The notes below the pieces were generated by a model. That model was not told where the DNA came from and did no database searches. It saw only the letters and a list, made by a program, of their open reading frames with translations. Source: Lysobacterales bacterium (GTDB taxonomy: Bacteria > Pseudomonadota > Gammaproteobacteria > Xanthomonadales > Marinicellaceae). Taken from it: a stretch of DNA of 64,000 nt. The first letter of the stretch is position 1. Every line of letters starts with the position of its first letter. The stretch is from positions 1-64,000 of the forward strand of contig JALSLV010000108.1 in the NCBI GenBank assembly GCA_026988115.1, read 5' to 3'. Below, in pieces: positions 1-64,000 of the stretch. Position numbers and translations under genes: made by a program.

Positions 1-75
1 TCGTCTATCTCAAAATAATTTGATGCAGAAATGGGGATTTCTTGTAGTCCCAACTTGTTGATTTTGTTATGAATG

Positions 76-173
76 GTCTAAGCCTATCCGCTCTTGGACT
101 GCGTTATCAGCATTTGCTTTAGAATGACTAGGACTGCATGCTGATGCCTTGCCAAGAACAAATAGGCTTAGAC
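76..173. repeat. Long imperfect hairpin (MITE-like element)
   Basis: Three nested pairs of complementary arms lie symmetrically here: 76-87 with 162-173 (12 of 12 bases), 92-97 with 152-157, and 106-113 with 138-145. The apex is about 24 bases. The size and shape fit a non-autonomous palindromic repeat or a folded RNA. The right arm overlaps the proposed start of the downstream gene, so that start is doubtful. No second copy was found by eye in this window. Confidence 0.6.
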
Positions 174-718
174 TGAATTTGCGGTATTATGTCGCGAGGT
201 TAATATTAGCCGTATTGTTTCTTGCATTGGCATTTCACCATCCTATTGAAGAACTTATAATAAAGATTAATGATAAAAACTGGTATCAAGATCAAGCAAC
301 CCTCATTGAATCCCATGTAGAAGAAGTCAAAACAGAAGGGCAATCCCAGCCAATTAAGTATCGCATCTATGCACACTACCAATACAAATCCATGGGGACA
401 ACGTACGAATCACATAGCATTAGCAAGTTTGGAAAGTACCTTACAACCAACAGTAAGAATGAAGCTTATGAAGCAATTAACAGCTATTTAAAAGCAGGAA
501 GTTTGATTGAGGTGAACATTAGTAAAAACCCACCTAAACGTTCATATTTATTTCGAAATAAACTCCCCAGCAGCAATAACCAACTAGAAATCATCATGTT
601 AGTCTTTGCTTTGCTAGCTGTCTATGCACTGAATATAACCCTAAAGCAATTGAGAAACCTTTCACAAAAAGACATTAAAGCCAAACATTCTAAACATTTT
701 GGTCAACCAATTTCCTAA
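149..718 (+). CDS. Small two-TM membrane protein, possibly DUF3592-like
   Basis: A 189-residue protein with a hydrophobic segment near residues 13-28 and a second near 147-163. A polar, presumably extracytoplasmic domain of about 115 residues lies between them, and the C-terminus is basic. That layout and the central repeat of Tyr/Gly residues resemble DUF3592 proteins, but the match is from general appearance only. The first usable start is TTG at 149, which lies inside a hairpin repeat and has no clear ribosome binding site. A TTG at 179, just before the first hydrophobic segment, is an equally plausible start. Function unknown. Confidence 0.6.
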   Translation: MPRTNRLRLNLRYYVARLILAVLFLALAFHHPIEELIIKINDKNWYQDQATLIESHVEEVKTEGQSQPIKYRIYAHYQYKSMGTTYESHSISKFGKYLTTNSKNEAYEAINSYLKAGSLIEVNISKNPPKRSYLFRNKLPSSNNQLEIIMLVFALLAVYALNITLKQLRNLSQKDIKAKHSKHFGQPIS

Positions 719-760
719 AAAGCGTTAGAACAGTTATAAATAATTTAACAGGAGAAAATC

Positions 761-1606
761 ATGAAAATTAAACACCTATTAACACTCGCCGCACTGTCTG
801 TGTCTTTGCATATAAACCCAGCTCTTGGTCAAGACAACATAACAATTGTCGCACCAACCTCTGAAGCAGCCGATGGACTGGATTTGCAAGCAGTCAGTGA
901 GTTATTTGCTGAAACAAAAAATCTTGAAGATTTTGAAAAAGCCTTAAATGATCCAGATGAAGGATTAAACAACCTCGACTTGGATGGCAATGGAGAAGTG
1001 GATTATATTCGTCTGGTCGAAGAAGTTGCCAATGACGCTCACCTCATAATATTACAAGCAGCCATTGGTCCTGATGAATTTCAAGATGTTGCCACCATAG
1101 AAGTTGAAAAAAGTGGTGACAATTACACCATGCAAGTTCATGGTAATGTCCTTATCTATGGAGAAAACTATTATTACCACCCAACACATGTACACATCCA
1201 TACCTGGCCAATTATCACCTGGATTTTCCGTCCAGCTTACCGCCCTTATCATTCGCGCTTTTATTTTGGCTTTTACCCAAGGTGGTGGCATCCTTTCCAC
1301 CCATTACACCACACCGTCTACAGAAATAGAGTTGTTCGCTATACTGGAAGAAATACGTTTGTTGCCAAACATGTGAGCCGTGTCCATACCATTAATCGCT
1401 TCAATTACAAACCTCATACATCAAAAAAAGTGACTAATAGAGTGACTGTCAGACACAATGGCAGAACCACAACAGTTAAAAAAACCAAAAAAGTAACGCA
1501 TCATAGGAATGGCAACACTACGGTTAAACGCACAAAAAAAGTTACAACTAAGAAAAATGGTCGCAAGAAAACGGTGAAGAAAACTCGCGTTAAGAAAAAA
1601 AGATAA
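761..1606 (+). CDS. Secreted protein with EF-hand-like loop and highly basic repeat tail
   Basis: Begins with a signal peptide (cleavage likely after residue 23, ALG-QD). Residues 65-82 contain an EF-hand-type calcium loop (D-L-D-G-N-G-E-V-D-Y) within a conserved-looking globular part. A His/Tyr/Trp-rich stretch (about 145-195) follows. The last 70 residues are almost entirely Lys, Arg, Thr and Val, built from degenerate repeats of the form HNGRTTTVKKTKKVT. An AGGAG site precedes the ATG at good spacing. The export signal and strongly cationic tail suggest binding to nucleic acid, lipopolysaccharide or matrix in the envelope, but this is inference. I do not know a function for the family. Confidence 0.8.
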   Translation: MKIKHLLTLAALSVSLHINPALGQDNITIVAPTSEAADGLDLQAVSELFAETKNLEDFEKALNDPDEGLNNLDLDGNGEVDYIRLVEEVANDAHLIILQAAIGPDEFQDVATIEVEKSGDNYTMQVHGNVLIYGENYYYHPTHVHIHTWPIITWIFRPAYRPYHSRFYFGFYPRWWHPFHPLHHTVYRNRVVRYTGRNTFVAKHVSRVHTINRFNYKPHTSKKVTNRVTVRHNGRTTTVKKTKKVTHHRNGNTTVKRTKKVTTKKNGRKKTVKKTRVKKKR

Positions 1607-1635
1607 ACCAACATGGGTAAAACAAAAAACATAGT

Positions 1636-1715
1636 TCATTGCGAGGAGCATAAGCGACGCGACACCAAACGGCAAGGACAGCCGTTTGGTGCCACGTCGT
1701 CCCTCCTCGCAATGA
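1636..1715. repeat. Dispersed palindromic repeat, complete copy
   Basis: Outer arms TCATTGCGAGGAG (1636-1648) and its complement (1703-1715) enclose a second complementary pair built on CCAAACGGC/GCCGTTTGG. The element sits between two convergent genes and could also act as a bidirectional transcription barrier. Partial copies occur near 12118, 40550, 40677, 40725 and 53884 in this window. Repeats with this core are found in many unrelated bacterial genomes. Confidence 0.85.
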
Positions 1716-1802
1716 CCTGATTCTTTTTAAGCTTTAATAAAAAAAAGTGACAATAAACTATAAAAGCCCTTTCGCTGTGCGATAAAGTCTTTTTATTGAA
1801 AA

Positions 1803-4070
1803 TTACTGTTGCAATTGTTCCAACAATCCTTGGTTTTCAGCCTTCCATGCTTCGTTGTAGGCTTCTTTGGCTTCTAGCATAATGGCAAGGGCTTCCACTT
1901 TTTTACCTAAATTACTTAACACTTGGGCTTTAATTTCTAAATAAGGGTTGGGATTGGGGTTGTATTGTTCAATATTGGTTAATATTTCTAGGGCTTTATC
2001 GGGGTCGCTATCTTGGTATATTTTTGCCATGACATTTTGCGCATCCACATAAAACTTAAAATCCGAGGAGACTTTTGCTTGTTCGGAAATTTTATTGATT
2101 AAGGCTATGGCTTCATTATTGTTGTGTATTTGTTGATAAAAACGTGCCAAATACAAATCCATATAAATTTGATAACGTTCTAAGCCAGGGTTTTGAAATA
2201 ATTTGTTTTTCTCTCTCCAAGCCGCCTCAAAATTCACTTTGTCTTTTCGAGCAACTAGTATCTCCATTTGCAAAAATACGTTGTTAAGCAACATGCCCAT
2301 ATTGCTGGTTTTTTTTGCCAATGCGGAGGCTTTATCCAGTTCTTTCTGGCAATAATCAAAATTATTGAAGTTTAATTCTAGGGAGATATCGTAAAAATTG
2401 TAAATCAAAGTAATGTGATCCGATTTGATTTCGCGTGCTATTGTCGCAATGCGATCAATCACCTCACGCGCTTCGGTGAATAATCCTCGTTCTATAAGAT
2501 ACGATGCCAAAACTCCTAAACCTGTTCCCATGGCGACACTTTTATCGTCATTTATTTCCATTAAGCTGATAGACTGTCTTTTTAAATCCAAACCTTTTTG
2601 CCATTGGTTGTTAAAAAACAATAACACTGACATACTATCCAAAATCTGTGCTTGGTCTTTAATATCATGAGCTAGTTTTGCATAGTATAAGGATTTTTCA
2701 AATAGTTTATAAACATCATCGCCAGTTGAAGTGTTGTTTAATAGTTTTGCTTGTCCATAATAACTTTGAGCAAATAATCTTGGAAACAACTTATCATTGA
2801 TATTAAGGATGGCTTGTTTATAAAATTTAAGGGAATCAACGGCATTGCCCAAGTAAGAATAGGAATCAGCAAGAATAATGTTAATTTTCGCTTTTTTTAA
2901 CTCACCAACATTCTGGTTTTGACTAAGAAAACCCGTCAACTCATCAACCGATTGGGTAAACTTATTTTTAAACATATAGTTTTGGGCAATGTTCATATGA
3001 ATAACCGCACTGTTATTCTTATAAAAAGGGGTAGAAATCAAAGTCTTGAGTTGTAACAAACTTTTATCGTATTGACTTAATTGAGTATAAACTTGCGACA
3101 ACATTAAACGTGCTTGGTAATTTTTGTCATTGTTTTGTAAAACATCATCCAGTATTTGTTTGCTCTTTAACCAATTTTTGCTGTCATAGTAGTGTTTGAC
3201 TTGCATTAATTGTTCTGCATCGGCGTTATTGATGAATAATTCACCAACACCTTTGTGGAAATTTGCTACAAATTGGTTTTGGGCATTGCTTAACTCGATT
3301 AAACTGCTTGCACTTATTTTAACCGTTTTGACGGTTTTCATGCCCTTAGTGATTTCTATCACCGCATCGTAAACTTCGCCATGTTTTTTGACCCGTGTTT
3401 GCATCATGACTAAATAATTATCAATTTGCCAATTTTTATTTAAAGCCTCATTTGCAGATTGACTTATATCATCAAATAGGACTTTTCCTTCGGAATTCAG
3501 GTTGTTAAAAGTGGATTTTATCAGCTTATTAATGTTTTTAGCATCCGCAGCATTGGTGTTTTCATCAAACACCATTGGTAACATTAATAGGCGTTGGTTT
3601 TTGTTGAGGTGTTCGATAGGGATTGCTTTACTCTCGTGCGTATTTTGTTTAACAACAAACCAAACAATCCCCGCAATAAGGATTAAAACAGGAAAAATAA
3701 AGCTAAATTTTCTCTTTAATTTTGTATCAACAGCTAAATCTTGATTGGTATCACTTTTTACTTGCTTGCGTTCAACCTTGCCTTCAAAACTAATGCCATG
3801 ACCAAAATGAGTTACCAAAATTTTTGGTTTTAATGGGTCTTCTTCAATCACATTGCGTAATTTTGATAAGGTTTTTTCAATGGAGTTTTCCGTAACGGTT
3901 CGTCCCCACACTTCATCCATTAAGGTTTGTTTGGAAATAGTGGTATTGGGGTGATTGATAAAATAATTAAATAATTTACGCTGAATTTTGGTGAGCTTAT
4001 ATTCTTCCACAGATTTCACCACTAAACCATTGGAATCATCGTAGGAAAAGTTGTTGATTTTGAGCAGCAT
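1803..4070 (-). CDS. CadC/ToxR-like membrane-anchored transcriptional regulator with TPR sensor domain
   Basis: 755 residues. Residues 25-97 form an OmpR/CadC-type winged helix, including TISKQTLMDEVWGR and a wing ending in HFGHGISFEG. A linker and one transmembrane helix (about 123-140) follow, then a roughly 600-residue periplasmic region whose C-terminal half is helical repeats of TPR type (about 290-745). Such one-component regulators bind DNA on the cytoplasmic side and sense on the outside. The gene is divergent from a three-gene exported-protein operon. The 240-bp gap contains direct repeats suited to an OmpR-type wing, so that operon is the likely target (inference). The ATG start sits directly before the winged helix. 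Confidence 0.85.
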   Translation of the reverse strand: MLLKINNFSYDDSNGLVVKSVEEYKLTKIQRKLFNYFINHPNTTISKQTLMDEVWGRTVTENSIEKTLSKLRNVIEEDPLKPKILVTHFGHGISFEGKVERKQVKSDTNQDLAVDTKLKRKFSFIFPVLILIAGIVWFVVKQNTHESKAIPIEHLNKNQRLLMLPMVFDENTNAADAKNINKLIKSTFNNLNSEGKVLFDDISQSANEALNKNWQIDNYLVMMQTRVKKHGEVYDAVIEITKGMKTVKTVKISASSLIELSNAQNQFVANFHKGVGELFINNADAEQLMQVKHYYDSKNWLKSKQILDDVLQNNDKNYQARLMLSQVYTQLSQYDKSLLQLKTLISTPFYKNNSAVIHMNIAQNYMFKNKFTQSVDELTGFLSQNQNVGELKKAKINIILADSYSYLGNAVDSLKFYKQAILNINDKLFPRLFAQSYYGQAKLLNNTSTGDDVYKLFEKSLYYAKLAHDIKDQAQILDSMSVLLFFNNQWQKGLDLKRQSISLMEINDDKSVAMGTGLGVLASYLIERGLFTEAREVIDRIATIAREIKSDHITLIYNFYDISLELNFNNFDYCQKELDKASALAKKTSNMGMLLNNVFLQMEILVARKDKVNFEAAWREKNKLFQNPGLERYQIYMDLYLARFYQQIHNNNEAIALINKISEQAKVSSDFKFYVDAQNVMAKIYQDSDPDKALEILTNIEQYNPNPNPYLEIKAQVLSNLGKKVEALAIMLEAKEAYNEAWKAENQGLLEQLQQ

Positions 4071-4210
4071 AGAATAAATTATTTAAAAAAATGGTTGATT
4101 AGTCATAGTAACGTATTGGCGATTATTTTTAAATTCATTCTAAGTATTCTGCTTAAATAATTCTTAGTAAAACACCTGAAAACAAGTAAATACTTAACCA
4201 CAAGTAAAAA

Positions 4211-4255
4211 GTCAGCAAATAGTCAGGCAATGGTCAGGCAATGGTCAGATGTCAG
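4211..4255 (+). promoter_or_regulatory. GTCAG direct repeats, candidate operator of the CadC-like regulator
   Basis: GTCAG occurs at 4211, 4222, 4233, 4244 and 4251. The first four are spaced exactly 11 bases, and the second and third repeats are identical over 11 bases (GTCAGGCAATG). OmpR-family winged helices bind tandem direct repeats about one helical turn apart. The array ends where a -35 box would be expected for the -10 at 4270, which is the arrangement of an activated promoter. Confidence 0.6.
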
Positions 4256-4269
4256 ATTTATACAAAAGC

Positions 4270-4275
4270 TATACT
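4270..4275 (+). promoter_or_regulatory. -10 box (TATACT) of the surface-protein operon
   Basis: A good -10 hexamer lies 37 bases before the start codon at 4313. No recognisable -35 lies at 17 bases upstream; the GTCAG array occupies that place. This suggests dependence on an activator. Confidence 0.5.
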
Positions 4276-4312
4276 TCAGCCCTAAAATTAACAAATAATT
4301 GAGGAAAGCAAA

Positions 4313-5554
4313 ATGTCAAATAACTTTTGTAAAACGACCTGCCTATTTTTACTACCAATGATTTTATTATCTACAAAATTATTGGCAGCCCCCAGTGATC
4401 ATTTTGTTACCACGTGGGAAACTACCGTTGGTGATACGATTATTACCATTCCAACTTTTCCGGGTGAAACTTATAGTTATGCCATTGACTGGGACAATGA
4501 CATGGTTCCTGATGAAACAGGTATCACAGGTGATGCCACACATGATTATGGTGTTGCTGGTGTACATACCATTCGTATATTTGGCACTTTTCCACAAATC
4601 TATTTTAATAATTCAGGTGATAAGGACAAGATATTAAGTATAGACCAATGGGGAACAAACTCTTGGGCTTCAATGGATAGTGCCTTTGAAGGCACATCAA
4701 ATTTAATCAATAAAGCCAGTGATATCCCTAATTTAAGTAATGTAGTTACACTATTACAAATGTTTTTTCAAGCAAGTTCTATAGGCTCACCATTAGATAC
4801 AGGTAATTGGAATTGGGACATAAGCAATGTTACAGCATTCGGTAGCATGTTTGACCAAGCTACATTATTCAACAAAGATATTGGTAACTGGGATACTACC
4901 AATGCTGAAATATTTTCAACCATGTTTCAAAACGCCTCATCATTTAACCAAGACATAAGCAATTGGTCAACAGCAAATGTTATCTCAATGGGCAGTATGT
5001 TCAATCATGCCACTTCATTTAATCAAGATTTAAGTGGTTGGAACTTTGAGGCTGTATTCTTAGGTTTTAATAATTTTCTTATAGATACACCTTTTTCAAC
5101 AGAAAATTATGATGCTTTATTGATCGCATGGGATAATCAAAATGTGCACTCTGGATTACTTCTTATTGTTGGTACTATTTCTTATTGTTCACAAGCAGCA
5201 GTTGATGCACGGGCAAACTTGACTACTAATGATGGCTGGATGATTACCGATGGTGGTCACACAAATGCTTGTGATGTTCTTTTTGAAAATAGCTTTGAAA
5301 ATGTTATTGTTGTTAAAACAGCTCGAAAACAAATCACTTATGATTTCTCAAAAATCAATCCAGACACATTGGGATACCAACCCGAAATTATCATAAAGGG
5401 TCTGGATGATAACAACAAAGTAAACATGAAAATACATATCAGAAATGATTTAGGCATTTTTCAAGTCAGAGCAAGTTACCTTAGAGATAAAAAGTGGTTA
5501 GCGCAGCAGTGGATAACGATAGAAAACAATAAAACAATAACATTACAATGGTGA
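4313..5554 (+). CDS. BspA-family (DUF285) repeat surface protein with internal FENSFE motif
   Basis: 413 residues with a signal peptide cleaved near residue 25. An N-terminal PKD-like beta domain (about 30-110) contains WDNDMVPDETG. BspA/DUF285 leucine-rich-type repeats follow (about 120-255), with the recurring unit D-I-S-N-V/W-x-T-x-N-x-x-x-F-x-x-M-F-x-x-A-x-x-F-N-x-D. Residues 323-329 read LFENSFE, like the terminal motif of the next gene, but 84 further residues of beta-rich sequence follow it. A GAGGAAAG ribosome binding site precedes the ATG. It is the first gene of a three-gene exported-protein operon and is probably exposed or secreted. BspA repeats often mediate adhesion, but no ligand can be inferred. 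Confidence 0.82.
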   Translation: MSNNFCKTTCLFLLPMILLSTKLLAAPSDHFVTTWETTVGDTIITIPTFPGETYSYAIDWDNDMVPDETGITGDATHDYGVAGVHTIRIFGTFPQIYFNNSGDKDKILSIDQWGTNSWASMDSAFEGTSNLINKASDIPNLSNVVTLLQMFFQASSIGSPLDTGNWNWDISNVTAFGSMFDQATLFNKDIGNWDTTNAEIFSTMFQNASSFNQDISNWSTANVISMGSMFNHATSFNQDLSGWNFEAVFLGFNNFLIDTPFSTENYDALLIAWDNQNVHSGLLLIVGTISYCSQAAVDARANLTTNDGWMITDGGHTNACDVLFENSFENVIVVKTARKQITYDFSKINPDTLGYQPEIIIKGLDDNNKVNMKIHIRNDLGIFQVRASYLRDKKWLAQQWITIENNKTITLQW

Positions 5555-5577
5555 ATAAAATGATTGGGGAAAACAAA

Positions 5578-8358
5578 ATGAAGAAATCGATACATTTATT
5601 AATATTAATACTCATAACATCTTCATCAGCATTTTCTGGGGTTCTAACTTGGTTAAATCCTCCTGAATTTGATATAGGCTATGAAGGAAATAGTGCCGAT
5701 AGTACAAGTTATCTCGGTATTTCAGCCAATGGTCAATACGTTACATTTGTAAGCACTTCATCCAACTTGGTTGCCAATGACACCAATGGCACTCAAGATT
5801 ATTATGTTAAAAATCTTGATACTGAGCAAATTACTATAATTAATACAGATGAACAAGGTGTTTTTCTTCCTTCATATTCTGTTGGAAATACGACTAACCC
5901 GACAAATGACGGCAAATTTATTGCCTTCACCAGTTCAGCAGATAGCTTGCCTTTTCCATCTAATAGCATTACAGCCTATCATTTGTACATTAAAGATATT
6001 GAGACAAATGCCGTTCATACACTATTATATAATGGTACAGCAGTTGTTACGACAGATTATCAAATTCATCTATCCTCAGATGGTTTATTTTTCTATTTTA
6101 CTACTGATGATTCCTTGGCTGCAAATGATTTAAACACGACAAGCGATGTCTATGTGTATGACAAAACCAATGCGACTTATGAACTTATAAGTATAGACAG
6201 TAATGGATTTGCCGCCGGTTTCTCTACGCTTCTCTCTGTTTCTAACAATGGTCGTTTCATCAACTTTGAATCAAATGGTGATGTATTACCCGTTGTCAAT
6301 GGCTTAACGGGAACTTTTGGTTTTATTCGTGATCTTGATTTTAGTACAACCAATATTTATACCGTTGATAACTTGGACGTACCAGTAGCTGACTCTTTGG
6401 ATGCCAGTGAAGTCTCAAATAATGGAGTCACTTATTTTTGTTCCTCAAGTGATCTTATTGATGCTAATGACAATAATGGCTTGAATGATTTGTTTGTCTA
6501 TGACGCGGGTATTGTCACTTTGTTTCCTTTTCCTAATATGGCTACAGGTATTAGTGATTTCGGATGTGATGAAACAACTAAAATTAATGTAAGCAACAAC
6601 AATTCAAAATTTTATTTGCTGCATCAATCTAACCAAATAGTTCCACCCATTATAAGCGATGGTAATAAAGTCATGTTTATCAACTTAACAACACAACAAA
6701 GTTTTATTGTCAGTCAAGTTAACAATGAAGGGTTTGAAGTTTTAAACCTAAATGCTTCTGATAATTTAAGTGATATTATCATCGCAACCAAATCAACTGT
6801 TGGTTTAGCAACAATTCAAAGCACGCAAATTAAGGCTGTGCACTTTAACAATCAGACAGGGTTTGATGTTATTTCAAAGGCTGTAACCCCACCTCAAATA
6901 CAAAATTCTTCAATTGGTGGAGGACATATATCTCATGACCTGAATTGGGTTGCGTATATGAGTAATGCCGACAATATAGTTCCGAGGGTTATCAATGAAA
7001 ATTCTAGGGATTTGTATTTAAAAAACCGCAATACAGGCGTAATAAACAGAATCGGTTATGAGTTGGAATACGAGCCATATGGTTTTAATGCATTTTTTAG
7101 TATGTCCAGCAATGGACGATACAGCGTTTTTAGAAGCAATTATTCGCAAGATGCATCACATACACTACTGGATAATGTTTACCTGTTTTTATACGACAAT
7201 TTTGATCAGAGTCATACTCAAATTGCCAGCTCGTGTAACAGCCCAAAAGTGAATAATGATGGAAATGTCGTTTTCTCTTCAACAAACGGTACATTAGTAG
7301 CCAATGACAATGGAGGCAGAGATGTTTTCATCTATGACAAGGTCAATGCCACTATTCAGATAATAAGCGTCAATGACCAGAATTTACCAGCTAATAATCT
7401 AAGTGAGACTCCAGATATAGGTGGTTCAGGAGTTTCTACATGGATTGTTTTTAGTTCTCGCGCTACTGATTTAATAGCCAATGATAATAACAACATGAAA
7501 GACGTCTTTATGGTTAACTGGCCTAGTGGGCAGATTTCCCGCATCTCTGAAATAACTGGTGTGGGAGGCGATTTATCCTCGGATAATCCACGTATATCAA
7601 GCGATACCACAACAATCACATTTGAAACAAAATCAAGTAATTTAATAGGAGCTGCAGCAACTAGCAACCCACAAGTTATGGTTTATGATAGAGTGCTAAA
7701 CTCTTTAAATGTTATCAGCTATGACTATTTAGGCGGCTTTGCAGGAACGTATATAAATAATCCAATGCCCTCAGCTAATGGCAGATTCATTGCATTTCAC
7801 ACCACAGTCAAAGTGGTAATAAATGACACTAACAATGATTTTGATATTTATGTATTTGATAGGCAAACAAATCAAATGACTCGAATTAGCCAATACCAAG
7901 ATGGCACAGATTATGACACACATTCTATTCTTTATGACCTGATTGTTGATGATAGCCAAAACCCACCATTAATCAATGTATTGTTTTATAGTCAAAATCA
8001 TCTTATTAATAATTATTTTGGTTTAAACATACCACCAATTTCTAACCAACAACTCTATTTAATGCAATCTGGAGGCACACCTAAAAGCATACAACTTGAC
8101 ATAACTGGAAATGGTGAAGTTGTAGACAATATAGGCTTTAACTGCATAACTAACTGTTCACAAACCTACGAATTGGGTCAAAGTGTTACACTCACAGCAA
8201 CTGCAAACAGTGGTTCTGCATTTATGCACTGGCAGGGAGATGAATGTAACAATTCTAGCAACTTAAATTGTACTGTTTATATCAATGACAATAAATCAAT
8301 ACAAGCTATTTTTGCAACAGTCACTGACACGATTTTTAATAACGGTTTTGAAAACTAA
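5578..8358 (+). CDS. Secreted beta-propeller protein with C-terminal repeat domain and NGFE tail
   Basis: About 926 residues from the ATG at 5578, which has GGGGAA at good spacing and leads straight into a signal peptide (MKKSIHLLILILITSSSAFS). An upstream in-frame ATG at 5548 overlaps the preceding stop and is less likely. Most of the protein is a series of 40-60 residue units of TolB/WD40-like type, for example ISANGQYVTFVSTSSNL followed by V-A-N-D-x-N-x-x-x-D-x-Y-V. The C-terminal 80 residues (ITGNGEVV, LTATANSGSAFMHWQGD) resemble the divergent InlB B-repeat fold. The protein ends IFNNGFEN, a short terminal motif shared with the protease at 29994. Probably extracellular; ligand unknown. 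Confidence 0.8.
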   Translation: MKKSIHLLILILITSSSAFSGVLTWLNPPEFDIGYEGNSADSTSYLGISANGQYVTFVSTSSNLVANDTNGTQDYYVKNLDTEQITIINTDEQGVFLPSYSVGNTTNPTNDGKFIAFTSSADSLPFPSNSITAYHLYIKDIETNAVHTLLYNGTAVVTTDYQIHLSSDGLFFYFTTDDSLAANDLNTTSDVYVYDKTNATYELISIDSNGFAAGFSTLLSVSNNGRFINFESNGDVLPVVNGLTGTFGFIRDLDFSTTNIYTVDNLDVPVADSLDASEVSNNGVTYFCSSSDLIDANDNNGLNDLFVYDAGIVTLFPFPNMATGISDFGCDETTKINVSNNNSKFYLLHQSNQIVPPIISDGNKVMFINLTTQQSFIVSQVNNEGFEVLNLNASDNLSDIIIATKSTVGLATIQSTQIKAVHFNNQTGFDVISKAVTPPQIQNSSIGGGHISHDLNWVAYMSNADNIVPRVINENSRDLYLKNRNTGVINRIGYELEYEPYGFNAFFSMSSNGRYSVFRSNYSQDASHTLLDNVYLFLYDNFDQSHTQIASSCNSPKVNNDGNVVFSSTNGTLVANDNGGRDVFIYDKVNATIQIISVNDQNLPANNLSETPDIGGSGVSTWIVFSSRATDLIANDNNNMKDVFMVNWPSGQISRISEITGVGGDLSSDNPRISSDTTTITFETKSSNLIGAAATSNPQVMVYDRVLNSLNVISYDYLGGFAGTYINNPMPSANGRFIAFHTTVKVVINDTNNDFDIYVFDRQTNQMTRISQYQDGTDYDTHSILYDLIVDDSQNPPLINVLFYSQNHLINNYFGLNIPPISNQQLYLMQSGGTPKSIQLDITGNGEVVDNIGFNCITNCSQTYELGQSVTLTATANSGSAFMHWQGDECNNSSNLNCTVYINDNKSIQAIFATVTDTIFNNGFEN

Positions 8359-8373
8359 AACCAGGAAAATATT

Positions 8374-9639
8374 ATGAATAAATTAATTTTACTAATTACC
8401 TTCACTCTCATACTAACGGCATGTGGTTCAGATAACGACAACACCAGCGTTGTAAAAGAAGATTTAGAGCCGACACAGTTGTCATTCACATCAAAACCAA
8501 CCGATGAACAAGTCCTTTCTTTTTTACAAAAAAAAGGTCGATTTAATATTGAACTATCAGACAATGCAGGTAAGAACTCGACTTACCAACTCCGCAAAAG
8601 GTGGCAAAAGGGTTTTGCCTACAAAATCAATGCCAAAATTGAAGAATTTCCTGATGCAATTTTACGCGTAGGTGGATTTGTTCAATTTCAAATTAATGGT
8701 CAAAACTACGACTTTGATGTGGTAAAACCATTAACCACACAAGTATTGGGATTAGACATTCCTAAAGAGAGTGTGCTGCTTGATTTAATACAGAAAAACA
8801 TAAAAGTGGCATTGACTAACTACCGTGACCTTGTTTTCAAAGAACCACAAATTACTTTAGCTAGCAAAGAAGATAGAGATGAATTTTGGTACACACCAAA
8901 CTCATTCAAAGTCAAATTTAATATAATTTCTTCAGCCAAAGTTGGTAGTAGCAAAGTCGAAACCACTCAGTGTTTAAGAGGTTTGCGTTTTTACCGAGAT
9001 AAAATAAAAGAGCCTTTTAATCGGATTGTTGGTGAATTAACTAAATGCAGAGTTTTAGAGACCAAGCAATATAGCAATTCAGATTTTAACAAACTTCCAA
9101 CACTGGCATCCATACAAAAAGAAAAACAAGCACAAGCTGAATTAGCCAATCTGGTTGATATTGACATACCAGATTTTAAGGATGAAAAAGAAGCCATGCG
9201 TTTTGTTTATAAAACACTGTATAGTGCCGATAAAGAAACAGCCAAATCCTTGATGATGAAAATGTTTGCCGATATGGCATTTATGCAAGATTCACATGCA
9301 CAACTCAGTGGTGAAGGCTATAGAATAATGCGCGCATTGAATTACTCATTATTTGAAACTGAAATAACTTTTAGTCAATCCTATTGCCCGCAAATGTTTG
9401 TCAAAAGATTAGACGGTGACTCTGGTGAGTTTTGGGATGCGTTAAAAAAATCAAAATTCAGAATATCTATTCAAAAATCTGGTGGGAAAATGGTTAGAGG
9501 TAAAATGGTTGGAGAAAAATATAAACTGTCTAATTTGGAAATCTATACCATATCAAGAAAAAATGACATTGAAATTCTAAAGTCATGGCAACTCGATGAA
9601 TTGTGTGAGGACACAGTTAAAAAAGTTAAACTATTTTAA
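8374..9639 (+). CDS. Lipoprotein of unknown function, third gene of surface operon
   Basis: 421 residues. A lipoprotein signal ends in LTAC (Cys17) and is followed by GSDNDN. Aspartate at position +2 is absent, so outer-membrane sorting is expected. The mature part has no repeat or family that I recognise. It has two Cys in the middle (TTQCLRGLRF, LTKCRVLE) and two near the end (SYCPQMF, ELCED). The AGGA site lies 7 bases before the ATG, and only 15 bases separate it from the preceding gene, so the three genes are probably co-transcribed. It may anchor or assemble the other two exported proteins (speculative). The 3' end overlaps the convergent dioxygenase gene by 14 bases. Confidence 0.75.
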   Translation: MNKLILLITFTLILTACGSDNDNTSVVKEDLEPTQLSFTSKPTDEQVLSFLQKKGRFNIELSDNAGKNSTYQLRKRWQKGFAYKINAKIEEFPDAILRVGGFVQFQINGQNYDFDVVKPLTTQVLGLDIPKESVLLDLIQKNIKVALTNYRDLVFKEPQITLASKEDRDEFWYTPNSFKVKFNIISSAKVGSSKVETTQCLRGLRFYRDKIKEPFNRIVGELTKCRVLETKQYSNSDFNKLPTLASIQKEKQAQAELANLVDIDIPDFKDEKEAMRFVYKTLYSADKETAKSLMMKMFADMAFMQDSHAQLSGEGYRIMRALNYSLFETEITFSQSYCPQMFVKRLDGDSGEFWDALKKSKFRISIQKSGGKMVRGKMVGEKYKLSNLEIYTISRKNDIEILKSWQLDELCEDTVKKVKLF

Positions 9640-10396
9640 CTGGTTCTAAATCAGGAAATGGATTGACTATTTCCTGATTTTTTTCACTGTGGTAGGTGGA
9701 AACCAAGGCATTTTTAGATTGTTGGGTTTTGTTTCTTCCTGCTGCGTGAAAAACCGCCGCATGGAAAAACAATAAATCCCCTTTATTTAATTCAACATCA
9801 ACAGATTTTTTAAGCCATTTTTGATTACAGGCTAAATCTTTTCGCAAAAACAAGCGTTCATCCAAACATTCCCTAGGCGTATCCCAGTGATGAGAGCCAG
9901 GAAGCACTTGTAAACAACCATTTTCGACTGTTTCATCTCCTAATGGCAACCACGTGTTTATGAGCTCTTGATTAGCAAAGTTCCAATAACGAATGTCTTT
10001 ATGCCAATGTGTTTCTGAAGAATATTGCGGTTGCTTGGTCATGATGCAATTGTGGTGTGATTGCACCAAATAAAGTTTTTTAGAATCAAACAATGCTTTT
10101 AACACACGGGTTGCTTTATCGTTTATTTGCCACTGAGCAAAAACGTCATCACGAGAGTAAGCCAACAACAAACGCCTGATGGTATCTCCGCCTTTTTCTT
10201 CTTTTGTTTGAGGAGACCCAGGGTAATGCACTTCTTGTTCGAGTTCAAAAGGTTTCACACGCGCCTTTAAGTGTTCAATAACTTTATCTTGTATTTGTGA
10301 GACCTGTTTTGTATCGACAAAATTGCGTTTAACCAAATAACCATTTTCATGGAAAAAGTTAATCTCGTCTTTTGTTATGAGTGTTAATGATTGCAT
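9626..10396 (-). CDS. Phytanoyl-CoA dioxygenase (PhyH) family protein
   Basis: 256 residues of the Fe(II)/2-oxoglutarate-dependent PhyH family. The metal-binding H-x-D is at H132-K-D134 (ETHWHKDIRYW). The core strands carry NTWLPLGDETVENGCLQVLPGSH, and the distal His lies in FHAAVFHAAGRN (H217). The family hydroxylates diverse small molecules, so the substrate cannot be told. It is transcribed towards the lipoprotein gene and overlaps its 3' end. It lies 79 bases downstream of an aminotransferase on the same strand, so a shared amino-acid pathway is possible but not shown. Confidence 0.85.
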   Translation of the reverse strand: MQSLTLITKDEINFFHENGYLVKRNFVDTKQVSQIQDKVIEHLKARVKPFELEQEVHYPGSPQTKEEKGGDTIRRLLLAYSRDDVFAQWQINDKATRVLKALFDSKKLYLVQSHHNCIMTKQPQYSSETHWHKDIRYWNFANQELINTWLPLGDETVENGCLQVLPGSHHWDTPRECLDERLFLRKDLACNQKWLKKSVDVELNKGDLLFFHAAVFHAAGRNKTQQSKNALVSTYHSEKNQEIVNPFPDLEPVKIV

Positions 10397-10475
10397 GGAT
10401 GAATTTTACCTAAATAATCAACAATCGAAAGATTTTAACGCCTTTGAATAAAAGATAAGTTGATAAGCGTCAAAA

Positions 10476-11588
10476 CTATGGGTTGTTTGCATTGATAAAA
10501 TTACTGAATTTATTCGTCCCAAAGCCAATCCGAAAGCCTTTGACTTGAGTGCAAAATAAATTTGATGGAAAAATCAAGAATCCTGTTTCATTTGCCACTA
10601 AGCGAGCCACTGATTCGGTAGAAATTGACTCATCTTTCAACAAAGCAAAAACACAACAACCCACTTTGGGGATGATAACATTCACCTCATGACCCTGCAC
10701 ATGCGTTAACTGACTTAATTGCTTTTTATTTTTTAGAATAATAGCTAAATTGCGTTGGCTCAGTTTGTCTGGGTATTTTAGCACTTCAGCCGCTAAAGCT
10801 TCATCAATTTGCGAATTACACACCGATAAATAACCCTTAACTTCATTCACTTTCTTCAACAATTGAGTGTTGTGACATGCCAACCAACCCACGCGAATCC
10901 CAGGAACTGCATAACCTTTAGAAATCACACCGACACTCATGCCTTTTTCATAACTATCGGCAACTGTCGGCAATTGGTATAGAGTTTTATGTTCAATACC
11001 CCTAAAAACCTCATCGGACAACAACCACACACCGTATTGACGACACAAGCTAATCAATGCATCAAATTCAATCAAAGTTAAAGTCGCACCTGTGGGATTA
11101 TGGGGGAAATTTATCACAAATAATCGGCACCCTGCCTTAAAGTATTTCTCTACTTTATTCAAATCAAGCGACCAGTTATCCTTGCAATCTAGTTCAATTG
11201 TAGAAACTTCACAACCCAAATTAAGTGGAATTTGCAACAAGGGTTGATAAACCGGCGATACAGCCAAAACTTTATCGCCTTTTTGAAGTAAAGCGTTATA
11301 GACACAAAACAAAGCCTCTTGTGCGCCTGCAAAAGTCATGATTTCAAAATAAGCTGTTTGAGAATAGTGAAAATCGGATAGCGTTTGCCGCAAAGCCAAA
11401 GTCCCTTCATCTGGGGCAAAACCCAAATTGACATCGGACAAAATATCGGCAAAACTTCGTCCAATTGTTTGTTCTAATTCACCCTGAGTAAAGGGTTGAG
11501 GATTAGTCCCGTGCATACTGATAAGATTCTGCCCCACAAAAGAAGCCGAAAATCCAGCCATACCGAGTTGTGGAAAGTTGTTATTCAT
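10476..11588 (-). CDS. PLP-dependent aminotransferase, class I/II
   Basis: 370 residues with fold-type I landmarks in order: the cofactor loop FAGAQEALF, the NFPHNPTGA substrate/PLP motif, LLSDEVFRG with the PLP-nitrogen Asp, the Schiff-base Lys in VISKGYAVPG, and a downstream Arg in RVGW. FRIGFG near the end supplies the carboxylate-binding Arg. The N-terminus is shorter than in AspC-type enzymes, resembling enzymes of specialised amino-acid metabolism. Substrate unknown. The start overlaps the upstream membrane-protein gene by 8 bases, indicating translational coupling. With the PhyH gene downstream, the pair could modify an amino acid (inference). Confidence 0.85.
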   Translation of the reverse strand: MNNNFPQLGMAGFSASFVGQNLISMHGTNPQPFTQGELEQTIGRSFADILSDVNLGFAPDEGTLALRQTLSDFHYSQTAYFEIMTFAGAQEALFCVYNALLQKGDKVLAVSPVYQPLLQIPLNLGCEVSTIELDCKDNWSLDLNKVEKYFKAGCRLFVINFPHNPTGATLTLIEFDALISLCRQYGVWLLSDEVFRGIEHKTLYQLPTVADSYEKGMSVGVISKGYAVPGIRVGWLACHNTQLLKKVNEVKGYLSVCNSQIDEALAAEVLKYPDKLSQRNLAIILKNKKQLSQLTHVQGHEVNVIIPKVGCCVFALLKDESISTESVARLVANETGFLIFPSNLFCTQVKGFRIGFGTNKFSNFINANNP

Positions 11589-12039
11589 TTTTTTGATTTG
11601 TTGAGTTATCTTGTAAATTTTGTATTTTCGATACTTTTAAAAAATACAAAAAAATAAATGTAACACTAACCGATATAAGTAAACTATACAAAGATGGCAC
11701 ATTTTTAGATACTACAGCAATTACAAGAACTACTGCTGATGGAAGTAAAATAGAGTTGCCATCATCAATGAAAAATGTTGGACTAATTAATAAGCTTATT
11801 GGGGAAACTTCTATTATTTTCATCAATATTTTGTTTACTATATTTTTCGAATAATATTTTACTACTTTAGTAAAAATGAATGCTAAGACTCCAAAAAAAG
11901 CAAACATATACAAAGAGAAATCTAAAGTAGAACCTCCTGAAGCCCAAACTGTAGGAGTTATAAGAAAACCACAAATGATGACTCCTCGTTCCCACGCTTC
12001 GAGTTGTAATTTATACCTTCTTGTTTTACCTATAGTCAT
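11581..12039 (-). CDS. Small membrane protein of unknown function
   Basis: 152 residues with four hydrophobic segments (about 17-33, 40-58, 75-105 and 110-140) and a charged C-terminus. The first segment starts WERGVIICGFLITPTVWAS. No family recognised. It is upstream of, and overlaps by 8 bases, the aminotransferase gene, so the two are probably one transcript. A stretch of the coding strand near 11984 reads CTCGTTCCCACGCT on the opposite strand, the same core as a palindromic repeat at 40758. This may be chance or a repeat fragment absorbed into the gene. Confidence 0.6.
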   Translation of the reverse strand: MTIGKTRRYKLQLEAWERGVIICGFLITPTVWASGGSTLDFSLYMFAFFGVLAFIFTKVVKYYSKNIVNKILMKIIEVSPISLLISPTFFIDDGNSILLPSAVVLVIAVVSKNVPSLYSLLISVSVTFIFLYFLKVSKIQNLQDNSTNQKNE

Positions 12040-12117
12040 ATTTATTACCTCTTTTACCCGTCATCACACCTAACTCTTGAGTCTAACAATTCTAAATAAA
12101 ACCACGATACTCGATGA

Positions 12118-12147
12118 GATTGCCACGTCGTTCCTCCTCGCAATGAC
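12118..12147. repeat. Half copy of the TCATTGCGAGGAG palindromic repeat
   Basis: Reads as the right half of the 1636-1715 element (TGCCACGTCG then CCTCCTCGCAATGAC). It lies downstream of fah and upstream of the small membrane protein gene. Confidence 0.7.
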
Positions 12148-12167
12148 AGCTCTAAAAACAATTACTT

Positions 12168-13148
12168 TTAGGCTTTAACAATTTTATTATGAATCGTTCC
12201 AAAAATATTATCACCATTTTCAGCTAACATCTTGATTTCGACATCATCGCCAAAACTCATAAATGGTGTGGTGGCTTTGCCATCTTTAATCACTTCTAGT
12301 ACGCGTTTTTCAGCCAAACAAGAAGAACCCAAGGATTCATCTTCATTGGCAATCGTGCCTGAACCAACCATCGCACCTGCTGATAATGGACGAGTTTTGG
12401 CAGCATGGGCGATAAGTTGTGCGAAGTTGAATTGCATATCAACACCAGCATCAGGAAAACCAAACCATTCGCCGTTATAGCGTGTGTGCAAAGGCAAATG
12501 CACTTTAGTGTCTTGCCATGCATCGCCCAACTCATCAGGTGTCACAAAAAATGGAGACAAAGCCGTCGGTGGCTTGGATTGCAAAAAGCCAAACCCTTTT
12601 GCCAATTCAGCGGGAATTAAATTACGCAAAGAAACATCGTTTAAGATACAAACTAGTTTGATGTGCTTTGCCGCCTCTTCTACCGAAACTGCCATCGGCA
12701 CATCATCGACTATCACTGCCACTTCTGACTCAAAATCAATGCCGTATTCCTCGCTGGTAACAACCACATCCGCATGGGCGGCTAAAAAGCTATCGCTGGT
12801 GCCTTGGTACATCAATGGGTCAACCAAAAAGCTTGGTGGCATTTCAGCTCCACGGGCTTTGCGCACACGTTCCACATGAGCAAGATATGCACTGCCATCT
12901 AAAAACTGGTGCGAGCGTGGCATGGGTGCATCAAGCATTGACAAATCCAATTCGAAAGCATCCACGATTTCATCATTGTTCAATTTTTTATAGACTTCAA
13001 CAAGTTGTGGCGACAATTCATTCCAATCATCCAAAGCTTGTTGCATGGTTGTGGCAATTTCATTGACCATTACGGCGTTACGATTATCACGACTAACGAC
13101 AAGTAATTGTCCATCACGTGTTCCGTTATTTAATGTTGCTAATTTCAT
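12168..13148 (-). CDS. Fumarylacetoacetate hydrolase family protein
   Basis: 326 residues. The start MKLATLNNGTRDGQL and the 325-residue size match the short bacterial FAH form found in tyrosine catabolic operons. The metal-binding acids lie in FESEVAVIVDD, with later motifs FGFLQSKPPTALSPF and GAMVGSGTIANEDESLGSSC. It would hydrolyse fumarylacetoacetate to fumarate and acetoacetate, the last step of tyrosine breakdown. It is third in the hppD-hmgA-fah order, separated from hmgA by an inverted-repeat element. No maleylacetoacetate isomerase lies in the operon. The GST at 47581 is not obviously of the zeta class. Confidence 0.9.
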   Translation of the reverse strand: MKLATLNNGTRDGQLLVVSRDNRNAVMVNEIATTMQQALDDWNELSPQLVEVYKKLNNDEIVDAFELDLSMLDAPMPRSHQFLDGSAYLAHVERVRKARGAEMPPSFLVDPLMYQGTSDSFLAAHADVVVTSEEYGIDFESEVAVIVDDVPMAVSVEEAAKHIKLVCILNDVSLRNLIPAELAKGFGFLQSKPPTALSPFFVTPDELGDAWQDTKVHLPLHTRYNGEWFGFPDAGVDMQFNFAQLIAHAAKTRPLSAGAMVGSGTIANEDESLGSSCLAEKRVLEVIKDGKATTPFMSFGDDVEIKMLAENGDNIFGTIHNKIVKA

Positions 13149-13180
13149 TTTTTATCTCTGTATTTTTTTATTTACTCATA

Positions 13181-13257
13181 TCGGGTAGTTGGCTTTAGTC
13201 AACTCATAAAATCGTAGATTTTATAAATAAAAATGTTGACTGAAGCCAACTACCCGA
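13181..13257. repeat. Inverted-repeat element with 23-bp arms
   Basis: Arms 13181-13203 and 13235-13257 are complementary with a single mismatch. The core of the arm reads GGGTAGTTGGCTTTAGTCAA. The 31-bp centre contains a second inverted repeat (ATAAAATC, GTA, GATTTTAT). It lies between hmgA and fah and would form a strong hairpin in the operon mRNA. A single arm recurs at 16461-16481. Confidence 0.85.
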
Positions 13258-13266
13258 ATAAATTTA

Positions 13267-14394
13267 TTACTTTATTTTCCAACTATCAATATATTCTTTC
13301 CACTCAGTTTGTTCCAGCTCTGTAGTGATTTCCAATGGATCACGGGTATCAATCATCACAGCCACTTCATCAGTCATGGCATTATCTTGTTTAAAGGCTT
13401 TTTTCATGGCTCCAGGGTGCGGGCCATGGGTGAAACCTTGTGGGTGATAGGTTATCATACCCGGGTGTATATTGTCGCGTGAAAAGAAACTACCCATGTG
13501 ATAAAACAACACTTCATCGTAATCATCGTTGTTGTGGAAAAAGGGTATCTTTAAGGCTTTTTCTGCCGTTTCAAATAATCGTGGCACAAAAGTACAAATA
13601 ATAAACCGATTGCCAATGAAAGTGGTGTGAGCCGATGGCGGCACATGGTATTTGTGGCTCATTAAAGGTGAAATGTCACGCCAATTCAGTTTAATCGGCA
13701 TTAAATTTCCACGCCAACCCACCGCATCCAGTGGATTGAAAGGGAATATTTGGCAACTCATTTTGTTTCTGTGTTTAATTAAATGCGTCCATGTTTCGTT
13801 ATCATTTTGTTGCGCCTTAAAGGTTTCATTAATCGCTGGCACTTCTATTACTGCTGGATCAACAATTGCATTCGGCCCCAACAAACCTTTATCTGGAAAT
13901 TGATAATGAGCATTAGTGCATTCTATCATCAAAATTTCACACAATTCATCCATTTCTAAACGCCATTTGGTGCAACGTGGCAACATAAAGTAATCGCCTT
14001 CAGATAATTTGATATGCCCATAATCGCAAAACACATCGCACTGACCTGCATGAATAAACAACATCTCATCGCCATCGGCATTGCTAACCAAATGATTCAT
14101 GCTTTCATCTATTTTGAGCATTCTCACCTTAATTGAAGCATTGTGCATGATGATTGGAGATTTGTAGGGGCTGCTTTCAATATCGGTTATTTTATTGGTA
14201 TCAAAAGCCCGTGGTTGAAGCTCGCCCTCAAAATCTATCCAACCAGTTGGCATGTTTTTGTGGTAAAAATGCGCAACTGGTCCAAAAAAACCTTCTTTAC
14301 CCACTTCGCGCTCAAAAGTCCCTTCTGGCAAATCAAAATGGGCTTGTTTGGCAACTACCCCTTCTTTTTTAAATGTTTGTATCCAGTTTTTCAT
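13267..14394 (-). CDS. hmgA: Homogentisate 1,2-dioxygenase
   Basis: 375 residues, a double cupin that opens the ring of homogentisate to maleylacetoacetate. The iron-site region is visible in FFHNNDDYDEV and in the C-terminal THGPHPGA. The motif HPGMITYHPQGFTHGPHPG is typical of the family. It is shorter than the roughly 430-residue form of many proteobacteria and resembles the compact bacterial type. Its ATG overlaps the hppD stop (TAATG), so translation is coupled. Cytoplasmic, tyrosine degradation. Confidence 0.9.
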   Translation of the reverse strand: MKNWIQTFKKEGVVAKQAHFDLPEGTFEREVGKEGFFGPVAHFYHKNMPTGWIDFEGELQPRAFDTNKITDIESSPYKSPIIMHNASIKVRMLKIDESMNHLVSNADGDEMLFIHAGQCDVFCDYGHIKLSEGDYFMLPRCTKWRLEMDELCEILMIECTNAHYQFPDKGLLGPNAIVDPAVIEVPAINETFKAQQNDNETWTHLIKHRNKMSCQIFPFNPLDAVGWRGNLMPIKLNWRDISPLMSHKYHVPPSAHTTFIGNRFIICTFVPRLFETAEKALKIPFFHNNDDYDEVLFYHMGSFFSRDNIHPGMITYHPQGFTHGPHPGAMKKAFKQDNAMTDEVAVMIDTRDPLEITTELEQTEWKEYIDSWKIK

Positions 14395-15428
14395 TATAAA
14401 AACCCCCTTCTTTTTTGATCCAATTCAATCGAGTCAAATAAAGCTTGAAAGTTACCTTCACCAAAACCTTGATTGCCTTTGCGTTGAATGATTTCAAAGA
14501 AAATTGGACCAATGCAATTTTGAGTAAATATCTGCAGCAGTATTTTTTCTCCAGTTTCTTCATCAGCATCAATCAAGATGCTGTTTTCCTGTAATCGCGG
14601 TATATCTTCATCATGTTTTTTAACGCGTTGATCAATAATAGTGTAATAAGTGGCTGGTGTCACAAGAAAATCAACTCCTGCTGCTTTAATGGATTCAATT
14701 GTTTCATAAATATTTTCTGTGTACAAGGCAATATGTTGTATGCCCTCGCCTTTGTATTCATCTATGTATTCATTGATTTGTGATTTTTTATCGGGGGATT
14801 CATTCAAAGGGATTTTTACCGAACCGTTAGGCGAACGCATTGCTTTTGATGTCAATCCTGTCTGCGAACCTTTGATATCAAAGTACCTAATCTGTTCAAA
14901 TTGAAACAAATCCACATAATATTGTCCCCATTTTTCCATATTACCATAATAAACATTATGGGTTAAATGGTCAATAAATGTCAGTCCAACACCACTTGGG
15001 TATTGATTCATACCAACAATATCATCAAAGTCATTATCCAACAATTCTTTGTAATTTTGCTTATCCACCAAATACAAAACTGCTCCACCAATACCCTTGA
15101 CCGCAGGCAAGTTTAAATCGCCTTTAATTTCTTGCGAACCATTTGCTAACGCGTGTTGCAAAGCAGATTTGGCATCATCAAACACAATAGAAAAACCATT
15201 GGCACAAGGTCCATGTTCTGTGGTAAATTTATCCGCAAATCCTTGTTTTTCATTATTTAAAATAAAATCAATGCTGCCTTGCCTAAACAGTGTCATGTCT
15301 TTTGTCTTGTGCTTTTTAATAGCACTAAATCCTAATCGCCTAAATAAAACATCTAAATCCTTAGGGTTTTTTGATGCATATTCAATAAAACCAAATCCAT
15401 TGATTGTATTTGTTTTTTGATTTGTCAT
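14394..15428 (-). CDS. hppD: 4-hydroxyphenylpyruvate dioxygenase
   Basis: Converts 4-hydroxyphenylpyruvate to homogentisate with a non-haem iron. Two vicinal-oxygen-chelate halves are visible, and the metal ligands lie in FIDHLTHNVY (His), GIQHIALYT (His) and GPIFFEIIQRKG (Glu). I choose the ATG at 15428, which has AGG nine bases upstream, over an in-frame TTG at 15437; this gives 344 residues. First gene of hppD-hmgA-fah. Two palindromes in the 260-bp gap to the divergent marR gene are likely its operators. Confidence 0.93.
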   Translation of the reverse strand: MTNQKTNTINGFGFIEYASKNPKDLDVLFRRLGFSAIKKHKTKDMTLFRQGSIDFILNNEKQGFADKFTTEHGPCANGFSIVFDDAKSALQHALANGSQEIKGDLNLPAVKGIGGAVLYLVDKQNYKELLDNDFDDIVGMNQYPSGVGLTFIDHLTHNVYYGNMEKWGQYYVDLFQFEQIRYFDIKGSQTGLTSKAMRSPNGSVKIPLNESPDKKSQINEYIDEYKGEGIQHIALYTENIYETIESIKAAGVDFLVTPATYYTIIDQRVKKHDEDIPRLQENSILIDADEETGEKILLQIFTQNCIGPIFFEIIQRKGNQGFGEGNFQALFDSIELDQKRRGFL

Positions 15429-15472
15429 AATAAACAACCTAAATTATAAATTACGGCTATTTTAAGTATTTT

Positions 15473-15490
15473 TAGTTTCAAATGAAACTA
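15473..15490. promoter_or_regulatory. MarR-type operator palindrome 1
   Basis: TAGTTTCA, two bases, TGAAACTA: a perfect 8-bp inverted repeat, 45 bases upstream of the hppD start. It has the size and symmetry of MarR-family sites. A second copy is centred exactly 30 bp away. Confidence 0.65.
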
Positions 15491-15502
15491 TTTTATAAGA
15501 AT

Positions 15503-15520
15503 TAGTTACAATTGAAACTA
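15503..15520. promoter_or_regulatory. MarR-type operator palindrome 2
   Basis: TAGTTACA, two bases, TGAAACTA: the same palindrome with one mismatch, three helical turns from the first. This would let two dimers bind the same face of the DNA. Confidence 0.62.
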
Positions 15521-15567
15521 TTACCCAAATCCCGATAAAGAAAAGCGAATTAGAGTACAATCAATTG

Positions 15568-15642
15568 GTGCGTATAGCAAATCAATAAAATTCGCAGTCA
15601 CCTTATTGGTGATAAGACATTTTCTTGGTTTGCTAGACGTGC
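15568..15642. repeat. Long imperfect hairpin upstream of marR
   Basis: The stretch 15568-15585 pairs with 15625-15642 over about 18 positions with a few mismatches and wobbles. Nested pairs (AAAAT/ATTTT, GTC/GAC, ACC/GGT) follow towards the apex. It could be a palindromic repeat, or a folded leader read into the marR transcript. Function unknown. Confidence 0.5.
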
Positions 15643-15655
15643 TAATGGGTTGTGC

Positions 15656-15661
15656 TATAAT
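15656..15661 (+). promoter_or_regulatory. -10 box (TATAAT) before marR
   Basis: A consensus -10 hexamer lies 30 bases before the ATG at 15691. No convincing -35 lies at the usual spacing; TTGCTA is 20 bases upstream. The MarR operators lie further upstream, so this promoter may be less tightly controlled than that of hppD. Confidence 0.4.
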
Positions 15662-15690
15662 CGTGTTTTCACTATCTGGATTTGGGTATT

Positions 15691-16131
15691 ATGGAATTAA
15701 ATAAATTTTTACCTTACCAACTTTCTGTGTTGAGCAATAAAATTAGTGCGGGAATCGCCAAGTATTATCGTCAACAATACAACATCTCCGTTTCGCAATG
15801 GCGCGTATTGGCTTTATTATCAGATAAAGGCAATCAAACTGCCAAAGAATTAACCATAAAAAGCCAGATGGATAAGGTCCGAGTTTCGCGAACCATGAAG
15901 TCCTTAGAGGAAAGAAATTTTATTTCTCAACAAGCATGCCAAAAAGACAAAAGAGCTCGCCGATATAAACTGACAAAAGAAGGGGACGCTCTAATAAATG
16001 AAGTCAAACCCAAAGCCATTGCATTTGAAAAACGCTTACTTGAGACATTAAGTACCATTCAAATTGACGAACTGCAAAACTGCCTACAAGCGTTAAACTC
16101 ACAAGTCGACAAAATTACCGAAGAAATCTAA
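15691..16131 (+). CDS. MarR-family transcriptional regulator
   Basis: 146 residues from ATG 15691; an in-frame TTG at 15682 is less likely. Winged-helix core: ISVSQWRVLALLSDKGNQTAKEL, then TIKSQMDKVRVSRTMKSLEERNFI as recognition helix, then the wing QKDKRARRYKLTKEG, flanked by dimerisation helices. MarR proteins are usually repressors released by aromatic acids. Divergence from hppD-hmgA-fah and the paired palindromes between them suggest it controls tyrosine catabolism, perhaps responding to a pathway intermediate (inference). Confidence 0.9.
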   Translation: MELNKFLPYQLSVLSNKISAGIAKYYRQQYNISVSQWRVLALLSDKGNQTAKELTIKSQMDKVRVSRTMKSLEERNFISQQACQKDKRARRYKLTKEGDALINEVKPKAIAFEKRLLETLSTIQIDELQNCLQALNSQVDKITEEI

Positions 16132-16149
16132 TTTTTTCAAAAAATGTAC

Positions 16150-16178
16150 TTGACAAAAATCGCTATAACATAGAAAAT
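16150..16178 (+). promoter_or_regulatory. Promoter of tRNA-Met
   Basis: Consensus -35 TTGACA at 16150-16155. The -10 is weaker, TAGAAA or GAAAAT within 16171-16178. A GC-rich discriminator-like stretch (GCACGCCC) follows, as is common for stable RNA promoters. Confidence 0.5.
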
Positions 16179-16209
16179 GCACGCCCTCAAGGTAACGCAC
16201 AATCAAAAT

Positions 16210-16286
16210 GGTTATGTAGCTCAGCTGGTTAGAGCACGGCATTCATAATGCCGGGGTCGGTGGTTCAAGTCCACCCATAACCACCA
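16210..16286 (+). tRNA. tRNA-Met (CAT), elongator type
   Basis: A 77-nt cloverleaf: acceptor GGTTATG (16210-16216) pairs with CATAACC (16276-16282), followed by A and an encoded CCA. The D arm contains GCTCAGCTGGTTAGAGC. The anticodon stem CGGCA/TGCCG encloses the loop TTCATAA, giving anticodon CAT. The T loop is GTTCAAG. G1-C72 pairing and the absence of three G-C pairs in the anticodon stem argue against initiator tRNA. Similarity to elongator Met (GGGGTC variable region) favours Met over the lysidine-modified tRNA-Ile2, which cannot be fully excluded. Confidence 0.95.
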
Positions 16287-16460
16287 TTTTTTAGCCCGTA
16301 TGGGCTCATAAATTCCTCTACTCGAAACTAAAAAATACTTATTTATAATTCATAAACTCGCATTTTGTTAGCATTGATTAGAGAAAATTCTAAACCCTTC
16401 TGTACTGAAGAGCTACAGTTAATATAAAAATCGAATTCCGTTATATTTAAATACTCATAA

Positions 16461-16481
16461 GGGTAGTTGGCTTTAGTCAAC
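16461..16481 (+). repeat. Single arm of the 13181 inverted-repeat element
   Basis: All 21 bases match the left arm at 13183-13203, and the preceding ACTCATA also matches. No complementary arm follows. This remnant lies in the 210-bp gap between tRNA-Met and the next gene, where nothing else is evident. Confidence 0.75.
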
Positions 16482-16499
16482 TTTTTTAGATTTTTTCAT

Positions 16500-17123
16500 T
16501 TATTGAAAATACTCATAAACATAGTATATATAGAGTTGTTTAGGTGAAATTGGTTTTCTTGGTGTTGGAGAATCTTCGAGTTCTTGTTTAAAATAACCTT
16601 TTAAAAATAATGGCAATCCATTTTGTTCTTCCTTAACAGATAAAACATATTTTGCATTAATCATCGCACAACTATCTGAAACTGTAAATAATGGCTGGTG
16701 CTGATAATTTATTTTACTTGATAGCATTTTTCCTAATCTAACTTCTGACTCTATAAGTTCACTTTTAAACCTTTGCGGGTTTTCAATATTTTTATGAATA
16801 GAACTAAAATAATGCTCAATTTCTCCAGTTCTTTTGTCTTCCCAGAAAATATCCACTACTTGATTTGATTTATTGTATTTATACCCAACCCCTGTTGAAA
16901 CTCTTGCTTCTCCAGCTCCAACAATATTACCTTTCTTATCAAACTTGTAATAATAATTTGGACAAGGTATCCAACCCTCTGTGCCTTTTTCAGTATCTGA
17001 AATTTGCTCCCGAATTTCTTTTATCTTATGCTTTACAATCATTTCTCTATCGAAAAATTGTAAATTTTGGGGTAAACTAGTAAAGCTAAGAACAAGTAAA
17101 AACAGTATGAGTATTCTTTTCAT
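16500..17123 (-). CDS. Exported protein of unknown function
   Basis: 207 residues with a clear signal peptide (MKRILILFLLVLSFTSLPQ). The mature part is polar, with a Tyr-rich section (CPNYYYKFDKKGNIVGAGEARV) and a C-terminal YIYYVYEYF. Two Cys are present (PCPNYY, SDSCAMI), possibly a disulphide. No family recognised. It lies 6 bases downstream of the metallo-hydrolase gene on the same strand, so it is likely the last gene of a tgt-MBL operon. Confidence 0.65.
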   Translation of the reverse strand: MKRILILFLLVLSFTSLPQNLQFFDREMIVKHKIKEIREQISDTEKGTEGWIPCPNYYYKFDKKGNIVGAGEARVSTGVGYKYNKSNQVVDIFWEDKRTGEIEHYFSSIHKNIENPQRFKSELIESEVRLGKMLSSKINYQHQPLFTVSDSCAMINAKYVLSVKEEQNGLPLFLKGYFKQELEDSPTPRKPISPKQLYIYYVYEYFQ

Positions 17124-17129
17124 TTAACA

Positions 17130-18035
17130 TTACTCACCATTCAAACTCACCCCCTTATAAATCTGCTTGGTCATTTTTTCAGTGGTGATAAAGCCCCAGC
17201 TCCATGATTGGTATTTGGCTAATGGGTTGAGTTCGAGGATTTGTTCTTCTGTTTTGCCTTCATCAACTAGTTTACCAATTATTGCACGGGCATCTTCTAG
17301 CATGGCGATTGAGTTTTCTAGGTCTTTTTTATTGGCAAGTACGCCGTGTCCTGGGATGATTTTGGTGTTTTCATCCACCAATCCAAGAACTGTTTTTTGT
17401 GCTTCGATGTATCCATCCAATGAACCTCCACTACCAAAATCCATGTAAGGAAATATTTTATTAAATAAGGTATCGCCCATGTGGATGACATTAACATTGG
17501 TAAAATGCACCGCAGCATCGCCATCGGTGTGCGCATGGGGAAGGTGGAAAACATGAGCATCCATTCCATTTAAATGAAAGTCCATTGATTCAGAAAAAGT
17601 TATAACGGGTAAGGCTTCTTTGGGCGCATCCATTTTCTTGCCATCAGAACCTTGTACACCTTTGGTGAGTAAATGCCTGCGCATATTATTTTGTGCCACA
17701 ATCCAAGCGCCTTTTTTGCCCATGAAGGCATTGTTGCCTGTATGATCGCCATGAACATGAGTATTAATCAAAAAATCAATGGATTTTGGGGTTATATTGG
17801 CTAGCGCTTTATTCATTATATCTAAGGTCGATGGCATGGCATCATCGATAAGAACAACGCCATCATCGCCTACCGAAATAGCCAAGTTTCCACCGGTAAA
17901 TCCACCTACTCCGATAAGCATATAAAGATTATCTGCAACCTTGATGGAATCCCAACTCATTGCCTTTTGCGACTCTTTTGCTGTTACGCTAAATGCTATA
18001 AAAATTAAAAATGCAACAACTTTAACTGTATTCAT
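17130..18035 (-). CDS. Exported metallo-beta-lactamase-fold hydrolase
   Basis: About 301 residues from ATG 18035, which has GTGAGG at good spacing; the longer GTG start at 18047 would place that site inside the gene. A signal peptide (VVAFLIFIAFSVTA) is followed by the MBL core: NTHVHGDHTGNN supplies the H-x-H-x-D-H zinc motif, with later ligands in LPHAHTDGDAAV, MGDTLF and IPGHG. The sequence resembles the broad cyclase/quinoprotein-relay group of MBL hydrolases rather than a proven beta-lactamase. Substrate unknown; probably periplasmic. Preceded by tgt with an 11-base gap. Confidence 0.85.
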   Translation of the reverse strand: MNTVKVVAFLIFIAFSVTAKESQKAMSWDSIKVADNLYMLIGVGGFTGGNLAISVGDDGVVLIDDAMPSTLDIMNKALANITPKSIDFLINTHVHGDHTGNNAFMGKKGAWIVAQNNMRRHLLTKGVQGSDGKKMDAPKEALPVITFSESMDFHLNGMDAHVFHLPHAHTDGDAAVHFTNVNVIHMGDTLFNKIFPYMDFGSGGSLDGYIEAQKTVLGLVDENTKIIPGHGVLANKKDLENSIAMLEDARAIIGKLVDEGKTEEQILELNPLAKYQSWSWGFITTEKMTKQIYKGVSLNGE

Positions 18036-18046
18036 AATAAGCCTCA

Positions 18047-19195
<1,149 letters not shown>

Positions 19196-19261
19196 TTAAC
19201 TGATTAAACCCTCTTTAATACACTATTTTTCTTATTTCAGTTTAAAACAAAGCTTCTCTAA

Positions 19262-19672
19262 TCAAACAGGTGAACCATCAAACTTAGGTAAGTCATCAAC
19301 GCACAGATACCATTGTGCCTTATTTCCATAGTAAATATTTTGTTTTGGTCTCATCTTCGGATCATTATCTAAAGAACCCGCAGGAACAATCACCGCTTTA
19401 CCACTGCGCGATAACCACGGCATTGAAGCACCGCATTTTCCACAAAAACTAGTAGAAAAATACTTAGCCGATGGTAACTCAAATCGCTTTAAATGACTCT
19501 CACCTTTTTGCCAAGAAAAGTTTTCAGGTTTGACAAATAAATTACAGGCATGAGCCGAACCCGTTATTTTCTGACAGCGCGAACAATGGCAATACTGAAA
19601 AACCAGCGGCTCACCACTAAATTGATAACTCACCTTACCGCATAAACAACTGCCTTTTATTTTTTTATTCAT
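19262..19672 (-). CDS. GFA (glutathione-dependent formaldehyde-activating) family protein
   Basis: 136 residues of the zinc-binding GFA/CENP-V fold: GSCLCGKVSYQFSG, YCHCSRCQKITGSAHACN and FCGKCGASMPW give the expected Cys pairs. Family members bind a low-molecular-weight thiol or small carbonyl compounds; few have proven activity. It lies 81 bases downstream of ovoA on the same strand, so a role connected to a thiol cofactor is possible but unproven. Confidence 0.88.
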   Translation of the reverse strand: MNKKIKGSCLCGKVSYQFSGEPLVFQYCHCSRCQKITGSAHACNLFVKPENFSWQKGESHLKRFELPSAKYFSTSFCGKCGASMPWLSRSGKAVIVPAGSLDNDPKMRPKQNIYYGNKAQWYLCVDDLPKFDGSPV

Positions 19673-19753
19673 GTTTTACCTCTGTTTTATCTCAAAAAAC
19701 ACCCTGTTAATTATTTTTCCTCTGCGTAGCTGTGTGGCGTTAGCCAAAAAAAC

Positions 19754-21823
19754 TCACTTCTTGCGCCATACCGTCATTTGTGCGATTGTCAACTGGTGCT
19801 TCCTCCTTGTTTCTCGAATAACAAAAGGCACATCGTGTTTTTCGAGAAATTCAAAATCTTCATCCAAACATTCGTGTAAGCCATCAAGAGTGGTGAAGTT
19901 TTCACCATTGATTTTCTTACCGCCGAGCCAGTTTTCTTTTTCGGTGTATTCTTCTAACCATGTGTAGGGTGAGGTTAATACCAACAATCCCCCTTGATTT
20001 AATCGGTGTACCATGTCTTTGAGGAATACTTTGGGTTCGTATAAACGGTCGATTAAATTTCCTGCAAAAATCAAATCATAATCACTGTATTTATCTTTGA
20101 GGTTACACGCATCGCCTTGGGTAAATTCAACGTTGTTGGCTTTGTCACCTAAGCCTAAGTCTTCTAACCTAAACTCTTTGAGTGTCGTGAGTTCACCTTC
20201 ATCATCAATGAGATAACGCACCTTGCCTTTATCGCGTAGGTTGATGGCATTGAGTATAAAGCGTGTGGAGAAATCCAGCGCATCGACTTTTTCAAAATAA
20301 CGCGCCAACTCAAAACTACTGCGCCCAACTGCGCAACCAATATCTAAAGCCTTACCCGTTTGTTTTACTAATGGCTGTATTTTTTCAATACAGGCTTTAG
20401 GGAAGTTTTTGATGCCAAAATAATCTTTGCCGTAGTGAAATTCCAAATATTGCGAAATCAAACTATCGGTTTCATACATATTGTATTGCCCATCAACCAG
20501 TGAATCCGATTCAATATAACGAAAGCCTGCATGCTGGAAAAAATGCCGACGAAAAGCATAGCGTGCCTCCCGTAAAATCTCATTGCCTGTTGAAATCCAA
20601 CTACCACCTTTGATTAAATTGTGCTTGCCATCAAAAGTTGGTACAGAAAAATCATCATAAGCTGGATGCACTTTAAAACCTTTGAGTCCATCAATAGCCG
20701 ATTCGCTCCATTGCCACACATTACCTATCACATCGTAAAAATCACCTTGTTTGTATTCATTCACAGGACACGATGAGGCGGCAACTTCAAGATTTATGTT
20801 AGCACTGTCTCCATAGATATTTTCATCGTATATTCGCAAGTATTCGGGTTCTGTTGGTAGGCGTAGTTTTTTGCCTTTTTTGGCACCAAGCCAATTGCAA
20901 AAAGCCTTGGCTTCTAAATAATTGACATCCACTGGCCAACTCCAAGGCATGGCAATTTCTTGACACATCGCTCGGTAGTTAAATCCAGTTTCGGTTTTAA
21001 CCCAAAAAGTGGGGTGTTGTGCCTTTTTAAAGTCCAGCCAATCCCAACCTTCTTTTGTCCACCACTTTTCCACTTTATAACCGTCATCTTCGACAAAAGC
21101 TAAAAATTCTTTATTACTAACCAAATATTTACTGGCTTTAAAAGCAGCCACATCGGTAATTTTTAAGCCATATTCATTATCCCAGCCATAAGTTTCTGAT
21201 GGCTCGGATTTGCCTTGTTTAACAGTGCCATCCTCTATGGGCAGCAATTTATTCTCAACCACTTTATTGTCATCACCGTAAATTTGCCACTCATCATGTG
21301 GCTTGAGGTAATCCAGTGGCAATTGACGAATTAATACCGATGAAGTTTCCAAATGAATGCGCTCGTGCTCGATACCCATCAAAATTATCCAAAAAGGGTC
21401 TTGCCACTTAATCGGAATCTCCAAGGGCAATTCATCAATTAAGTTATTGACCAAGTCGCGGACTTTCTTTCGATAAGTTCTCACTTCTTCTACCGTTGGC
21501 CAATCGTAGTTGGTTTCGTCCAAATCATCCCACGACATTTCATCCACACCTATGGCAAGTTGGGCTTCCATTCGAGAACACACACGGTCAGAAATTATCT
21601 TAGCCACTCGAAGTTTATTGACAAAAAAGGTAGCCGTATGCCCAAAATAAAAAACCAATGGATGACGCAATCTATCGGCTCGTTCAAAATAACCTTTTTC
21701 ATCGATGATGACTTCAAATAGTTTTTCGTAAACATCAAAGGTTTCGTTGAAATAGGCTTTTATTTCTTCACGTTTATCTTCGGAATTGCCTGCATTAATG
21801 ATGGGAGTTTTTGATATTTCCAT
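19754..21823 (-). CDS. ovoA: OvoA: 5-histidylcysteine sulfoxide synthase and 4-mercaptohistidine N1-methyltransferase
   Basis: 689 residues, the expected size of the ovothiol enzyme. An N-terminal DinB-like domain carries the iron-binding H-x3-H-x-E (HERIHLETS). The central formylglycine-generating-enzyme-like domain has GNVWQWSES, LIKGGSWIS and AFRRHFFQHAGFRY. The C-terminal third is an SAM methyltransferase with ALDIGCAVGRSSFELARYF. It joins cysteine to histidine C5 and later methylates the imidazole, giving ovothiol A, a redox-active thiol. The separate C-S lyase OvoB is not identified here. The aminotransferase at 10476 is too distant to assign. Confidence 0.93.
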   Translation of the reverse strand: MEISKTPIINAGNSEDKREEIKAYFNETFDVYEKLFEVIIDEKGYFERADRLRHPLVFYFGHTATFFVNKLRVAKIISDRVCSRMEAQLAIGVDEMSWDDLDETNYDWPTVEEVRTYRKKVRDLVNNLIDELPLEIPIKWQDPFWIILMGIEHERIHLETSSVLIRQLPLDYLKPHDEWQIYGDDNKVVENKLLPIEDGTVKQGKSEPSETYGWDNEYGLKITDVAAFKASKYLVSNKEFLAFVEDDGYKVEKWWTKEGWDWLDFKKAQHPTFWVKTETGFNYRAMCQEIAMPWSWPVDVNYLEAKAFCNWLGAKKGKKLRLPTEPEYLRIYDENIYGDSANINLEVAASSCPVNEYKQGDFYDVIGNVWQWSESAIDGLKGFKVHPAYDDFSVPTFDGKHNLIKGGSWISTGNEILREARYAFRRHFFQHAGFRYIESDSLVDGQYNMYETDSLISQYLEFHYGKDYFGIKNFPKACIEKIQPLVKQTGKALDIGCAVGRSSFELARYFEKVDALDFSTRFILNAINLRDKGKVRYLIDDEGELTTLKEFRLEDLGLGDKANNVEFTQGDACNLKDKYSDYDLIFAGNLIDRLYEPKVFLKDMVHRLNQGGLLVLTSPYTWLEEYTEKENWLGGKKINGENFTTLDGLHECLDEDFEFLEKHDVPFVIRETRRKHQLTIAQMTVWRKK

Positions 21824-21941
21824 AATTGGGTTTTATAGTAAAAAAAGACTTGACCATTATACATGCAATTTGCTTTCACTCAAATGCACTTTTTTATTGT
21901 CTGTGTTAAGATGCATCGCAATTAAACATTGACAAGATTAA

Positions 21942-22712
21942 GTGCAAAAAGATTACCTATTTCACCACCGCAACTCACCACTTTTATTTTCTATACCTCA
22001 TGATGGCAGTGTTATACCTGGTGATATAGCGAAGAATATGCACGAATTTGCTTTGAGTTCGCCTGATCGGGACTTTTTTGTGTCTCAGCTTTTTAGTTTT
22101 GCTAAAGATTTTGATATTAGCTTACTCAAAACAAATATTTCACGATATGTTATAGACATGAATCGACCTGCGGATAATACGCCCTTATATCCGGGTCAAT
22201 CTGGAACACAATTGTGTCCAACGACCAGCTTTAACGAGCAAGAATTGTACAAATCAAGACCAGATAAAACAGAAATTCAAAGAAGAATCGAACAATACTG
22301 GCAACCCTACCACCAAATTATCCAAGACAAGTTAGAGCTAATAAAAGCCGAACACGGTTTTGCCATTTTGATTGATTGCCACAGCATCAAATCGCACGTT
22401 CCACGTTTTTTTAAAGGGCAATTGCCTGACATTAATATTGGCACTAACAGTGGCGCAAGTTGTTCACAAGAAATTGCAGGTAAATTTGAAACCGTATTAA
22501 ATCAGCAAAACAAATATTCTTATGTCTTTAATGGCAGGTTTAAAGGCGGCTACATCACCCGCCACTATGGCAACCCTGAGAATAACATTCACGCCCTTCA
22601 AATTGAATTATCTCAAATTAATTACATGGATGAAAGCACCAATCGCTACGATGATGCTAAAGCTGAACAACTCAAAACAGTGTTAATTCGCGCGGTCAAT
22701 GCTTTATGTTGA
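21942..22712 (+). CDS. N-formylglutamate amidohydrolase family protein
   Basis: 256 residues of the HutG-like amidohydrolase family. LLFSIPHDG supplies the N-terminal metal-binding region, and RYVIDMNRP, LIDCHSIKSHVPR and GGYITRHYGNPENNIHALQIELSQ are typical. It would hydrolyse N-formyl-L-glutamate to formate and glutamate, as in histidine breakdown. No other hut gene is nearby, so this may be a family member with another role. The GTG start is the only one upstream of the conserved region. It is divergent from ovoA, and its last 7 bases overlap the ABC-F gene. Confidence 0.85.
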   Translation: MQKDYLFHHRNSPLLFSIPHDGSVIPGDIAKNMHEFALSSPDRDFFVSQLFSFAKDFDISLLKTNISRYVIDMNRPADNTPLYPGQSGTQLCPTTSFNEQELYKSRPDKTEIQRRIEQYWQPYHQIIQDKLELIKAEHGFAILIDCHSIKSHVPRFFKGQLPDINIGTNSGASCSQEIAGKFETVLNQQNKYSYVFNGRFKGGYITRHYGNPENNIHALQIELSQINYMDESTNRYDDAKAEQLKTVLIRAVNALC

Positions 22713-24589
22713 AATTTACAGGCATGTCGCTGCGACGTGGAAAGAAAGAATTATTCAAAGATGTTAGTTTAACAATTAATCCAAAAGTTAAAGTTGGTAT
22801 CACTGGTGCCAACGGCACTGGTAAAACCAGTTTATTTAAATTGATTTTGGGAGAATTGCATTCTGATAATGGTGACTTCCATGTCTCTAACAAACTGATT
22901 ATGGCGCATGTAGCACAAGAAATTGCCAATTCCCAAGAGTCGGCTATTGATTATGTTATTAATGGCGATACAGAATTCCGTCAATTAGAAAAAGCAATCG
23001 CTGATGCAGAGCAAAAAAATGATGCAGGCAAACTGGCTAACCTTTACGATGATATGCAACAAATTGATGGTTATACTGCCACAGCTCGCGCGGCAAAGTT
23101 ACTCAATGGTTTAGGTTTTACCACCGAACAAGAAAGTAATCCTGTTAATTCATTTTCGGGTGGTTGGCGTATGCGTTTGAATTTAGCTCAAGCTTTAATG
23201 TGCCGTTCGGATATTTTATTACTTGATGAACCAACCAATCACTTAGACTTAGAAGCCATTATCTGGCTTGAATCGTGGTTAAAGAAATACCAGGGCATTG
23301 TTTTGTTAATTTCGCATGACCGAGACTTTCTTAATGCCGTGTGTAATCAAATTATTAATATTGAACACAACGAACTCACTCAATACACCGGTAATTATGA
23401 CAGCTTTGAACAAATAAGAGCAGAAAAGTTGGCTCAACAACAATCACAGTTTGAAGCCCAGCAGCGTCAAATTTCGCACATGAACAAATACATTGAGCGA
23501 TTTCGTTACCAAGCCACCAAGGCGAAACAGGCACAATCACGAATCAAAGCATTGGAACGCATGGAATTGATTGGTGCGGCTCAATTAGATTCACCTTTTA
23601 ATTTCAACTTTAAGATTGAAGGTTTTATTCCACAACAATTAGTTAAAATCGAAAAAGCCTCGGCAGGATATGGCAATCTCACTATTTTAGACAATATTTC
23701 AACTATGGTTGAAAAAGGTGACAAAATTGGGCTACTTGGATTTAATGGTGCGGGTAAATCAACCTTAATCAAACTAATAGCCCAAGAATTACAACCTCAA
23801 AGTGGAGAGATTACTCATGCAAAAGAGTTGAAAATTGGTTATTTTGCCCAACACCAAATTGAACAATTACACCCTGATCACTCCCCAATTGAACACTTGA
23901 AAATGCTTGACAAGGAAATCTCAGAACAACAAGCACGCAATTATTTAGGTGGCTTTGATTTTCACAACGACATGGCAAAAGAATCCATTACCAATTTCTC
24001 GGGTGGTGAAAAAGCACGTTTAGTCTTAGCTTTGGTTGTTTATGAAAAACCCAACTTATTACTGCTTGATGAACCGACCAATCATTTAGACATCAAAATG
24101 CGTCACGCCATTGCCGTTGCCTTACAAAGTTTTGAAGGAGCCATGATATTGGTATCGCATGATAGACATCTGCTTTCAACGGTGACAGACAAACTATTAT
24201 TGGTTGCCGATGGTAAAGTTACCAACTTTGACGGCGACTTAACCGATTATTATCAATGGGCAAATGAAACAAGAAAAAAAAGATTGGAAACCACAAACAC
24301 ATCCGAAAAAAATCAAAGTAATAATAAAAAACAACAACGACAAGATGCTGCGCTTATTAGACAACAACAAAAACCTCTGCGTCAAAAGCTTAGATGCCTA
24401 GAAAAAGAACTCGCAAAGCTAGAGAAACAAAGCCATAAACACCATGAATTTTTGCATAGTGAGTCAGCCTATGCACCAGAGAATACAGAAAAATTAACGC
24501 GCACAAATATAAATTTATCTGAGATTAAAAAACAAATTCAAAAACTGGAAAATGAATGGTTAGAGGTTTCAGAACAACTCGAATCATAA
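22706..24589 (+). CDS. yheS: ABC-F family ATPase, YheS type
   Basis: 627 residues: two ATP-binding cassettes in tandem without membrane segments. The P-loops are GITGANGTGKTS and GLLGFNGAGKST, the signatures NSFSGGWRMRL and TNFSGGEKARL, and both Walker B motifs read LLLDEPTNHLD. The inter-cassette linker has the charged ABC-F motif (QQSQFEAQQRQISHMNKYIE), and a C-terminal coiled coil (about 525-627) is rich in Lys and Gln. ABC-F proteins act on the ribosome E site. N-terminus, size and C-terminal coil match YheS better than Uup or EttA. Translation is coupled to the preceding gene by overlap. Confidence 0.9.
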   Translation: MLKFTGMSLRRGKKELFKDVSLTINPKVKVGITGANGTGKTSLFKLILGELHSDNGDFHVSNKLIMAHVAQEIANSQESAIDYVINGDTEFRQLEKAIADAEQKNDAGKLANLYDDMQQIDGYTATARAAKLLNGLGFTTEQESNPVNSFSGGWRMRLNLAQALMCRSDILLLDEPTNHLDLEAIIWLESWLKKYQGIVLLISHDRDFLNAVCNQIINIEHNELTQYTGNYDSFEQIRAEKLAQQQSQFEAQQRQISHMNKYIERFRYQATKAKQAQSRIKALERMELIGAAQLDSPFNFNFKIEGFIPQQLVKIEKASAGYGNLTILDNISTMVEKGDKIGLLGFNGAGKSTLIKLIAQELQPQSGEITHAKELKIGYFAQHQIEQLHPDHSPIEHLKMLDKEISEQQARNYLGGFDFHNDMAKESITNFSGGEKARLVLALVVYEKPNLLLLDEPTNHLDIKMRHAIAVALQSFEGAMILVSHDRHLLSTVTDKLLLVADGKVTNFDGDLTDYYQWANETRKKRLETTNTSEKNQSNNKKQQRQDAALIRQQQKPLRQKLRCLEKELAKLEKQSHKHHEFLHSESAYAPENTEKLTRTNINLSEIKKQIQKLENEWLEVSEQLES

Positions 24590-24648
24590 ATTACTCCAAA
24601 TGTAAACCATTGTTAACATATCCCAATCACTAAGACTCTCTTCAAAAC

Positions 24649-25086
24649 ATGTGTTATTGTGCAAGAATGAGAGAGAAAATTTTTATAGACCCCGCTTTTT
24701 TGCGGAAATCAAACTATTCGTATGTGAATTATGACGACACGGAACTGGGTACGGTTTTGTGTTTTGCTTTGGCGCGCAATAATAATGATTTAATTCTTCA
24801 CCAACAAAGAATTGAACACAATGCAAAATCTTCTGCTAAAAATGTATTATTTACCTCAATTGTCGATTTGTTTATTGCTCTGGGTGAAAAAGGTCAAGAC
24901 TATAAAAGTCGAATATTAGATAAGTACAGAAAAAAACTCAGCAGCTACCAAACCCTTCTGCTAACAAGGTCTCTAGTCAAAACCATTGATAAAACAGATG
25001 CTATTGTGGGTTTAAACCAATCTCTGTTGAGCTTTGGCTTGACTGGAAAACCCTTAACTTCTGAATTGATTAAGCATCTCAAATGA
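24649..25086 (+). CDS. Unknown protein, first gene of the GTPase locus
   Basis: 145 residues from ATG 24649; ATG 24667 (MREKIFIDPAF) is an alternative, and neither has a strong ribosome site. The N-terminal third is beta-rich (KSNYSYVNYDDTELG), the rest helical and basic (DKYRKKLSSYQTLLLTRSLVKTIDKTD). No signal peptide, no membrane segment, no family recognised. The stop overlaps the next start by 4 bases (ATGA), so it is translationally coupled to the pseudo-receiver protein and is probably part of the same system. Confidence 0.6.
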   Translation: MCYCARMREKIFIDPAFLRKSNYSYVNYDDTELGTVLCFALARNNNDLILHQQRIEHNAKSSAKNVLFTSIVDLFIALGEKGQDYKSRILDKYRKKLSSYQTLLLTRSLVKTIDKTDAIVGLNQSLLSFGLTGKPLTSELIKHLK

Positions 25087-26288
25087 ATATTCAACACAAT
25101 TCCAAATTAAAAATTAGTTTAAATAATCTCGATGACATTACACAAAATACCTTAAAGTTTTTCTTTAAAAGTAACCTTTGTGAAAAAGCCGAGTTAAACA
25201 TCAATGATGATAACGCCAATGTCTTAATTATTGATTTGGATAGACAATACAATAAAGAAATTATTCCAAACTTAAAAAAGAGCAATCAGTTTGTGATTTT
25301 TTTGCATAATGAAATGAACACCCCATTATCAGAAGAAAACACTTACAACGTTACCAAACCAGTGCAGGTTAAATATTTAAAACAACAACTTTCTTTTATT
25401 GCTCAACGCATTAATGATATTGAAGAAAGTAATGATGACTCAGGCAAAGTTAATACAAACAGTTTTGCAGCAACCGCTAAACATGCACAATCAAAACCTT
25501 CAAGTCAATCCCTTGGATTAATCAACAACAAAAGCCCTACTCAAAATTTCAAAAACAACCATTTGAATATGGCTCTAAAAAAGTCAACGGATTCAAGTAC
25601 ACTCAATCAATACAAGGCTCATAAACATGTTGGTTCCAATAGAGACATTAATCCCGACAACCCTGAAGAGCTAAAAAAGATTTACCATAACCCTAAAAAA
25701 TATTTATACCACCACCTCGTACAAGCGGTGAAATTGGGTAAAGATAATAAGACTGATGTTTTGATTAAAACACTGTTCGGTAGTTTATTTTTTGATTATA
25801 AATCGCAAATACTATTTCATTCTTTTGACAAAGCCAAAATGCGCTATTTCAAGTCAAGTCCTCTTTTTATTGAGACAAAAATTGTAAAAACTTCTTTATC
25901 TGAGAAAGCAAAAAAAGATTATTCGATAGGTCAAAATGCTGAAAGCCTAATTTGGCAATCGGCGATCAGTGCAAGCAAGGGGAGAGTTCCGTTGGGAACC
26001 AGTCTGACTCAAACCATAGAAATGACTTCATGGCCAAATTTTTCACGCCTTTTGGTTTTTCGGTATGTTATTCAGATTGCAGCAGCATGGTCAACTCACC
26101 ACATGTCTTTGCTTGATACGGCTTCTCAATTAAAAATACCACAGCGATATATTTTCACCTTATATAACGCGATGCTTGCAATAGAGTCCGCAAAAATCAA
26201 TAATGTAATCGACAACACAAAAAAGATTAATAGAGATAAAAAAAAATCAGTATTTTCAAAAATTTTATCTCATATATTTAACCATTAA
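25083..26288 (+). CDS. Pseudo-receiver protein A of the GTPase/roadblock locus
   Basis: 401 residues, soluble. Residues 8-110 have the order of a response-regulator receiver: beta-alpha start KISLNNLDDITQNTLKFFF, a beta strand ending in Asp (NVLIIDLDRQY), a further strand VIFLHN, and a terminal V-T-K-P-V followed by a helix. The acidic pair at the start is missing, so phosphorylation is doubtful. A low-complexity linker (111-185) leads to a C-terminal domain with YKAHKHVGSNRDINP, WPNFSRLLVFR and IPQRYIFTLYNAM, ending FSKILSHIFNH. A full paralogue lies at 27559. Function unknown; probable partner of the GTPase 15 bases downstream. Confidence 0.72.
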   Translation: MNIQHNSKLKISLNNLDDITQNTLKFFFKSNLCEKAELNINDDNANVLIIDLDRQYNKEIIPNLKKSNQFVIFLHNEMNTPLSEENTYNVTKPVQVKYLKQQLSFIAQRINDIEESNDDSGKVNTNSFAATAKHAQSKPSSQSLGLINNKSPTQNFKNNHLNMALKKSTDSSTLNQYKAHKHVGSNRDINPDNPEELKKIYHNPKKYLYHHLVQAVKLGKDNKTDVLIKTLFGSLFFDYKSQILFHSFDKAKMRYFKSSPLFIETKIVKTSLSEKAKKDYSIGQNAESLIWQSAISASKGRVPLGTSLTQTIEMTSWPNFSRLLVFRYVIQIAAAWSTHHMSLLDTASQLKIPQRYIFTLYNAMLAIESAKINNVIDNTKKINRDKKKSVFSKILSHIFNH

Positions 26289-26303
26289 ATTAATTTAGTA
26301 AAT

Positions 26304-26843
26304 ATGAAAAGCAACCATAAAATTATATTTTCTGGGCCTGTTGGCGCTGGTAAAACAACTGCCATCACGTCTATTAGTGATATTCCCACAGTCAGAACAG
26401 AAGAAGCCGCTTCTGACGAAACAAAAGACCTAAAAGACACCACCACAGTCGCATTGGATTATGGTGCAATCATCTTACAAGATAGTACTCGCATTCATCT
26501 GTATGGAACCCCTGGACAAAAACGATTTGACTTTATGTGGGAAATATTAACCAATGGTGGCATAGGTCTGTTACTTTTAATTGATGGCAGTGACTCCAAT
26601 GCCATTAAGAATTTAAAGTTTTTTCTTTCAAGTTTTAAAAACTTTATTAACAAAACCAGTGTTGTTGTTGGAATAACTAAACAAGATGTGAATAAAAAAT
26701 ACAATTTGGAAGAGTATCAGGAAGTTCTCAATAAAGGTTTACCAGTTGTGCCTATCTATGAAATAGATGCACGTTCGAAAAAAGATGTTTCACTAATGGT
26801 TGAAACATTGCTGTATACACTCGATCCAAAAATTTCAATTTAA
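26304..26843 (+). CDS. Small Ras-like GTPase of the MglA/conservon (COG2229-like) type
   Basis: 179 residues. P-loop GPVGAGKTT (11-19), switch I Thr in DTTTVALDYG (46-54), switch II YGTPGQKRF (67-75), and base recognition TKQD (125-128) with DAR near 156. Gly replaces the Asp of the usual DxxG, and TPGQ retains the catalytic-position Gln; this variant is typical of the bacterial GTPases paired with roadblock proteins. It likely cycles between GDP and GTP states under control of the roadblock-type proteins encoded nearby. 15 bases downstream of the pseudo-receiver gene and 3 bases before the next. Confidence 0.9.
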   Translation: MKSNHKIIFSGPVGAGKTTAITSISDIPTVRTEEAASDETKDLKDTTTVALDYGAIILQDSTRIHLYGTPGQKRFDFMWEILTNGGIGLLLLIDGSDSNAIKNLKFFLSSFKNFINKTSVVVGITKQDVNKKYNLEEYQEVLNKGLPVVPIYEIDARSKKDVSLMVETLLYTLDPKISI

Positions 26844-26846
26844 AAC

Positions 26847-27476
26847 ATGTCAAATTCTGTCACTCAATACATTTTACCAACACCGGCAGGTGCTTATTTT
26901 TTAGCTCAAGATAGCACCCAAAGTTGGCAAAAAAAAGTACTGCAAAATTTATTTTCCTCGGATAAATCTCTGAAATTAGACCTCAAAATTTTAAAGGAAA
27001 TTTTCAATACCACGGACTCTGAAAATTTAACATATAAAATCGAACAGTGCCAAAAGCAACATCTTATTCAGGTTGTTGATGAAGAGATTTCTGCACCAAC
27101 TGGTGATTTTGAACACAACTTAAATGACATTATCTGCAAATTTTCCAACAAAGAAAAAGCTTTATTGTGCGATTCTCAGGGCTTATGCATTGCCAACAAT
27201 GGCTTTCCCATTGAAATGCAAGAAGAAATATCTGTGCTTTCGGCTGATATTGCCATCATGCACAAAAGAAGAGCGCAAAACATCAATAAAAAACTTAGGT
27301 TAAATTCACAGGCTTGGTCAATCGTAGATGCGTCAGGCAACAGTTGCTTGGGGTTTTGGCCACTCAATATCAATAAAGAAGTTTTCGTATTGGTTCTTGA
27401 AGGCGTGCCTTTTTTCAATCAAATAGCAATGGTTGATCTTATTTGGACTCTCTATTTAAGGTATGGTAAAAGTTAG
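26847..27476 (+). CDS. Roadblock-like protein following the GTPase
   Basis: 209 residues, soluble. The C-terminal half (about 95-190) resembles a roadblock/LC7 domain: KALLCDSQGLCIANNG, then EEISVLSADIAIMHKR, then AWSIVDASGNSCLGFWPL, then VFVLVLEGVPFF, the expected strand-helix-strand pattern. The N-terminal half is probably a helical or winged domain (SSDKSLKLDLKILKEIF) that might recognise the GTPase or a target. It starts 3 bases after the GTPase stop. Assigning it as a GTPase regulator rests on fold pattern and position. Confidence 0.65.
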   Translation: MSNSVTQYILPTPAGAYFLAQDSTQSWQKKVLQNLFSSDKSLKLDLKILKEIFNTTDSENLTYKIEQCQKQHLIQVVDEEISAPTGDFEHNLNDIICKFSNKEKALLCDSQGLCIANNGFPIEMQEEISVLSADIAIMHKRRAQNINKKLRLNSQAWSIVDASGNSCLGFWPLNINKEVFVLVLEGVPFFNQIAMVDLIWTLYLRYGKS

Positions 27477-27558
27477 GATTACGACAAAAAAACTAGGATT
27501 AATCTAAAACTTAATTTATGCTTGTCATGCCCAGTAAAAACAATTATCATTATCAAGT

Positions 27559-28713
27559 ATGAACAGACCAAATATTGCCAACATTGTTTTAAGTAACCTT
27601 GATACGCTAACCGAGAACACTCTGGCCTATTTTATTAACTCAAACCTGTGCCAAAATGCAAAACTGGCGCTTTCCCAAAACAATATTCACATTTATATTT
27701 TAGATTTAGATAGAAAATACGATGAATACCTTATACAAAATGTCGAATTGCACCAACAACACATAATTGGCATTCATTTAGATTCTGAGCAAAATCCACT
27801 CAGTAACCGCATGACTCTTGTCAAAAAGCCACTGAATGTTTCCGAATTAACAAAGGCAATTGATAAGGTGCACCAAGAATTATTTAAACCTCCAGTTTTA
27901 CCAACGCCTAACAAAGAAACCAAGACAAAGCATTCAGCAAAAATAAAACATAAAGACCAAACTCACCGAAATCTTTACAATGCGATAGATGAAGAAAAAA
28001 ATGAAGACGATATCCACCTAAGGTATAAGGCACAAAGATATGTCGGCAATAACGAGGATGTCGACCCACAGACGGATGATTTACAAAAAATCTATATTAA
28101 TGCAGAAAATTACTTTTTTAGCTCTTTGCTTGAAGCGTTGTCAGCAGGACAATCTAACAGAAGTACTGTTGGCATTAAAACCAGCCTCGGAACTATGATT
28201 TATCATTACAAAGAAAATTTAATCAGCCATGACATTGAAAAAAACAAACTTAAACTATTACAAACAACGCCATTAATTAATCAGGCATCTAAATTTTCTT
28301 TAAATTCTTCACCGCCTTTTAAAGAGCACGTCATGGATGCCATAAGTTTTGCATGGGACACAGTGATTCAAACCAGCAAAGGGAGGTTGCCAGAAAATAC
28401 CAACTTAATTAAACCTGTCATTCTTTTAACTTGGCCTAATTTTACTAAACTTCGCATTTTTAGGCACGCCATTCCAATTACAGCCCTTTGGTCAAGACAA
28501 AGAATTTCCTTAGTAGAAACAGCCAAACTACTCGTTGTTCCACAGCGCTATGTATTTTCTCTATACGGTGCAATGAATGCTTTGGGTTATGCAAAGATAG
28601 GTAAATTTGAAGATGAAGTCACTCAGAAAAGCAAAGTAATTAAGCCATTATCACAACAGAACAACTCAAACTTTTTTTCAAAAATTATGAGTCATCTCTT
28701 TAAACGCAAATAA
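27559..28713 (+). CDS. Pseudo-receiver protein B, paralogue of the 25083 gene
   Basis: 384 residues, collinear with protein A: receiver-like N-terminus (LSNLDTLTENTLAYFI, IYILDLDRKYDEYL, LVKKPLNVSELTKAI), a charged linker (about 112-158), and a C-terminal domain with YKAQRYVGNNEDVDP, WPNFTKLRIFRH and VPQRYVFSLYGAMNALGYAKI, ending FSKIMSHLFKRK. The shared C-terminal F-S-K-I-x-S-H-x-F peptide suggests a docking or membrane-contact element. An 82-bp gap separates it from the preceding gene. Unlike A, its linker is acidic then basic, implying divergent partners. Function unknown. Confidence 0.7.
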   Translation: MNRPNIANIVLSNLDTLTENTLAYFINSNLCQNAKLALSQNNIHIYILDLDRKYDEYLIQNVELHQQHIIGIHLDSEQNPLSNRMTLVKKPLNVSELTKAIDKVHQELFKPPVLPTPNKETKTKHSAKIKHKDQTHRNLYNAIDEEKNEDDIHLRYKAQRYVGNNEDVDPQTDDLQKIYINAENYFFSSLLEALSAGQSNRSTVGIKTSLGTMIYHYKENLISHDIEKNKLKLLQTTPLINQASKFSLNSSPPFKEHVMDAISFAWDTVIQTSKGRLPENTNLIKPVILLTWPNFTKLRIFRHAIPITALWSRQRISLVETAKLLVVPQRYVFSLYGAMNALGYAKIGKFEDEVTQKSKVIKPLSQQNNSNFFSKIMSHLFKRK

Positions 28714-28723
28714 CGGTCTGTTT

Positions 28724-29467
28724 TTATTCAAGTAAGTCCGAACCCAGTGAAAGCAGTTCTTTAAAACTCAAAACCTCATCTTTAGTCACTGGTATAAATT
28801 TTTCTACATTGATGCTGTCTAAAACAAATCGACCTTTTTCATCGTCATGGGCTTCTGTTAATATTTGGGTAAGTCTTGGGGCTTTATCTAAATGTTTGCT
28901 CTTGACAAAAACCGAATGAAATATGCTTTTTTCACTGGTTTCACCAATTTTTGTAATCATACTTTGGCTCAGTTTATTCAATCCATCATAAAAATCTTTA
29001 TAAACAAACCCATAAGGTTTTTCACCCTGACTAACCGCTTTAACAACCGCCATCCAATTGGCTTTGGAGTATATCTTGCTCGGTTTTATGTCTTTTTCAA
29101 GCAAGCCTTTGATTCCCACTCTCGTAACCATCATGCCATTACAACTAATGCATTCACTACCATTTAGCACCTCAAGCGAACTTGAGTCGACATCATTATT
29201 GGCGATAAAAACTATTTCATCGTATAAATTTGTTGAATGAGCCAATGGCACAAAGTCGTGGTTTTCAATCAAATCCAAAGAATCTTGAGGATTGGCGTAT
29301 GCCATATCAGCAGTGGGCATTTTTTCGTGAAACTCAATAAAATCCAAACATTTATAATAAGTTGTACTGGTTTTGCAGTACTTTGTTAAATACAAAGCAA
29401 ACTCAAACCATTTCAACGGATCTCCTGCTGTGTCATGAGGGCAAACCATCAAATTCATACTGGACAT
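28724..29467 (-). CDS. Substrate-binding-protein-like (PhnD-type) protein lacking a signal peptide
   Basis: 247 residues. The middle resembles periplasmic phosphonate/phosphate-type binding proteins: ADMAYANPQDSLDLIENHDFVPLAHS, then EIVFIANND, then a helix and PYGFVYKDFYDGL. The N-terminus (MSSMNLMVCPHDTAGDPLKW) is not a signal peptide, and there is no lipobox or membrane segment, so the protein should stay in the cytoplasm. No ABC transporter genes are near. It lies 28 bases downstream of the roadblock gene, suggesting it senses a small ligand for the GTPase system (inference). The TTTTCTCC upstream on the plus strand is its GGAGAAAA ribosome site. Confidence 0.65.
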   Translation of the reverse strand: MSSMNLMVCPHDTAGDPLKWFEFALYLTKYCKTSTTYYKCLDFIEFHEKMPTADMAYANPQDSLDLIENHDFVPLAHSTNLYDEIVFIANNDVDSSSLEVLNGSECISCNGMMVTRVGIKGLLEKDIKPSKIYSKANWMAVVKAVSQGEKPYGFVYKDFYDGLNKLSQSMITKIGETSEKSIFHSVFVKSKHLDKAPRLTQILTEAHDDEKGRFVLDSINVEKFIPVTKDEVLSFKELLSLGSDLLE

Positions 29468-29495
29468 AATTTTCTCCTATCGTAAGGGGTTTTGC

Positions 29496-29858
29496 TTAAA
29501 TTAACTCGGATGTCTTTTTCGCTGCACGTTTAACATCTAAAAAGATTAAACCTAATTTTGCATTGGCTTTTGCCATGACTGTTAAAACAGCATCTTCTCC
29601 TGCTTTGACCATTAAGACATAACCATTATCGCCTTTGATAAGAACTTGATCCAACCCCCCTCGCTCTAACTCTTGAGCTGTTCTATCGCCTAGTGACAGC
29701 ATGGCTGCACTCATTGCACCCATTCTGTCTTCATCAATACTTGATGGCAACTGCGATGCCATTATCAATCCATCTGTAGAAATAATCGCCGAAGCCTCTA
29801 CATCTGCTGATGAACTATTGAGCTCATTTAGTATGTTGTTCAACATATCAATTCTCAT
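29496..29858 (-). CDS. Roadblock/LC7 domain protein (MglB-like)
   Basis: 120 residues, a single roadblock domain: a first helix MLNNILNELNSSSADV, strand ASAIISTDGLIMASQLP, central helix DRMGAMSAAMLSLGDRTAQEL, and strands QVLIKGDNGYVLMVKAG and AVLTVMAKANAKLGLIFLDV. Such proteins dimerise and act as activators of, or scaffolds for, Ras-like GTPases (MglB for MglA; CvnB in conservons). TAGGAG lies 7 bases before the ATG. It heads a two-gene operon convergent with the GTPase operon. Confidence 0.92.
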   Translation of the reverse strand: MRIDMLNNILNELNSSSADVEASAIISTDGLIMASQLPSSIDEDRMGAMSAAMLSLGDRTAQELERGGLDQVLIKGDNGYVLMVKAGEDAVLTVMAKANAKLGLIFLDVKRAAKKTSELI

Positions 29859-29993
29859 TTCCTATCTCCTAAGTCTGTTTGTGTTTTGTGAATTTTAGAA
29901 ATTACTTACCGTTGCTTTGCAATATAGCATATTTTATGAAATATTTGTGCTTTTTAAACCATTTCACTTAACTTGAGGTATCGGGGTTTGGGT

Positions 29994-31427
29994 TTACTCA
30001 AACCCATTTGTAAAAACAAAATCAAGTCTTGCTTGATTAACCGCTGCCAGTGCATCTAAGCGCCCCCAACCAAAGGTGTTGTTCGGTATTTGGCTTCCTG
30101 GTGTTCCATTGCAATCTTGAGTCGATGTTTTTGCTACACTTGAATCCATGATAATTTGTTTTATCAATGCAGGTTGCCCTGCTAAACTTGGATCTGCTGA
30201 AATCAATAACGCAGCAACGCCTGCCACATGAGGCGATGCCATGCTGGTTCCACTCATGTTACCATAACCTCCGCTTTTCAAACTGGATCGAATCGAACTG
30301 CCAGGAGCGGAAACATCTGGTTTTATGCGATTACTGCCATCAACGGTGACTGCACCACGGGAACTAAAACTAGAAATGGTATCTGAAGATGTGGTTGAGC
30401 CAACGGTAAAAGTTTTATCGTAAATTGCAATTGGATCTCTGACTGTTCCACAACCAGAACCACTATTGCCTGCAGCGGCGACCACTATAATACCCGCATC
30501 AACGACATTATTGATGATAGATTCTAATCCATTAGGCTGGGTGCAACCTTCACCAAAAGTACAACCCCATGAATTATTAATGATATGGGGTGCTTTAGTG
30601 ACATCAGGATTTAACCCATTTAAATCAGTGGGTTCAAGAAAGAACTGAAAACATTCGGTATAAGTTTGTGGAGTTCCATTACCTTGATCCATATTTCGGC
30701 AACCAATCCACTTTGCATCTGGTGCTATTCCGACTTGATTACCAGCTCCATCATCTCCGACCATTGTTCCCATGGTATGAGTGCCATGACCGTGATCATC
30801 AAATGGAGCATTGAAGACATGTATGGCATCATGCCAACGGTAGTTATGATTAACACTAACACCATCCCAGCCAGCATATTTTTCTTTTAAAGCAACATGA
30901 TCCCATTTATAACCCGTATCTTGACCTGCAATGATAACATTTTGACCTTTAAAACCTAAAGCCCAAACAGCAGGAGCATTGATCATATTAGAACCCCAAC
31001 CAACGGCAGAAATTGATTTTTGAACGGGTGAATCATTATCAATAATTGCCAATTTTTGTGGAGTATTGGCAAAAGCTTTCTTGACTTGGGTGTTTTGAAC
31101 TATTATTTTTGCATTCTGACTACTGGCTTTCACCCAGACTGAATTATTAATCCAATAGAATTGGTAGTCCTGAGCATAATTTTTCAACTCTGATTCAATT
31201 TGAGTTTGACTGGATTTTGCATTATTTTTTAATTGAGCAATAACAAATTTTAATCGCTCAATTCTATTTTTATTCGCTAATGTTTTAATTGCTTTTGTGT
31301 TATCTAACAACAAATACATCTCAACGGATTCTTTACTTCTTAAATCGGACTGAAGTTGAGTTGAGATTTTATTGTCTGCAGCAACAACAATTGGTAATAA
31401 CAATAGGGTAAAAAATATTTTATTCAT
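29994..31427 (-). CDS. Secreted subtilisin-like (S8) serine protease with NGFE tail
   Basis: 477 residues with a signal peptide (to about residue 17) and an inhibitor-like propeptide (about 20-125). The catalytic domain has Asp170 (GQDTGYKWDH), His214 (HGHGTHTMG), oxyanion Asn321 (AAGNSG) and Ser395 (GTSMASPHVAG). Cys pairs around WGCTFGEGC and GSGCGT suggest disulphides. The last residues, VFTNGFE, match the short C-terminal motif of the propeller protein at 5578, so both may use the same export or processing route (inference). Probably extracellular. Confidence 0.93.
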   Translation of the reverse strand: MNKIFFTLLLLPIVVAADNKISTQLQSDLRSKESVEMYLLLDNTKAIKTLANKNRIERLKFVIAQLKNNAKSSQTQIESELKNYAQDYQFYWINNSVWVKASSQNAKIIVQNTQVKKAFANTPQKLAIIDNDSPVQKSISAVGWGSNMINAPAVWALGFKGQNVIIAGQDTGYKWDHVALKEKYAGWDGVSVNHNYRWHDAIHVFNAPFDDHGHGTHTMGTMVGDDGAGNQVGIAPDAKWIGCRNMDQGNGTPQTYTECFQFFLEPTDLNGLNPDVTKAPHIINNSWGCTFGEGCTQPNGLESIINNVVDAGIIVVAAAGNSGSGCGTVRDPIAIYDKTFTVGSTTSSDTISSFSSRGAVTVDGSNRIKPDVSAPGSSIRSSLKSGGYGNMSGTSMASPHVAGVAALLISADPSLAGQPALIKQIIMDSSVAKTSTQDCNGTPGSQIPNNTFGWGRLDALAAVNQARLDFVFTNGFE

Positions 31428-31448
31428 ATTTCCATTATAAACACAAAC

Positions 31449-32474
31449 CTATCCATTTTCCAATAACTGACGTAAATCTATGATGCCTGCATTCGCTCTT
31501 GAGATATAAGATGCCATAACTAAGGAGTGATTAGCAAAAAAACCAAAACCAGAGCCATTTAAAATCATCGGTGTCCAAATGGATTCCTGAGTGGACTCCA
31601 ATTCTCGAATAATTTGACGCAAACTAATTAAAGCATTTTTCTTTTCTAAAACACCTTTAAAGTCCACTTCCATTGCCCGCAAGAAGTGTATTAATGCCCA
31701 TGTGGAACCGCGTGCTTCATAGAAATTATCATCAATTTTGAACCAATTGGTCTTTACTTTAAGTTCGCTTGGCTTATAGGTGGATTGTGTTGCTGCGGTA
31801 TCGCCACTCAAATCGGTATTAAGGCGTTCTTTAGCCACGCTAGCACTTAGTTTTTGCGAAAGACCGCCCAAACGACGCTCAACCAAAGTCAAATAAGTCA
31901 CTAAATTATCGGCACGGGCATAAAATTGTGCATCGGCATCATTATCATCGCTTAAACGCGTTAAATAGCGGTGTAAATATTTTATTGCTTCGGAATATTG
32001 ATCTTCCGTTCTGGGCATAATCCACGAATTATTATCGTAATGAAATCTGGGATCAGCAATTTTCAAATCATCGTCTTCTAAGGATTGCGATTGAGAGCGA
32101 CTAAAGTCGTTGCGCAGTGTACGTGCTAAATCACGAATTTGCACCAAAACACCATATTCCCAATTTGGAATATTATCCATAATCACAGAAGGTGGCATTT
32201 TGTCGTTAGTTAGGTAGCCACCTGGTTTGTGCAATAAAACATCAGCCACCTCCAATAAAGTTGCCGTTGTGGTAAATCCTGTGACCATACGATGACCATG
32301 TAAATCAGCGCGTTGCTTAGCCATTTTATTAACATCAAACAATGCTGGTTCTCTATCAAAATAAAGCATTAAGGCGATATTGACTAAAACAAATAATATT
32401 AACAACCACTTAGTTAATTTTAATTTATTTGTTTTAGATTGTTGTTTGTTTACAGGGTAACGATTATCTGTCAT
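31449..32474 (-). CDS. DUF2333 family membrane-anchored protein
   Basis: 341 residues. One N-terminal transmembrane helix (about 24-41, WLLILFVLVNIALMLYF) precedes a large periplasmic helical domain with conserved-looking MVTGFTTTATLLEVADVLLHKPGGYLTND and PNWEYGVLVQIRDLARTLRNDFSRSQSQS. This matches the DUF2333 family common in gammaproteobacteria, which has no established function. It is upstream of the protease on the same strand with a 21-base gap. Confidence 0.82.
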   Translation of the reverse strand: MTDNRYPVNKQQSKTNKLKLTKWLLILFVLVNIALMLYFDREPALFDVNKMAKQRADLHGHRMVTGFTTTATLLEVADVLLHKPGGYLTNDKMPPSVIMDNIPNWEYGVLVQIRDLARTLRNDFSRSQSQSLEDDDLKIADPRFHYDNNSWIMPRTEDQYSEAIKYLHRYLTRLSDDNDADAQFYARADNLVTYLTLVERRLGGLSQKLSASVAKERLNTDLSGDTAATQSTYKPSELKVKTNWFKIDDNFYEARGSTWALIHFLRAMEVDFKGVLEKKNALISLRQIIRELESTQESIWTPMILNGSGFGFFANHSLVMASYISRANAGIIDLRQLLENG

Positions 32475-32548
32475 GATTTGATTCTTTTTAAAATAATTTA
32501 ATCATTTTATCAAAGCTTTGCCTTGATTACATGTGCCATAAGTAAAGT

Positions 32549-33850
32549 ATGTATAAAAAAATATTCCGCATCGCCATTCCCATGATACTTTCTGCTATCA
32601 GCATTCCAATGCTTGGGATTGTTGATACCGCTATACTTGGTCACCTCGATTCTCCCAAATACCTCGCGGCTATTAATATTGGTGCAACAATTTTTAATGT
32701 ATTATTTTGGGGCTTTGGATTTTTAAAGATGAGTACCACGGGTTTAATTGCTCAATCATTGGGTGAAAAAAATCAATCTAAAATTAATTTACAACTGACT
32801 CAATCCATACTTATCGCAATCATCATCGCGTTGATTTTATTAATCTTGCAAAAATGGCTTGGCTATTATTCCATCAACTTCGCCTCTTCTCAAGGCATTA
32901 TTGCTGACATGGCACACCAATACTTTTCCATACGAATATTTTCAGCACCTGCCACCCTTCTTATCTATGTGTTTGTCGGGTATTTCTTAGCCATTCAAAA
33001 ATCGAAAGTAGTTTTATGGATAATGCTTGTTAATCAAGTCGGCAATATGGTACTTGACTACTTGTTTGTTATGCGATTCAATTATGGCATTGCTGGAGTG
33101 GCGTATGGTTCGCTAATTTCCGAGTACCTTGCTCTCATGGTTGGCTGTTATTATTTAATAAAGAGCAAATACAGACTTCCTAAATTACAACAACTTAAGG
33201 ATTGGTTATCAAAAACAGACGAAATCAGTCATTTCTTTAGACTTAATCGCGATATATTCATCCGCACCTTATGCTTAATGGCTGTATTTGCACTCATGAC
33301 AAAAGGCAGTGCTCGCCTGGGTGAATTATCATTGGCAGGCAATGCGGTATTATTAAATTTCTTTTACTTAATGTCTTATGGTCTTGATGGATTTGCTCAT
33401 GCGGTAGAATCCTTGTGTGGTGAATATTATGGGGCGCGAGATAAAAACAAATTTAAAGCCATTATTCGCAGTGTTTTTATTATTTCCTTTGCTGTTGCAG
33501 CATTATTCAGTTTACTTTACTTATTTTTCAGTTCCCACCTAATAAATTTACTAACCTCAATTGACTCCGTTCAACTTTATGCCTATAAATATACTATTTG
33601 GTTAGTTCTGATTCCATTAATAGCCATGCCAAGCTTTGTGTACGATGGAGTATTTGTTGCCACAACTAATGCAAAAATTATGCGCAATTCTATGGTGATA
33701 GCAACAATTTTTTGTTATATTCCTCTGTGGTATTTATTAAGAAAATTTGACAACCATGGTTTGTGGATGGCTTTTGTGGGTTTTTTTATTGTGCGTTCAA
33801 CAACAATACATGTTTATTATAGGAAATGGATAAAACAATGGGAAAAATAA
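32549..33850 (+). CDS. MATE family efflux transporter (DinF-like)
   Basis: 433 residues, twelve hydrophobic helices in two similar halves. The N-terminus IAIPMILSAISIPMLGIVDTAILGHL and GFLKMSTTGLIAQSLG are typical of the DinF branch of MATE transporters, which exchange cations for toxic organic compounds or metabolites. The second half has SLAGNAVLLNFFYLMSYGLDGFAHAVESLCGEYYG. It overlaps the patatin gene start. Substrate unknown; inner membrane. Confidence 0.9.
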   Translation: MYKKIFRIAIPMILSAISIPMLGIVDTAILGHLDSPKYLAAINIGATIFNVLFWGFGFLKMSTTGLIAQSLGEKNQSKINLQLTQSILIAIIIALILLILQKWLGYYSINFASSQGIIADMAHQYFSIRIFSAPATLLIYVFVGYFLAIQKSKVVLWIMLVNQVGNMVLDYLFVMRFNYGIAGVAYGSLISEYLALMVGCYYLIKSKYRLPKLQQLKDWLSKTDEISHFFRLNRDIFIRTLCLMAVFALMTKGSARLGELSLAGNAVLLNFFYLMSYGLDGFAHAVESLCGEYYGARDKNKFKAIIRSVFIISFAVAALFSLLYLFFSSHLINLLTSIDSVQLYAYKYTIWLVLIPLIAMPSFVYDGVFVATTNAKIMRNSMVIATIFCYIPLWYLLRKFDNHGLWMAFVGFFIVRSTTIHVYYRKWIKQWEK

Positions 33851-36048
33851 CTGCTTTTTTAATCGCAGTATTAATCTTTGCAACCTTCAATGCTGGTGCT
33901 TATAACAACAACCGCCCAAAAATTGGTCTTGTGTTATCCGGTGGTGGTGCACGAGGGCTTGCACACATTGGGGTTTTGCGTGCATTGGAAGAAAAAAGGA
34001 TTCCCATTGACTATATTGCAGGCACTTCGATAGGCAGTATCGTTGGCGGACTTTATGCGACTGGCATGAGTACGGATGACCTTGAATGGGTGGTTAAATC
34101 CATTGATTGGGATCGCGTTTTTCGCCCAACAACCGATCGTGTTAATCAAAATTACAGTGCCAAACAAGCCGACAAAGACTATTTTGTCGACTTAGAGTTC
34201 GGGTTGTCTAAAACAGGTCCAAGCAGTGGCAAAGGATTTGCAGGTGGACAACAAATCATGCTTGAGCTGCAACGCATTGTAGGCTCCATTAAAACTCAAG
34301 ATTTTGATAAATTCCCCATTCCTTTTCGTGCCGTTGCCACGGATTTAAATGCTGCTGAACCCTACGTCATTGATCACGGCGATTTAGCCATGGCAATGCG
34401 AGCATCAATGGCAATTCCCCTAGTCTTTGGTCCAGTAAAATACCAAGGACGATTTTTAGCCGATGGAGGAATATTAAACAACCTTCCTGTTGATGTCGCT
34501 AAACAAATGGGAGCTGACATTATCATTGCTGTCAATATTTCATCGCCACTCAATAAAATTGATGAAAATTCCTCGGTAATTTCTGTTTCTTATCAAAGTG
34601 TTGATGTCGCCTTGGTACAAAACACCATCCAATCTTTAGGATTGGCCGATATTGTGATTGCTCCCATATTAAAAGATTTAGGTGCTGGCGACTTTGATAA
34701 ATATCCCGAGTTTATTGAAGCAGGAATAAAAAGTGTTAAGGCCAAATCATTAATTCTGGATCATTTAAGCTTAAATGAAAATGACTATTTAACCAGTTTG
34801 GATAGTCGTAGAATACTTGTTCAAGACATTCCAAAGAAAATTGAATTTGTTCACTTTACTGGTAACAAACGAACTTCAGTTGAACGACTGAGGCATAAAT
34901 CAAAAATACTGCTTAACAAACCTTTCGTTGTGGCAGAAATTCAAGATTTAGCCGACGATCTTGCCGTTGACAACGATATTTTGACCGTGACTTACAAAGT
35001 GGTAACCAATGACCATAATCAACAAGGTATAGAATTTAATATAGAGGAAAAAAACTGGGGACCTGATTACTTGAAATTTGGTTTAAAAGTTGCAGATGAT
35101 TTTGATTCCAATACACGCATTTCATTACTGGCCAGACATCACCGCTACAACATCAACCGCAAAGGGGGCGAATGGATAAATGATTTTAGTGTGGGCAGTG
35201 TGTTGCAGTGGAAATCAGAACTCAATCAACCGATGGATTTTGCCGATAAATATTTTTTAAGTGCAAATATCCTAATGTCAAAGGACAGCCGCCGCTTTTA
35301 TGGAAATATATTCAATCCTTCATTGGTTGGGCAAAATATTGCAGAAGAATTTGATATTAAACCAACTGGCGAATATGACATTAAAGATTTCGCCTTTGGC
35401 ATTGATGCAGGCGTCAACCTAACTGTCAATAGTGAACTAAGGGCAGGTATTTGGTTTATGGATCAAAACATAGTTCCCGTCATTAATCGCTCGGAATTCG
35501 AAACAGCAATCGATCGCTCAACTGGCATCAAAATTCGTTATGGCTTGGACACCCTGAACAAACCAATTTATGCACGTTCTGGCATAGATTTAACAACAGA
35601 AATCGGTCTGTTTGATAATGTTCAGTGGTTTAATTTCGATATCTTTCAGCGGTTTCCCATTTCAGAAAACACTGCATTCCATCTTGGTTTCCAAGGTGAC
35701 TTTGTTAATAATGCAGAAGACGGAGAAGTTTTATTTGCTTACGGCGGCTTAGATAATTTTGCGGGTTACCCGCAGCACTCTCTGCTTGGACTTAATGCCA
35801 TTGTCATGGAATTTGGTGCATTTACTGATTTGGAACAGATAAATTTGCCAATATTTGGTTCGCCCAAATTAATTGTGAAAGGTCACTACGGAAATGTTTG
35901 GCAGCATCATATTAAATTTGAAGACATGCTCTACGGTTATTCTGCAGGCATTTCACTCGATGTTGTCAACACCGTTTTATTTTTAGGAACTGGCTATTCA
36001 AATAATGGAGATTTTAGATTTTATTTACGGCTTGGTACAGGCTTTTAA
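33838..36048 (+). CDS. Patatin-like phospholipase with POTRA-like and outer-membrane barrel domains (PlpD/type Vd-like)
   Basis: About 736 residues from ATG 33838, which gives a clean signal peptide (MGKITAFLIAVLIFATFNAGA); the ATG at 33826 is too close to its AGGA. The patatin domain has the oxyanion loop LSGGGARGLAHIGVL, the nucleophile in GTSIGS (Ser68 of the longer form) and the dyad Asp in LADGGILNNLPV. Next comes a short POTRA-like part (FVHFTGNKRTSVERLRHKS, about 345-395), then a C-terminal beta-barrel ending in an aromatic residue (FRFYLRLGTGF). This is the layout of PlpD-type secreted phospholipases and of cell-associated relatives. It overlaps the MATE gene by 13 bases. Confidence 0.88.
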   Translation: MGKITAFLIAVLIFATFNAGAYNNNRPKIGLVLSGGGARGLAHIGVLRALEEKRIPIDYIAGTSIGSIVGGLYATGMSTDDLEWVVKSIDWDRVFRPTTDRVNQNYSAKQADKDYFVDLEFGLSKTGPSSGKGFAGGQQIMLELQRIVGSIKTQDFDKFPIPFRAVATDLNAAEPYVIDHGDLAMAMRASMAIPLVFGPVKYQGRFLADGGILNNLPVDVAKQMGADIIIAVNISSPLNKIDENSSVISVSYQSVDVALVQNTIQSLGLADIVIAPILKDLGAGDFDKYPEFIEAGIKSVKAKSLILDHLSLNENDYLTSLDSRRILVQDIPKKIEFVHFTGNKRTSVERLRHKSKILLNKPFVVAEIQDLADDLAVDNDILTVTYKVVTNDHNQQGIEFNIEEKNWGPDYLKFGLKVADDFDSNTRISLLARHHRYNINRKGGEWINDFSVGSVLQWKSELNQPMDFADKYFLSANILMSKDSRRFYGNIFNPSLVGQNIAEEFDIKPTGEYDIKDFAFGIDAGVNLTVNSELRAGIWFMDQNIVPVINRSEFETAIDRSTGIKIRYGLDTLNKPIYARSGIDLTTEIGLFDNVQWFNFDIFQRFPISENTAFHLGFQGDFVNNAEDGEVLFAYGGLDNFAGYPQHSLLGLNAIVMEFGAFTDLEQINLPIFGSPKLIVKGHYGNVWQHHIKFEDMLYGYSAGISLDVVNTVLFLGTGYSNNGDFRFYLRLGTGF

Positions 36049-36053
36049 AATCC

Positions 36054-36533
36054 ATGCTTAATTTAACTTCTTATCCGCTATCACTTCAGGTGTTAATGCA
36101 TACTGACGGCACAGTGACGGATTTAATTGAACTGCTTGCTCGTGAAAAACTCACTGTTATTAAATTACATGAAAACATATCTAAAGATTCTTCTTTATTG
36201 GTGAGAAAAATTTATCTTCAAGGAGTGAAAAGTAAAATTAATTGGTTATGCGCTGAATCAAAAATCTATTTGCATAACTTAGAAGACAATTTTGTCAACG
36301 ACTTGATTCACCACAGTATCCCGATAGGAACACTATGGACGAAATATAAAATAGAAACCTACAAGAACCTTACAGAAAAAAAGGAAGAGTTATCCATTGA
36401 TAGTGAACAAACAGGATACAAAACAGGCAAAAAACTATTATCCCGCACCTATGAAGTATTCAACAATCAAAAACTCATTATGGAAATTACAGAACGTTTT
36501 CCAGTATCTCATTTTACCAATATAAAACTGTAA
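36054..36533 (+). CDS. Chorismate-lyase-like protein (DUF98/PF01947-like)
   Basis: 159 residues. The pattern MHTDGTVTDLIELL, LLVRKIYLQG, WLCAESKIYLHN, IPIGTLWTKYKIETYKN, LSRTYEVFNNQKLIMEITERFP matches the chorismate pyruvate-lyase superfamily: a charged strand, Glu in AES, Gly-Leu-Trp, Arg in SRTY, Glu in TERFP. Chorismate lyases release 4-hydroxybenzoate, for ubiquinone or other products. It is not the usual UbiC sequence, so the role is uncertain. It begins 5 bases after the patatin gene and is followed by a bidirectional terminator. Confidence 0.7.
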   Translation: MLNLTSYPLSLQVLMHTDGTVTDLIELLAREKLTVIKLHENISKDSSLLVRKIYLQGVKSKINWLCAESKIYLHNLEDNFVNDLIHHSIPIGTLWTKYKIETYKNLTEKKEELSIDSEQTGYKTGKKLLSRTYEVFNNQKLIMEITERFPVSHFTNIKL

Positions 36534-36560
36534 AACACTAACCCAGATATTTTTAGGATA

Positions 36561-36589
36561 AAAAAAACCTGCATAGTGCAGGTTTTTTT
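36561..36589. terminator. Bidirectional intrinsic terminator
   Basis: A perfect 13-bp stem (36561-36573 with 36577-36589), loop TAG, flanked by seven A on one side and seven T on the other. It ends both the upstream plus-strand operon and the convergent ompA-family gene. Confidence 0.92.
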
Positions 36590-36606
36590 ATCTTTAAAAG
36601 AATGAC

Positions 36607-37755
36607 TTATTTAACGATAAGTTCAGTTCTTCTGTTTCGTGCGCGACCTTCAGCAGTATCATTAGTTGCAATGGGCTGTGACTCACCATAACCTTTCCAG
36701 GTCATGCGATCAGCACTAATGCCGTGAGCGGTTAAATAATCATACACAACCTTAGCACGTCTTTGTGACAAGGCTTGATTGTACGCATCAGATGCACGTG
36801 AATCCGTATGTCCAGCAACTTCAACCATAATCGTACCATGATCACCTAATGTCTTAACAGCAGCATTTAAGATTGCAATTGACTCAGGCTTTAAGGTTGA
36901 TTTATCGGTATCAAAATGAACCCCTTGAAGTTCGATAACAACTTTAACTTCACAACCATCCTTACCAACAACGGCACCCGCTTTAGAATTTGGGCACACA
37001 TCTTTAGAGTTAGCAACGCCATCTCTATCATCATCCCCATCGACAGCAATGGCACAACCTGTAGAATCAACTTTAGCACCTGGTGCTGAGTTAGGGCATC
37101 GATCATTCTGATCACTAACGCCATCATTATCACTGTCCAGTGCTGGTGCTTGTTCAACAAGTTTTGTTACTGTTGATTGTTGAGCGGCTTCTCCAATAGC
37201 AAGTGATAAACCAGTATTAAACATGTAGTTGCCAAAAGTATTTACACCTGATGCCAAGTCGTCTGAATTTTCTAATTGGTATCTCAACTCTGTCCTTAGT
37301 TTAACTCTATCAGTCAATTCTTTTGACATACCTGCTGCTAAATTTAAAACCGCATCAGTACCTGCAGAAGTTAGCCCTCGATGAATTTGTGCATTCGTAG
37401 CTAAACCTTTATGCTTCATTGCCCCAACACCTAAACCTAAATAAGGTAAAAATCCAGATGCTTCTGCAAAATGATAACGCCCCATTAAACCAAACATTGT
37501 TTGGCTAATATTACCTGAACCTCCAACTTTATCAAAAGAGGCAGTATCAACTTCCAAATCCAATGAAATATTATTTGTTACAAATTTACCAAGTGAAATA
37601 CCTACCGCTAAAGCGGATGAAACATTTTTGTCACTGTCTGGCTTAACAAAACTTACATTTGGTGTTACATACCATCGGTCATCAAAATTGGTATCTCCTG
37701 CTAATGCTGAACCTGCAGCTAATGCTAAACTTACTCCTAATACAATCTTTTTCAT
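36607..37755 (-). CDS. OmpA family outer-membrane protein with thrombospondin type-3 repeats
   Basis: 382 residues from ATG 37755, which has GGAG 8 bases upstream and begins the signal peptide MKKIVLGVSLALAAGSALA; the longer frame to 37836 adds an unlikely extension. An eight-stranded barrel (about 20-200) precedes calcium-binding type-3 repeats (DSDNDGVSDQNDRCPNS and DDRDGVANSKDVCPNS). A C-terminal OmpA domain (about 270-382) follows, with peptidoglycan-binding residues in VAGHTDSRASDAYNQALSQRRA and GRARNRRTEL. It tethers the outer membrane to peptidoglycan. Confidence 0.95.
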   Translation of the reverse strand: MKKIVLGVSLALAAGSALAGDTNFDDRWYVTPNVSFVKPDSDKNVSSALAVGISLGKFVTNNISLDLEVDTASFDKVGGSGNISQTMFGLMGRYHFAEASGFLPYLGLGVGAMKHKGLATNAQIHRGLTSAGTDAVLNLAAGMSKELTDRVKLRTELRYQLENSDDLASGVNTFGNYMFNTGLSLAIGEAAQQSTVTKLVEQAPALDSDNDGVSDQNDRCPNSAPGAKVDSTGCAIAVDGDDDRDGVANSKDVCPNSKAGAVVGKDGCEVKVVIELQGVHFDTDKSTLKPESIAILNAAVKTLGDHGTIMVEVAGHTDSRASDAYNQALSQRRAKVVYDYLTAHGISADRMTWKGYGESQPIATNDTAEGRARNRRTELIVK

Positions 37756-37890
37756 ATCTTCATCTCCAAAATTAAAATATTCATACATAATTGCGTGGAT
37801 TGTACCATATTTGTTTAAAAAGTAATAAAAGCTCATGCAATTCTTATAAATGTATACGTAATTAAAGGCAAATTAGAATAAAATGCAGCC

Positions 37891-38496
37891 ATGACACAAA
37901 TTAAAAATAGATTTAGAGGTTTTCTCCCTGTCGTGGTTGATGTTGAAACAGGAGGTTTTAATTCTCAAACCGATGCATTGCTCGAAATTGCGGCCGTAAT
38001 CATTAAACAAAAAGAAAACGGTGAATTATTTTTTGATGATGTGACTACAGCCTACGTTGAACCCTTTGAGGGCTCAAATATTGACCCTAAATCTTTAGAG
38101 GTTACAGGTATTGATTTGAATCACCCACTGCGTATGGCGATGAACGAAACTGCTGCTCTTGGAAAAATATTCACTCCAATCCGCAAAGCCATAAAAGAAG
38201 CGGGATGCAACCGCGCCATCTTAGTTGGTCACAATGCACATTTTGACTTGGGATTTGTCAATGCTGCAGTGGAACGCACTGGCATAAAACGCAATCCCTT
38301 CCACCCTTTTAGCTGCTTAGATACCGTGACCTTATCAGCTTTAGCCTATGGTCAAACAGTATTAGCCCGAGCGATAGCTGAGGCAAAAATAGAATGGGAT
38401 AAATCCCGAGCACACTCCGCCATGTATGACACTGAAAAAACAGCCGAACTGTTTTGTAAAATTCACAATTTATGGTTGGAACTTTCTCAAAAATAA
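37891..38496 (+). CDS. rnt: Ribonuclease T
   Basis: 201 residues of the DEDD exonuclease family that trims tRNA and other stable RNA 3' ends. The acidic catalytic set is visible: VVDVETGGF (Asp, Glu), [12 protein letters not shown] (Asp) and the Exo III His and Asp in [17 protein letters not shown]-terminal [17 protein letters not shown] is characteristic of RNase T. It is divergent from the OmpA gene by 135 bases. Confidence 0.96.
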
Positions 38497-38498
38497 TA

Positions 38499-39611
38499 TC
38501 ATCTCATCGATACACTGTGTCTAATAGTGGCAATTGAGCGAGGCACATAGACATCAACTCGCCTGGTGCAACTGTAGACTAAATCCAATTCTGGCAACTT
38601 TCCTTTGAGATCTTCCCAAATATCGTTGTGGTATTTTCCACCCCGTTCAGGTGCAATATTTTCAATTCTTTTATCCACAATTTCACTGCATTTTTCAGGA
38701 AACAATTCTTGTGGTAAATTAGTGAGTGTTGTTTGAATAGTTTCGTTAGGCTTAATGGTTTTATAGATTTTTTTAGTAAACTCTCCGCCTTTTATGCGTT
38801 TTAATCGCACCTCATCTTGGCTGAAATTACTGATTTCAATTTCTAAACCATATTCATCATTTTTTGAAATCACTTTAAATACCACATCAATATTACGATT
38901 CAGAATCAAGCGATTCATGTCATTCAATGGCAAATGCCAATCCTGATTAATTTCACAATGCATTAAGGCTATCCATTTGGCAGAATATTCACCCAGAAAA
39001 CCTGCATACTCCAAGGTCTTATCTCCATCGACAACAGATGCCACGACTTTTTTATTGATGTGCGCTTCCAAAATTTGGTCGTATTCTTTGCCCACCGCTC
39101 CAATTGCGGTAGACCCCACCTGCTTTAGTTTTTTTTCATTGGCTTTTATCAACTCTCCCGCACTGGATTTCATCCTATTGAGGAAAACACTCAAAGTATC
39201 ACTAAAAGCTTCTTGAAAATTACTAATAAAATTACGAAGTTGACGAATAAAGCGTCTTAATTTCCCTGGTTTTGAGACATTTTTAATTTCCTCCAATCGC
39301 CTTTTCTTATTTTCAGGCGATAATTCATCGTGATAACGTAGAATCAACTTAAGGTTATCCAAGTCAGCTTGATAAAAAATATAACTATCCACCCACGCAC
39401 CGCCACTGGATTGGTAGGGTTTGGAAAACAATAATTTCAAACCATTGGCATAAATCTTAGCATTGCCCCACATGCGTTTATTATCCCTACGAACAAGCGT
39501 GATGTGAAATCCACGGATTGATTTGAGTACGCGGTCAAAATTTTGCACAATTCGCGATAGAAGTGCGGTGAAAAAGATAATGACAACTGTTGCGATTAAG
39601 ATGTTATCCAT
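38499..39611 (-). CDS. Membrane-anchored protein of unknown function
   Basis: 370 residues. One N-terminal transmembrane helix (about 5-23, LIATVVIIFFTALLSRI) precedes a soluble region with a Lys-rich central part (ENKKRRLEEIKNVSKPGKLRRF). A beta-rich domain follows (about 190-340), containing WHLPLNDMNRLILNRNIDVVFKV and LKRIKGGEFTKKIYKTI. No catalytic motif or family recognised. It is convergent with rnt, with only 2 bases between the stops. Confidence 0.65.
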   Translation of the reverse strand: MDNILIATVVIIFFTALLSRIVQNFDRVLKSIRGFHITLVRRDNKRMWGNAKIYANGLKLLFSKPYQSSGGAWVDSYIFYQADLDNLKLILRYHDELSPENKKRRLEEIKNVSKPGKLRRFIRQLRNFISNFQEAFSDTLSVFLNRMKSSAGELIKANEKKLKQVGSTAIGAVGKEYDQILEAHINKKVVASVVDGDKTLEYAGFLGEYSAKWIALMHCEINQDWHLPLNDMNRLILNRNIDVVFKVISKNDEYGLEIEISNFSQDEVRLKRIKGGEFTKKIYKTIKPNETIQTTLTNLPQELFPEKCSEIVDKRIENIAPERGGKYHNDIWEDLKGKLPELDLVYSCTRRVDVYVPRSIATIRHSVSMR

Positions 39612-39806
39612 AGAAAAAAAACGTCAATTAAGTTACCAGTGATTATCGTTGTTTTATCGAAACATTGCAACAGCTATTGCCCTCAAATAAAACTCCCCAC
39701 AGAAGAACACCTGTTGTCTGGTTAAACATTTTACTTGATAAAATACGATAAACGTCCAAAATACTACACTACCATTCAAAACATGAGAGCAAGTTAGAAA
39801 ATTAAA

Positions 39807-40313
39807 TCACTGTCCGGAACGAACTAAACGGACACGACTGCTAACGCCACTGCCGTCGCTGAAGCCGACACCCCAAGCATAGTTAGGACTGCTAGCAAAA
39901 GGCGAGGACGACCAAAACCAATCGATTGGCGTGTTAGGAAATGCCACTTCATTGATAGCTGGATTGTAGCAATTAATGGCTGCAATACTTTGTAACTCTT
40001 CTATATTGGGTAAACGCCAATTGTTAAATCCAGCAAAACCTGTAGTATTTAATGTTTCTGGAATGGCGAGTGCTTGTTGCCAAGTGTGCGTGCTTGCAGT
40101 ACCTGTTAAACAATCTGTTCCTGACAAACCTTCACTGCATTGTTTCCACATCAAGCCTGTTTTATTATCTGTGACGACATTGTCACCCGAAATTAGTTGA
40201 ATATTATAGCGAGAATTAGGCCATTCATCGGTGATATAGTCTGCACAGGTTCTTGCTGCATTTGCTGTTTGTGAAAAGATTAATGTTAATAGTAGTGTTG
40301 CAATGCTTTTCAT
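39807..40313 (-). CDS. Exported DUF1566 (Lcl C-terminal domain) protein
   Basis: 168 residues with a signal peptide cut near residue 19 (TANA-AR). The DUF1566 pattern is clear: VTDNKTGLMWKQCSEG, TWQQALAIPETLN, FNNWRLPNIEELQSI and FWSSSPF. Conserved Cys pairs suggest a disulphide. The domain occurs in surface-exposed and adhesion-related proteins of gammaproteobacteria and spirochaetes; the ligand is unknown. An AAAGGAGG site precedes the ATG, and the ATG overlaps the stop of a start-less upstream reading frame (ATGA). This suggests it was once, or still is, the second gene of an operon. Confidence 0.85.
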   Translation of the reverse strand: MKSIATLLLTLIFSQTANAARTCADYITDEWPNSRYNIQLISGDNVVTDNKTGLMWKQCSEGLSGTDCLTGTASTHTWQQALAIPETLNTTGFAGFNNWRLPNIEELQSIAAINCYNPAINEVAFPNTPIDWFWSSSPFASSPNYAWGVGFSDGSGVSSRVRLVRSGQ

Positions 40314-40651
40314 ATTGCCTCCTTTGGGTTTAAATTATTTGAGATATAAATTTGTGAAACTTTTCTTTTTCTTAACTTGTTATTGACATAACCTTGCTGG
40401 GTAACGACAACATAAGAAACCGTATTTGTTTGTAGGGTTTTCAAAATTTTGAGTAAATTAGCTTGATGGCATTCAAACCAGTTAGGTTTTATTTTTGATT
40501 GTTTGAATAGAGTTTTAACGACATTGGTTGTTTTGATAATTTTACACCCGTCATTGCGATGAGCTTTAGCGACGTGGCACCAAACGGCAGGATCGCCGTT
40601 TTGCCACGCGAAGCGACCCGAAGGGCTTGGAGCAGGAGCGGAAAGACAATC
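40310..40651 (-). pseudogene. Start-less reading frame running through a palindromic repeat; likely gene remnant
   Basis: An open frame of 113 codons ends in TGA (40312-40310), which overlaps the ATG of the DUF1566 gene. Its last 75 or so codons look like real protein: for example QTNTVSYVVVTQQGYVNNKL, then RKRKVSQIYISNNLNPKEAI. Upstream, the frame continues in phase through a TCATTGCGATGAG-type repeat, reading CHVAKAHRNDGCK, then meets a stop at 40654. No ATG or GTG start exists in the frame; a TTG near position 40445 is the only weak candidate. The simplest reading is a gene whose 5' part was lost or interrupted at the repeat. Protein family not recognised. Confidence 0.5.
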
Positions 40652-40834
40652 TCATAAAAAGAACGACTATCTAACAGATTGCCACGGTCTTACCTCCCTC
40701 GCAATGACGGTGCTGCTTTTCTCTCGTGCCTCCTTCGCAATGACAGTACTGATTTACTCTCGTTCCCATGCTGCGCATGGGAATGCTTAATGCCTGAGTT
40801 TCCGATACACTCCCACGCAGAGCGTGGGAGCGAG
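40550..40834. repeat. Cluster of short palindromic repeats
   Basis: This lies in the 590-bp gene-poor gap before acnB. Copies or fragments of the TCATTGCGAGGAG family lie at 40550-40635, 40677-40709 and 40725-40745. A second family, an inverted pair with core CTCGTTCCCATGCTGCGC, occupies 40758-40786 and 40808-40834. From 40835 to 40905 nothing is recognised. The translations of these stretches in other frames are not genes. Confidence 0.8.
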
Positions 40835-40905
40835 TTTAGATACCGAATCCACATCAAGTACGGGTACCCACAAGAGATACGCCCTACGGAAGTTTACCTT
40901 ATCTT

Positions 40906-43713
40906 CTAAAAAGCAATCTTATGATCGCTTATTAGTTTTGTTGTCATTTGCTTTAACGGTGGGGCAAACATGGTGAGTTTAATGCCTTTTACGGCGGCTT
41001 TGTATTCTTCAAGTGTTGGGGTTCTGCCCAATACGGCTGAAAGAAAGACCACGGGCGTGGATGCCAATAATGACTCACCTGTTTTGGTTTCGGTATCTGC
41101 CACTACGCGTCCTTTAAACAATCGTGTTGAGGTTGCCATGACGGTATCGCCTTTTTCTGCCTTTTCTTGGTTGCCCATGCAAAGGTTGCAGCCTGGTCGC
41201 TCTAGGTATAATATGTTTTCATATTTTGTTCGTGCATGGTTTTTGGGGGCGTTATCATCAAACTCAAAGCCACAATATTTTTGCAGTACTTGCCAGTCGC
41301 CTTCTTCTTTCAGTTCTTCAATAATATTGTAAGTTGGGGCAGTAACCACCAATGGTGCTTTAAATTCGACTTTGCCCTGTTGTTGTTCAAGATTTTTTAG
41401 CATTTTTGCGACTATTTTAATATCGCCTTTGTGCACCATACAGGAGCCAACGAAACCCAAATCAACTTTCTTTGCGCCTTTGTAATAAGAAAGTTCTCTG
41501 ATGGTATCGTGCGTATAGCGTTTTGACACGTCTTCATTGTGCACATCAGGGTCTGCTATCATTGGTTCATCAATGGTGTCTAAATCGACCACAAATTCTG
41601 CCGCATACTTGGCATTATCATCAGGAGTCAGCGGTGGTTTTTTGCCTGACTTAATTTCTTGTATGCGTTTATTTGCCAAGTCAATCAATCCTTGTAAGAC
41701 TTGTTTTTGGTTGTCCATGCCTTTGTCAATCATAATCTTAATGCGACTTTTAGAAATCTCTAATGACTCAATTAGCGTTTGGTCTTGAGAAATACAAATG
41801 GAGGCTTTTGCTTTCATTTCTGCCGTCCAGTCGGTGAATGTAAAGGCTTGGTCGGCTTGTAATGTGCCGATATGCACTTCTATAATTCTGCCCTGAAAGA
41901 CATTTTCACCTTTAAAGTGTTTGAGCATTTGGTATTGAGTGGCGTGCACCACGTCACGAAAGTCCATGTGGTCTTGCATTGTGCCTTTGAAAGTCACTTT
42001 AACCGACTCGGGTATGGGCATGCTTGCCTCACCTGTTGCTAAAGCCAATGCCACGGTGCCAGAATCCGCCCCAAATGCCACGCCTTTTGACATTCTGGTG
42101 TGTGAATCACCACCGATAATAACCGCCCAATCGTCAACGGTAATATCGTTAAGCACCTTGTGAATGACATCGGTCATTGGCTTGTATTCACCTTTTGGAT
42201 CGCGTCCAGTAATAAGACCAAAGTCGTTCATAAATTTCATTAATCGTGGGATATTTGCCTTAGACTTATCATCCCAAACCGAAGCGGTATGACAGCCTGA
42301 TTGGTATCCTGCATCAACAATCGGTGAAATGGTGGTGGCTGCCATCATTTCAAGTTCTTGTGAGGTCATTAGCCCTGTGGTGTCTTGTGAGCCAACAATA
42401 TTGACTTCTACACGCACATAAGAGCCAGCGTGTAATATTGCACCCGGTGTTGCACCCACAACATTTTTATTGAATATTTTTTCAACCGCCGTTAATCCTT
42501 GATCATCATGAGTCACCTCTTTTGAGGATGCATACACAGGAATAACTTCTGTACCCAAGACTTTTGTGGCAAAGGCTTGCAGTTTTTTACCAAAGACAAT
42601 GGCATAGGAGCCACCCGCTTTTATAAATTCCAATTTTTGGGGAGTAAGAGCTGTGGAAATGTCTTTAACTTCTTTGTCGCCTTTATACAGCTTTTTCTCT
42701 TTGGTGTTAACCGTAAGCACCGTTCCTGTATCGACAGAATAAACTTCTTCAAGCACTGGATTTCCTTCTTCATCAACAACCACATTGCCTTGGTCGTCAT
42801 ATTTTTTTGCCCAATTTTTAAGGTCGATACCAATGCCACCAGTGACGCCCACTGTGGTTAAGAAAATGGGCGAAATACCGTTGGTGCCTGCAATAACTGG
42901 GGCAATATTAATAAATGGCACATAGGGGCTGGCTTTTTTACCTGTCCATAATGCAACATTATTCACCCCTGACATGCGTGAGGAACCCACGCCCATTGTG
43001 CCTTTATCGGCAACCAACATCACGCGTTTATCAGGGTGTTGTTTTTGTAATGCGATAAGGTTTTGTTGTTGTTCTTTGTTGTGTTCAAAAAGGCATTGTC
43101 CATGCAACTCGCGATCCGAGCGTGAGTGTGCATCACCACCAGGAGAAAGTAAATCCGTTGAGATATCACCAATACCTACAACAAAGGTCACGATTTTTAT
43201 TTCTTCTTCAACATCGGGCAATTTGGTGAAAAATTCTGCTTTGGCATAACTTTCAATAATGTCTTTGGCAATTTCATTACCATTATTATAAGCATCTTCA
43301 AGACGTTTGGTATCGGCATCGTACAAAAACACTTGTGTTTTAAGCACTTTTGCCGCCTGTTGGGCTATGTCTTCATCATTGCCTAATGCCAAATCAAGTA
43401 AAACCTCAACCGAAGGCCCGCCTTTCATGTGTGATAGTTGTTCAAAAGCAAAAGCAGGGCTAATTTCTTCTACAATTGATTGCCCTAAAATTATTTCTTT
43501 TAAAAATTGAGCCTTAACACTCGCGGCACTGGTGGTTCCGGGTAAAACATTATAAATAAAAAAGTTTAATGACTCTTTACGGTGTTTGTGAGCAACATCT
43601 TTTATCTGTGCAATGATTTCACTTAACAATTCATCATTATCAATTGGCTTTGGGTGCAGCCCTGTCAATTTTCTGTTTTCAATTTCTATCAGGTATTTAC
43701 TGTATTTACTCAT
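40906..43713 (-). CDS. acnB: Aconitate hydratase B (bifunctional aconitase / 2-methylisocitrate dehydratase)
   Basis: 935 residues from ATG 43713 (MSKYSKYLIEIENRK), which has GGAT upstream; the track to 43776 is longer than needed. An N-terminal helical repeat domain (about 1-160), then the swivel domain, then the catalytic domains. Iron-sulphur Cys are in FVGSCMVHKGD and GCNLCMGN, and IIGGDSHTRMSKGVAFGADSG carries the active-site Ser/Arg region. It is about 70 residues longer than E. coli AcnB, with an extra stretch DDQGNVVVDEEGNPVLEEVY that I associate with Bacteroidetes-type AcnB, so horizontal transfer is possible. Tricarboxylic acid cycle. Divergent from acnA. Confidence 0.95.
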   Translation of the reverse strand: MSKYSKYLIEIENRKLTGLHPKPIDNDELLSEIIAQIKDVAHKHRKESLNFFIYNVLPGTTSAASVKAQFLKEIILGQSIVEEISPAFAFEQLSHMKGGPSVEVLLDLALGNDEDIAQQAAKVLKTQVFLYDADTKRLEDAYNNGNEIAKDIIESYAKAEFFTKLPDVEEEIKIVTFVVGIGDISTDLLSPGGDAHSRSDRELHGQCLFEHNKEQQQNLIALQKQHPDKRVMLVADKGTMGVGSSRMSGVNNVALWTGKKASPYVPFINIAPVIAGTNGISPIFLTTVGVTGGIGIDLKNWAKKYDDQGNVVVDEEGNPVLEEVYSVDTGTVLTVNTKEKKLYKGDKEVKDISTALTPQKLEFIKAGGSYAIVFGKKLQAFATKVLGTEVIPVYASSKEVTHDDQGLTAVEKIFNKNVVGATPGAILHAGSYVRVEVNIVGSQDTTGLMTSQELEMMAATTISPIVDAGYQSGCHTASVWDDKSKANIPRLMKFMNDFGLITGRDPKGEYKPMTDVIHKVLNDITVDDWAVIIGGDSHTRMSKGVAFGADSGTVALALATGEASMPIPESVKVTFKGTMQDHMDFRDVVHATQYQMLKHFKGENVFQGRIIEVHIGTLQADQAFTFTDWTAEMKAKASICISQDQTLIESLEISKSRIKIMIDKGMDNQKQVLQGLIDLANKRIQEIKSGKKPPLTPDDNAKYAAEFVVDLDTIDEPMIADPDVHNEDVSKRYTHDTIRELSYYKGAKKVDLGFVGSCMVHKGDIKIVAKMLKNLEQQQGKVEFKAPLVVTAPTYNIIEELKEEGDWQVLQKYCGFEFDDNAPKNHARTKYENILYLERPGCNLCMGNQEKAEKGDTVMATSTRLFKGRVVADTETKTGESLLASTPVVFLSAVLGRTPTLEEYKAAVKGIKLTMFAPPLKQMTTKLISDHKIAF

Positions 43714-43820
43714 GTTATTTATCCGCTTTAAAATTTGGGTGACTTCTGCATTTTGCATCAAACGCAAAAAAACCAATTATATCAATTTTTAGGCTGATTT
43801 CATATTGGACAAACTCTCTA

Positions 43821-43849
43821 TTGGAATTTTAGTTAAAAAAGAGGATAAT
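43821..43849 (+). promoter_or_regulatory. Promoter of acnA
   Basis: TTGGAA (43821-43826), a 17-base spacer, GATAAT (43844-43849). It is 58 bases before the acnA start and within the 193-bp acnB/acnA divergent gap. Confidence 0.55.
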
Positions 43850-43906
43850 AGAGGTACTGGGTAACTCAGCCAACCATCCTACACATATATTAAAGGAGTT
43901 TTATAC

Positions 43907-46567
43907 ATGAGCAATTCATTCAAAACCGCCACTACATTGTCTTGTAATGGCAAAGACTATCAAATTCATAACTTGCAGGAATTAAGCAAAACAGAAAATG
44001 TGGCGCGTTTACCTTACAGTTTAAAAATACTATTAGAAAATTTACTGCGTCATGAAGACGGTATTGATATTACCGTTGAAGACATTAAGGCATTGTGTAA
44101 CTGGGATGCCAAAGCCACACCATCGACAGAAATCGCTTTTACACCGTCAAGAGTTGTTTTGCAGGACTTTACAGGGGTTCCTGCCGTGGTGGATTTAGCC
44201 GCTATGCGTGATGCCATGAAAAACTTAGGTGGCGATGTACAAAAGATTAATCCATTGTCTCCTGCCGAATTAGTCATTGACCATTCGGTTCAAGTCGATA
44301 AATTTGGCAACATCCGTGCTGAATCTGAAAACGAAAGAATTGAATACGAACGCAATATGGAGCGTTATGGTTTCTTAAAATGGGGGCAAACTGCCTTTGA
44401 TAATTTCAAAGTAGTTCCTCCTGGCAACGGAATAGTTCACCAAGTTAATTTAGAAAAATTAGCACTGGTTACCTTTGGCGTAGAAAAAAATGGCGTGTTG
44501 CAAGCTTATCCCGATACCGTCGTTGGCACGGATTCACACACCACCATGATTAATGGCATTGGCGTACTGGGATGGGGTGTTGGTGGCATTGAAGCCGAAG
44601 CGGCGATGCTTGGGCAAGCCATTTCCATGTTAATTCCACAAGTGGTTGGTTTTAAACTAACGGGCAAACTGCCTGAAGGCACAACCGCCACCGATTTGGT
44701 ACTAACCGTTGTGCAAATGTTAAGAAAACACGGTTGTGTGGGCAAATTTGTTGAATTTTATGGCGATGGTTTACAACATTTGCCTTTGGCTGATAGGGCA
44801 ACAATTGCCAATATGGCACCTGAATACGGGGCAACTTGTGGTATTTTCCCAGTGGATAAGGAAGCCATTAAATATTTAGAACTGTCAGGACGAGAGGCTG
44901 ACCAAATCGCCTTAGTCGAGGCTTATGCCAAAGCCCAAGGCATGTGGCATACCGCTGATACGCCTGTTGCAGATTATTCATCCACCCTTGAGTTAGACAT
45001 CAGCACAGTTGTACCCAGCATTTCAGGGCCAAAACGTCCACAAGACCGAATTATATTGTCAGAAGCCAAAGCCAAGTACCAAGATTTATTTGCCGATATG
45101 GAAAAAGGCAGAGAGAAAAAAACTGTTGCGGTCAAAGGCGAACATGAGGACTTTGAATTTCGAGATGGAAATATCGTCGTCGCTGCCATTACGTCTTGTA
45201 CCAACACATCCAATCCAGCGGTAATGATTGGTGCGGGTTTATTGGCAAAAAATGCTGCAGAAAAAGGCTTGCAAGTTAAACCTTGGGTAAAAACCTCATT
45301 AGCACCTGGCTCACGTGTGGTGACTTCCTATTTAAAAAGTGCTGGCGTGCTTGATGATTTAGAAAAGTTAAATTTCTATGTCGTGGGTTATGGCTGCACC
45401 ACCTGTATTGGTAATTCAGGCCCGCTTGACCCCGCAATTTCTAAAGCCATTAATGACAATGACTTGGTTGCCACTTCAGTATTATCAGGCAATAGAAACT
45501 TTGAAGGCAGAATTCATGCCGATATTAAGATGAACTTCCTCGCCTCTCCGCCTTTGGTTGTGGCTTATGCGATTGCAGGTACGATTGATTTTGACTTAAA
45601 CAAAGATTCATTGGGCAATGACCACGATGGAAATCCAGTTTATTTGAAAGATATATGGCCCAGTGCCCATGAAGTTCAAGAATCCATTACAGCCAACATC
45701 AACCCAGCAATGTTTGCCAAAGGATACGAAAACGTCTTTATAGGCGACGATAAATGGCAAGCAGTTGAAACGGTGCAATCAGAAATTTTTAATTGGCAAG
45801 AAGACTCAACCTACATCAAAAATCCTCCCTACTTCGATGGCATGACCTTAGATGTGGGCACAATTGATGATATTCATGGCGCAAGGTGTTTGGCACGTCT
45901 TGGTGATTCTGTCACTACTGACCACATTTCACCTGCTGGAGCCATTGCTGAGGATTCGCCAGCTGGCAAATACTTAAAAGGAAAAGGCGTAGCCAAAGCC
46001 CAATTTAATTCCTACGGTTCACGACGCGGTAACCACGAAGTGATGATGCGAGGCACCTTTGCCAATATTAGATTGCGCAACCAATTGGCTCCAGGCACCG
46101 AAGGCAGTTGGACCAGACACCAGCCAACCGATGCAGAAATGTCCATCTTTGAAGCTGCAGAGATTTACGCCAAAGAAGGCACACCATTGGTGGTGATAGC
46201 TGGTTCGCAATACGGTACAGGCTCATCCCGTGATTGGGCAGCCAAAGGCACCTTGTTATTGGGCGTTAAAGCGGTGATTGTTGAAAGTTACGAACGCATA
46301 CATCGCTCCAATTTAGTCGGCATGGGCGTTTTACCATTGCAATTTAAAGAAGGTCAAACTGCCGATTCATTAGGCTTAAGCGGTCATGAATCCTATGAAA
46401 TCACAGGTTTAGATAACGGCAATTCCAAAACAGCCCACGTGGTTGCCAAGACCAATGATGGCAAGAAAACTGAATTTGATGTGTTAGTAAGAATTGACAC
46501 GCCAAAAGAAGTGGAATACATGCGTCATGGCGGCATATTGCACTATGTTTTGAGGCAATTGGCTTAA
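43907..46567 (+). CDS. acnA: Aconitate hydratase A
   Basis: 886 residues, full length. The 4Fe-4S cysteines appear in [10 protein letters not shown] (one) and [12 protein letters not shown] (two). [31 protein letters not shown] and [39 protein letters not shown] are characteristic. The enzyme interconverts citrate and isocitrate and, as in other bacteria, may bind RNA when its cluster is lost. GGAG lies 9 bases before the ATG. Divergent from acnB, so the window encodes both aconitases side by side. Confidence 0.97.
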
Positions 46568-46585
46568 TTATCTGTTAATTCATTT

Positions 46586-46614
46586 AAAACCCTGTTATTG
46601 CAACAGGGTTTTTT
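46586..46614 (+). terminator. Intrinsic terminator of acnA
   Basis: An 11-bp stem (46586-46596 with 46602-46612), loop ATTGC, followed by a T tract. It lies 19 bases after the stop codon. Confidence 0.9.
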
Positions 46615-47030
46615 AAAACAGCTCTGATCAAATAAACATAGATTAAAATCGCCAATTCAATCAAATACTCCAACCCCATCGCTTACAACTTCTAAAAGAT
46701 ATTTAATTTCCTAGAATTTCAACCTCCTTAATGCGGCATAACACCAGTCATTAAGTAAGTTCCATATATTGTTATATTAACCCTGCGGTATAATACCGCA
46801 GGGTTAATATTAATCCAACTTTCCATATTTTCTTACTGAAATTTAGCATAATTATAGTTACTTGAGTCAGATTCAAAATCTTTTAACCAAAAACACTAAG
46901 CTCATTAAGGGATTGGAATATACTTTGGTTTTTCTATGTTTTGAATAGAAATTCTACTTGGTTGTTCATCTATTGGTATTGATCTGGGTTATTGCTTTTC
47001 GCTGCGTTCGTTATGCCGTTGTGCGATAAA
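46615..47030. other. Gene-free stretch with a 37-bp palindrome
   Basis: No open reading frame with coding character is visible on either strand. The only strong structure is the perfect palindrome at 46774-46810. The segment 46985-47030 is mildly GC-richer. Confidence 0.6.
46774..46810. repeat. Perfect 37-bp palindrome (18-bp arms, 1-bp centre)
   Basis: The arm ATATTAACCCTGCGGTAT at 46774-46791 is exactly complementary to 46793-46810. As RNA it would form a long hairpin; as DNA it could bind a dimeric protein. It is not followed by a T tract and does not resemble the other repeats in this window. Confidence 0.85.
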
Positions 47031-47513
47031 TTAACTTTCTAGTGTTTCTTTAATGTATTTCTCAATATCCTGAGGCTTTTTAGTTGGTGCAAAACGTTTA
47101 ATGGGTTTGCCGTCTTTGCCGATGAGGAATTTAGTGAAGTTCCATTTTATTTTCTTGCCTAATGTACCACCGAGTTCGTCTTTGAGGTAGGAAAAAATAG
47201 GGTGCTCGTTTTTGCCATTGACATCGACTTTATCGAACATATCAAAATCAACACCGTAATTTTTTTGGCAAAAGCTAGCGATCTCTTCGTTGCTTCCTGG
47301 GTCTTGTTTGGCAAATTGATTGCATGGGAATCCTAAAATTTTCAATCCTGAATCTTGATACTCTTGGTGTAATTTTTGCAATCCTTCAAATTGTGGAGTT
47401 AATCCGCATTTGCTGGCGGTATTGACAACCAAAACCACCTTACCGTTATAATCGGACATAGAAACTTCTTCGCCAGTGATGGTTTTGGCTTTTAAATCGT
47501 AAAAATTGCTCAT
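47031..47513 (-). CDS. Glutathione peroxidase family protein (cysteine type)
   Basis: 160 residues. The peroxidatic Cys36 lies in [11 protein letters not shown], with the tetrad Gln in PCNQF and Trp in [11 protein letters not shown]. The residue is Cys rather than selenocysteine, and the lack of a tetramerisation loop is typical of bacterial enzymes that often use thioredoxin. Reduces organic and hydrogen peroxides. Cytoplasmic; neighbours include a GST and an OsmC protein. Confidence 0.95.
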
Positions 47514-47580
47514 AAGAATCGCTCAATTGTGTTATTTCAGCCATAATAACATAAATTCATACATTTAGAGGCTAATCACA

Positions 47581-48246
47581 ATGATAATCATTCATCACTT
47601 AAATAATTCTCGTTCTCAACGTATTTTGTGGATGTGTGAAGAAATTGGAGTCGAATACCAAATTAAACACTACCAAAGAGTCAGCAAGACTAATTTAGCC
47701 CCAAAAGAATTATTTGACGTGCATCCATTGGGTAAATCACCCGTTATTACGGATGATGGTGGTATAACGGTGGCAGAATCTGGTGCCATTGTAGAGTATT
47801 TATCGGATGTGTACGGAAAAGAGTTAAAACCTCAAAAAAACTCTAAAGCTTATCGGCAGTATATTTATTGGTTGCATTTTGCTGAGGGCTCTTTGATGCC
47901 ACCCATGGTGCTCAAACTTATTTTTGATAAAATTAAAACCGCTCCCATGCCATTTTTTGTCAAACCCATTGCTAAAGGCATTGCCAATAAAGTTATGAAT
48001 GGCTATGTTGGACCCACTATCAAGAATAATATGATTTTTATCGAAAAACATTTGAGTGAAAACCAATGGTTTGCGGGTGATAAAATCTCTGGTGCGGATA
48101 TTCAGATGAGTTTTCCTTTGGAAGCAGCGATGATGGAAATGAAATCAAATAATTATCCAGCAATACAAAAATACGTGGATACCATTCATGCGCGTGATGC
48201 CTACAAAAAGGCCCTCGAAAAAGGAGGGCCTTATGATTATGCTTAG
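47581..48246 (+). CDS. Glutathione S-transferase
   Basis: 221 residues. Thioredoxin-like N-terminal domain with a Ser active-site region (HHLNNSRSQRILWMCEE), the cis-Pro GKSPVITDD and the glutathione-binding ESGAIVEYL. An all-helical C-terminal domain contains WFAGDKISGADIQMSFPLEA. The Ser-Arg-Ser start resembles bacterial beta/nu-like GSTs. Substrate unknown. It is divergent from the peroxidase by 67 bases, and the 3' end is convergent with osmC. Confidence 0.9.
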   Translation: MIIIHHLNNSRSQRILWMCEEIGVEYQIKHYQRVSKTNLAPKELFDVHPLGKSPVITDDGGITVAESGAIVEYLSDVYGKELKPQKNSKAYRQYIYWLHFAEGSLMPPMVLKLIFDKIKTAPMPFFVKPIAKGIANKVMNGYVGPTIKNNMIFIEKHLSENQWFAGDKISGADIQMSFPLEAAMMEMKSNNYPAIQKYVDTIHARDAYKKALEKGGPYDYA

Positions 48247-48258
48247 AGTTAATCAGGA

Positions 48259-48678
48259 TTATTCAACAATTTCAAAGTCATGGGTAATATTGACTGTTTT
48301 ATCCAACATGGCAGAAACTGAACAATATTTTTCAGCGGATAATTTAACAGCTCTTCCAACAGATTTTTCATCAATATTGCTGCCAGAAACTTTAAAGTGT
48401 ACATGAATATCAGTAAATATTCGTGGAAACTCATCGCGTCGTTCTGCGGTGGCAATAACTTCTAGCTTAGTTACCTCTTTTTTTGCTTTACCCAAGATAA
48501 GTTTAACGTCGATACCTGTACAGCCGATTAATCCAAATAAAACCATTTCCATTGGCGCTGGAGCTATTTTTTCTCCGTCTTTAGTAGTTGGTGCATCCAT
48601 GATAACCGATTTATTGCTGTCTGTTTTTCCTACAAAGGTATAATCTTGCAACCACGTTGCTGTAACTGTTTGACTCAT
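48259..48678 (-). CDS. OsmC/YhfA-type peroxiredoxin-like protein
   Basis: 139 residues with the OsmC family Cys pair: LIGCTGIDVKLIL and SAEKYCSVSAML, plus the start SQTVTATWLQDYTFVG. Length and motifs match the YhfA branch, whose peroxide role is less certain than that of Ohr and OsmC proper. Convergent with the GST gene, 12 bases between stops. GGAG precedes the ATG. Confidence 0.9.
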   Translation of the reverse strand: MSQTVTATWLQDYTFVGKTDSNKSVIMDAPTTKDGEKIAPAPMEMVLFGLIGCTGIDVKLILGKAKKEVTKLEVIATAERRDEFPRIFTDIHVHFKVSGSNIDEKSVGRAVKLSAEKYCSVSAMLDKTVNITHDFEIVE

Positions 48679-48763
48679 TTTATTCTCCTAATGATTTGTA
48701 TTATGGCATAATAGGCACTGTAATCTTTTTCACAAGTCAAATTCAACCATAAACCACAATAAA

Positions 48764-50191
48764 TTGCTAAAAATCAAACATTATTTTAAATCTTTGCTAC
48801 TCATTATACTTATGCTTTGTGTGGTGTCGTTTGTGTCATGGCAATTAACTCAGCAACGCATTGCCTTAGAAGCAGAAAACAAACTCAATGCCATCCAATC
48901 CATGCAGTCACCATTTACTTGGGATTTTTCAGACTTTAATCAACAAGTGGTTGAGTCCTTTCAACCTTATTGGCAGACAGATAACTCTCAAACTATTCAT
49001 GCCCAACAAGCCAGTAATCCCCAATTGTCAGTTAATTTTTCAGGGCAAACTTTAAGTACTTTGTTGCATGATAAGTTGATTATTTATTCGGCAACAACTT
49101 TGCAAGGGCAATTAAAAATTCAAATAAAAAACGAACTTGGTGATGGGGTCTTTTATTATTCTGAGTTGCATCATGTTTCGGGCAAAGTCATTGAAATTGA
49201 TTTAAAAAAAGCGTGGAAAGGTTATAAAACCACAGGAGAAAACGTTGCTTCAGTTATTTGGGGAAAAGAGTTAACAAAAATCAGTTCTTTGGTATTGGTA
49301 TTTGAAAACCCAAATAAAGCCATTACCATCAATAAAATTACATTGCCCTATTCACCACAAGTGTTATCAGTGAAACAAGTCAATATAAATTGCGATGGAT
49401 ACGTTGGCAAAACAGATGCGAGTTTAAGTGATGAAATAATTCAGTTTGAATTACAACAAAGGTGTTTATTGCCATCAAGCTATATGTGGTTAAAGCAAAG
49501 GCTTGCCATGCACTACCCTGAGTCTGTTTTCTCGATTAAAGGCATAAAATTATGGCAAAAATCAACCTTACATCAAGTCAACAAGTCCTATACGTCAATA
49601 ACTCTTTTTAATGTTATTTTGTATGCGGTATTAGCTCTTGGTTTGTTGTTGGTTTTTTGGTTAAGAGCACAGTATGCCATTAAAGAAAAAGCAATTGAAC
49701 AACCGTGGTATCAATGGGCAACCAAGCAAATGTTGTTTAAAGGTGCAAAAACAGCGATAAAACCCTATCACTTACTAATCAACTATGCGGTTGTTGTTAT
49801 CCCTACGCTTGTGGTATTTATTGTTATGGCATTTATTGATTTTCCAGAATTACAGGCATTTAAAAAATTTCCACTGTATTTCCTATGGGCATTGCTGCAA
49901 CAGTTCTTTTTGGGTTATGTACTAGCACAAAGAATTTTCTACAACAAAACCGAAAACCGCTTACTTTCTGCCTTATTGGCAGCTGCTGTTTTTTCATTAA
50001 TGCACGCTCCTTCGGTTACACTTGTTTTAGCCACATTTATTGCAGGTGGTTTGTGGGCTTACGCCTTTTTAGTCTTTAAACGCTTATTGCCATTGGCATT
50101 ATCTCACGCTGTGTTGGCACTTATGTTTTATCATGTTGTCACAGACAAAGTTCTTTACTCAGCAAAAGTTATGCAGTGGTTTTGGGAATAA
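48764..50191 (+). CDS. CPBP (Abi)-family membrane protein lacking the Glu-Glu motif
   Basis: 475 residues from TTG 48764. An N-terminal membrane helix (about 10-26) precedes a long extracytoplasmic region (about 30-275), then membrane helices. The C-terminal part has the CPBP landmarks AVFSLMHAPSVTLVLATFIAGGLWAYAF and LALSHAVLALMF, with the two metal-associated His. The first motif, usually E-E-x-x-F-R, reads LLQQFFLGYVLAQR, so the catalytic Glu residues are replaced by Gln. I believe such QQ forms exist as a subfamily. Peptidase activity is therefore doubtful. Confidence 0.72.
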   Translation: MLKIKHYFKSLLLIILMLCVVSFVSWQLTQQRIALEAENKLNAIQSMQSPFTWDFSDFNQQVVESFQPYWQTDNSQTIHAQQASNPQLSVNFSGQTLSTLLHDKLIIYSATTLQGQLKIQIKNELGDGVFYYSELHHVSGKVIEIDLKKAWKGYKTTGENVASVIWGKELTKISSLVLVFENPNKAITINKITLPYSPQVLSVKQVNINCDGYVGKTDASLSDEIIQFELQQRCLLPSSYMWLKQRLAMHYPESVFSIKGIKLWQKSTLHQVNKSYTSITLFNVILYAVLALGLLLVFWLRAQYAIKEKAIEQPWYQWATKQMLFKGAKTAIKPYHLLINYAVVVIPTLVVFIVMAFIDFPELQAFKKFPLYFLWALLQQFFLGYVLAQRIFYNKTENRLLSALLAAAVFSLMHAPSVTLVLATFIAGGLWAYAFLVFKRLLPLALSHAVLALMFYHVVTDKVLYSAKVMQWFWE

Positions 50192-50221
50192 ATTATAAAT
50201 TAACAAATTAGTAGGAAAAAA

Positions 50222-50839
50222 ATGAAAAAAATTATATTGGCATTAATTGTGTTTTACCAAACGATTTCATTTGCACAAAATGAAGAAAACCGAACGGTAG
50301 TTGTTGAGATTGATGGTAGGGAACAAAGTTTTGTTCTAAATAAACCCTCAAAAATAAGCATTGCCGATCGAGAGTATCCCATCACAATTAAAATGAATCC
50401 TTTTTCAGTGTTTAATCAAGCACATTTGCGGTTTAACTACCCTTCAAATTATCACGTCAGCCACGAAAAAATTAATTTTTTAGCAAAATCATGGAATATC
50501 GAAGGCAATGACTCGTTGATTATGGTTCACGACTACGGTGTCTTGATGAGTGAAGAAGATTTCCTTAAAACCTTGACAGACGAATTTAAAACCATGAAAG
50601 CTGATGTTAAAGAATCCACAAGTGAATTACAAACCAAGAAAACTGTTTTAAAAGGAAGAAAGTTACAAATTAAGCTGGGTAATTTCTCTTTGCACCAAGA
50701 GATTTTTCTTATTCCTAGAGAGACCAAAATGAGCATCCTAATTATTCAAGACATGTTGTCTAAGGACGGCAAACACAGCAATGAATACAACAACTTAAGA
50801 AAAACGCTGGAGCAAACTTTGCTGGTGGAAAGCAATTAA
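50222..50839 (+). CDS. Exported protein of unknown function
   Basis: 205 residues with a signal peptide (MKKIILALIVFYQTISFA-QN). The mature part is beta-rich at first (NRTVVVEIDGREQSFVLNKP), then mixed, with LRFNYPSNYHVSHEKINF and a helical basic segment. No Cys and no recognised family. TAGGAAAA lies before the ATG. It is 30 bases downstream of the CPBP-like gene, so the two probably share a transcript. Confidence 0.65.
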   Translation: MKKIILALIVFYQTISFAQNEENRTVVVEIDGREQSFVLNKPSKISIADREYPITIKMNPFSVFNQAHLRFNYPSNYHVSHEKINFLAKSWNIEGNDSLIMVHDYGVLMSEEDFLKTLTDEFKTMKADVKESTSELQTKKTVLKGRKLQIKLGNFSLHQEIFLIPRETKMSILIIQDMLSKDGKHSNEYNNLRKTLEQTLLVESN

Positions 50840-50867
50840 CTGTTAAAACCTATTGGGGTCTTTAATT

Positions 50868-50918
50868 AACACAAACCTCACTTACTGACAACGTTATGTC
50901 AGTTAAGGGGTTTGTGTT
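50868..50918. terminator. Long hairpin, possible terminator or attenuator
   Basis: Outer arms 50868-50877 and 50909-50918 are complementary over 10 bases, and inner arms 50884-50890 and 50897-50903 over 7. It lies between the exported protein gene and uvrA. The stem is not followed by a T tract, so rho-independent termination is uncertain. Confidence 0.45.
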
Positions 50919-50999
50919 GTTGTTGCAACTAAAAATACCTGTGCAAAGAATTGAAATTTAAGTTAAACTACTGGGTTTTCTGTCTTTAGTGAAGTCACC

Positions 51000-53825
51000 A
51001 TGAAATCCATTAGTTTACGCGGTGCGCGTACGCATAACTTAAAAAATATTGATATTGACTTACCACGCAATAAACTCATTGTAATTACGGGTTTATCGGG
51101 TTCGGGCAAATCTTCCTTGGCATTCGACACCATTTATGCAGAAGGACAAAGACGTTATGTTGAATCCTTATCGGCTTATGCGCGGCAATTTTTATCCTTG
51201 ATGCCCAAACCAGATATTGATCATATCGAAGGTTTATCGCCAGCGATTTCTATCGAACAAAAATCCACTTCTCACAACCCACGTTCGACCGTTGGCACCA
51301 TTACTGAAATCAACGATTACTTGCGTTTATTGTATGCCCGTGTGGGCACGCCTTGTTGCCCAAAACACGGCATAAAATTGGAAGCCCAAACCGTTTCAGA
51401 AATGGTTGACAGAATTTTACAACTCGATTCTAGTCGAAAATATATGGTATTGGCTCCAATCGTACGTAACCGTAAGGGCGAACATTCCTTAATGATGGAA
51501 CAACTCATGAGCAGTGGTTATGTGCGGGTTCGCATCGATGGAAGGATTTACGATTTAGATGATTTACCCCCGATTAATAAAAAATTAAAACACAACATCG
51601 AAGCGGTTGTTGATCGGTTTAAAATTAAACAAGACATGGCACAAAGACTGGCAGAATCTATTGAATCGGCTTTAGTTTTATCCGAAGGATTGGTGCAAGT
51701 CGTGTCCTTTGATGATGACGAAGGCGTCGAGCCTGTTGATGTATTATTTAGCGAATTATTCTCTTGTTCGGTTTGTGATTATTCCTTAGAAGAACTTGAA
51801 CCCCGTTTGTTTTCATTCAACAACCCAAATGGTGCCTGCCCAGAATGCGATGGCTTGGGCATTAGTCAATATTTTGATCCAGAGCGAATCGTTGTTTCAA
51901 AAGATTTGTCCATGGCAAAAGGTGCAGTACGTGGTTGGGACAGGCGTAACGGTTATTATTTTCAAATGTTGTTGGCAATTTCGGAGCATTATAACTTTGA
52001 TTTAGAAACACCGTTTAAAGACCTGCCTAAAAAGATTCAAGACGTCATCATGTTTGGCTCAAAAGAAGAATTGATACAGTTTAAATATTCATCTGAAAAG
52101 ATTGAATTTAACCGCTCAAGTGCTTTTGAAGGCATTGCCAACAACATGAAACGCCGTTACAAAGAAACTGAATCGAATATGGTGCGCGAAGAATTAAACA
52201 AATACATCAGCGTTAAAAAATGCGATGTTTGCAATGGCGAACGCTTAAACGAAGCCGCTCGAAATGTCTTTGTTGCCGATAAATCTTTGCCCTATGTCAA
52301 CTCTTTAAGTATTGCTGACTGTTATGACTATTTTAAAAACCTCAAATTAAAAGGCAGCAAAGGCGAAATTGCTGAAAAGATTCTCAAAGAAATTCAAGAA
52401 CGCTTGGAGTTTTTGGTTAATGTGGGATTAAATTATTTATCACTCGAACGCAATGCCAATTCACTTTCGGGCGGCGAGGCACAACGTATCAGATTAGCTA
52501 GCCAAATTGGCGCAGGTTTAGTTGGTGTTATGTATGTCTTGGATGAACCTTCCATCGGTTTACACCAACGTGATAACGAAAAACTCTTGCATACCTTAAC
52601 CAAACTGCGTGATTTAGGCAATACCGTTATTGTGGTCGAACACGACGAAGATGCCATTGCCAAAGCCGATCATGTGGTGGATATTGGACCAGGTTCGGGC
52701 ATACATGGCGGTTATATCGTTGCCCAAGGTACTCCCAAGCAAATAACTGCCAATCCAAAATCCATAACGGGACAATATTTATCAGGCAAAAAGAAAATAG
52801 AAGTACCCAAAAAACGCACCAAAATCGCAAAAGATAAAGTCTTTACCCTCAAAGGTGCAACGGGTAACAATTTAAAAAATGTCGATTTAAAAATCCCTGC
52901 GGGTTTATTCACTTGCATCACGGGTGTTTCTGGTTCGGGCAAATCCACCTTAATCAATGCCACATTTTATAAAGTTTTGGCACAAGAATTGAACCGAAAC
53001 TCAAATCGACCTGCTGCTTACAAATCTTTTGAAAACATAGATTTATTCGATAAAGTGGTCGAAATAAACCAAAAAGCCATCGGTAGAACACCGCGTTCAA
53101 ACCCAGCAACCTACACGCAATTATTTACACCCTTACGTGAATTATTTGCTGGTACGCCTGAATCACGTGCCCGTGGCTACAAACCAGGACGCTTTAGTTT
53201 TAATGTCAAAGGCGGACGTTGCGAAGCCTGTTCAGGCGATGGTTTAATCAAAGTTGAAATGCATTTCTTGCCCGATGTTTACGTAACTTGTGATGTCTGT
53301 AAAGGCAAACGCTACAACCGTGAAACCTTAGATATTCGCTACAAAGGCAAAAATATATACGATGTATTGAATATGACTATCGAAGAAGCGCAAGGGTTCT
53401 TTGATGCCATTCCAACCATCAAAATGCGCCTAGACACCTTAATGGATGTCGGTCTAAGTTACATAACGCTCGGACAAAACGCCACAACGCTATCAGGAGG
53501 AGAAGCGCAACGCATTAAATTGGCAAAAGAGCTCTCCAAACGCGACACAGGCAAAACCATCTACATCTTGGACGAACCCACCACAGGATTACACTTTGCA
53601 GATATAAAACAATTGCTGGCTGTCCTGCATCGCTTGCGCGACAAAGGCAATACCATTGTTGTTATCGAACACAATTTAGATGTGGTCAAAACTGCCGATT
53701 GGGTGGTTGATTTAGGCCCCGAAGGCGGAGATTTAGGTGGCAAAATAGTCGCCCAAGGCACTCCAGAGGATATTTGCAAAAAATACAAAACCCATACCAC
53801 CCATTTTTTAAAGAACATGCTTTAA
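51000..53825 (+). CDS. uvrA: Excinuclease ABC subunit A
   Basis: 941 residues, full length. Two ABC modules with P-loops GLSGSGKSS (31-39) and [10 protein letters not shown], signature motifs [14 protein letters not shown] and [14 protein letters not shown], and zinc fingers CSVCDYSLE to CPECDGL and CEACSGDG to CDVCKGKR. It scans DNA for lesions and loads UvrB in nucleotide excision repair. I did not see a clear SOS box in the 160 bases upstream. Confidence 0.98.
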
Positions 53826-53883
53826 TCTGGCTAACGCCCACAGCTGCGCTGTTTTAAGGCACGCAATGATAATAAAAAAACGT

Positions 53884-53914
53884 GTCATTGCGAGGAGGTG
53901 CGACGTGGCAATCT
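53884..53914. repeat. Half copy of the TCATTGCGAGGAG palindromic repeat
   Basis: Reads GTCATTGCGAGGAGGTGCGA then CGTGGCAATCT, the left half of the dispersed family. It lies in the gap between the convergent uvrA and ADP-ribosylglycohydrolase genes, where nothing else is seen. Confidence 0.75.
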
Positions 53915-54000
53915 CATTGGGTATCGTGTTCTTATTTGAGACCAAGTAACACAGTGTTTTTGTCGGGTGGACAATGCCAACCGATAGTGTTTCAAATATC

Positions 54001-54912
54001 TCAAACACTCTTTAAACTCAAGTAATACAAAGCATCTGCAAGTTTGATTATTTTTTGTTTAGATTCCAAGATTTGTAATTGTGGGTTTTTAATGGCTTTT
54101 AAGCCATTTTTAGCACCCCAGATAGCACTGGACATGGTGGCAATAGTATCGGTATCGCCTTTGAGGTTTTGGACGAATTTTATCAATTCATTGAAATCTT
54201 GATTGAGAAAACGCAGGGCAAGGTAAACGGCAGTGACTGTAGAATTTATAGCTTCTATGCCATTGCCCAATTTTTTTGCAACTTCTTTGGTTGTTGGTTT
54301 GCCGGTATTTTCTAGCCATTTTTTAACTTGCAATAACTTTCTTTTATACTCGTTATCGTTTGTTTCGATAAGTTGTTGCACGATTGTTTCTTGCTTATCT
54401 TTAAGCATGATAACGATTGCTTGAGCAATGATTTTTGCCCCTGTTATTGCATCAGGGTGTGCGTGGGTAATTACCGATGATTGTTCGATTGCGTGTTGCA
54501 TTAATCGTGAGTTGTGTGAGTAAAATAATGCCACGGGTGCAATACGCATGGCAGCCCCATTTCCATAAGATCCATCTTTAAAATATTTGGTATTGAGATT
54601 GCGCCAGTCTTGTCCTTTTTTTATCGCTTTGAGTAGTTTTGCAGCAGTTGCTCCATAACCCCGTGAGAATTGATAGCTGCTTGAATAATGTTCAGCCAGA
54701 GCATCTTGGTTGATACCCTGATAAGCAATCAGTGATTGGGCTGTATCGATTGTCATTTGGGTGTCATCGGTGTAGCGAATTTCTCCTGTTTTTGTAGTGC
54801 TAAAGAACTTCCATAAAAAACGTTCAATAATTCCACCTTCAAACGGAGCACCTAACGCATCACCGAGTGCTAGACCAACTAAACATCCGTGGTATTTATC
54901 TTGTTTATTCAT
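54001..54912 (-). CDS. ADP-ribosylglycohydrolase (ARH/DraG) family protein
   Basis: 303 residues. Family motifs: GCLVGLALGDALGAPFEGG, the metal site RYTDDTQMTIDTAQSL (Thr-Asp-Asp), SYGNGAAMRIAPVALFY, THAHPDAITGAKIIAQAI and the C-terminal metal site LKGDTDTIATMSSAIWGA. These enzymes remove ADP-ribose from proteins or other targets with two Mg ions. No ADP-ribosyltransferase or nitrogenase target is nearby, so the substrate is unknown. Divergent from ggt. Confidence 0.93.
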   Translation of the reverse strand: MNKQDKYHGCLVGLALGDALGAPFEGGIIERFLWKFFSTTKTGEIRYTDDTQMTIDTAQSLIAYQGINQDALAEHYSSSYQFSRGYGATAAKLLKAIKKGQDWRNLNTKYFKDGSYGNGAAMRIAPVALFYSHNSRLMQHAIEQSSVITHAHPDAITGAKIIAQAIVIMLKDKQETIVQQLIETNDNEYKRKLLQVKKWLENTGKPTTKEVAKKLGNGIEAINSTVTAVYLALRFLNQDFNELIKFVQNLKGDTDTIATMSSAIWGAKNGLKAIKNPQLQILESKQKIIKLADALYYLSLKSV

Positions 54913-54942
54913 GAATTAAAAGACAAAGCCGTTTGCTGATAG

Positions 54943-54972
54943 TTCAAATATTTTCAGTTACTGGTGTATAAT
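54943..54972 (+). promoter_or_regulatory. Promoter of ggt
   Basis: TTCAAA (54943-54948), an 18-base spacer, consensus TATAAT (54967-54972). It ends 28 bases before the ATG. Confidence 0.5.
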
Positions 54973-55000
54973 CAGTTTAATAATTCAATGGTATAAACTT

Positions 55001-56680
55001 ATGTTTAAATATATTCTTATTTTATTCGTGGTGCTAACAGCATCCGCAGGCGATCGCGTAACAGGTCAGTCCTTTGCAACGCGTTCACCTGTTATTGCCT
55101 CGCACGGTATGGCAGCCACTTCGCAACCCTTGGCGACTCAGGTGGCGTTGGATATTTTGAAATCAGGAGGTAATGCTATCGATGCAGCCATCGCAGCTAA
55201 TGCCATGTTGGGTTTGGTTGAACCAACTGGCAATGGCATGGGCGGTGATATTTTTGCCATCATTTGGGATGCAAAAACGCAAAAACTTTATGGATTAAAT
55301 GGTTCGGGACGATCGCCCAAATCCTTGAGCAGACAATGGTTTATTGATAAGGGTTATGACAAAATTCCATCTCATGGACCGCTGCCTGTTTCAGTGCCTG
55401 GCGCTGTCGATGGTTGGTTTATGCTGCACGATAAATTTGGCGTTAAGTCCATGCAAGAAATCTTACAACCCGCTATAGATTATGCTGAAAATGGTGCACC
55501 AATAACGCAATTAATTGCCTATTATTGGAACCTATCTGTGCCACGTCTAAGTAAATATGAAGGTTTTAATCAACAATACACCATCAATGGCAAAGCCCCC
55601 AAAGAAGGTCAACTCTGGAAAAACCCCAATTTAGCCAAAACATTAAAAATCATTGCAAAAGAGGGCCGTGACGCTTTTTATAAAGGTAAAATAGCACATA
55701 CCATCGCAGATTACATGAAAAAGCAAGGGGGTTTTCTTAGTTATGAGGACATGGCATCCCACCATGGGCAATGGGTTGAACCTGTTAGCACAAATTATCG
55801 CGGTTATGATGTATGGGAATTGCCACCCAACGGCCAAGGCATTGCGGCGTTGCAGATATTAAATATTTTGGAACAATTTGATGTGTCCAAGATGAAGTTG
55901 GATTCCGCCCAGTATGTTCATTTATTTACCGAAGCCAAAAAGCTTGCCTTTGAAGATCGAGCTCAATTTTACGCTGACCCTGATTTTAACAAAATACCCG
56001 TTAAACAACTGATTTCTAAATCTTATGCCAAAAAAAGAGCCAAGCTTATCAATCTTAAACGGGCGGGTAAAAGTTATCCCGCTGGCAACCCTGCCTTAGA
56101 AAAAGGCGATACTATTTATTTAACTGTTGCCGATACGTTTGGCAATATGGTTTCACTAATCCAAAGTAATTACCGTGGTATGGGCTCGGGCATGACACCT
56201 CCTGGGTTGGGTTTTATTCTACAAGATCGCGGTGAATTATTCACATTACAAGAAAATCATTTCAATACATTTGAGGGCGGTAAACGCCCTTTCCACACCA
56301 TTATTCCTGCATTTATTACCAAAAAAGGTCACCCGTGGATGAGTTTTGGCTTAATGGGTGGAGCAATGCAGCCCCAAGGGCATGCACAAATTGTGGTGAA
56401 TATGATTGATTTTGGACTGAATGTACAAGAAGCCGGTGATGCCGTTCGAATTCATCACACAGGTTCGTCCGAACCAACCGGAGAGCACATGACTCATGGT
56501 GGAATTCTCAATCTAGAATCAGGATTTAGTTATGCAACCATTCGTGCTTTGATGCGAATGGGGCATAAAATTCAATTTGCTAATGGTCCTTATGGTGGCT
56601 ACCAAGCCATTAGGATTAAAGATGGTATCTACTGGGGAGCATCCGAATCACGCAAAGATGGACAAGCAGCAGGCTATTAG
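55001..56680 (+). CDS. ggt: Gamma-glutamyltransferase family protein
   Basis: 559 residues with a signal peptide (MFKYILILFVVLTASAG). An autoprocessed Ntn-hydrolase: the self-cleavage and catalytic Thr is in KGDTIYLTVADTFGNMVSLIQ, preceded by the large-subunit signature GGNAIDAAIAANAMLGLVEPTGNGMGGD. PFHTIIPAFI and FGLMGGAMQPQGHAQI follow in the small subunit. It acts on glutathione and other gamma-glutamyl compounds in the periplasm, supplying amino acids or breaking thiols. TIYLTV replaces the usual THxSVV, as in a recognised sub-branch. Confidence 0.9.
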   Translation: MFKYILILFVVLTASAGDRVTGQSFATRSPVIASHGMAATSQPLATQVALDILKSGGNAIDAAIAANAMLGLVEPTGNGMGGDIFAIIWDAKTQKLYGLNGSGRSPKSLSRQWFIDKGYDKIPSHGPLPVSVPGAVDGWFMLHDKFGVKSMQEILQPAIDYAENGAPITQLIAYYWNLSVPRLSKYEGFNQQYTINGKAPKEGQLWKNPNLAKTLKIIAKEGRDAFYKGKIAHTIADYMKKQGGFLSYEDMASHHGQWVEPVSTNYRGYDVWELPPNGQGIAALQILNILEQFDVSKMKLDSAQYVHLFTEAKKLAFEDRAQFYADPDFNKIPVKQLISKSYAKKRAKLINLKRAGKSYPAGNPALEKGDTIYLTVADTFGNMVSLIQSNYRGMGSGMTPPGLGFILQDRGELFTLQENHFNTFEGGKRPFHTIIPAFITKKGHPWMSFGLMGGAMQPQGHAQIVVNMIDFGLNVQEAGDAVRIHHTGSSEPTGEHMTHGGILNLESGFSYATIRALMRMGHKIQFANGPYGGYQAIRIKDGIYWGASESRKDGQAAGY

Positions 56681-56686
56681 TAATTT

Positions 56687-57109
56687 TTAGTTCTGTTTAA
56701 TCCACTGCAATAATTGAGGCAATTGTAAAGCCCCTGACATGCGATTGGCTTCTTTGCCATTTTTAAATGCCATAAGAGTTGGAATAGAACGAATGCCTAA
56801 TTGCCCTGAGAGTTGTTGCTCCTGCTCAGTATTGATTTTTATTAAGATGTAATCACCTTTCAGTTGTGATGCTGCTTGATTAAATATTGGCGTCATCATT
56901 TTGCATGGGCCGCACCAAGGTGCCCAAAAATCAACAATTACGGGCAAGGAGGATTTTGTGGTTACTTTATTAAAAGTTTTGGTATCCACCTCTATGGCTT
57001 TATTGCTGAATAAATCATCGTGGCATTTGCCACAATGAGGGTTGTCTTTTAAGCGATTATCTGGCACTCTATTAATTGCCAAACACATTGTACACACCAC
57101 TGTTTTCAT
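56687..57109 (-). CDS. trxC: Thioredoxin 2 (TrxC)
   Basis: 140 residues. The N-terminal zinc finger (C6, C9, C26, C29: VVCTMC and HCGKCH) identifies Trx2. The redox site WCGPC (C66, C69) and cis-Pro in IRSIPTLM complete the thioredoxin fold. A reductant for oxidised proteins and peroxidases, possibly serving the peroxidase at 47031. The ATG overlaps the stop of the preceding regulator gene by 4 bases, so the pair is translationally coupled. It converges on ggt with 6 bases between stops. Confidence 0.96.
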   Translation of the reverse strand: MKTVVCTMCLAINRVPDNRLKDNPHCGKCHDDLFSNKAIEVDTKTFNKVTTKSSLPVIVDFWAPWCGPCKMMTPIFNQAASQLKGDYILIKINTEQEQQLSGQLGIRSIPTLMAFKNGKEANRMSGALQLPQLLQWIKQN

Positions 57110-57750
57110 TTGTTATTGTCCTCCAAAATACCATGTTTAATTGCCATGTGAGCTAATTCTATTAGGTTTTTAAGATTAAGTTTATCTAATATTCTGTATT
57201 TATAAGTGGCGATGGTTTTATGACTGAGTATCATAATGTCGCCAATTTCTTTGGGCTTTTTGCCTTGCGCTAGAAGCATCATGACTTCCATTTCTCGTGC
57301 AGTCAAAACATCAAAGGGGGAATTATCTCCTCCCGGAAGCATTGATAGTGCCATTTGTTGAGCAATGTCATGCCCGATATAACGTCCAGTTGTCGCCACT
57401 TTTTTAATGGCATTTTCAAGTTCAGATGCTGCACACCCCTTGGTTAAGTAACCGCTGGCTCCTGCTTCTAACAATTGTTGAGGGAAAGGGTTTTCTGCAT
57501 GAACTGTTAAAATAATCACTTTTGTGTCGCTTAAGTGTTGAGATATTCTTCTGGTTGCTTCAATACCACTTAACACCGGCATATTCACATCCATTAAGAC
57601 AACATTGGGTTTAAATTCACGAACCAAAGCAATGGCTTGTTCACCATTTTCCCCTTCTGCGACCAAATTAATGCCAGGCATTTTTGCTATAATCATTTTT
57701 AAACCCGTACGTACGAGCTCGTGATCATCAACGATGACAATATTAATCAA
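57106..57750 (-). CDS. gacA: GacA/UvrY-type response regulator
   Basis: About 214 residues from TTG 57750, which has GGGAG 8 bases upstream and yields the family N-terminus (M)INIVIVDDHELVRTG; the TTG at 57771 would add seven odd residues. In this numbering the phosphorylated Asp is D54 (NVVLMDVNMP), as in UvrY. Phospho-switch Thr is in LTVHAENPFPQQLLEAGASGYLTKG. A LuxR-type HTH (LTAREMEVMMLLAQGKKPKEI) follows. GacA-type regulators drive Csr small RNAs; no uvrC lies downstream here. Its sensor kinase is elsewhere. Confidence 0.92.
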   Translation of the reverse strand: MINIVIVDDHELVRTGLKMIIAKMPGINLVAEGENGEQAIALVREFKPNVVLMDVNMPVLSGIEATRRISQHLSDTKVIILTVHAENPFPQQLLEAGASGYLTKGCAASELENAIKKVATTGRYIGHDIAQQMALSMLPGGDNSPFDVLTAREMEVMMLLAQGKKPKEIGDIMILSHKTIATYKYRILDKLNLKNLIELAHMAIKHGILEDNNK

Positions 57751-57967
57751 GTGGTTTTCTCCCTCTATCAATGTGGCTGTTTATACTTTACTAAAAAAGT
57801 GACGCAATTACAATCGAGTATTTCTTTTTTTAGGTGTCATTTATTAGAAAATGCTAATATATGCGGTTTTATTGATTTATTTGGCAAATATAGTATTTTT
57901 TGTGAAATTATTAGTGCTAGAATGGGTGGCAACTTTGATTTTTTAACTTAACTTAAATGAGGTTGTA

Positions 57968-59428
57968 ATGACGAAAGAAAAAAGACCAGTACCGGCAGAG
58001 TTTTTCTCAGATTGGAAAGAACGCGAAGAATTAGCTGAGGCGATGATTCCATTAATTGGTCGCCTATACCGAAAAAGTAATGTCTCTTTATATATGTATG
58101 GCAAACGATTATTGAATCAGCGAGTCACTGATATCATGAAAGCACATCGATTTATTCGTCAAGTCGAATCAACAGAGTTAAGTCTTTTTGATACCTTTCC
58201 CTTTGTACAAGCCATTTCTCAATTAACCCTTGGACCTGCGCATATTGATGTGGGTAAAATTGTCTTTAAATACATGCAAACAGGCAATAATGAAGATGTA
58301 TTTGAGTACGTAAAAAGAGAATTAGCAGGTTTAATTGGCTCAAAGAAAAAACCTATTCCTAAGCCTCAAGATGTTGTTCTTTATGGTTTTGGTCGTATTG
58401 GACGCCTGGTTGCTCGTTTATTAATTGATAAAACTGGTGGTGGCGATGTGTTGGTGCTTAAAGCCATTGTTTTAAGAAACTCCAAACACGCAAGTGATAT
58501 TGTTAAACGTGCAGATTTATTGCGACACGATTCGGTACACAGTGATTTTAACGGCACTATTCGCGTCTTACCTGATGAAAACAAGATGATTATCAACGGC
58601 AATGAAGTGCAAATGATTTATGCCAATTCACCCGCGGATATTGACTACACCAAATACGGCATTAAAGATGCGCTCATTGTTGATAACACCGGTGTTTGGA
58701 AAGATAAAAAAGGCCTAAGTGCTCACTTACGTCCAGGTGCATCAAAAGTACTACTTACCGCACCAGCAAAAGACGGAATACCAAATATTGTTTATGGAAT
58801 TAACCACAATGATATTAAGAAAAGCGACAAAATAATCTGCGCTGCTTCTTGTACAACCAATGCCATTGTCCCCGTATTAAAATGCATATATGACGAATAT
58901 GGCATAGATAATGGTCATGTTGAAACAATCCACGCTTATACCAATGATCAAAACTTGATTGATAACTTTCACCCAGGTGAACGACGAGGAAGAAGCGCGG
59001 CACTAAATATGGTACTGACATCAACGGGTGCGGCTAAAGCTGTCGCTCGTGTTTTGCCCGAATTAAAAGGAAAGTTAACTGGCAATGCTATTCGAGTTCC
59101 TACGCCTAATGTTTCCATGGCGATTTTAAAACTGCAATTGAATAAAGAAACCACGGCAGAGAAGGTTAAAGAATTTTTGCGTCAAAAGGCTTTACACTCT
59201 AAATTACAACAGCAAATCGGTTATACCGTTTCAACAGAAGTGGTGTCATCTGATTTTGTGGGTTCAAGACAGGCATGCATCATTGATTCAACAGCAACAA
59301 TTGTCGAAGGCAAGTCTTTGATACTGTATTGCTGGTACGATAATGAGTTCGGTTATTCATGCCAAGTGATGCGTTGCTTAGAAAAATTTGCAGGGGTTGA
59401 TTGGCCAGCTTATCCTTTAGCAAAATAA
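57968..59428 (+). CDS. gap: Glyceraldehyde-3-phosphate dehydrogenase, long form with N-terminal extension
   Basis: 486 residues, versus about 335 for the classical enzyme. Residues 1-130 are an extra helical domain. The dehydrogenase begins at VVLYGFGRIGRLVARLL (GFGRIG at 140-145), with the catalytic Cys295 in CAASCTTNAI and the His and Arg sites in HAYTNDQNLIDNFHPGERRGRSAALNM. Such long enzymes are known from Pseudomonas and Vibrio, where they are one of several Gap paralogues and often favour the gluconeogenic direction. GAGG precedes the ATG by 7 bases. Divergent from gacA. Confidence 0.95.
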   Translation: MTKEKRPVPAEFFSDWKEREELAEAMIPLIGRLYRKSNVSLYMYGKRLLNQRVTDIMKAHRFIRQVESTELSLFDTFPFVQAISQLTLGPAHIDVGKIVFKYMQTGNNEDVFEYVKRELAGLIGSKKKPIPKPQDVVLYGFGRIGRLVARLLIDKTGGGDVLVLKAIVLRNSKHASDIVKRADLLRHDSVHSDFNGTIRVLPDENKMIINGNEVQMIYANSPADIDYTKYGIKDALIVDNTGVWKDKKGLSAHLRPGASKVLLTAPAKDGIPNIVYGINHNDIKKSDKIICAASCTTNAIVPVLKCIYDEYGIDNGHVETIHAYTNDQNLIDNFHPGERRGRSAALNMVLTSTGAAKAVARVLPELKGKLTGNAIRVPTPNVSMAILKLQLNKETTAEKVKEFLRQKALHSKLQQQIGYTVSTEVVSSDFVGSRQACIIDSTATIVEGKSLILYCWYDNEFGYSCQVMRCLEKFAGVDWPAYPLAK

Positions 59429-59441
59429 TTCAATAAATTAG

Positions 59442-59470
59442 AAGGGTGGCTCAAGAGCGCCCTTTTTTTT
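59442..59470 (+). terminator. Intrinsic terminator of gap
   Basis: A stem of AAGGG with CCCTT and GCTC with GAGC separated by a small internal loop, then eight T. It ends the gap transcript 13 bases after the stop codon. Confidence 0.85.
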
Positions 59471-59534
59471 GCTTTAAATTCAGCTAATATTTAACTAACT
59501 TTGCTATAATGATACTTTATTTAAGAGATATATT

Positions 59535-60110
59535 ATGAAAAGAGTCAAACTATTAGTGGTTTCTTCCGTGTTGCTGTTTATCACGGCATGTGTAACCATC
59601 AATGTCTACTTCCCTGCTGCTGAAGCAGAAGATGCAGCCTCTAAGATAGTTAATAAGATTATTGGTGAGGATGAAAATGCTGTTAATGAAGGCACAAACC
59701 CCCAAAGTTTTAACTTTAATCCTTTATCTTTTTTTATTTCATCGGCTCATGCTGAAGTCAATATTAACATCTCATCTCCTGCTATTGTTGAAATTACCAA
59801 CCGCATGAAATCCCGTTATGACAATCATTTAAAAAACTATTTAGACAAGGCAATTATTGGTTTTTCTAATAAAGGCTTTATCCAGATTTTAGACGCTAAA
59901 AAACTCGGATTAAAAGACCGTCAAAAAGCCAAAAAATTAGTCGCCGATGAAAACCGTGACAGAAAAGCATTATACAGAGAGTTAGCCGTTGCCAATGGTC
60001 ATCCTGATTGGGAAGACGCCATTCAAAATGTTTTTGTTAAACAATGGCAAAAACAAGCTCATACTGGCTGGAAATACCAAGATGCATCAGGAACATGGCA
60101 AACTAAGTAG
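59535..60110 (+). CDS. DUF1318 (YdbL-like) lipoprotein
   Basis: 191 residues. A lipoprotein signal ends ITAC (Cys19), followed by VTINVYFPAAEAEDAASKIVNKI, the common start of DUF1318 lipoproteins. The DUF1318 core is then ITNRMKSRYDNHLKNYLDKAIIGFSNKGFI and ENRDRKALYRELAVANGHPDWEDAIQNVFVKQWQ. E. coli YdbL lacks the lipid anchor and works with YdbH and YnbE in envelope lipid transport. Here the anchor and the YdbL-like domain are in one protein. The separate neighbours are absent. Confidence 0.85.
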   Translation: MKRVKLLVVSSVLLFITACVTINVYFPAAEAEDAASKIVNKIIGEDENAVNEGTNPQSFNFNPLSFFISSAHAEVNINISSPAIVEITNRMKSRYDNHLKNYLDKAIIGFSNKGFIQILDAKKLGLKDRQKAKKLVADENRDRKALYRELAVANGHPDWEDAIQNVFVKQWQKQAHTGWKYQDASGTWQTK

Positions 60111-60132
60111 CTTTTTATTTAATTCAATCTAC

Positions 60133-60168
60133 AAAAGAGGTGTTTTAAGATAAAATACCTCTTTTTTT
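60133..60168 (+). terminator. Intrinsic terminator after the DUF1318 gene
   Basis: AAAAGAGGT pairs with ACCTCTTTT around an inner stem TTTTA-AGA-TAAAA, then a T tract. It lies about 22 bases after the stop codon. Confidence 0.88.
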
Positions 60169-60186
60169 ATGCATTGAAAAATTCAA

Positions 60187-61512
60187 ATGGCAAGACGACG
60201 TAAACGTAAACTAATGGAACAACCTATTGAAGTTGTGATTGAAGACTTAAGTCATGATGGACGTGGCATTGCCCGTATTAATGGAAAAGTTATGTTTGTC
60301 AATGGTGCTTTGCCCGGTGAAAAAGTGATGGTTAAACACACTGGCGGCAATAAAAACTTTGAAGAAGGCTTAGTTACTGAAGTTTTAGAAGCATCAGAAG
60401 ATAGAGTTGAAGCCAAGTGCCAGTATTATGATGTCTGTAACGGTTGTACCATGATGCATTTGGCTCCTGCTAAACAAATTGAGTTTAAACAAAACACCTT
60501 AAAGCAAAACCTCATCAAGATGGCAAAGATTGAACCACAGAAATGGTTAGCACCCTTAACTGATGATTCTTGGCACTATCGCCGTCGAGCGCGTTTGTCG
60601 GTACGTTGGGTCATTGCCAAAGAAAAAGTCTTGGTGGGATTTAGAGAAAAGGATGGGCGTTATGTGGCAGATATGGATTATTGTGAAATCCTACAAAAGC
60701 CCCTTGATGATTTGCTTAAACCCTTAGCGCAAATGATTGAAAAATTACGCATTAGGCAACAAATTGCCCAAATTGAAGCGTCTATTGCGGATAAAGATGT
60801 GGCATTAATTATTCGGCATCTTAAACCAGTTGGTGTGGAAGATGAAAAAATATTATTGGATTTTGCCCAAGAACACGATGTGCGAATTTACTCACAATCC
60901 AAAGGACCGAAAACTATTTTTGAGATGACGGATAAAAAAGACCCTTTGTATTTCGATATGAAAGAATACGGCATACGCATGGAGTTTTTGCCCAGTGATT
61001 TTATTCAAGTTAATGCTAAAATGAATATCAAAATGATTAATCAAGCCATGCAATTACTGGATATTCAAGAACATGATGTGGTACTTGATTTATTTTGCGG
61101 TTTAGGAAATTTCACCCTACCATTGGCAAAAAAGGTCAAAAAGATTGTTGGCATTGAAGGGGAAAAATCCTTAGTGCAACGAGCCATTGAAAATGCCAAG
61201 TTAAATAAATTAGATAACACAGAGTTTCATGAAGCTGATTTGCGCAGAAACCATGAAAACTCAGAGTGGTTTAAGCACGATTACAGTAAGATTTTGATTG
61301 ATCCGCCACGCAGTGGTGCGTGGGAGATATTGCCTCTGATTGCTTCAACCAATGCGAACACTTTATTGTATGTGTCCTGCCACCCTGCTTCATTGGCAAG
61401 GGATGCCGATAGATTAGTGAACGAATTTGGTTACACAATGGTCAAAGCAGGTGTAATGGACATGTTTCCACATACCTCACATGTAGAATCCATGGCTTTG
61501 TTTGTGAGATAA
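60187..61512 (+). CDS. rlmD: 23S rRNA (uracil-5-) methyltransferase RlmD
   Basis: 441 residues, matching RlmD (m5U1939). An N-terminal TRAM domain (about 10-70) is followed by a 4Fe-4S site with C78, C84, C87 and C166 (CQYYDVCNGC, MDYCEIL). The SAM domain has LDLFCGLGNFTLPLAKK, the LIDPPRSGAWE motif and the catalytic Cys in LLYVSCHPASLARD. Basic start MARRRKRK. No close upstream gene in the same operon; a terminator lies just before it. Confidence 0.95.
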   Translation: MARRRKRKLMEQPIEVVIEDLSHDGRGIARINGKVMFVNGALPGEKVMVKHTGGNKNFEEGLVTEVLEASEDRVEAKCQYYDVCNGCTMMHLAPAKQIEFKQNTLKQNLIKMAKIEPQKWLAPLTDDSWHYRRRARLSVRWVIAKEKVLVGFREKDGRYVADMDYCEILQKPLDDLLKPLAQMIEKLRIRQQIAQIEASIADKDVALIIRHLKPVGVEDEKILLDFAQEHDVRIYSQSKGPKTIFEMTDKKDPLYFDMKEYGIRMEFLPSDFIQVNAKMNIKMINQAMQLLDIQEHDVVLDLFCGLGNFTLPLAKKVKKIVGIEGEKSLVQRAIENAKLNKLDNTEFHEADLRRNHENSEWFKHDYSKILIDPPRSGAWEILPLIASTNANTLLYVSCHPASLARDADRLVNEFGYTMVKAGVMDMFPHTSHVESMALFVR

Positions 61513-61583
61513 GCAATAATATTCAGCTTTGTTTCAGAAAAAGCATGGTAGAATTGTTTTAATAATTAAATTGAGAGAAAAAA

Positions 61584-62375
61584 ATGAAACTTTTGGCGTT
61601 GATTATTGCTTTTGCAATCAGTCACTTTGTTCAAAATCCAGAAAAATTTCGCCAGTACGATTGGTTTTCCAGTTGGTCTAATTGGTTTAAACAAAATATA
61701 AAGTTGCCAAAGGTAGAACTAACGGTCATTGCCATTATTGGTGTTCCCGTAGTTATGATAAATTTTGTTGCTATAGGCTTGTTCGATTCCGTTGTTTTAG
61801 AGTTGGTTATAGCAGTCCTTGTTTTGAGTTACAGTATTGGTCCAAAGAGTTTGGATGAAGAAGTTAATAACGACGTGATTAGAGCCAATCATGGCATAAG
61901 AAAGAATGCTAAAGCTGAAGTGGTCATAAAGAAAATGACAAAACTTGCCTTACAAAGGTGGTTTGGTGTGTTTTTTTGGTATGTCGTTTTAGGTGTCTCT
62001 GGAGCCGTATTATATCGCTTGTCAGAGCGTTTATTTTCATTAACCAAAGATTCGGATAAAACTAAACCAGTTACAGAAAAATTAATGACAATTTTAAACT
62101 ACCCTGTTTCTTGGGTGATGGTTATATCCTTGGCAATTGCCAGTGATTTTGAACGCATTTATAAAAAATGCATTCCATCAATGAAAAAACAAAATATTAT
62201 GAAAATGGATACTTCATTTTTATACGATGCCGCCGATTTCGCAGTCGAAATCTGTGAAGTAAACTCTGAAGAAAAAGAAAGCATAGAAACAACAACTTTA
62301 AATGTATTAAATCGCATGTTGGTCGTTTGGTTGGTGTTTGTGTCGCTTATAGTTATTTTAGCCGTGATGAGGTAA
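61584..62375 (+). CDS. ampE: AmpE-like regulatory inner-membrane protein
   Basis: 263 residues with four to five hydrophobic helices. The start MKLLALIIAFAISHFVQNPEKFRQYDWF, the central LVLSYSIGPKSLDEE and RWFGVFFWYVVLGVSGAVLYRLSERL are typical of AmpE/CobD-like proteins linked to beta-lactamase induction. No ampD lies in the window, so the role here is unclear. The stop directly precedes the next start. Confidence 0.85.
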   Translation: MKLLALIIAFAISHFVQNPEKFRQYDWFSSWSNWFKQNIKLPKVELTVIAIIGVPVVMINFVAIGLFDSVVLELVIAVLVLSYSIGPKSLDEEVNNDVIRANHGIRKNAKAEVVIKKMTKLALQRWFGVFFWYVVLGVSGAVLYRLSERLFSLTKDSDKTKPVTEKLMTILNYPVSWVMVISLAIASDFERIYKKCIPSMKKQNIMKMDTSFLYDAADFAVEICEVNSEEKESIETTTLNVLNRMLVVWLVFVSLIVILAVMR

Positions 62376-63020
62376 ATGAGAAATATGAAAAAGATAATGA
62401 TTTTATTGGTTGTAACCCTAATTTTTAGCGCAAGTAATGTCTTGGCGAAAAAGAAAATGTACAAATGGGTTGATGAAAACGGAAAGGTTTCCTACAGCGA
62501 TACAGTACAGCCTGAACAAATAAAGAAAGCACATGAAGAACTTAACGAACAAGGAGTCGTTATTCAGAAAGTTGGAAATGCACGCACAGACGAAGAATTT
62601 TATCAGGAAAAACTCAAAGAATTAAGAAAGAAGAAAGAATTAGAAAAGCAAAAAAGGCTTGAGCAAAAGCGACAAAATATAATTAAAGCTTATACCAATG
62701 AAAAAGAAATCACTCGTTTAAATGATGAACGCTTGGCATCTCTTGAAAGAAATATTGAATTAGCAGAGCAAAGTTTGACGTTCCAACGTGCCAGTAAAGA
62801 AGAATTGATGTCACGTGCCGCTGACAGTGAACGAAATGGTCAGGTAGTCTCAAAAGCATTGAAATCAAGAATTGCTATAATTGAAGATAAAATCAACTAT
62901 CAATTGAAGTTTATTGAAGTGAAGAAAAAAGAAATTAATAGAGTGCAACTAAAATTTGAGCAGGATTTAAAAACATACAGAGAAGCTAAAAGTGCACAAA
63001 ATAACGAGGTTAGTCATTAG
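62376..63020 (+). CDS. Exported DUF4124 protein with coiled coil
   Basis: 214 residues. The signal peptide MKKIMILLVVTLIFSASNVLA supports ATG 62385 as an alternative start. GAGG is only 3 bases from ATG 62376 and 12 from 62385, so the choice is open. The DUF4124 motif is MYKWVDENGKVSYSDT. Residues 70-210 form a charged coiled coil (KLKELRKKKELEKQKRLEQK, LASLERNIELAEQSL). The family is frequent in gammaproteobacterial envelopes but without known function. Coupled to the ampE stop. Confidence 0.8.
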   Translation: MRNMKKIMILLVVTLIFSASNVLAKKKMYKWVDENGKVSYSDTVQPEQIKKAHEELNEQGVVIQKVGNARTDEEFYQEKLKELRKKKELEKQKRLEQKRQNIIKAYTNEKEITRLNDERLASLERNIELAEQSLTFQRASKEELMSRAADSERNGQVVSKALKSRIAIIEDKINYQLKFIEVKKKEINRVQLKFEQDLKTYREAKSAQNNEVSH

Positions 63021-63095
63021 TAAACACTGTTATAAGCTAAAAATCAGTTAATAAAGAGAAACTTCACCACTTAAAACTGGATTATTATTTTATCA

Positions 63096-63125
63096 TTGCA
63101 TAAAATACAACCGAATTTTTAATAT
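63096..63125 (+). promoter_or_regulatory. Promoter of acpP
   Basis: TTGCAT (63096-63101), an 18-base spacer, TAATAT (63120-63125). It ends 22 bases before the acpP start. The region 63021-63095 has no gene. Confidence 0.5.
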
Positions 63126-63147
63126 AGACCGTAGGGGTACGAAACAC

Positions 63148-63387
63148 ATGAGCGATTATGAAAAACGCGTAAAAGACATTATTGTAGAACAACTTGATTT
63201 GGATGTAGATGTCTCTGAATTAAATAACAGTTCTTCATTTGTAGATGATTTAGGAGCAGATTCTTTGGATACTGTTGAGTTAGTTATGGCATTGGAAGAA
63301 GAATTTGATTGTGAAATTCCAGAATCTGATGCAGATAAAATTACAACAGTGCAACAAGCCATTGATTACGTTTCAGCTAACGCTTAA
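63148..63387 (+). CDS. acpP: Acyl carrier protein
   Basis: 79 residues, strongly acidic. The phosphopantetheine Ser39 is in the DSL motif ([24 protein letters not shown]), with the typical [11 protein letters not shown] end. AGGGG precedes the ATG by 9 bases. It carries the growing acyl chain in fatty-acid synthesis. fabH, fabD and fabG are not immediately upstream, so it is separated from the usual fab cluster; fabF follows. Confidence 0.97.
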
Positions 63388-63408
63388 ATTTATTCTAAAG
63401 TGATTTTT

Positions 63409-63438
63409 AAAGCTGCGTTTTGACGTGGCTTTTTTTTT
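63409..63438 (+). terminator. Intrinsic terminator/attenuator between acpP and fabF
   Basis: A 9-bp stem (AAAGCTGCG with CGTGGCTTT, two G-T wobbles), a 6-base loop and a T tract of about nine. It would allow acpP to be made in excess of fabF. Confidence 0.82.
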
Positions 63439-63466
63439 GAAGATATATTAGGGGACTTTAATATAA

Positions 63467-64000
63467 ATGAGTAAAAGAAGAGTCGTAGTAACAGGTATTG
63501 GCATAGTATCACCAGTAGGCAATACTTTACAAAATGCATGGAACAATATTAAAGAAGGGATTAGCGGAATTGATTTGTTAACCCATTTTGATGCCAGTGA
63601 GTTTGCTTGTAAGATTGCAGGTGAAGTCAAAGGTTTTGAAATTGAAAAATACTTAAAAAAGAAAGACGCTCGTAAAATGGATCCTTTTATCCACTATGGT
63701 ATGGCAGCAGGAATTGATGCCATAAATGATTCTGGATTAACCATAGTCGAGTCAAATGCTCAACGCATTGGCGTTTATGTTGGTGCTGGTATCGGTGGCA
63801 TTTACGGCATTCAAAATACTGCTGATGCATTAGCAGCAAAAGGACCTAGAAGAATCTCACCCTTTTTTATTCCCAGCACTATCATTAATATGGCTGCAGG
63901 GCAACTCTCTATCATGTATGGCATTAAAGGACCGAGTTTTTCAGCGGTATCGGCTTGTTCAACAGCCACCCACAATATCGGTTTAGGAATGCGCAGCATT
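63467..64000 (+). CDS. fabF: Beta-ketoacyl-ACP synthase II, 5' part (runs off the window)
   Basis: 178 codons read from ATG 63467 to the window end, with no stop. The start MSKRRVVVTGIGIVSPVGNT and the nucleophile Cys164 in SAVSACSTATHNIGLG identify the elongating condensing enzyme. Placement right after acpP favours FabF over FabB. The GGGGA site is 11 bases upstream. The remaining C-terminal half, with its two active-site His, lies outside. Confidence 0.95.
   Translation, partial: MSKRRVVVTGIGIVSPVGNTLQNAWNNIKEGISGIDLLTHFDASEFACKIAGEVKGFEIEKYLKKKDARKMDPFIHYGMAAGIDAINDSGLTIVESNAQRIGVYVGAGIGGIYGIQNTADALAAKGPRRISPFFIPSTIINMAAGQLSIMYGIKGPSFSAVSACSTATHNIGLGMRSI

What the first reader, a model, noticed from the sequence alone, without database searches (positions are those of the whole stretch)
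24649..29858. Conservon-like GTPase/roadblock locus with unrecognised pseudo-receiver proteins
Two convergent operons combine a Ras-like GTPase (GTPGQ switch), a classical roadblock/LC7 protein, a second roadblock-like protein, two paralogous receiver-like proteins, an unknown 145-residue protein and a cytoplasmic binding-protein-like gene. Streptomyces conservons share the GTPase and roadblock parts but use a histidine kinase and DUF742, which are not seen here. Overlaps of 4, 3 and 15 bases suggest tight coupling. It may be a GTPase polarity or sensing module of its own type.
Basis: partly seen in the sequence, partly recalled or inferred. Interest (0 to 1): 0.8.

Follow-up and report, generated by a model that had tools for sequence, protein, structure and literature searches.

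The report
MglA Group 3 GTPase signalling cluster
This stretch carries a conserved bacterial switch-protein cluster whose core was described in 2014; around that core sit small sensor proteins that suggest it reads oxygen, redox or ligand signals, perhaps to steer surface pili.

Summary
The seven genes are real and correctly placed, but only one of the three 'overlaps' is an overlap. The core is not a new type: it fits the Group 3 MglA systems of beta/gammaproteobacteria described in 2014 (PMC4316618): a GTPase with GTPGQ and DAR motifs, one or two MglB/roadblock proteins, and a receiver-plus-winged-helix protein. The 'unrecognised pseudo-receiver' was recognised there. What that text does not mention is the wider cassette. 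In 51 non-redundant loci with the second roadblock protein and at least 4.5 kb on both sides, the receiver protein and LC7 occur in 51, the '145-residue unknown' family in 47, and a stand-alone sensor-type gene in 39 (aerotaxis-receptor-type PAS, phosphonate-binding-like protein, protoglobin, CZB, FIST). Long members of the unknown family end in a TPR like one of FimV; the window copy lacks it. Best reading: a small-GTPase signalling module fed by interchangeable cytoplasmic sensors, with type IV pili or polarity as a likely but unproven output. Known kind, new variant in composition.

The parts
24649..25086 (+). U: 145-aa all-helical protein, short form of a family whose long form adds a FimV-like TPR domain
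   Evidence: Family converges with the 212-aa Psychrobacter protein (72 of 73 members shared); model all helical, only weak TPR-like matches; C-terminal TPR of long members matches FimV, hhalign E 1.8e-12
25083..26288 (+). PRa: atypical receiver domain (about 8-120), variable linker, C-terminal domain with winged-helix-like end
   Evidence: Profile matches receivers in PDB, best E 2.6e-4; VIA Z 11.6, residues 4-124; D51, K92 and P93 present
26304..26843 (+). Ras-like GTPase, MglA family (GTPGQ; DAR; Thr and no Arg in G2)
   Evidence: (best PDB matches MglA of Thermus and Myxococcus, E 2e-7 to 5e-7)
26847..27476 (+). RB2: divergent roadblock (MglB-like) protein, roadblock match at about profile positions 89-143, with a separate N-terminal part
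   Evidence: not significant against LC7
27559..28713 (+). PRb: second copy of the receiver protein (32% identical to PRa)
   Evidence: duplicated P also in L193 and L195
28724..29467 (-). SBP: phosphonate-binding-like protein, cytoplasmic by eye (no signal peptide seen), divergent subfamily
   Evidence: PF12974 E 4.5e-15; 70% identical to a copy in G009 (L191), 22% to the second copy in the same genome
29496..29858 (-). LC7: roadblock/LC7 (MglB-type) protein, 120 aa
   Evidence: PF03259 E 2.9e-18; D29-G30 invariant in 24 rows; 98% identical second copy at G000:C102 beside a PAS and an SBP gene

Best explanation
A Group 3 MglA signalling module. Shown by sequence: one small GTPase (G), two roadblock-type regulators (LC7 and RB2), an atypical receiver plus winged-helix-like protein (P, duplicated here) and a helical protein (U), related in its long form to a TPR of the polar landmark protein FimV, form one conserved gene set. 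Stand-alone sensor-type proteins are encoded with it in most well-covered loci: aerotaxis-receptor-type PAS, phosphonate-binding-like SBP, and in single lineages protoglobin, CZB or FIST. Inferred: the sensors act on the LC7/RB2 pair or on P and so set the GTP/GDP state of G; G-GTP then acts through U and P on a polar output, most likely type IV pilus activity or positioning, much as Myxococcus MglA works with MglB/MglC, RomR and the TPR protein SgmX. In this genome the sensing side is split between the window (LC7 + SBP) and a second LC7-PAS-SBP cassette elsewhere.
For: Conserved gene order U-P-G-R-L(-A-S) or L-A-S-U-P-G-R. Of 51 loci with R and >=4.5 kb on both sides, within 6 kb of G: P 51, L 51, U 47, A 30, S 32, any sensor type 39; of 63 GTPase loci without R: P 39, L 40, U 1, A 3, S 2. 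GTPases of R-type loci cluster on the tree: 9 changes against a shuffled mean of 58. GTPGQ, DAR and no G2 Arg, as the paper gives for Group 3. PAS best PDB match is an aerotaxis receptor, E 4.1e-36. Protoglobin (8 ORFs; two pairs are one locus fetched twice, so 6 loci), CZB (2) and FIST (2, same genus) all lie within 1.3 kb of the GTPase, although 109 of the 210 loci reach over 7 kb on both sides. U TPR matches FimV. Second LC7-PAS-SBP cassette in the same genome. Precedents: a globin-roadblock fusion protein (PMC4476040, passages); a Snodgrassella orphan mglB mutant with altered colony edges read as changed T4P-dependent motility (PMC11112851, abstract and passages); MglA-GTP binds the TPR protein SgmX (PMC7519303, outline with abstract).
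Against: No interaction, nucleotide or motility data for any of these genes. T4P output is weakly supported: PilB-type ATPases pass the family cut-off in 264 of 370 genomes, so presence discriminates little; a PilB/GspE-type ATPase lies in only 4 of 73 core loci, and no FimV N-terminus in any locus. The window's U lacks the FimV-like TPR. 12 of the 51 loci show no sensor gene. Three genomes carry P and R with no GTPase gene between them and no GTPase hit at 1e-20 (G188, G145, G375, the last one in 670 pieces), so the GTPase seems dispensable somewhere. RB2 and LC7 are not significantly alike. The winged helix in P could point to gene regulation instead.
Confidence: 0.55

Rival explanations
1. 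Same module, but the output is transcription: the receiver protein P binds DNA with its winged helix under control of the GTPase, as PMC4316618 suggests.
For: Published fold prediction (section 18); the model ends in three helices between two short strands at 311-372.
Against: The C-terminal domain was not placed here: the structural rows cover residues 6-122; no DNA-binding family is listed for 30 members at E<=1, and only 3 of 30 reach even Response_reg, best 0.014.
Confidence: 0.25
2. Two neighbouring but separate systems: the U-P-G-R-P operon, and an LC7-SBP sensor pair facing it that serves another target.
For: Opposite strands in this genus; clear Shine-Dalgarno sites by eye upstream of the minus genes but not of the plus genes; a second LC7-PAS-SBP cassette stands apart from the GTPase at G000:C102.
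Against: In 51 of 51 well-covered loci LC7 lies within 6 kb of G and R, and outside this genus on the same strand wherever one search lists it; the two LC7 copies are 98% identical.
Confidence: 0.15
3. A diverged Streptomyces-type conservon.
For: GTPase and roadblock shared; DAR motif shared with Group 2; the RB2 profile's best PDB match is cvnB5.
Against: No histidine kinase or DUF742 family in any of the seven proteins; outside Actinobacteria.
Confidence: 0.02
4. Chance neighbours without joint function.
For: Patchy presence: 41 of 61 genomes (own genome and 60 relatives) have a GTPase hit at E<=0.001, many of them remote.
Against: Conserved order over Comamonadaceae, Moraxellaceae, Halothiobacillaceae, Marinicella and unnamed families.
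Confidence: 0.03

Closest known systems
Group 3 MglA systems (PMC4316618)
   Same: GTPGQ in G3, DAR in G5, no Arg in G2; one GTPase with one or two MglB-type proteins; receiver-like plus winged-helix-like partner; beta/gammaproteobacteria
   Different: The main text holds no mention of PAS, phosphonate, FimV, globin, CZB, tetratricopeptide or aerotaxis (its supplements not seen); here P is duplicated and LC7/SBP are on the opposite strand
Snodgrassella Group 3 mgl locus (PMC11112851)
   Same: mglA with two coupled mglB genes plus a separate 121-aa mglB, comparable with the 120-aa LC7 (size only compared)
   Different: No mention of PAS domain, globin, phosphonate, FimV, aerotaxis or tetratricopeptide in the main text; homology of the orphan mglB with LC7 not tested here
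Myxococcus polarity module MglA-MglB/MglC-RomR-SgmX
   Same: Parts list by type: small GTPase, two roadblock proteins, receiver protein, TPR protein (from abstracts and PMC4316618)
   Different: Group 1 GTPase (TVPGQ, intrinsic Arg finger), mglA not beside its partners' genes; no homology shown between U and SgmX or between P and RomR
Streptomyces conservon CvnA-D
   Same: GTPase plus roadblock
   Different: Histidine kinase and DUF742 absent here; solo sensors instead
HGbRL globin-roadblock fusion of Methylacidiphilum (PMC4476040)
   Same: Globin sensing joined to a roadblock domain
   Different: One fused protein; the passages read place it in an operon with a methyltransferase, not with a receiver protein

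Membership tests
Group 3 MglA system | G3 motif GTPGQ (shared by Groups 2-5) | tested here: met
   G68 T69 P70 G71 Q72 invariant in 25 rows; criterion
Group 3 MglA system | No Arg, but Thr, beside the conserved G2 Thr (shared by Groups 2-5) | tested here: met
   T47-T48 invariant in 25 rows; criterion
Group 3 MglA system | DAR in G5 (Groups 2 and 3) | tested here: met
   Window DAR; 21 of 25 rows DAR, 3 DGR, 1 DPR
Group 3 MglA system | G4 motif deviates from [NT]KxD, often without Lys | tested here: inconclusive
   Window keeps TKQD; 7 of 25 rows have TKxD, most others TRxD, TQxD or THxx
Group 3 MglA system | Coupled to one or two MglB homologues | tested here: met
   LC7 clear; RB2 only at family level, not significant
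Group 3 MglA system | Coupled protein with receiver-like N-terminus and variable linker | tested here: met
Group 3 MglA system | Winged-helix-like C-terminus of that protein | tested here: inconclusive
   Seen only as a secondary-structure pattern at 311-372
Group 3 MglA system | Groups with published Group 3 GTPases (Neisseria, Xanthomonas, Stenotrophomonas) in a tree | not tested
   No published Group 3 reference was placed in the tree
Conservon | CvnA-type histidine kinase in the operon | tested here: not met
   No kinase family in the seven proteins
Conservon | CvnC (DUF742) in the operon | tested here: not met
Group 1 MglA (Myxococcus type) | TVPGQ and intrinsic Arg finger | tested here: not met
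   criterion
FimV/HubP | FimV_core and FimV_Cterm domains | tested here: not met
   Window U has neither; of five other U members scanned one has a FimV_Cterm hit below cut-off, E 0.0062; three FimV ORFs hit by the U profile have both

The most novel reading that the evidence does not exclude
A GTPase-based chemosensory module: small stand-alone input domains of kinds otherwise used by chemoreceptors (Aer-type PAS, protoglobin, zinc-binding CZB, FIST, ligand-binding SBP) plug into a roadblock/MglA switch instead of a CheA kinase, and the output, through a receiver protein and a FimV-like TPR adaptor, steers polar type IV pili: a pilus-based aerotaxis or energy taxis without histidine kinase.
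Probability: 0.3. Interest if true: 0.85.

Novelty: new variant of a known kind. Interest (0 to 1): 0.55.

Why it matters
Group 3 MglA systems have no known input or output in the sections read, and the only experimental work on one that my searches turned up is the Snodgrassella mglB mutant. The linked sensor genes name testable inputs (redox, haem-bound gas, zinc, a small ligand) and the FimV-like TPR names a testable output. If right, a Ras-like switch replaces the histidine kinase in a bacterial taxis pathway that occurs in many Beta- and Gammaproteobacteria.

Tried and rejected
Conservon membership: rejected. Own-type novelty of the core: rejected after PMC4316618. T4P co-occurrence as a test: PilB-type ATPases too widespread (342 of 370 genomes at E<=1e-100, 264 of 370 over the cut-off). 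RB2 against LC7 by profile comparison: not significant. U145 fold: no Foldseek match with E<=0.001, only weak TPR-like ones; its N-terminal part did not match FimV (probability 0.6%). PRa by Foldseek: no match at E<=0.001, best named receiver 2b4a E 8e-3. The P C-terminal domain was not identified. The 121-aa receiver beside the second cassette (L212:7799-8164) looks like PilH from memory, but the NCBIfam and PDB searches name only other receivers, so it is not used as evidence. PilC in L114 is named by eye; PilB there by Pfam T2SSE+MshEN. That CZB, FIST, protoglobin and Aer-type PAS are chemoreceptor input domains is partly recalled.

Circularity told: profiles A5 (SBP) and A2 (U) contain rows from genomes of the 370. 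SBP at E<=1e-50: 22 of 370 genomes, 20 with a GTPase hit (72 of 370); without the 9 source genomes 11 of 13. U at E<=1e-27: 38 of 370 genomes, 33 with a GTPase hit; without the 16 source genomes 17 of 22 (counted by hand). The Fisher values use the uncorrected counts and ignore relatedness. In one search the loci were chosen by GTPase similarity, not by partners, but the partner profiles were trained on ORFs of the same 210 loci; 22 of the 73 R-type loci were dropped for short flanks, and the 63 control loci include Chloroflexota and Actinomycetota. I fetched flanks for most, not all, of the GTPase places. The list of matches was cut off, so the share of FimV hits is not a full count.

Literature: nine answered searches listed no paper whose title or abstract describes such a sensor cassette with a Group 3 GTPase; most subscription papers and all supplements were out of reach, including the gene-neighbourhood table of PMC4316618.
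Full report
1. Observation. The seven ORFs lie where the finding puts them. The plus operon (U 24649-25086, PRa 25083-26288, GTPase 26304-26843, RB2 26847-27476, PRb 27559-28713) converges on the minus operon (LC7 29858-29496, SBP 29467-28724), with 10 bases between stops. Only U/PRa overlap (4 bases); the other two values quoted as overlaps are gaps of 15 and 3. Pfam names the GTPase, the SBP (PF12974, E 4.5e-15) and the LC7 protein (PF03259, E 2.9e-18); U, PRa, PRb and RB2 have no significant Pfam or NCBIfam family.

2. Conservation. Iterated profiles from the window proteins show one gene set in Comamonadaceae, Moraxella, Psychrobacter, Halothiobacillaceae, Marinicella and many unnamed families. 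Orders are U-P-G-R-L-A-S or L-A-S-U-P-G-R (A = PAS protein, S = SBP). 91 of 210 loci have G with R; 73 remain after removal of near-identical GTPases. Of the 51 with at least 4.5 kb on both sides, within 6 kb of G: P 51, L 51, U 47, A 30, S 32. Of 63 GTPase loci without R: P 39, L 40, U 1, A 3, S 2. On a tree of 189 GTPases all 73 R-type rows fall in one group of 97 rows, though the group is not exclusive and its base is only moderately supported (SH-aLRT 90).

3. What the core is. The GTPase has GTPGQ, Thr-Thr without Arg in G2, and DAR in G5. PMC4316618 (sections 13, 14, 15, 18) gives these as features of Group 3 MglA (GTPGQ and the G2 Thr shared by Groups 2-5, DAR by Groups 2 and 3), found almost only in beta/gammaproteobacteria, coupled to one or two MglBs and a protein with a receiver-like N-terminus, variable linker and winged-helix-like C-terminus. 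That is P-G-R-L. The window G4 motif, TKQD, is the ordinary one, which Group 3 often lacks; 7 of 25 rows have TKxD. So the core is known.

4. The receiver protein. The family profile finds receivers in the PDB, best E 2.6e-4. The AlphaFold model of PRa (mean pLDDT 76.5) gives no Foldseek match at E<=0.001 (best named receiver 2b4a, E 8e-3) but VIA Z up to 11.6 over residues 4-124 (PleD, rmsd 2.6, 117 aligned). In 83 aligned rows the Asp at the end of strand 3 is D in 64 and N in 13, the Lys is K in 54, the following Pro is P in 82; position 15, just after strand 1, is G in 62 and N in 13. From general knowledge of receivers (recalled), an acidic pair is expected near there; its loss with retention of Asp and Lys makes this an atypical receiver. 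Whether it is phosphorylated cannot be told.

5. U. The 145-aa unknown and the 212-aa Psychrobacter protein converge on one family (72 of 73). The window model is all helical (mean pLDDT 70, core about 80-92) with only weak TPR-like matches. Long members add a C-terminal TPR. Searched over 370 genomes, the U profile hits, beside operon copies, ORFs mostly of 700-1200 aa, usually once per genome, in the part of the list shown; three of three checked carry FimV_core and FimV_Cterm, and the U TPR aligns to a TPR of these with hhalign probability 97.7% and E 1.8e-12. The window U lacks this part.

6. Sensors. The A protein's best PDB match is an aerotaxis receptor (E 4.1e-36). Protoglobin sits beside the core genes in six distinct loci (L114, L121, L124, L138, L160 = L008, L196 = L089), CZB in two (L116, and L131, which lacks R), FIST in two of one genus (L146, L159), an MCP-type protein downstream in one (L136). 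All protoglobin, CZB and FIST ORFs found by these queries in the 210 loci lie within 1.3 kb of the GTPase, while 109 of the 210 loci reach over 7 kb on both sides. With A and S, 39 of 51 loci show a sensor-type gene; 12 show none. A globin-roadblock fusion protein is known from Methylacidiphilum (PMC4476040, passages), where the authors propose relay from globin to roadblock.

7. This genome. A second cassette LC7 (98% identical) - PAS (154 aa) - SBP (252 aa) lies at G000:C102. In G009 of the same genus (L191) L-S-L-A-S lies beside P-R-G-P-U in one place. So the window carries one piece of a split set, and its SBP is a divergent subfamily (22% identical to the other copy).

8. Mechanism. Inferred: sensors alter LC7/RB2 or P, these set the GTPase, and the GTPase acts through U and P. 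The parts match by type the Myxococcus polarity module, where MglA-GTP acts on the TPR protein SgmX to promote pilus formation (PMC7519303, outline with abstract). In Snodgrassella, whose mglA is assigned to Group 3, a mutation in an orphan mglB gave flares at colony edges on soft agar, read by the authors as altered pilus-dependent motility (PMC11112851, abstract and passages). Direct gene links to pili are few: PilB downstream in L114 and a PilB/GspE-type ATPase in 4 of 73 core loci.

9. Results that do not fit. G188, G145 and G375 have P and R (in G375 one ORF matches both U and RB2) without a GTPase gene between them, and no GTPase hit at 1e-20 in the genome, though G375 is in 670 pieces. 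RB2 and LC7 are not significantly alike by profile comparison. PilB presence is uninformative.

10. Verdict. Known kind (Group 3 MglA), new variant in composition. Output to pili is plausible, not shown.

Noticed in passing
window 5548-8358 + and 29994-31427 -; own genome: Two window proteins end in F-x-N-G-F-E(N). The coding pattern for FxNGFE plus stop (or TGG) occurs 23 times in the genome against 0 for the reversed control: possibly a short C-terminal sorting tail.
   Followed up: partly
L219 (G188), L221 (G145), L220 (G375): Operons with U, P and R but no GTPase gene between P and R, and no GTPase hit at 1e-20 elsewhere in those genomes.
   Followed up: partly
L212:7799-8164 (G000:C102): Stand-alone 121-aa receiver convergent with the second LC7-PAS-SBP cassette; resembles PilH from memory only.
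   Followed up: partly
window 29499-29858 and G000:C102:80463-80822: The two LC7 proteins are 98% identical while the neighbouring SBPs share 22%, which hints at gene conversion or strong constraint on LC7.
   Followed up: no
L034, L038-L043, L046-L052 (named Microbacteriaceae or Actinomycetota in part): GTPases near this family outside Pseudomonadota, several with an LC7 gene directly behind and a P-like protein near by.
   Followed up: no
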